Shown here piece after piece: positions 1 through 17,627 of a stretch of DNA of 17,627 nt. The number at the start of each line of letters is the position of its first letter. Within the stretch, counting starts at the first letter, position 1. Source of the DNA: Bacillota bacterium (GTDB taxonomy: Bacteria; Bacillota_E; JAJZYS01; JAJYTV01); assembly GCA_021845645.1 (NCBI GenBank), contig JAJZVM010000080.1, forward strand, positions 1 through 17,627, read 5' to 3'. The notes below the pieces were generated by a model. It saw only the letters and a list, made by a program, of their open reading frames with translations. It searched no databases and was not told where the DNA came from. Position numbers and translations under genes: made by a program.

Positions 1-103
1 GGCGTCAGCCTGTGGAGGGTCAGGCTCTGGCAGCGGCCATCTGGCCACTGTGAAACCGGCCCCAATGAAGCAGGAAGTTAGCGTCAAAGCTACCTTCGGG
101 TAG
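1..103 (+). CDS. tnpB: TnpB (IS200/IS605-family OrfB) C-terminus, partial
   Basis: The frame starting at base 2 is open from the window edge to a TAG at 101-103 and gives 33 residues. It contains SACGG near its start and ends PAPMKQEVSVKATFG. An ACG turn followed by a Gly/Ser-rich stretch and a final 'KQE' is the usual tail of IS605 OrfB/TnpB proteins, the RNA-guided nucleases of these elements and relatives of Cas12. The RuvC and zinc-finger regions lie outside the window, so activity cannot be judged. The stop codon sits inside the terminal hairpin of the element, as is common when the omega (re)RNA overlaps the end of tnpB. It converges on gltX. The tail is short, so the family call is good but not certain. 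Confidence 0.72.
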   Translation, partial: ASACGGSGSGSGHLATVKPAPMKQEVSVKATFG

Positions 104-110
104 TTTTGAG
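1..110 (+). mobile_element. Right end of an IS200/IS605-family element, with terminal hairpin (omega-RNA 3' region)
   Basis: Bases 84-94 pair with 99-109 around a TTCG tetraloop at 95-98: an 11-bp stem with a single G-U wobble. The hairpin covers the tnpB stop codon. Subterminal imperfect hairpins at the right end are the recognition structures of IS200/IS605 Y1 transposases, and the same sequence forms the 3' end of the TnpB guide RNA. The exact cleavage site is not visible; it is placed just after the stem, near 110, and bases that follow would be host sequence acting as guide. The left end, any tnpA and the bulk of tnpB are outside the window. Confidence 0.6.
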
Positions 111-165
111 TAGGTCTAACGGAACGGTTTGCCCCGCCTTTGGGACAGCCCCTCGCTCTGTCTCG

Positions 166-1617
166 TCAGACCCTTGAGAGTTTCTCGATCCCGACATCGA
201 TCCTGCGCAGTGCCTCGTCGCGGCCAAAGAGCTCCGAGAGCTCGCTCGCGCCGCCTGGGGTGAACTCCTTGCCCGAGAGGGCTACGCGCACCGGATACAT
301 GACCTGACCGTTCTTCACGCCGAGCTCCGCCGCCAGGCCCTCGAGCGCCGCGTGGACCTCCTCGTGGCCGAACGACGTCAGGGCACCGAGCGTGTCGCGG
401 GCGGCCTTCAGGCTGCGCAGGGCGACAGCGCTGTCGGTCTTCATCTTCTTGTGCGTGTAGAGGGCGGGGTCGTAGTCGGGCAAAGCGGCCACGAAGTCGA
501 TCTGCTCGGGGATCTCGGACAGCACCGCCGTGCGGGTGTGCATTAGGCGGCTGAGTGCGAGGAGGTCTACGGGGCACTCCCGCACCGTCTCCGGGTACCA
601 GTGCAGGGCCAGGTGGTGGAACTCCTCGAAGGGCAGCCTGCGGATGTACTCGCCGTTCATCCAGCGCAGCTTGACCGGGTCGAAGATCGACGGGGACTTC
701 GAGAGTCCATCGAAGCTGAAGGCGTGCACGAGTTCTTCGAGGGTGAAGAACTCCTGGTCGTTCCCCGGCGCCCAGCCGAGCAGGGCCACGTAGTTCAGGA
801 TCGCCTCGGGCAGGTAGCCCTTGTGGTCGTAGTCCTCGAACGAGGCGTCGCCGTGGCGCTTGCTGAGCTTCTCCGTGGCAGACTTGTTGATCACGGGCAG
901 ATGGACGTGCACAGGGACATCCCAGCCGAAGGCTTCGTAGATGAGGACGTACTTGGGCGTCGACGACAGGTACTCCGCCCCGCGCATGACATGCGTGATG
1001 CGCATCAGGTGGTCGTCCACGACATTGGCGAAGTTGTAGGTGGGGAAGCCGTCGGACTTCAGCAGCACGCTATCGTCGAGTTCCGCGTTGTCGACCGCGA
1101 TGTGGCCGAACACGACGTCCTCGTAGCTCGTCGTGCCGGTGAGCGGCGTGCGCTGGCGCACCACGGACGGCATGCCGGAGGCGAGGCGCTGTGCGACGTC
1201 GTCCGGCGTGAGGGCACGGCAGCGCTCGTCCTTGAACGGCCGCTTGTGCAGGCGGGCGGCCGCGCGCTGCGCCTCCGTCTCCTCCGGTGTGCAGAAGCAG
1301 CGGTATGCCCCGCCGCGCTCGATCAGCTCCTCGGCGTAGCGATGGTAGACCTCGAGGCGCTCGCTCTGCACGTAGGGGCCGTACGGGCCGCCGACATCCG
1401 GACCCTCGTCGTGCCGCAGGCCGACCCGCTCCAGGGTGTCGTAGATCGCCTGCACCGCCCCTTCCTGCAGGCGCCCCTGGTCGGTGTCCTCAATCCGCAG
1501 GATGAACTGCCCGCCGTCCTTCTTCGCCGTCAAGTAGGCGTATAGGCCCGTTCGCAGATTGCCAAGATGCATATACCCTGTCGGGCTGGGCGCGTACCGC
1601 GTTCGCACTGCCGCCAT
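166..1617 (-). CDS. gltX: Glutamate--tRNA ligase
   Basis: Class I aminoacyl-tRNA synthetase that charges tRNA with glutamate in the cytoplasm. The first ATG gives 524 aa, but the start at 1617 (483 aa, the usual family length) is preferred because GGAGG lies 6 nt upstream and the class I signature follows at once. Visible motifs are SPTGYMHLGNLRTG (residues 11-24, the HIGH region), ILRIEDTDQGR (39-49), GPYVQSER (80-87) and KLSKR (250-254, the KMSKS loop). Cys107 and Cys109 match the zinc knuckle; the second half is less canonical, with Cys133 but no Tyr four residues before it. The YMHLGNLRTG form resembles clostridial GltX. It has its own extended -10 promoter and is the last gene of the minus-strand block. 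Whether it also misacylates tRNA-Gln (GatCAB route) cannot be told here. Confidence 0.95.
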   Translation of the reverse strand: MAAVRTRYAPSPTGYMHLGNLRTGLYAYLTAKKDGGQFILRIEDTDQGRLQEGAVQAIYDTLERVGLRHDEGPDVGGPYGPYVQSERLEVYHRYAEELIERGGAYRCFCTPEETEAQRAAARLHKRPFKDERCRALTPDDVAQRLASGMPSVVRQRTPLTGTTSYEDVVFGHIAVDNAELDDSVLLKSDGFPTYNFANVVDDHLMRITHVMRGAEYLSSTPKYVLIYEAFGWDVPVHVHLPVINKSATEKLSKRHGDASFEDYDHKGYLPEAILNYVALLGWAPGNDQEFFTLEELVHAFSFDGLSKSPSIFDPVKLRWMNGEYIRRLPFEEFHHLALHWYPETVRECPVDLLALSRLMHTRTAVLSEIPEQIDFVAALPDYDPALYTHKKMKTDSAVALRSLKAARDTLGALTSFGHEEVHAALEGLAAELGVKNGQVMYPVRVALSGKEFTPGGASELSELFGRDEALRRIDVGIEKLSRV

Positions 1618-1648
1618 CGTCATCCTCCACCGCGTACAAACTTTCTCC

Positions 1649-1657
1649 ATTGTACCA
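1649..1657 (-). promoter_or_regulatory. Extended -10 promoter for gltX
   Basis: The minus strand reads TGGTACAAT: a TGn extension followed by TACAAT (five of six matches to TATAAT). No good -35 lies 16-18 nt upstream, as allowed for extended -10 promoters. Transcription would begin near 1642, leaving a leader of about 25 nt that contains the GGAGG site. Confidence 0.45.
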
Positions 1658-1710
1658 AGTCCTCGTGGCACTGCGCTGTCCCGTTTGCCCCGGACCCAAC
1701 GCGGCGCGTC

Positions 1711-1738
1711 GAGGGCCGCCCTCCGGGGGGCGGCCCTC
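1711..1738. terminator. GC-rich hairpin after the secreted-protein gene
   Basis: A perfect 11-bp inverted repeat, GAGGGCCGCCC / GGGCGGCCCTC, has a 6-nt loop and begins 8 nt beyond the TAG of the gene ending at 1747. No T-run follows on the minus strand, so it is a terminator-like or 3'-end-protecting hairpin rather than a textbook intrinsic terminator. Confidence 0.5.
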
Positions 1739-1746
1739 ACATCGCG

Positions 1747-2796
1747 CTACTGGTAGATGATCACGAGTGGAGGTGGATCGAGTCCCAGCACCATCGAGGG
1801 TGTCGCGACCGGATGGTCCTGCGTGTAGAAGAGCTTGATGCCGCCCGCGACGACGAAGTGGCTCTGCAGACGGTTCGCGTAGAATCCGTTAAGCAGTCCA
1901 TGGACGCCGAACGGCTGCCGGATCGGGATGACGTAGGGGATCTCTTCCTGGTGGATGAACCGCTCGTACTCCGACGACTTGAGCGGCCAGCCGCCGAAGC
2001 CGTCGAGGTCCCGCACCAGGACGACGTTGGGCTGCTCCGCGATCTGCTGCCAGTCCGGGACCATGCTTTCGATGAACTGGTGCAGGATCAGGATCTTCTG
2101 CGGCAGGTGGTAGCGCACCGTCAGGGACTGCAGGTACTGAAGGGCCCAGTTGATCGGCGGCGTCGGCATCGAACCGAACTCGACGCCGGGAATGTCCCCG
2201 GGCAGCATGGCGAACTCGGGATCGAGCGCCAGTTCGACGTCCGGCTGGCGCAGGAACGGCGCGAGGTATTTCACTTCGGTCTGCACCGTGGCGTGACCGA
2301 TCTGCACATCGAGAATCAGCAGCAGGTGGTGGCTGCGCGCGAGGTCGAGCTCGCTCTGGATCAGGGAGTACGGCATCTGGGCGCTGTAATAGCCGTTCGG
2401 GCCCGGGCTGCGTTGGGCGACAACGGCGACGAGCTCGAGCGCGCCGATCACAGGACGCGCGGGCGCCACCTGCCGGAAGGCCTGCTCCTGGGCCGCCAGG
2501 CGCTGCAGCATCGCCTGCGGCGTCCCCTGTCCCAGGACGCCCATCGTCGCCGACAGCGGGTTGCCGTAGTAGGAGATGATCCTGTACTTGGGCAGGAGGG
2601 TCGGGCCGAACCAGTCGAGGTTCGGCGCCGCTTGTGCTCTGGCTTGGCTCGGGCCGATGATTAGCCCGGCCGTTGCGAGCCCTGCCATGGCCAGCACGGC
2701 GAGAACGAGGCCGAGTCGATGACGCCACCGCGGGCTACGCCTTCGTGTTTGCACGAGGTTAGCATAACATGGCGACCGGTGTCGCACCGGTGGCAT
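1747..2796 (-). CDS. Secreted protein of unknown function, predicted barrel-like fold
   Basis: The product has 349 aa. A basic N-terminus with RRRSPRWRHR (18-27) leads into a hydrophobic segment (28-47) and an ARA-QA signal peptidase site after residue 54, so it is probably exported. The mature part alternates short hydrophobic strands with helices: YRIISYYGNP (71-80), IGALELVAVVA (117-127), HLLLILDVQIG (157-167), ELALDPEF (188-195), KILILHQF (234-241), NVVLVRDLDGFGG (257-269), and KLFYTQD (321-327) before a C-terminal VIIYQ. Strand-end acidic residues (D163, D192, E194, D263, D265) plus H239 look like a TIM-barrel active site, possibly glycosidase-like. I recall similar uncharacterised proteins in high-GC bacteria but know no named function. 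The ATG at 2796 abuts AGGAA; the GTG at 2787 is better spaced (9 nt) and may be the true start. An amt-linked role is not established. Confidence 0.82.
   Translation of the reverse strand: MPPVRHRSPCYANLVQTRRRSPRWRHRLGLVLAVLAMAGLATAGLIIGPSQARAQAAPNLDWFGPTLLPKYRIISYYGNPLSATMGVLGQGTPQAMLQRLAAQEQAFRQVAPARPVIGALELVAVVAQRSPGPNGYYSAQMPYSLIQSELDLARSHHLLLILDVQIGHATVQTEVKYLAPFLRQPDVELALDPEFAMLPGDIPGVEFGSMPTPPINWALQYLQSLTVRYHLPQKILILHQFIESMVPDWQQIAEQPNVVLVRDLDGFGGWPLKSSEYERFIHQEEIPYVIPIRQPFGVHGLLNGFYANRLQSHFVVAGGIKLFYTQDHPVATPSMVLGLDPPPLVIIYQ
2775..2791. repeat. Perfect inverted repeat across the start of the secreted-protein gene
   Basis: ACCGGTG-TCG-CACCGGT is a 7-bp perfect repeat with a 3-nt loop. 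It overlaps a second, mutually exclusive repeat, GCGAC-CGGT-GTCGC (2772-2785). Both fall in the first codons after the ATG at 2796, or across the GTG at 2787 if that is the start. A role in translation control or repressor binding is only a guess. Confidence 0.35.
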
Positions 2797-2816
2797 TTCC
2801 TGCGTTAATTGGGCGT

Positions 2817-2844
2817 GCGGCACCCGCCACAAAGCGGGTGCCGC
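2817..2844. terminator. Hairpin after amt
   Basis: A perfect 11-bp repeat, GCGGCACCCGC / GCGGGTGCCGC, has a 6-nt loop and lies 17 nt beyond the amt stop. The minus strand continues ACGCCCAATTAACG, so there is no U-tract. It probably limits read-through from amt or protects the transcript end, about 20 nt before the next gene's start. Confidence 0.5.
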
Positions 2845-2861
2845 GCCGTGGGTACCGTGGT

Positions 2862-4079
2862 CTAGTCGGCGTAGGCCGCCTCTCCGTGCAGGGCCTCGTC
2901 CAGGCCCCCGACCTCCACATCGCGCGAGACGCGCAACGTGCCCGCGAGGTCCAGTACCTTGAGAATGCCAAAGGTCACTGCGAAGGCGTACGCGCTCGTC
3001 ACGACGACCGCGACCACCTGCATCAGAAATTGGTGCAGATCGCCTTGGACGATTCCCTTGACGCCATTCACCGACGCCACAGCGAAGACGCCAAGCAGCA
3101 AGGAGCCCAAGACGCCACCGACCCCATGGCAGCCCCACACGTCGAGTGCGTCGTCCACGTTCTTCCACGTCATGCGCAGCCGCATGGCGCCGAACGGCAC
3201 GAGGCCGGCGAGCAGCCCTATGGCTGCGGCGGACCAGGGCTGCACGTAGCCGGCGGCGGGCGTGATGGTCGCGAGACCGGCCACCGCACCTATGAGAGCT
3301 CCTGAGATGGTCGGTTTGCGATCGACGAGCCACTGCACTGCGAGCCATGCGACCATCGCGACCGATGCAGCGACATCGGTGTTGACGAACGCCGTGGCGG
3401 CAACGCCATTGGCCGCCAAGGCGCTGCCGGCGTTGAAACCGAACCATCCGAACCAGAGGAGACCCGTGCCGAGCGCCACGAACGGCAAGTTGTGCGGCGT
3501 GCTCGATGTGCCCTTGGGCAAGAAGCGGCTGCCTACCACAAATACCGACGCGAGCGCGCCGAAACCTGCGCTGGCGTGCACGACCATGCCACCCGCGAAG
3601 TCCACGGCGCCCATCTGCGCCAGGAAGCCGCCACCCCAGAGCCAGTGGGCGATCGGAATGTAGACGAGCACGCTCCAGAGCACCAGGAACCAGAGATAGC
3701 CGGAAAACTTGACGCGATCGGCGAAGGCGCCGGTGACGAGTGCCGGGGTGATGATGGCGAACATCAACTGGAACGCGAAAAACACCAGGAACGGGATGGT
3801 GGCGCCGTGGGCCGGGTTTGGTGCCATGCCGACACCCTGCAGGCCGAAGTACCTGAGGTTGCCGATGATACCATGCCAGTCTGGTCCAAACGCCAGACTG
3901 AAGCCGCCCAGAACCCAAATGGTGGCCACAACCCCCATGGCGATGAAGATCTGCATCATGATGGTCAGTACGTTCTGCCGCCGCACAAGTCCACCGTAGA
4001 AGAAGGCGAGACCAGGTGTCATCAGCAGAACCAGGGCCGCGCTGATCAGGACGAATGCGGTGTCGCCCGTGTTGATCAC
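2862..4079 (-). CDS. amt: Ammonium transporter, Amt/MEP/Rh family
   Basis: An inner-membrane ammonium channel of 405 aa with about 11 membrane segments. The key pore residues fall at the same numbers used for mature E. coli AmtB: F107 and F215 (phenylalanine gate), W148 and S219 (recruitment site), D160, and the twin histidines H168 (VVHASAG) and H318 (WGCHGVGG). All are intact, so it should conduct ammonium. The start is a GTG; the preceding in-frame codons include a TGA, and GAGAGG lies 10 nt upstream. No glnK (PII) gene is adjacent, unlike most amtB loci. Instead it directly follows the response regulator of an Amt-fused kinase, which suggests transcription under that two-component system. 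The cytoplasmic tail after about residue 378 is short. Confidence 0.96.
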   Translation of the reverse strand: MINTGDTAFVLISAALVLLMTPGLAFFYGGLVRRQNVLTIMMQIFIAMGVVATIWVLGGFSLAFGPDWHGIIGNLRYFGLQGVGMAPNPAHGATIPFLVFFAFQLMFAIITPALVTGAFADRVKFSGYLWFLVLWSVLVYIPIAHWLWGGGFLAQMGAVDFAGGMVVHASAGFGALASVFVVGSRFLPKGTSSTPHNLPFVALGTGLLWFGWFGFNAGSALAANGVAATAFVNTDVAASVAMVAWLAVQWLVDRKPTISGALIGAVAGLATITPAAGYVQPWSAAAIGLLAGLVPFGAMRLRMTWKNVDDALDVWGCHGVGGVLGSLLLGVFAVASVNGVKGIVQGDLHQFLMQVVAVVVTSAYAFAVTFGILKVLDLAGTLRVSRDVEVGGLDEALHGEAAYAD

Positions 4080-4091
4080 GCGTCATCATCC

Positions 4092-4183
4092 TCTCGCGGA
4101 ATGTAGGCGCAGGACGCCCACTCCACCCTAGGACAGCTCGACGGCGGCACATATACGGGCAACTTCGTATTGTCTCGCGGAAT
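4092..4183 (-). promoter_or_regulatory. amt upstream region with an 11-bp direct repeat
   Basis: The 131-nt gap between the regulator and amt carries two identical copies of ATTCCGCGAGA on the minus strand, at 4173-4183 and 4092-4102, 81 nt apart start to start. A weak -10 (TATATG, 4150-4155) lies between them with no good -35, and the proximal copy runs into the amt ribosome site. A small CCACG-GTAT-CGTGG repeat is at 4184-4197. The copies could be binding sites for the adjacent NarL-type regulator; this is inference. Confidence 0.3.
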
Positions 4184-4210
4184 CCACGGTATCGTGGCCT
4201 TCCTGCGTCC

Positions 4211-4852
4211 CTACGGTTCGATGATGTGGTTGCGCACGGCGTAGAGGACGAGATCGCGCATGCCTCTGAGTCCCAGCTTACGCATGATGTTGGCGCGGTG
4301 GGTCTCCACCGTCTTTAGGCTCAGGCGCAGGAGGTCCGCGATGTCGCGGTTGTTCTGCCCGCTGGCAAGCAGTTCCACGATCTCGCGCTCCCTCGGCGAA
4401 AGGATGTCGCGTTCACGGCCCAGGCTGTAGTTCTCGACAAAGCCGGCGACCACATGACCCGCGATGTCCGGTGAGACGTAGGTGCCACCCGCCCGCACCA
4501 CCCGGATCGCCTGCAGGAGTTCCTCCAGGGCGTTGTCCTTGAGGACGTAGCCTTGCACTCTTTGGCGAAACGCCCTCGCGACGAAGTCTTCTCCCTTGTG
4601 CATCGTCAGGATGATGACATGGACGTCCGGCGCTACCTGCCTAAGGTGAGCAGCTACATCAAGCCCGCTGAGCTGAGGCAGGGAGATGTCGAGAATGGCG
4701 ACATCCGGCTTCAGGCGTTGGACTGCCTCCAGGGCGTCGCTTCCGGTGCCCGCCTCGCCGACCACATCGATGTCGTCTTCCTGCTGAAGCAGGATGAACA
4801 GAGACTGACGCAGGATCTTGTGGTCGTCAGCGATCAGGACCCTGGTCTTCAT
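4211..4852 (-). CDS. NarL/FixJ-family response regulator
   Basis: Cytoplasmic transcription regulator of 213 aa. The receiver domain (1-120) has the acidic pair D9-D10, the phospho-acceptor D55 in VAILDISLPQ, T83 in ILTMHKG and K105 in GYVLKD: a complete phosphorylation site. A LuxR-type helix-turn-helix follows at about 148-208, with LSPREREIVELLASG and KTVETHRANIMRKLGL. The ATG has GGAGGT 5 nt upstream. The gene overlaps the end of the Amt-kinase gene by 26 nt, so the two are translationally linked and the kinase is almost certainly its partner. The next gene downstream is amt, its likeliest target. Separate membership of another regulon cannot be excluded. Confidence 0.95.
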   Translation of the reverse strand: MKTRVLIADDHKILRQSLFILLQQEDDIDVVGEAGTGSDALEAVQRLKPDVAILDISLPQLSGLDVAAHLRQVAPDVHVIILTMHKGEDFVARAFRQRVQGYVLKDNALEELLQAIRVVRAGGTYVSPDIAGHVVAGFVENYSLGRERDILSPREREIVELLASGQNNRDIADLLRLSLKTVETHRANIMRKLGLRGMRDLVLYAVRNHIIEP

Positions 4853-6779
4853 ACGGCACCTCCATCGTCAAGGTCGTTCCTTGACCCACCCGTGTATCAA
4901 TGCGCAGTGTCCCGCCCAGCATCTGGATCCTCTCCTGCATGGATGTGAGGCCAAGCCCGCCGTGCACACGCTGACGCTCAAACCCCTGCCCGTCGTCCGC
5001 CACCTGCAGGACGCAGAGGTCCGGCCGCACGCGGACGAAGGCAACGTCCACGCGTGTCGCCCGGGCATGCTTGAGCACATTCGCCAGCGACTCCTGCAGC
5101 ACGCGGTACAGGTTGAGCGCTGCCGCCTCTTCCCAGCGCGGCATGTCTCCCTGCTTCTGCAGGCTGCAACGGATCCCGCTCGCCTTCTCCACGCCGCCGA
5201 GCAGGGCCCTCGTAGCCGCCTCGAGCCCCTGGCTCCGCAGAACGTCCGGACGCAGGTTCAAAAGAACGCCCCGCATCTCCTCGATCGCCTCGGTTGCGAG
5301 CTGCACGGTCCCGTCGACCTGCGTCGCGAAGCCGCCGTCGGCATTCTGGGCTCGCGCGCGGCCGGCGAGAATGCCCAGCCGCAGCTTGAGTGCGGCCAAG
5401 GACTGCCCGACGCCGTCGTGCAGGTCGCGCGCCAGCCGTACGCGCTCATGTTCCTGGGTTTCCACGAGCAGGCGCGCCTGCCGTTGCAGCAGCTGGTTCT
5501 GCGCCTGGATCCGTCCGGAGAGGTCGCTCGCCAGATGTTCATAGTGGCTGGTGCGCAGGTACTCCTGCCAGGAATAGATGTCGCCGAACTCCACGATGTT
5601 GAGGCCTTTCTCCTCCTCCGCCTCGGTCACCCGCAGGCCTAGCCACCTCTTGATCAGGTAGAACATCAGAAAGCCGAGGCCGAAGGACCATACGAAGTTG
5701 ACCGACACGCCAAGCAGCTGGACGAGAAACTGTACGAGCCGCGACTGCCCGCCCAGGAACTGCGGTGCGGCGAAGAAGGCGAGCAGCAGGGTACCCACGG
5801 CGCCACCGAAGCCGTGGATGGGAACCGCCCCGACCGCATCGTCCAGGCGCCTGCGCTCCAGCCACGCACTGGCCAACACGACCACTGCCCCCGCGATGAG
5901 CCCCACCAGCACCGCCTCAGGCGGCTGGACATAGGCCGAACTGGCGGTGATCGCCACCAGCCCACCGAGCGCGCCGGAAAAGATCGCTTCCATAAAGCTG
6001 TGGTCGCGGAAGAACACGTCGGTGGTGAGGAGAGCCCCCACCACGCCGCCGGCCGCCGCGAAGTTGGTATTGAGCAGGATGAGTCCGACGCGGCTGTCAA
6101 ACTGGAGCAGGCTGCCGCCGTTGAAGCCGAACCAGCTGAACCACAGGATGAACGTGCCGAGGGTGGCGAACGGGACATTGGAACGGCCCAGTTGCCGCGC
6201 CCGCCCTTCGGCGTCCCACCGGTCCTTGCGCGGACCAACGATCACGAGACCCGCGAGCGAGACCCAACCCGCGGTGGCGTGCACGACGGTTGCCCCCGCG
6301 AAATCCAGGTAGCCGAGACTCTTCAGCCAGGCCGACTGGCGCAGGAACATGCCTCCCCAGGCCCAATGACCGAAGAGGGGATAGATGACGCCGGCCATGA
6401 ATACAGCTGCGATCAGCAGAGGCACGAGACGTGTCCGCTCGGACATGCTGCCGGAGACGATGGTGACCGACGTCGCGGCGAACATGAGCTCGAAGAAGGC
6501 GAACACGTAGCCAAAGGAGTTGCGTGCCGTCGTCAGGTGCGTCAGGAAGAAGAAGCCGCCACCGATAAGGCCGAGGTGCGTCGGGCCGAACATGAACGCG
6601 AACCCCAGAAAGCCGAATACCAGCGTCGCGATGATGAACGTCAGCATGTTTTCGATGGCGACGCTGACGACGTTCTTGGCCTGGACAAACCCCACTTCGT
6701 AGCACACGAAGCCCGCCTGCATGAAGAAGACGAAGCAGGCGCTGACGATCACCCAGAGATGGTTGACACTGACGCCCAT
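4827..6779 (-). CDS. Amt-domain ammonium sensor histidine kinase
   Basis: A 650-aa fusion. Residues 5-380 are a complete Amt domain with about 11 membrane segments: F100 and F219 (gate), W141, D159, and the twin histidines H167 (VVHATAG) and H322 (PIHGFGG) are all kept. A linker (381-440) leads to a HisKA_3 dimerisation domain with phospho-acceptor H454 in RLARDLHDGVGQS. The ATPase domain (about 550-645) has N567 in LQESLANVLKHA, DDGQGF (595-600) and GGLGLTSMQER (607-617). The architecture matches the ammonium-sensing kinase Amt5 of Kuenenia stuttgartiensis. It probably sits in the membrane, reads ammonium through the Amt pore and phosphorylates the regulator encoded in the overlapping gene. 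GAGG lies 7 nt before the ATG. It starts 47 nt after the GGDEF-EAL gene, so it may be co-transcribed with it. Confidence 0.95.
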   Translation of the reverse strand: MGVSVNHLWVIVSACFVFFMQAGFVCYEVGFVQAKNVVSVAIENMLTFIIATLVFGFLGFAFMFGPTHLGLIGGGFFFLTHLTTARNSFGYVFAFFELMFAATSVTIVSGSMSERTRLVPLLIAAVFMAGVIYPLFGHWAWGGMFLRQSAWLKSLGYLDFAGATVVHATAGWVSLAGLVIVGPRKDRWDAEGRARQLGRSNVPFATLGTFILWFSWFGFNGGSLLQFDSRVGLILLNTNFAAAGGVVGALLTTDVFFRDHSFMEAIFSGALGGLVAITASSAYVQPPEAVLVGLIAGAVVVLASAWLERRRLDDAVGAVPIHGFGGAVGTLLLAFFAAPQFLGGQSRLVQFLVQLLGVSVNFVWSFGLGFLMFYLIKRWLGLRVTEAEEEKGLNIVEFGDIYSWQEYLRTSHYEHLASDLSGRIQAQNQLLQRQARLLVETQEHERVRLARDLHDGVGQSLAALKLRLGILAGRARAQNADGGFATQVDGTVQLATEAIEEMRGVLLNLRPDVLRSQGLEAATRALLGGVEKASGIRCSLQKQGDMPRWEEAAALNLYRVLQESLANVLKHARATRVDVAFVRVRPDLCVLQVADDGQGFERQRVHGGLGLTSMQERIQMLGGTLRIDTRVGQGTTLTMEVPYEDQGPDR

Positions 6780-6826
6780 ACGGTCGCCTCACATTCGCCC
6801 GCCACGGCGCTGGAGACTTGATGCTG

Positions 6827-9800
6827 TCAGGACTTGAGACGGGCCAGGGCCATGATGAGATCATCCTTCTGCCGCCAGAGCCCGTCCGCGGTCTTCGCCG
6901 CCGCGTTGAGGTCCCCTGCCGCGTGCAGGCGCACCGTCGCCGCCGCCAGCTCATGCGTTCGCTGGTGCTCGCGCTCGACGTCGGCGAGCGCGGGATGCTC
7001 CGCGAAATGGCTGCGGCCGTACGTGTCGAGCCAGTAGCCCAGCCCGCAACACGTGCCCCGCAGGCCTTTGTGCCGCCTGTACGGCTTCAGCCCGCCCTCG
7101 ACCGCGGTCGCGGTGAAGAGCGCCGCCCAGCGCAGGTGCCCGAGCTCCGCGGCCAGGACCTCGAAGGTCTCGGTCGCCGCCTGGATCTCGCTGCCGGCCA
7201 CGAGAGGCGCACGCCCAGCGAACTCGCTGCAGAAGGCGTCGATCGCGTCCCGAGGCATCGGTCGCGCGATCGCGTAGCCCTGCGCCAGGTGGCAGCCGAG
7301 ACGCAGGAGCGCCCGCGCCTCAGCCGCCGTCTCGACCCCTTCCGCCAGCACCTCGCGCTCCATGGCGTGGCCCATGATCAGGACACCGTGGATGATGGCG
7401 GGGCTCTCCGGCGTGCGGAGCATGGCCTCGATGAAGCGCTGGTCGATCTTGACCATGTCGCACGGCAGTTCCTGCAGCAAGGTGATCGAGGAGGAACCGG
7501 TGCCGAAGTCGTCCAGCGCGACCCGGACACCGAGGCGGCGGCAGGACTCGATCTGCTGGCGCGCCAGTTCGAAATCATGCACCACCGCGGACTCCGTGAT
7601 CTCGATCGCCACCTGCCGCGGCTGGACGGTCGGGTGACGCACGAGTGCCTCCTCGAGCTCTTGGGCGAAGGTCGGGGCCAGGAACTGTCGGGCAGACGCG
7701 TTGAACGCCATCTGCAGGCCGGGGTACGCCCTGCCGAAGGCCTCCGCCTGCGCCACCGCCTCCCGCAGGACGAACCGTCCGATCTCGATCTCGAGCGCGG
7801 TGCCGTCGACGGCCGGCAGGAACTCGCCGGGCATGCGCAGGCCGCGCGTCGGGTCGCGCCAGCGCACGAGAGCCTCGACCCCCACGATCACCTGGCGGAC
7901 GAGGTCCACCTGCGGCTGATAGTGGAGTTCGAGCTCCCCGCGCTCCAGGGCCTGTTGGATGCCCTCCCTGAGGTCGCCGCGCCTCGCCACCAGATCCTCC
8001 ATGTCGGGCGAGAAGAAGCGGAAGGGGACGTCCGTGACCCTCTTCGCGGCATACATCGCGATGTCGGCGCGCCGCAGAAGCGTCTCGGCGTCCTCGCCAT
8101 CCTCGGGGTAGACGGCCACGCCGATGCTGCCGCGCAGGGTGAAGGTTCTGCCGGAGACCTGCGTCGGCTCTTCTACCGCCGCGATCACGCGGCCCAGGAC
8201 ATGCTGTAGCTCCTCCCGCTCCGCGAGCGTATCGACGAGCAGGATGAACTCATCCCCACCTGAGCGCGCGATGGTGTCCTCCGCCCGCACCACCCGCTGA
8301 AGGCGATGGGCCATGCGCTGCAGGAGCCTGTCGCCGAAACCGTGGCCCAGGGTGTCGTTGACCTGTTTGAACTCGTCGAGGTCGACCATGGCGAGCGCGA
8401 AGCGATGGCCATGCCGTTTCGCGTGGTTCAGGGCGTGTGCGATCCGCTCGTCCAGAAGGCGCCTGTTCGGCAGCCCTGTCAAGGCGTCGTGGTTCGCGAG
8501 ATGGGCGATGCGCTCGCTCTGCCGCCGCCGCTCCGTCACGTCGCGATGCGACGACAGGATGTAGGCGACGCGGCCCTGGCCATCGCGCAGCGGCACCGCG
8601 GACCAGTCCATGAGGAACTCGGAGCCGTCCTTGCGATACTGGTAGACCTCTCCCGACCACGAACGGCCGCCCAGCACGACGTCGTGCATGGCGGCGATGG
8701 CCTCGCGATCGGTCCTTGGGCCCCAGAGCATCTCCGACGATCGGCCGACGATCTCGTCCACCCGGTAGCCCGTCATCTCCTCGAACGCGGGGTTCGCGTA
8801 CACGAACCGCACGCCGCCGTCGGGCAGCACCTTGGCCACCACAAGACATTCCTTGGCCTGCTCGACGATCTCATGGTGCAGGGAGAGCTGCTCCTCCGCC
8901 TCGATGCGACGTCGCCTGTCCTCGATCACCTCGAGCCCGAAGCCCAGGTCCTGCGCCATCTCGGTCAGGACCGCCCGCACGGACGGATCCTCGAACTCCC
9001 CGATGCCCTCGGCGTAGAGAACGAGCACGGCCTGGAGGGTGCCGCCTGCGACGGGCACCGCCGCCACCGCATGCACGCCGACCCGCACGGCCAACTCGCG
9101 CCAAGCCTCGAGGTCCGGCGCCGCCCAGAGGTCCGCCACCGTGCACAGTCTGCCCTCGCGCAAGGCGCGCGCGGCGGGGCCGGTACCACGAGGATCGCCC
9201 GGGTCGAGACGCACGTCCAGTTCCCAAAGCGCCTTGCGATCAGGGCCGGACCACGCGATCGGACGCACGCCGCCCGCGTCGTCCCTTTCGCCCACCCATG
9301 CGAAGCGAAAGTCGCCATACTCGATCGCGATGTCGCACACCTGATGCATCAGGCTGGATGGGTCCTCCGCGCGCATGACCGCCTGCCCGAGCTGCGCCAG
9401 CGAACGCCAGAGGCGCGCCTGCCGCCGAGCGGCCAGGCCCTCGTGACGCAGCCTGTCCTGCTCCTCCCGACGGGCGCTGGCGAGACCTACCTGCTGGGCG
9501 AAGAGGCGCGCGAACTCCTCGTCCTCTGGGTCGGGTTCTCTGCGGGCCGCATACCCGACGCAAACCACGCCTACCCGCTCACCTGACCTGAAGCCGACGC
9601 GCAGCAAGGTGCCGGGCAGTTGCCTTGGCCCGGACGCTTCGGGATGCAGCCATAGGGCCTCGCCGGGCGGCGGCTGATCGTGCCGGCCGCTCTCCCAACC
9701 GCACAGGTCGAAACCGCCTTGCGCCACGACGCTGTTCAGCACGCCCTCGTCCGCTTCGAGCAGAATGGCCAGGCTGTCGGCCTCGAGCAGCCGCCGCCCG

Positions 9801-9898
9801 ATCCTGGCCACGTTCGCAAAGACCTCATCGTAATGGAGCCCTGGGTGCATCGCCTGCAGTTCCTGCCGCAGGCGGTTCAGTCGCGTATCGATGGACAA
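6827..9898 (-). CDS. GAF-GAF-PAS-GGDEF-EAL-CZB cyclic-di-GMP turnover protein
   Basis: A 1023-aa soluble signalling enzyme. Regions in order: GAF-like (20-145), GAF-like (165-325), PAS (345-460, with YANPAFEEMTGY and HRDVTERRR), GGDEF (465-630), EAL (640-890) and CZB (910-1020). The cyclase site GGDEF (547-551) is intact, as is the inhibitory RxxD I-site (R538, D541). The phosphodiesterase site also looks complete: EALVR (675-679), N733, E766, DDFG (796-799), K817, AEGVET (852-857) and QGY (873-875). H921, C951, H978 and H982 have the spacing of the CZB zinc ligands. It could therefore make or degrade c-di-GMP, with GAF, PAS and zinc inputs. The TTG start at 9898 is the best available; AGGGG lies about 11 nt upstream. 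No membrane segment is seen. It lies directly upstream of the Amt-kinase gene. Confidence 0.93.
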   Translation of the reverse strand: MSIDTRLNRLRQELQAMHPGLHYDEVFANVARIGRRLLEADSLAILLEADEGVLNSVVAQGGFDLCGWESGRHDQPPPGEALWLHPEASGPRQLPGTLLRVGFRSGERVGVVCVGYAARREPDPEDEEFARLFAQQVGLASARREEQDRLRHEGLAARRQARLWRSLAQLGQAVMRAEDPSSLMHQVCDIAIEYGDFRFAWVGERDDAGGVRPIAWSGPDRKALWELDVRLDPGDPRGTGPAARALREGRLCTVADLWAAPDLEAWRELAVRVGVHAVAAVPVAGGTLQAVLVLYAEGIGEFEDPSVRAVLTEMAQDLGFGLEVIEDRRRRIEAEEQLSLHHEIVEQAKECLVVAKVLPDGGVRFVYANPAFEEMTGYRVDEIVGRSSEMLWGPRTDREAIAAMHDVVLGGRSWSGEVYQYRKDGSEFLMDWSAVPLRDGQGRVAYILSSHRDVTERRRQSERIAHLANHDALTGLPNRRLLDERIAHALNHAKRHGHRFALAMVDLDEFKQVNDTLGHGFGDRLLQRMAHRLQRVVRAEDTIARSGGDEFILLVDTLAEREELQHVLGRVIAAVEEPTQVSGRTFTLRGSIGVAVYPEDGEDAETLLRRADIAMYAAKRVTDVPFRFFSPDMEDLVARRGDLREGIQQALERGELELHYQPQVDLVRQVIVGVEALVRWRDPTRGLRMPGEFLPAVDGTALEIEIGRFVLREAVAQAEAFGRAYPGLQMAFNASARQFLAPTFAQELEEALVRHPTVQPRQVAIEITESAVVHDFELARQQIESCRRLGVRVALDDFGTGSSSITLLQELPCDMVKIDQRFIEAMLRTPESPAIIHGVLIMGHAMEREVLAEGVETAAEARALLRLGCHLAQGYAIARPMPRDAIDAFCSEFAGRAPLVAGSEIQAATETFEVLAAELGHLRWAALFTATAVEGGLKPYRRHKGLRGTCCGLGYWLDTYGRSHFAEHPALADVEREHQRTHELAAATVRLHAAGDLNAAAKTADGLWRQKDDLIMALARLKS

Positions 9899-9968
9899 AT
9901 GCGTTTGCGCCCCTACCTGACAGGATTCGACTGTTTAATTTGGCATGACGACGGAAACTTCCTGTGCT

Positions 9969-10424
9969 CTAGCGGCAAAGCCTTGCCCAGGAGCCGCCTG
10001 CTGCCTTCAGGAGGTCGTCGCCTGCGATCAGGAGTTCCTGGCCGCGGCGACCCGCGCTGACCGCGGCGACCCGCCCCTGGGCCGAAACATCCACGAACAC
10101 CGGCAGTTCGCGCCTGGCGCCGAGCGGCGACACGGAACCGCGCACGTAGCCGGTGATGCGTTGGATGTCGGACGGATCCGCCATCTGCGCGTCCGGCCGG
10201 CCCCAGGCGCGCGCGAGGCCGCGCAGGCTGAGTTCCGCCGTGCCCGGCACCACAGCGAGCGCGTACGCCGTCCCGCTGCGGCAGAGCAGCGTCTTGTAGA
10301 CCTGTTCGAGGGCGATGCCAAGCTTTCTTGCGACTTCCAGCGCGGTCTTCTCGACTTCGTCATACGCTAGGAGCCGATAGCCGATCCCCAGCCGATCGAG
10401 CAGATCGGTGGCAGGCGTCCGCAT
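9969..10424 (-). CDS. ybaK: YbaK/EbsC-family aminoacyl-tRNA deacylase
   Basis: Small cytoplasmic editing enzyme of 151 aa that hydrolyses mischarged tRNA, classically Cys-tRNA(Pro). Family features are TPATDLL (3-9), the catalytic-site lysine K44 in QVYKTLL, AVVPGTAELSL (57-67), ITGYVRGSVSPLG (89-101), LPVFVD and VSAGRRGQEL. The ATG is preceded by GGAGGTGA at good spacing. Length is normal for the single-domain form. It could equally be a ProX- or PrdX-like paralogue with a different amino-acid preference; sequence alone does not settle that. It is the first gene of the minus-strand block, 70 nt before the GGDEF-EAL gene, and shares a 145-nt divergent region with the plus-strand pair. Confidence 0.9.
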   Translation of the reverse strand: MRTPATDLLDRLGIGYRLLAYDEVEKTALEVARKLGIALEQVYKTLLCRSGTAYALAVVPGTAELSLRGLARAWGRPDAQMADPSDIQRITGYVRGSVSPLGARRELPVFVDVSAQGRVAAVSAGRRGQELLIAGDDLLKAAGGSWARLCR

Positions 10425-10478
10425 CGTTCCTCACCTCCGTCGCCGCAGCGTTCTTGGACGTGTCCGGGCGTTGGAACA

Positions 10479-10507
10479 TTGACACTCGCAGGGCTCAGTC
10501 CCACAAT
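10479..10507 (+). promoter_or_regulatory. Sigma-70/A type promoter for the zinc-ribbon/nuoI pair
   Basis: A perfect -35 TTGACA (10479-10484), a 17-nt spacer and CACAAT (10502-10507, four of six) as -10. Transcription would start near 10514, leaving a leader of about 56 nt. The opposite strand has a weaker TTGTGG...GTCAAT pair over the same bases, which might serve ybaK. Confidence 0.6.
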
Positions 10508-10522
10508 GAATAAGGTTACGAG

Positions 10523-10549
10523 GCGCGGCGTTCCATGGGAATGCGGCGC
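10523..10549 (+). promoter_or_regulatory. Stem-loop in the leader of the zinc-ribbon/nuoI transcript
   Basis: Bases 10523-10534 pair with 10538-10549 around a 3-nt loop, with one G-G mismatch and one G-U pair. The stem ends 5 nt before the AGGAGGT ribosome site (10555-10561), so it could affect translation initiation. No known riboswitch class is recognised. Confidence 0.35.
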
Positions 10550-10569
10550 GCAGCAGGAGGTGGCCCCTC

Positions 10570-10761
10570 TTGGTTTGTACTCGTTGTCAGCATCCCATTT
10601 ACCGGACCGACAAGGCAACCGAGATGACCGCATACGCCGAGCTCGTTCTCTTCCCACTCGGGCGCATCCGCGCTCTGGCGCGCAAGCCGGACCACACCTA
10701 CGTCGCACTCATCGAGTGCCCCAACTGCGGCCGGGAGAACGACGTACCGATCGATTTCTGA
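10570..10761 (+). CDS. Small zinc-ribbon-like protein, unknown function
   Basis: A 63-aa protein with two CxxC pairs, C3-C6 (CTRC) and C50-C53 (CPNC), which would form one four-cysteine zinc (or iron) site closing a small ribbon fold; the middle is a strand-rich stretch. The TTG start is well supported: AGGAGGT lies exactly 8 nt upstream, and starting at the later ATG (10624) would lose the first CxxC. It ends 30 nt before the nuoI-like gene and shares its promoter, so the two are probably co-expressed. It may be a small nucleic-acid-binding or metal-site accessory protein; no family name is recognised. Confidence 0.78.
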   Translation: MVCTRCQHPIYRTDKATEMTAYAELVLFPLGRIRALARKPDHTYVALIECPNCGRENDVPIDF

Positions 10762-10791
10762 TCTCTCGCGTGCCCAAAAGGGGGGAGCGTA

Positions 10792-11325
10792 TTGTTTGAG
10801 GGTGTCGGAAACATTCTGAAGGGCCTGGGCATCACCCTCAAGATCTTTACGACGATGCCCAACCAGACGGTCAGCTACCCGGAGAAGAAGCGGGAGCTGC
10901 CGCCACGCTACCGGGGCGTGCACAAGCTGCGCAAGTACTCGGACGGTATGGAGCGCTGCGTCGGTTGCGAGCTCTGCGCAGCGGCCTGCCCGGCGTACGC
11001 CATCACCGTCGTGGCCGAGGAGAACGACCCGGAGCACCCGGTCAGTCCAGGCGAGCGCTACGCCGCGCGCTACGAGATCGACTACCTGCGCTGCATCTTC
11101 TGCGGCGAGTGCGAGCGCGCGTGCCCGGTGGACGCCATCGTGCTGACGCCGCAGCCACTGCCTCCCTTCATCAGCCGGCGGCAGGTTGTCATGACCAAGG
11201 AGGACCTCCTGGAGCCCTACCCCGGCGGCGATCCGCCCGCGTTCCACCTCCACCCGTGGGAGGACGCGCCGGACCGCATCGACCGCTGGCCGCTGCCGAA
11301 CGAGCAGTTGCCCAGCCCCCGCTGA
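10792..11325 (+). CDS. nuoI: NuoI-like 2x[4Fe-4S] ferredoxin, complex I subunit
   Basis: A 177-aa protein of NuoI type, the subunit that carries clusters N6a and N6b in NADH dehydrogenase I. The N-terminal segment (1-22) and RGVHKLRKY (41-49) are characteristic. Cluster motifs are C56-C59-C62-C66-P and C101-C104-C107-C111-P, both complete, separated by the family's [20 protein letters not shown] region (88-107). A TTG start follows a GGGGGAG site. The odd point is context: no other nuo gene is here; the partner is a 63-aa CxxC protein and a terminator closes the transcript. It may be a detached complex I subunit, an extra copy, or a ferredoxin for another oxidoreductase. Confidence 0.9.
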
Positions 11326-11338
11326 GACAACAGAAAAA

Positions 11339-11371
11339 CGGTGCCGCCCCATGCGGGCGGCACCGCCTTTT
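11339..11371. terminator. Bidirectional rho-independent terminator
   Basis: An 11-bp perfect stem (11339-11349 with 11355-11365, loop CATGC) is followed on the plus strand by CCTTTTGTT. On the minus strand it is followed by TTTTTCTGTT, from the run of A at 11334-11338. It ends the nuoI transcript from the left and the gcv-glyA operon from the right. Confidence 0.88.
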
Positions 11372-11385
11372 GTTGCTCAGGGGTT

Positions 11386-12627
11386 TCAGGCGAGTTCGGG
11401 ATAGAGCGGGAAGCGGCGGCAGAGGCCGAGCGCCTGCTCGCGGATCTCCTGCAGGCGCGCCGGGTTCTCCCGGCCCTTGATCGCCTCGTCGATCATGCCG
11501 CCGATCTCGCGCATCTCGGCGGCGCGGATGCCCCGCGTCGTCAAGGCTGCCGTGCCGATGCGCACGCCGCTCGTCACGAACGGCGAACGCTTCTCGCCCG
11601 GCACCGTGTTCTTGTTCACGGTCATGCCGGCCTGCTCGAGCGCGTGCTCGACGTCCTTGCCCGTGAGATCGTCGCGATCCACGAAGGACATCAGCAGCAG
11701 GTGGTTGTCGGTGCCGCCGGAGACCAGCCGATAGCCGCGACGCACGAGTTCCCCGGCAAGGGCCTGGGCGTTCTCGCGGACCGCCTTCTGGTACTCCTTG
11801 AACTCCGGGCGCATCGCCTCGCCGAAGGCCACGGCCTTGGCGGCGATGATGTGCTCGAGCGGGCCGCCCTGCAGACCTGGGAAGACCGCCTTGTCCACGG
11901 ATGGGCCGAGTTCGCGCGAGGTCAGGATGAAGCCGCCGCGCGGACCGCGCAGCGTCTTGTGCGTCGTCGAGGTGACGATGTCGGCGTAGCCGACGGGGCT
12001 CGGGTGCTCGGCCGCGGCGACAAGGCCCGCGATGTGCGCCATGTCCACCATCAGCTTGGCGCCCACCTGGTCGGCGATCTGCCTCAGGCGCGGGAAGTCG
12101 ATGATGCGCGGGTAGGCCGAGGCACCGGCCACGATGAGCTTCGGGTGATGCTGAATCGCCAACGATTCGACCTCGTCGTAGTCGATCTGCTCCGTTTCCG
12201 GGTTCAGGCCGTAGGCGACGAAATTGTAATCCTGGCCCGAGAAGTTCACCGGGCTGCCGTGCGTCAGATGCCCGCCCTCGCTCAGCTTCATGCCGAGCAC
12301 GGTGTCGCCGGGCTTGATCGTGGCGTGGTAGGCCGCCATGTTCGCCGGGGCGCCGGCGTGGGGCTGGACGTTCGCGAACTCGGCGTGGAACAGGGCGCAG
12401 GCCCGGTTCCTCGCGAGCTCCTCCACCTCGTCCACCACGTGGCAGCCGCCGTAGTAGCGGTGGCCGGGGTAGCCCTCGGCGTACTTGTTGGTGAGCACGC
12501 TACCCATGGCCTCCAGCACGGCCAGGGAGGTGAAGTTCTCCGAAGCGATCAGTTCGAGCGTTTCCCGCTGACGCGTCAGCTCCGCGCCGATCAGGCGCCG
12601 GATCTCGGGATCGGTCTCAGCGAGCAA
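11386..12627 (-). CDS. glyA: Serine hydroxymethyltransferase
   Basis: PLP enzyme that interconverts serine plus THF with glycine plus 5,10-methylene-THF in the cytoplasm. It has 413 aa, the normal length. Motifs are [10 protein letters not shown] (25-34), [15 protein letters not shown] (47-61), [10 protein letters not shown] (87-96), DMAHIAGL (195-202) and the PLP lysine K224 in [14 protein letters not shown]. The frame stays open to 12987 but that part is antisense-type noise; the TTG at 12627 has AAGGAGGT exactly 8 nt upstream and starts at the family's usual N-terminus. It overlaps the end of lipM by 11 nt and is the last gene of the operon, before the bidirectional terminator. It fits its neighbours: the glycine cleavage system supplies methylene-THF. 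Confidence 0.97.
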
Positions 12628-13339
12628 TGTCGGATACCTCCTTGGAGCGTCCCGCCCACCAGTCCGAGAACGCCCGCACCAGGGCGTCCCGAACCGCGCG
12701 GCGACTCGGCGCGCGGCCGGTCGCCTGGCCGAGATCGGTGGCGCGGCGGCGCATGGCCGCCGCGTACCGCTCGGGATCGCGAGGCGCGAAGATGCGCGCC
12801 CAGAGTCCGTAGTCGAGGCTGAGCGGCAGGGCGCCGTGCTGCAGCAGCACACCGAGATGGCGAACCTGGGCCGATCCCAGGAGCTTGCGCCCTCCCGCCT
12901 CGATCTCGTACCACGAAGGTTGTTGAAAGCAGTTTTCGTCCCGTCCAGGCTGCCCGGGGTCCCCCGCAAGTCCCACGTCCGCTCCAAGCTCGCGCAGGGC
13001 CGCCAGAAGAGGGCGGGCGATCTCGAGATAGGTGGATCGCACGTCGCCGGGCAGGTCCTCGGTCGGCACGATGAAGGCGTAGGTCACCTCATGCTGGTGC
13101 AAGACCGCCTTCCCGCCCGTCGGACGCCGTACGAGGTCGACGCCCAGCTCTCTGAGAAGGTTCGGGCTGAAGGCGTCCGGGTTCTGCCCGTAGCCAAGCG
13201 AGAGGGTCGGCCGGCTCCAGCCGTAGAGGCGAAGGCGCGGCTGGCCATCCGAGCGCACGAGGTCGGCGAGGGCGAGATCCCTGGCCATGTTGTAACGGCC
13301 GGACCGGTCGCCCTCGCGCAGGATCAGGAGCTCAGCCAC
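12617..13339 (-). CDS. lipM: LipM-type octanoyltransferase (BPL/LplA/LipB fold)
   Basis: A 240-aa protein that should transfer octanoyl from acyl carrier protein to the lipoyl domain of GcvH. It has the fold's binding loop [11 protein letters not shown] (71-81), EVTYAF (84-89) and [10 protein letters not shown] (151-160). The catalytic-type cysteine C137 in CFQQPSWYE (137-145) matches LipM of Bacillus rather than ATP-using LplA. The GTG start is kept because gcvPB ends in TGA 8 nt inside the gene; no strong ribosome site is seen, so translation is probably coupled to gcvPB. It lies in the same operon as its likely substrate gcvH. A lipoate-protein ligase function is the main alternative. Confidence 0.87.
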
Positions 13340-14774
13340 CGAGACGCTCGAGGAGCTTGGGCTGCTTCACGGCCCTCGCCTCGTCGAGCCGGCCCACCAC
13401 GGTGTTGTGCGGCGCCGTCTTGACGTACTCCGGGTTCTCGCGGCCCTCGTCGACAATGCGGTTGAGCGTGTCGGCGAAGCCCCTCAGGGTTTCCTTGGTC
13501 TCCGTCTCGGTCGGCTCGATCATCATCGCCTCGTGGACGATGAGCGGGAAGTAGACCGTCGGCGGGTGGTAGTCGAAGTCGAGCAGGCGCTTCGCGATGT
13601 CAAGCGTCTTGATGCCCTGCTGCCGCACCAGGTCTTCCGGCGGCGCCACCACGAACTCGTGCTTCGGGATGCGGTCGAACGGCAGGTCGAAGTGATCCTT
13701 GATCAGGCTCAGGACGTAGTTCGCGTTCAGCACCGCGTCGTCGGCCACCTCGCGCAGCCCCTCGCCACCGAGCGCCCGGATGTACGTGTAGGCCCGCACC
13801 AGGACGCCGAAGTTGCCGTAGAACGAGCGCATCTGGCCGATCGAGTTCTTCAGGTCGTAGCTCAGGTGGAAGTGGCCGTTCTCGTTCGTGACGAGAGGCA
13901 TCGGCAGGAAGTCCCGAAGGTGCGCCTTGACGCCCACGGGACCCGCCCCCGGCCCGCCGCCGCCATGCGGCGTCGAGAAGGTCTTGTGCAGGTTCAGGTG
14001 GACGATGTCGAAGCCCATGTCCCCGGGCCGCGAGTGGCCGAGCACCGCGTTCAGGTTGGCGCCGTCGTAGTAGAGCAGGCCGCCGGCCGCGTGGATGATC
14101 TGCGCGATCTCGGTGATCCGCTCATCGAATACGCCAAGCGTATTCGGGTTCGTCAGCATGAGGGCCGCCGTCTTCTCCGACGCCAGCTGGCGCAGTGCGT
14201 CGACGTCGACGCCACCGCGCTCGTCGGACGGGACGTGGACCACCTCGAAGCCGGCCATGGCCGCGGTCGCCGGGTTGGTGCCGTGCGCGGAGTCGGGCAC
14301 GATCACCTGCGTGCGCGCCGCGTCACCGCGGGACTCGTGGTAGGCGCGGACGATCAGGATGCCAGTGAGTTCGCCATGCGCGCCGGCCGCTGGCTGCAGC
14401 GACACGGCGTCCATGCCCGTGATCTCGCCGAGGTCGCGCTGAAGTTCCCACATCATCTGCAGGGCGCCCTGGACGGTCTGCTCCGGCTGGTACGGGTGGA
14501 TCTGCGCGAAGCCGGGCAGGCGAGCCGTGTCCTCGTTGATCTTGGGGTTGTACTTCATCGTGCACGAACCGAGCGGGTAGAACCCGGTGTCGACGCCGTA
14601 GTTGCGGCGCGACAGGCCAGTGAAGTGGCGTACCGCCTGCACCTCGGAGAGCTCCGGCAGCGGCAGCTCCGAGCGGATCTCCCCGGCCGGCAGGTAGGCA
14701 CCCAGGTCCACCTTGCGGCTGGGCAGGTACTCGGTGCCGCGCCCCGCCTCGTGTTCCTCGAAGATCGTCTTCAT
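13332..14774 (-). CDS. gcvPB: Glycine dehydrogenase (decarboxylating) subunit 2
   Basis: C-terminal half of the split P-protein, 480 aa, which binds PLP and decarboxylates glycine, passing the aminomethyl group to lipoyl-GcvH. Motifs are [13 protein letters not shown] (65-77), [12 protein letters not shown] (127-138), DSAHGTNPA (161-169), YYDGANLNA (235-243) and the PLP lysine K264 in [16 protein letters not shown]. The ATG overlaps the gcvPA stop (ATGA), and a GGGGGT site lies upstream. It forms an alpha2-beta2 enzyme with GcvPA. The split form is usual in Bacillota and many thermophiles; most proteobacteria have a single gcvP. Confidence 0.97.
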
Positions 14775-16111
14775 GCCTCGACCCCCTGCAGCACATCGAG
14801 GAGCTTTGCGATCTCCTCGGTGGTCCTCTTCTCCGTGACGGAGAGCAGCATGTGGCCGGGGAGCTCGGGGTAGAAGCGCTCGAGGTCGAGCGGCCCGAGC
14901 ATGCCCGCCTTGAGCATGGCTGCCTGCACGTCCTTGACGCTGGCCTTGCCGCGCAGCGCCACCTCGAAGGCGTAGGGGCCGGAGAACGCCAGGTCGACGC
15001 CCTGCGTCCCGCCGATGCCGTCGCCGAGGCGGTGCGCCCCCTCGATCGAGAGCGAAGCGGCCTGCCTGAGGCCGTCCGGGCCGAGCAGCGTGGTGTAGAT
15101 CGTCGCCGCCAGGGCCATCAGTCCCTGGTTGGTGCAGATGTTCGAGGTGGCCTTCTCGCGCCGGATGTGCTGCTCGCGCGTCTGGAACGTCAGCACGTAG
15201 CCCCGGTTGCCGTCCTTGTCGGCGGTCTCGCCGACGATACGGCCGGGCAGGCGCCTCAGATAGGTCTGGCGCGCCGCCATGAAGCCGAGGTACGGGCCGC
15301 CGAACGACGCCGCGATGCCGAGGCCCTGCGCCTCGCCCACCGCCACGTCGGCGCCGTAGGCCCCAGGCGGGCGCAGGACCGCGAGCGAGATGGGGTCCGC
15401 GACGGCGATGTAGAGCGCGCCCTTGTCGTGGGTGGCCTTGACGAGGCTGTCGACGTCCTCGAGGAGACCGAAGAAGTTCGGGTGCTGCACGATGACGCAG
15501 GCTGCGCCCTCGGCCGCCCCGGCGATGTCCTCGGCCGCCGCGCGCCCGTCCCTCAGCGGCAGCTCGACGACCTCGAGCCCGCGGCCGTGCGCGTAGGTCC
15601 TCAGGACCGCGCGGTACTGCGGGTCCACCGAGCGCGCCACCACGATGCGCTCCCTGCCCGTCTGGCCCCAGGCCAGCATGGCCGCCTCCGCCACGGCGGT
15701 CGCGCCGTCGTAGAGCGAGGCCTGCGCGATGTCGAGACCGGTCAGGGCGGCGATCAGCGACTGGAACTCGAAGATCGCCTGCAGGGTGCCCTGGCTGATC
15801 TCCGGCTGGTACGGCGTATAGGCCGTGTAGAATTCCGAGCGGCGCAGCATCTCGCCGACGACCGACGGGACGTAGCGGTCGTAGGCGCCGCCGCCAAGGA
15901 ACGAGACGTACTTGCCCATGTCGAGGTCCCGGGCGGCGAGGGTCGAGAGCAGCCGCGCCACTTCGCTTTCCGGAAGCCCCTCGGGCAGATTCAGGGGACG
16001 ATCGAGGCGTACCGCCGCCGGCAGATCGGAAAAGAGCTCGTCAACGGACGAGGCCCCGATCTGGCGCAGCATCTCGCGCCGATCCTCCTCGGTATGCGGA
16101 GTGAAGCGCAT
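14771..16111 (-). CDS. gcvPA: Glycine dehydrogenase (decarboxylating) subunit 1
   Basis: N-terminal half of the split P-protein, 446 aa. It lacks the PLP lysine but is needed for the active P-protein complex. Motifs are [13 protein letters not shown] (3-15), [48 protein letters not shown] and [17 protein letters not shown]. The start ATG is separated by 1 nt from the gcvH stop, and its own stop overlaps gcvPB by 4 nt, so equimolar expression of the two halves is likely. Length is normal for the family, with no sign of damage. Confidence 0.97.
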
Positions 16112-16112
16112 G

Positions 16113-16499
16113 TCAGTGTCCGCCCTCCTGGAGGGCGCCGTAGGCTTGGGCGTCCAGCAGGGCCTGGACCTCGCCGTCGTCGGCGATCTCGATCTCGACG
16201 ATCCAGCCCTGGCCGTACGGGTCCTGGTTCACCAGCTCCGGCGAGTCGACGAGGGCCTGGTTGACGGCCACGACCTTGCCGGTGATCGGCGCGAAGACGT
16301 CGGAGACGCTCTTCACGGACTCGACGACGCCGAACGCCTCGCCCTGCTTGACCGCGCGGCCGACCTCGGGAAGTTCGACGAACACGACGTCACCGAGCTG
16401 ATCCTGCGCGAAGTCGGTGATGCCGACGCGGCCGGACTTGCCATCGGGACGCAGCCACTCGTGGTCCTCTGTGTAACGGAGCTCGGACGGTGTCTTCAC
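16113..16499 (-). CDS. gcvH: Glycine cleavage system H protein
   Basis: Lipoyl carrier protein of 128 aa that shuttles the aminomethyl group between P, T and L proteins. Motifs are [13 protein letters not shown] (8-20), [20 protein letters not shown] (25-44) and the lipoylation lysine K63 in [14 protein letters not shown]. The GTG start overlaps the gcvT stop (GTGA) and has AGGAGG 8 nt upstream. K63 should be octanoylated by the LipM encoded three genes downstream. In Bacillus-type lipoate metabolism GcvH is also the donor for other lipoyl enzymes, so this small protein may feed more than glycine cleavage. Confidence 0.97.
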
Positions 16500-17611
16500 T
16501 TGCCACTCCTCCTGTAGAACGGCCTCTTGATGACTTCGGCGGGAATCGCTCGTCCACGCACCGAGACCGCGATGCGCGTGCCCACCTGTGCGTACTCGGC
16601 AGGGACGAAGCCGAGTCCGATCGCCTCGCCAAGCGTCGGCGAGAGCATGCCGCTCGTCACGACGCCGATCTCCTCACCCGATGGGCTGGTGATCGGGTAG
16701 CCGTGCCGCGCAATGCCGCGTTCCGCGAGCTTGAAGCCGACCAGCCGCCGCTTCGGGCCGCCCGACTCCTGCTCCTCCTTGAGGGGGCCGAGGCCGATGA
16801 AGTGTTCCTTCTCGAGCCGCACCCAGTACTTGAGCCCGGACTGCAAGGGCGTGTGATCCTGGTCGAGCTCCTGCCCGTAGAGCGGCAGGCAGGCCTCGAA
16901 GCGCAACGAGTCCCTGGCGCCTAGGCCGCACGGCAGGATGCCGTAGGGCTCGCCGGCCCGCAGGATCTCCCGCCAGACGTGGACGGCATCCTCGGGACGC
17001 ACGTAGATCTCGAAGCCGTCCTCGCCGGTGTAACCTGTCCGCGAGACCCAGAGCGCCTTGCGTCCCGCGATCTCGATGTCCGGCTGCACCCAGAAGAACG
17101 CGATCTTATTGAGGTCGAAGGAGGTCAGGCTCTGCAGGATCTCCTGTGCCTTCGGTCCCTGCAGGGCCATCTCCGCCGTCTTCGCCGAAATGTCCTCCGC
17201 CTGCACGTCCGGATAGAGCCGCTGCCGCTGCTCCATCACCCAGGCGACGTCCTTGTCGGTGTTCGAGGCGTTCACGACGAGCAGCACGTGCCCCGGCTCC
17301 AGCCGGTAGACGAGGAGGTCGTCGACGACGCCGCCGTGCTCGTAGCACATCGGGGAATAGAGCACCTGGTTCTCCGCAAGCTTCTGGCAGTCGTTCGTCA
17401 CCAGTTCGTCGGCGAACTCCAGCACCCGCTCGCCATGCAGGTCGATCTCGCCCATGTGCGACACATCGAACAGCCCTGCCCGCTGCCGCACGGCCTCGTG
17501 CTCCGCCAGAATCCCGGCCGGGTACTGCACGGGCATGTCCCAGCCGCCGAAGTCCACCATGCGCCCGCCGAGCGCCAGGTGCTCCTCGTAGAGCGGTGTC
17601 CGCTTTCCCAT
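16496..17611 (-). CDS. gcvT: Aminomethyltransferase (glycine cleavage T protein)
   Basis: A 371-aa THF-dependent enzyme that releases ammonia from aminomethyl-GcvH and forms 5,10-methylene-THF. Motifs are [17 protein letters not shown] (15-31), [10 protein letters not shown] (46-55), [11 protein letters not shown] (93-103, with the catalytic-region aspartates D97-D98), [14 protein letters not shown] and [20 protein letters not shown]. Two ATGs are possible: 17617 leaves only 1 nt after AGGAGG (17619-17624), while 17611 leaves 7 nt, so 17611 is chosen. It is the first gene of the operon; the promoter, and any glycine riboswitch, lie just beyond the right edge. The ammonia it releases is a possible link to the ammonium genes, though nothing here shows shared control. 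Confidence 0.96.
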
Positions 17612-17627
17612 TCCCATGCCTCCTGGG

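Follow-up and report, generated by a model that had tools for sequence, protein, structure and literature searches.

A recurrent kinase-regulator-amt unit with an Amt-derived sensor kinase and a putative control site

Genes and features of the locus

A triad of kinase, regulator, and amt genes was found in the open reading frame list on the minus strand of the window, the whole stretch of DNA analyzed (17.6 kb; 17,627 nucleotides). The features are as follows.

2862..4079, minus strand: amt, canonical ammonium transporter of 405 amino acids, GTG start, conserved C-terminal tail (open reading frame and Pfam)
4125..4130, minus strand: -10-like box TAGGGT, 21 bp downstream of the palindrome
4152..4171, minus strand: putative regulator site AATACGA-agttgc-CCGTATA, the palindrome (10 of 14 matches to AATACAG-N6-CTGTATT)
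4187..4193, minus strand: putative half-site GATACCG, 22 bp upstream of the palindrome (half-site peak at -22 over 22 loci)
4211..4852, minus strand: NarL/LuxR-type response regulator of 213 amino acids (open reading frame and Pfam)
4827..6779, minus strand: Amt-HisKA_3-HATPase_c ammonium sensor kinase of 650 amino acids (open reading frame and Pfam; top solved relative Ks-Amt5, 6eu6)
4848..5117, minus strand: HATPase_c domain of the kinase (PF02518, residues 555-644)
5238..5447, minus strand: HisKA_3 dimerization/phosphoacceptor domain with H454 and D455xxxQ459 (PF07730, residues 445-514)
5580..6758, minus strand: Amt domain of the kinase (PF00909, 342 bits; residues 8-400)
6827..9898, minus strand: GAF-PAS-GGDEF-EAL protein that matches CZB weakly at its C terminus; 47 bp separate it from the kinase downstream

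The preliminary description read the kinase as an Amt fusion with both pore histidines and the kinase residues in place, and the domain search agrees, with Ammonium_transp (342 bits), HisKA_3 (61 bits), and HATPase_c (49 bits) all found and no match to HisKA (PF00512) at an E value of 0.001. The separate Amt matches Ammonium_transp at 381 bits and carries the C-terminal tail GLD..HGE.AY; both Amt parts lie far above the Pfam cutoff of 23.2 bits over their full length. All pore residues are present in the fused Amt (F100, W141, H167, F219, S223, and H322), and the separate Amt has the full AmtB-type set that had been described for it (F107, W148, H168, F215, S219, and H318). The Phe gate, Trp/Ser vestibule, and twin His are identical in 22 of the 22 loci compared (the window and 21 genomes), save for the Ser, which is N in one kinase and G in three amts. 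Kinase residues H454, N567, D595, G597, G599, G608, and G610 are invariant in all 22, as are the phosphoacceptor H and the D and Q of HisKA_3; the DxxxQ motif is a mark of phosphatase function. The regulator combines Response_reg (92 bits) with GerE (68 bits), and its receiver has an acidic pair from residue 9 and Asp 55. Conservation over the 22 loci is 0.91 in its recognition helix and 0.76 in the receiver. The overlap of its start with the kinase end, also reported earlier, amounts to 26 bp in the window and to 8 to 65 bp across loci.

The best solved structural relative of the kinase is Ks-Amt5 (PDB 6eu6; 405 bits), which is sister to the HisKA_3 fusions in the tree (100/96). Of the seven Ks-Amt5 ion-site residues, Q21, E28, N44, and T106 are kept and S109 is a conservative change; D50 and T51 of the Ks-Amt5 ammonium site are replaced by T47 and F48. 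Stand-alone Amts of the sister groups likewise carry Q21/E28/N44/T106, and the Q/E/N residues were therefore rejected as proof of sensing: with D50/T51 replaced and the four kept residues shared with stand-alone Amts, the ion site does not prove that function. What tells the HisKA_3 fusions apart from the sister groups is E43 with T/A47 (versus K43/D47), together with Y27. The predicted structure has a mean pLDDT of 69 and falls below 50 over residues 1-38, for which reason it was left unused for the ion site.

Spread of the triad and its relation to PII

Full-length Amt-HisKA_3 fusions were found in 21 genomes, five of them in the window's class, and the three genes have the same order and strand in all; a further genome, G168, was not counted because its match is confined to the Amt part (residues 3-429 in a 434-amino-acid frame). 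Tabulation of neighbors, as had been proposed, thus showed regulator and amt accompanying the kinase in 22 of 22 loci. Distant relatives carry the kinase-regulator-amt unit too, again with a similar control site. At least one carrier is an isolate with a name, Clostridium aminobutyricum DSM 2634 (L006). No relative was found among viral contigs, and no plasmid record covered 80% of the fusion.

Genes around the triad vary between lineages. The GGDEF-EAL gene lies upstream in five of five same-class relatives (the copy in G422 is cut by the contig end) and is absent from the other 16 loci, two of which show weak GGDEF-type matches; its CZB match (21.6 bits) is under the 29.4 cutoff. Since it is kept only in same-class relatives, it was rejected as a member of the unit and is regarded as an optional neighbor. 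In G192, nifH and two PII genes are found downstream of the triad; this is the one genome with PII within 3 kb of the module amt.

All 22 module amts fall into one clade with one other copy (99/98), apart from the PII-linked amts of the same genomes. Pairwise distances of the three genes correlate at 0.84 to 0.96, uncorrected for the species tree. The other Amts of the module genomes number 28, not counting a short piece of an Amt gene in G192 (C66:22912); the tree and the promoter control take in 27 of them because the divergent G006 copy (C20, L179) failed the BLAST step.

The preliminary description noted the lack of glnK at the locus and suggested an alternative to PII-based control. The first point holds in the window, where no PII match was found among the 10 Pfam-scanned proteins (the gcv genes lay outside the scan), and none of the 21 module amts has PII within 1 kb, whereas 23 of the 28 further amts in these genomes do. 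PII is present in 14 of the 21 module genomes, mostly adjoining other Amts, and unmatched in 7. Of 72 Amt-bearing genomes in the window's class, 62 lack a PII match and only 5 have the kinase; any PII match occurs in 40 of 154 genomes, reaching at least 80 bits in 6 of those 40. PII was rejected as the controller of the window's amt, as no match was found in the five same-class fusion genomes (genome completeness not stated). The triad thus looks like a PII-independent circuit, and that part of the suggestion stands; we make no claim of PII replacement, because PII is uncommon in the class as a whole and most genomes with the module (14 of 21) have it.

The element between the regulator gene and amt

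The gap between regulator and amt contains a conserved element consisting of a palindrome (approximately AATACAG-N6-CTGTATT), a half-site 22 bp upstream, and a -10-like box 21 bp downstream. The composite element reached the floor P value of 0.001 against shuffles in 20 of 22 gaps, with a consensus picked by eye from the same set. A composite score of 18 of 24 or higher was reached by 17 of 22 module gaps and by none of the 27 other amts (best, 17) or the 22 regions upstream of kinases (best, 16). The L133 and L136 loci each have a spot outside the gap that scores 18, against 17 for the gap itself. With a matrix trained on nine loci of another class, the site in the window's gap ranked first of 35,118 positions, and over both strands 10 of the 13 held-out loci, the window among them, had the gap site in first place; in the other three the matrix site was 2nd, 3rd, and 31st, and L149 (G006) gave a P value of 0.29. 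The matrix is usable as a within-locus rank and not as an absolute score: the gaps of L133 and L136 score -16.7 and -20.2, and several non-module amt regions elsewhere score higher (best, -3.2).

By itself, the palindrome of the window (10 of 14) has a P value of 0.012, and its score is equaled by the best chance matches upstream of kinases, which reach 10 of 14 in 3 of 22 loci; the case for this site rests on the composite and its conservation. No sigma-70-type promoter match was found within positions 2600 to 7000. A terminator-like hairpin was seen by eye within the gap of G003, G004, and G006.

Proposed circuit, alternatives, and known systems

The preliminary description took amt to be the apparent target, and the occurrence of the triad in 22 of 22 loci with a conserved promoter element in the regulator-amt gap supports this. 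The Amt-kinase and its partner regulator probably activate the neighboring amt, and we consider it likely from the sequence comparisons that the three genes form a self-contained two-component circuit responsive to ammonium, with receptor Amt, HisKA_3 kinase, and regulator activating amt. Kinship with Ks-Amt5 and shared blocking residues suggest that the kinase's Amt domain has changed from a channel into a receptor, which would bind NH4+ without carrying it. Binding may then shift the kinase/phosphatase balance of the fused kinase, and phosphate would pass to the NarL-type regulator, as gene overlap and co-inheritance suggest. The phosphorylated regulator would bind the two tandem sites 22 bp apart and activate amt; if the -10-like box is correct, the activating site would be centered at about -43.5 and overlap the -35 region. 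Uptake itself would be done by the separate canonical Amt. Phosphorylation of Ks-Amt5 rises at low and falls at high NH4+; with the same sign, amt would be on at low, nonzero ammonium and off at high.

One alternative is that the genes are co-inherited for function but that the regulator has its main targets elsewhere (nitrogen fixation, c-di-GMP, assimilation), amt being one of several or merely co-located. The neighborhood of G192 and the GGDEF-EAL gene directly upstream in the window's class would fit this. The location of the element in the regulator-amt gap argues against it, as does a strict composite search in 18 of the 21 genomes (G003, G004, and G006 left out), in which G001, G422, and G426 each have a single occurrence, free of mismatches and preceding amt. 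The remaining 12 matches in the 18 genomes carry two mismatches, against 11 for the reversed control; the two-mismatch matches in G014, G015, and G031 are the amt gap on the opposite strand. The strict pattern, which fits CNGTAT right halves and a fixed upstream half, misses G423, G424, and CCTGATT forms and could miss degenerate sites. The loose palindrome (at most two mismatches) is more frequent than its reversed control in G003 (28/15), G004 (38/4), G006 (33/14), G007 (39/16), and G024 (43/25), with a mild excess in G005 and G101, but is as rare as the control in the window's class (0-2 versus 0-3). A large regulon was rejected as a reading of these counts, which point both ways among genomes, and main targets elsewhere appear unlikely.

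We likewise give a low probability to a transceptor, in which the fused Amt still transports and the kinase senses flux or a cytoplasmic signal. Every pore residue of the fused Amt is intact. A response of this kind has been argued for the SLC5/STAC kinase CbrA, whose SLC5 domain is reported to be dispensable for perceiving the signal (available text of PMC9100948). However, F24 (22/22 loci), Y27 (21/22), and F31 (21/22) correspond to the bulky F27/Y30/F34 said to close the pore of Ks-Amt5, which binds NH4+ without efficient translocation (PMC5764959, in the part available), and a separate Amt with a full pore motif adjoins in all 22 loci. That the gap element, rather than being a regulator site, belongs to amt as a promoter, an attenuator, or another RNA feature is improbable, for despite the hairpins and a first sighting by eye it pairs a palindrome with a tandem half-site two helical turns away at a fixed distance from the -10-like box across classes, a strength not matched around the 27 non-module amts.

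The resemblance to Ks-Amt5 of "Candidatus Kuenenia stuttgartiensis" named in the preliminary description holds for the N-terminal Amt receptor fused to a histidine kinase, the complete pore motif, the equally long loop 5 in the alignment, and the absence of glnK nearby; it does not extend to the kinase, which is HisKA_3 here and of the HisKA family there (PMC5764959, in part). The triad includes a regulator gene and an adjoining amt; the available description of Ks-Amt5 mentions no paired amt, and its regulator was called unidentified in 2018 (PMC5764959) and again in January 2026 (PMC12918730), in the parts of both papers at hand. Ks-Amt5 showed that an Amt can act as a receptor (PMC5764959, available portion); here the sensor comes with regulator, target, and candidate operator, and with a named isolate as carrier the whole path from NH4+ to promoter is open to testing. 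Among the papers listed by literature searches, Ks-Amt5 was the only characterized Amt-kinase. Tremblay and Hallenbeck reportedly noted Amt fusions in 2009. If the proposed circuit is correct, transport and sensing of one fold are divided between two genes, and the question arises of how a receptor that forms trimers can drive a kinase of a usually dimeric kind. More tentatively, in lineages where PII was not detected (the window-class fusion carriers, G005, and G101) the triad may be the sole Amt-linked ammonium control, a pore-blocked trimer driving HisKA_3 dimers with a distant homologue of the sensor as its one target, so that receptor-Amt and transporter-Amt would form a closed loop. On that reading, no Amt sensor kinase before this one would have had its regulator, target gene, and operator all identified.

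The separate Amt resembles AmtB of the AmtB-GlnK pair in pore residues and tail, but module amts differ in having no PII close by. In the UhpC/UhpB/UhpA-UhpT system, a transporter-like sensor, a HisKA_3-type kinase, and a NarL-type regulator act on a transporter target; sensor and kinase are separate proteins, and the signal is a sugar phosphate, whereas the triad fuses the two and its proposed signal is ammonium. The UhpB model matches the kinase (127 bits) and the UhpA model the regulator (119 bits), both below cutoffs. RpuS/RpuR-MctP, as far as described in the available text of PMC9100948, also places a transporter-derived (SLC5/STAC) histidine kinase near a transporter gene, which it activates via an imperfect direct repeat that spans -80 to -43 and is conserved beside the gene, but with an unrelated SLC5 fold, STAC and PAS linkers, and a hybrid kinase. 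GrtK/GrtR of Burkholderia glumae, in the accessible part of PMC12918730, shares with the triad a two-component system for ammonia, in that case external.

The kinase-regulator-amt unit

Three genes follow one another on the minus strand of the window, in the order kinase, regulator, amt:

6779 to 4827, minus strand: Amt-kinase, 650 amino acids, with Ammonium_transp, HisKA_3, and HATPase_c domains
4852 to 4211, minus strand: regulator, 213 amino acids, with Response_reg and GerE domains
4079 to 2862, minus strand: amt, 405 amino acids, with Ammonium_transp along its full length

The kinase and regulator genes overlap by 26 bp, and 131 bp separate the regulator gene from amt. The preliminary description of an Amt-histidine kinase fusion with intact pore residues and kinase boxes, an overlapping regulator, and a separate amt is borne out by the domain matches and by the residues, all of which are intact. 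The best solved structure for the fused Amt was Ks-Amt5, the Amt-histidine kinase of Candidatus Kuenenia stuttgartiensis, at 405 bits against 165 bits for Af-Amt1. The separate Amt was closest to two structure entries that we take to be Af-Amt1 and AmtB. The fused Amt would bind ammonium and the kinase would pass phosphate to the regulator, which would in turn bind DNA and act as an activator; the sign of the ammonium response is assumed by analogy with Ks-Amt5. Amt-kinase fusions are already known, Ks-Amt5 among them, and Amt fusions were reportedly noted by Tremblay and Hallenbeck in 2009. A search of open-licence PMC papers found no HisKA_3-form Amt fusion with its own regulator, a paired amt, and an operator.

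When Amt-HisKA_3 fusions were searched for and their neighbors tabulated, as had been proposed, the order kinase-regulator-amt on one strand was found in 22 of 22 loci (DNA read in 21 genomes and the window). A contig scan covering the best 80 loci of 565 stretches encoding a relative gave at least seven full-length fusions, and four genome searches of overlapping sets gave fusions in 9/82, 7/299 (one an Amt-only match), 5/154, and 1/391 genomes. Combined, they yielded a full-length Amt-HisKA_3 protein in 21 genomes, each of which encodes another Amt some 2 kb beyond it. PF00909, PF07730, and PF02518 were present together in all 120 protein matches listed, the best 120 of 6031 and including the window's own; the named organisms among these 120 were mainly Bacillota. 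The nearest fusions are those of G423 and G424 (94% identity) and of a "Bacillota bacterium" metagenome-assembled genome (L001, 86%), which makes an uncultured Bacillota the probable source of the window. Nine module genomes belong to the class of G002, Peptococcaceae bacterium CEB3. By eye, the genes flanking the unit differ between lineages.

Directly upstream of the kinase, at 6827 to 9898, lies a gene for a GAF-PAS-GGDEF-EAL protein that also matches CZB weakly and is found in 5/5 same-class relatives; a link to c-di-GMP is possible. Just downstream of amt, 1747 to 2754 encodes a protein without a Pfam or NCBIfam match and with 84 to 93% identity in five same-class relatives.

A conserved element upstream of amt

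The gap between regulator and amt contains a palindrome, AATACAG-N6-CTGTATT, first noticed by eye, as part of a composite element:

4193 to 4187, minus strand: putative upstream half-site
4171 to 4152, minus strand: putative regulator palindrome
4130 to 4125, minus strand: -10-like box, TAGGGT
4079, minus strand: amt start, GTG

Over the 14 scored positions, the palindrome has at least 10 matches in 19/22 gaps and at least 12 in 8/22; that of the window has 10 (p 0.012). A second half-site peaks 22 bp upstream (mean of 4.95 of 7, versus 1.36 to 2.77 at the other 38 offsets, in sites aligned beforehand with a few loci placed by hand), and a TAnnnT box begins 21 bp past the palindrome. The composite reached the floor of p 0.001 (1000 shuffles) in 20/22 gaps; L149 gave p 0.019. 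L146 gave p 0.56 because an early start codon had truncated the region scored; its highest-scoring position (19 of 24) starts 5 bp after the regulator. When the two strands of a locus were ranked together, the site in the gap led outright in 18/22 (L146 counted so), shared the lead in L132, came second in L133 and L136, and placed lower in L149.

A 69-column matrix, built without column selection from the nine loci of G002's class, was applied to the remaining 13 loci, six of which are of the window's class and not mutually independent. The gap site came first over both strands in 10 of these 13; in the window it was first of 35,118 positions (p 0.0005). L152 ranked second, L147 third, and L149 31st (p 0.29), and the rest had p values of 0.0005 to 0.015.

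The composite also distinguishes this gap from other sites. A score of at least 18 of 24 was found in 17/22 module gaps, in 0/27 other amts of the module genomes (best 17), and in none of the 22 stretches ahead of the kinase (best 16). By itself the palindrome discriminates less well: it reaches 10 of 14 ahead of the kinase in 3/22 loci and up to 11 near other amts, the two reported 11s sitting just inside coding sequence. Across 18 genomes, zero-mismatch matches to the strict composite occurred solely before amt, in G001, G422, and G426, and there were 12 further two-mismatch matches versus 11 for the reversed control. Pattern searches of the genomes gave no sign of a large regulon in the window's class. 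The loose palindrome equaled its reversed control in most of the 21 genomes and exceeded it in G003, G004, G006, G007, and G024, so these five may have a broader range of sites.

No sigma-70-type promoter was matched in window positions 2600 to 7000, consistent with an activator-dependent promoter. If TAGGGT is the -10 box, the palindrome would be centered at about -43.5. This geometry resembles the RpuR site at mctP, a direct repeat from -80 to -43, in a system described in PMC9100948 as a transporter-derived kinase system activating the adjoining transporter. In L146, L147, and L149 (genomes G003, G004, and G006), a terminator-like hairpin and T-run, seen by eye, overlap the element region; attenuation is possible.

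PII in genomes that carry the unit

The unit had been proposed as an alternative to ammonium control by PII, the GlnK-type protein (PF00543). A PF00543 match was found in 14/21 module genomes; the profile search, completeness of the genomes not being stated, detected none in G001, G422, G423, G424, and G426 (the window's class), G005, and G101, and the sole Amts found in these seven are the unit's two. The same search recovered four to nine PII genes per genome in all nine genomes of G002's class and was positive in 13/14 controls. Of the other Amts, 23/28 have PII no more than 1 kb away or in the same frame, versus 0/21 module amts (Fisher p 3e-9); with PII-bearing genomes alone counted, the figures by this criterion are 23/28 for other Amts and 0/14 for module amts (p 2e-7). 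Within 3 kb, one module amt of 21 has PII, that of G192, whose unit (L152, 7191 to 12984, with the PII pair beyond) precedes nifH and two PII genes, which suggests a tie to nitrogen fixation.

The proposal thus holds insofar as PII is within 1 kb of none of the module amts, but the window's class speaks against a replacement of PII: of its 154 genomes, 72 have an Amt, only 10 of these 72 have any PII match, and just 5 have the kinase. In three genomes that also have the unit (G003, G007, and G004), Amt and PII share a single open frame of about 600 amino acids (L169, L171, and L178), apparently encoding Amt-PII fusion proteins.

Descent and sensor residues of the fused Amt

One tree was built from 22 module amts, 27 other Amts, and 10 kinase Amt domains. 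All module amts share a clade (99/98) in it with a single extra copy from G031, and the remaining 26 of the other Amts fall outside. That copy (L174) has no PII within 1 kb and no strong element (composite, 14 of 24). In a second tree (92 rows, sampled by two peptide patterns and flagged for long branches), every fused Amt sampled falls in a single clade (100/98): 11 HisKA_3 fusions, Ks-Amt5, the 8qj3 chain, and 10 others. Within this clade, the HisKA_3 fusions have Ks-Amt5 as their sister (100/96). The outputs of the ten others are MCP-signal (six), Hpt-HATPase_c, SpoIIE, GGDEF-EAL, or none recognized, which suggests a single receptor lineage coupled to several outputs. Six proteins with chemoreceptor signaling domains (L013, L017, L021, L009, L012, and L041, from Bacillaceae, Vibrio, Neiella, and Spirochaetaceae genomes) are, from their place in the clade of Ks-Amt5, probable ammonium chemoreceptors. 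L026, L011, L046, and L054 carry, respectively, Hpt and HATPase_c (CheA-like), a SpoIIE-type domain, an unrecognized C-terminal part, and PAS-GGDEF-EAL.

The window's fused Amt was aligned with Ks-Amt5, with residue roles as given in PMC5764959. Q24, E31, N47, and T109 of Ks-Amt5 are kept as Q21, E28, N44, and T106, whereas T112 is replaced by S109 and D50 and T51 by T47 and F48. Across the 22 loci, E28, N44, and E43 are invariant, and position 47 is T in 19 and A in 3. Outside the HisKA_3 clade, among the relatives compared, Q at position 21 always occurs with K43 and D47, fused or not, and Ks-Amt5 has R and D at the equivalents of 43 and 47; in the HisKA_3 clade, K/R43-D47, four residues apart, is exchanged for E43-T/A47. 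This swap would leave two acids, E28 and E43, near the ion site. Y27, present in 21/22 loci, corresponds to Y30 of Ks-Amt5, which PMC5764959 describes as among those that shut the pore; the relatives compared outside the HisKA_3 clade have V, L, I, or F at position 27.
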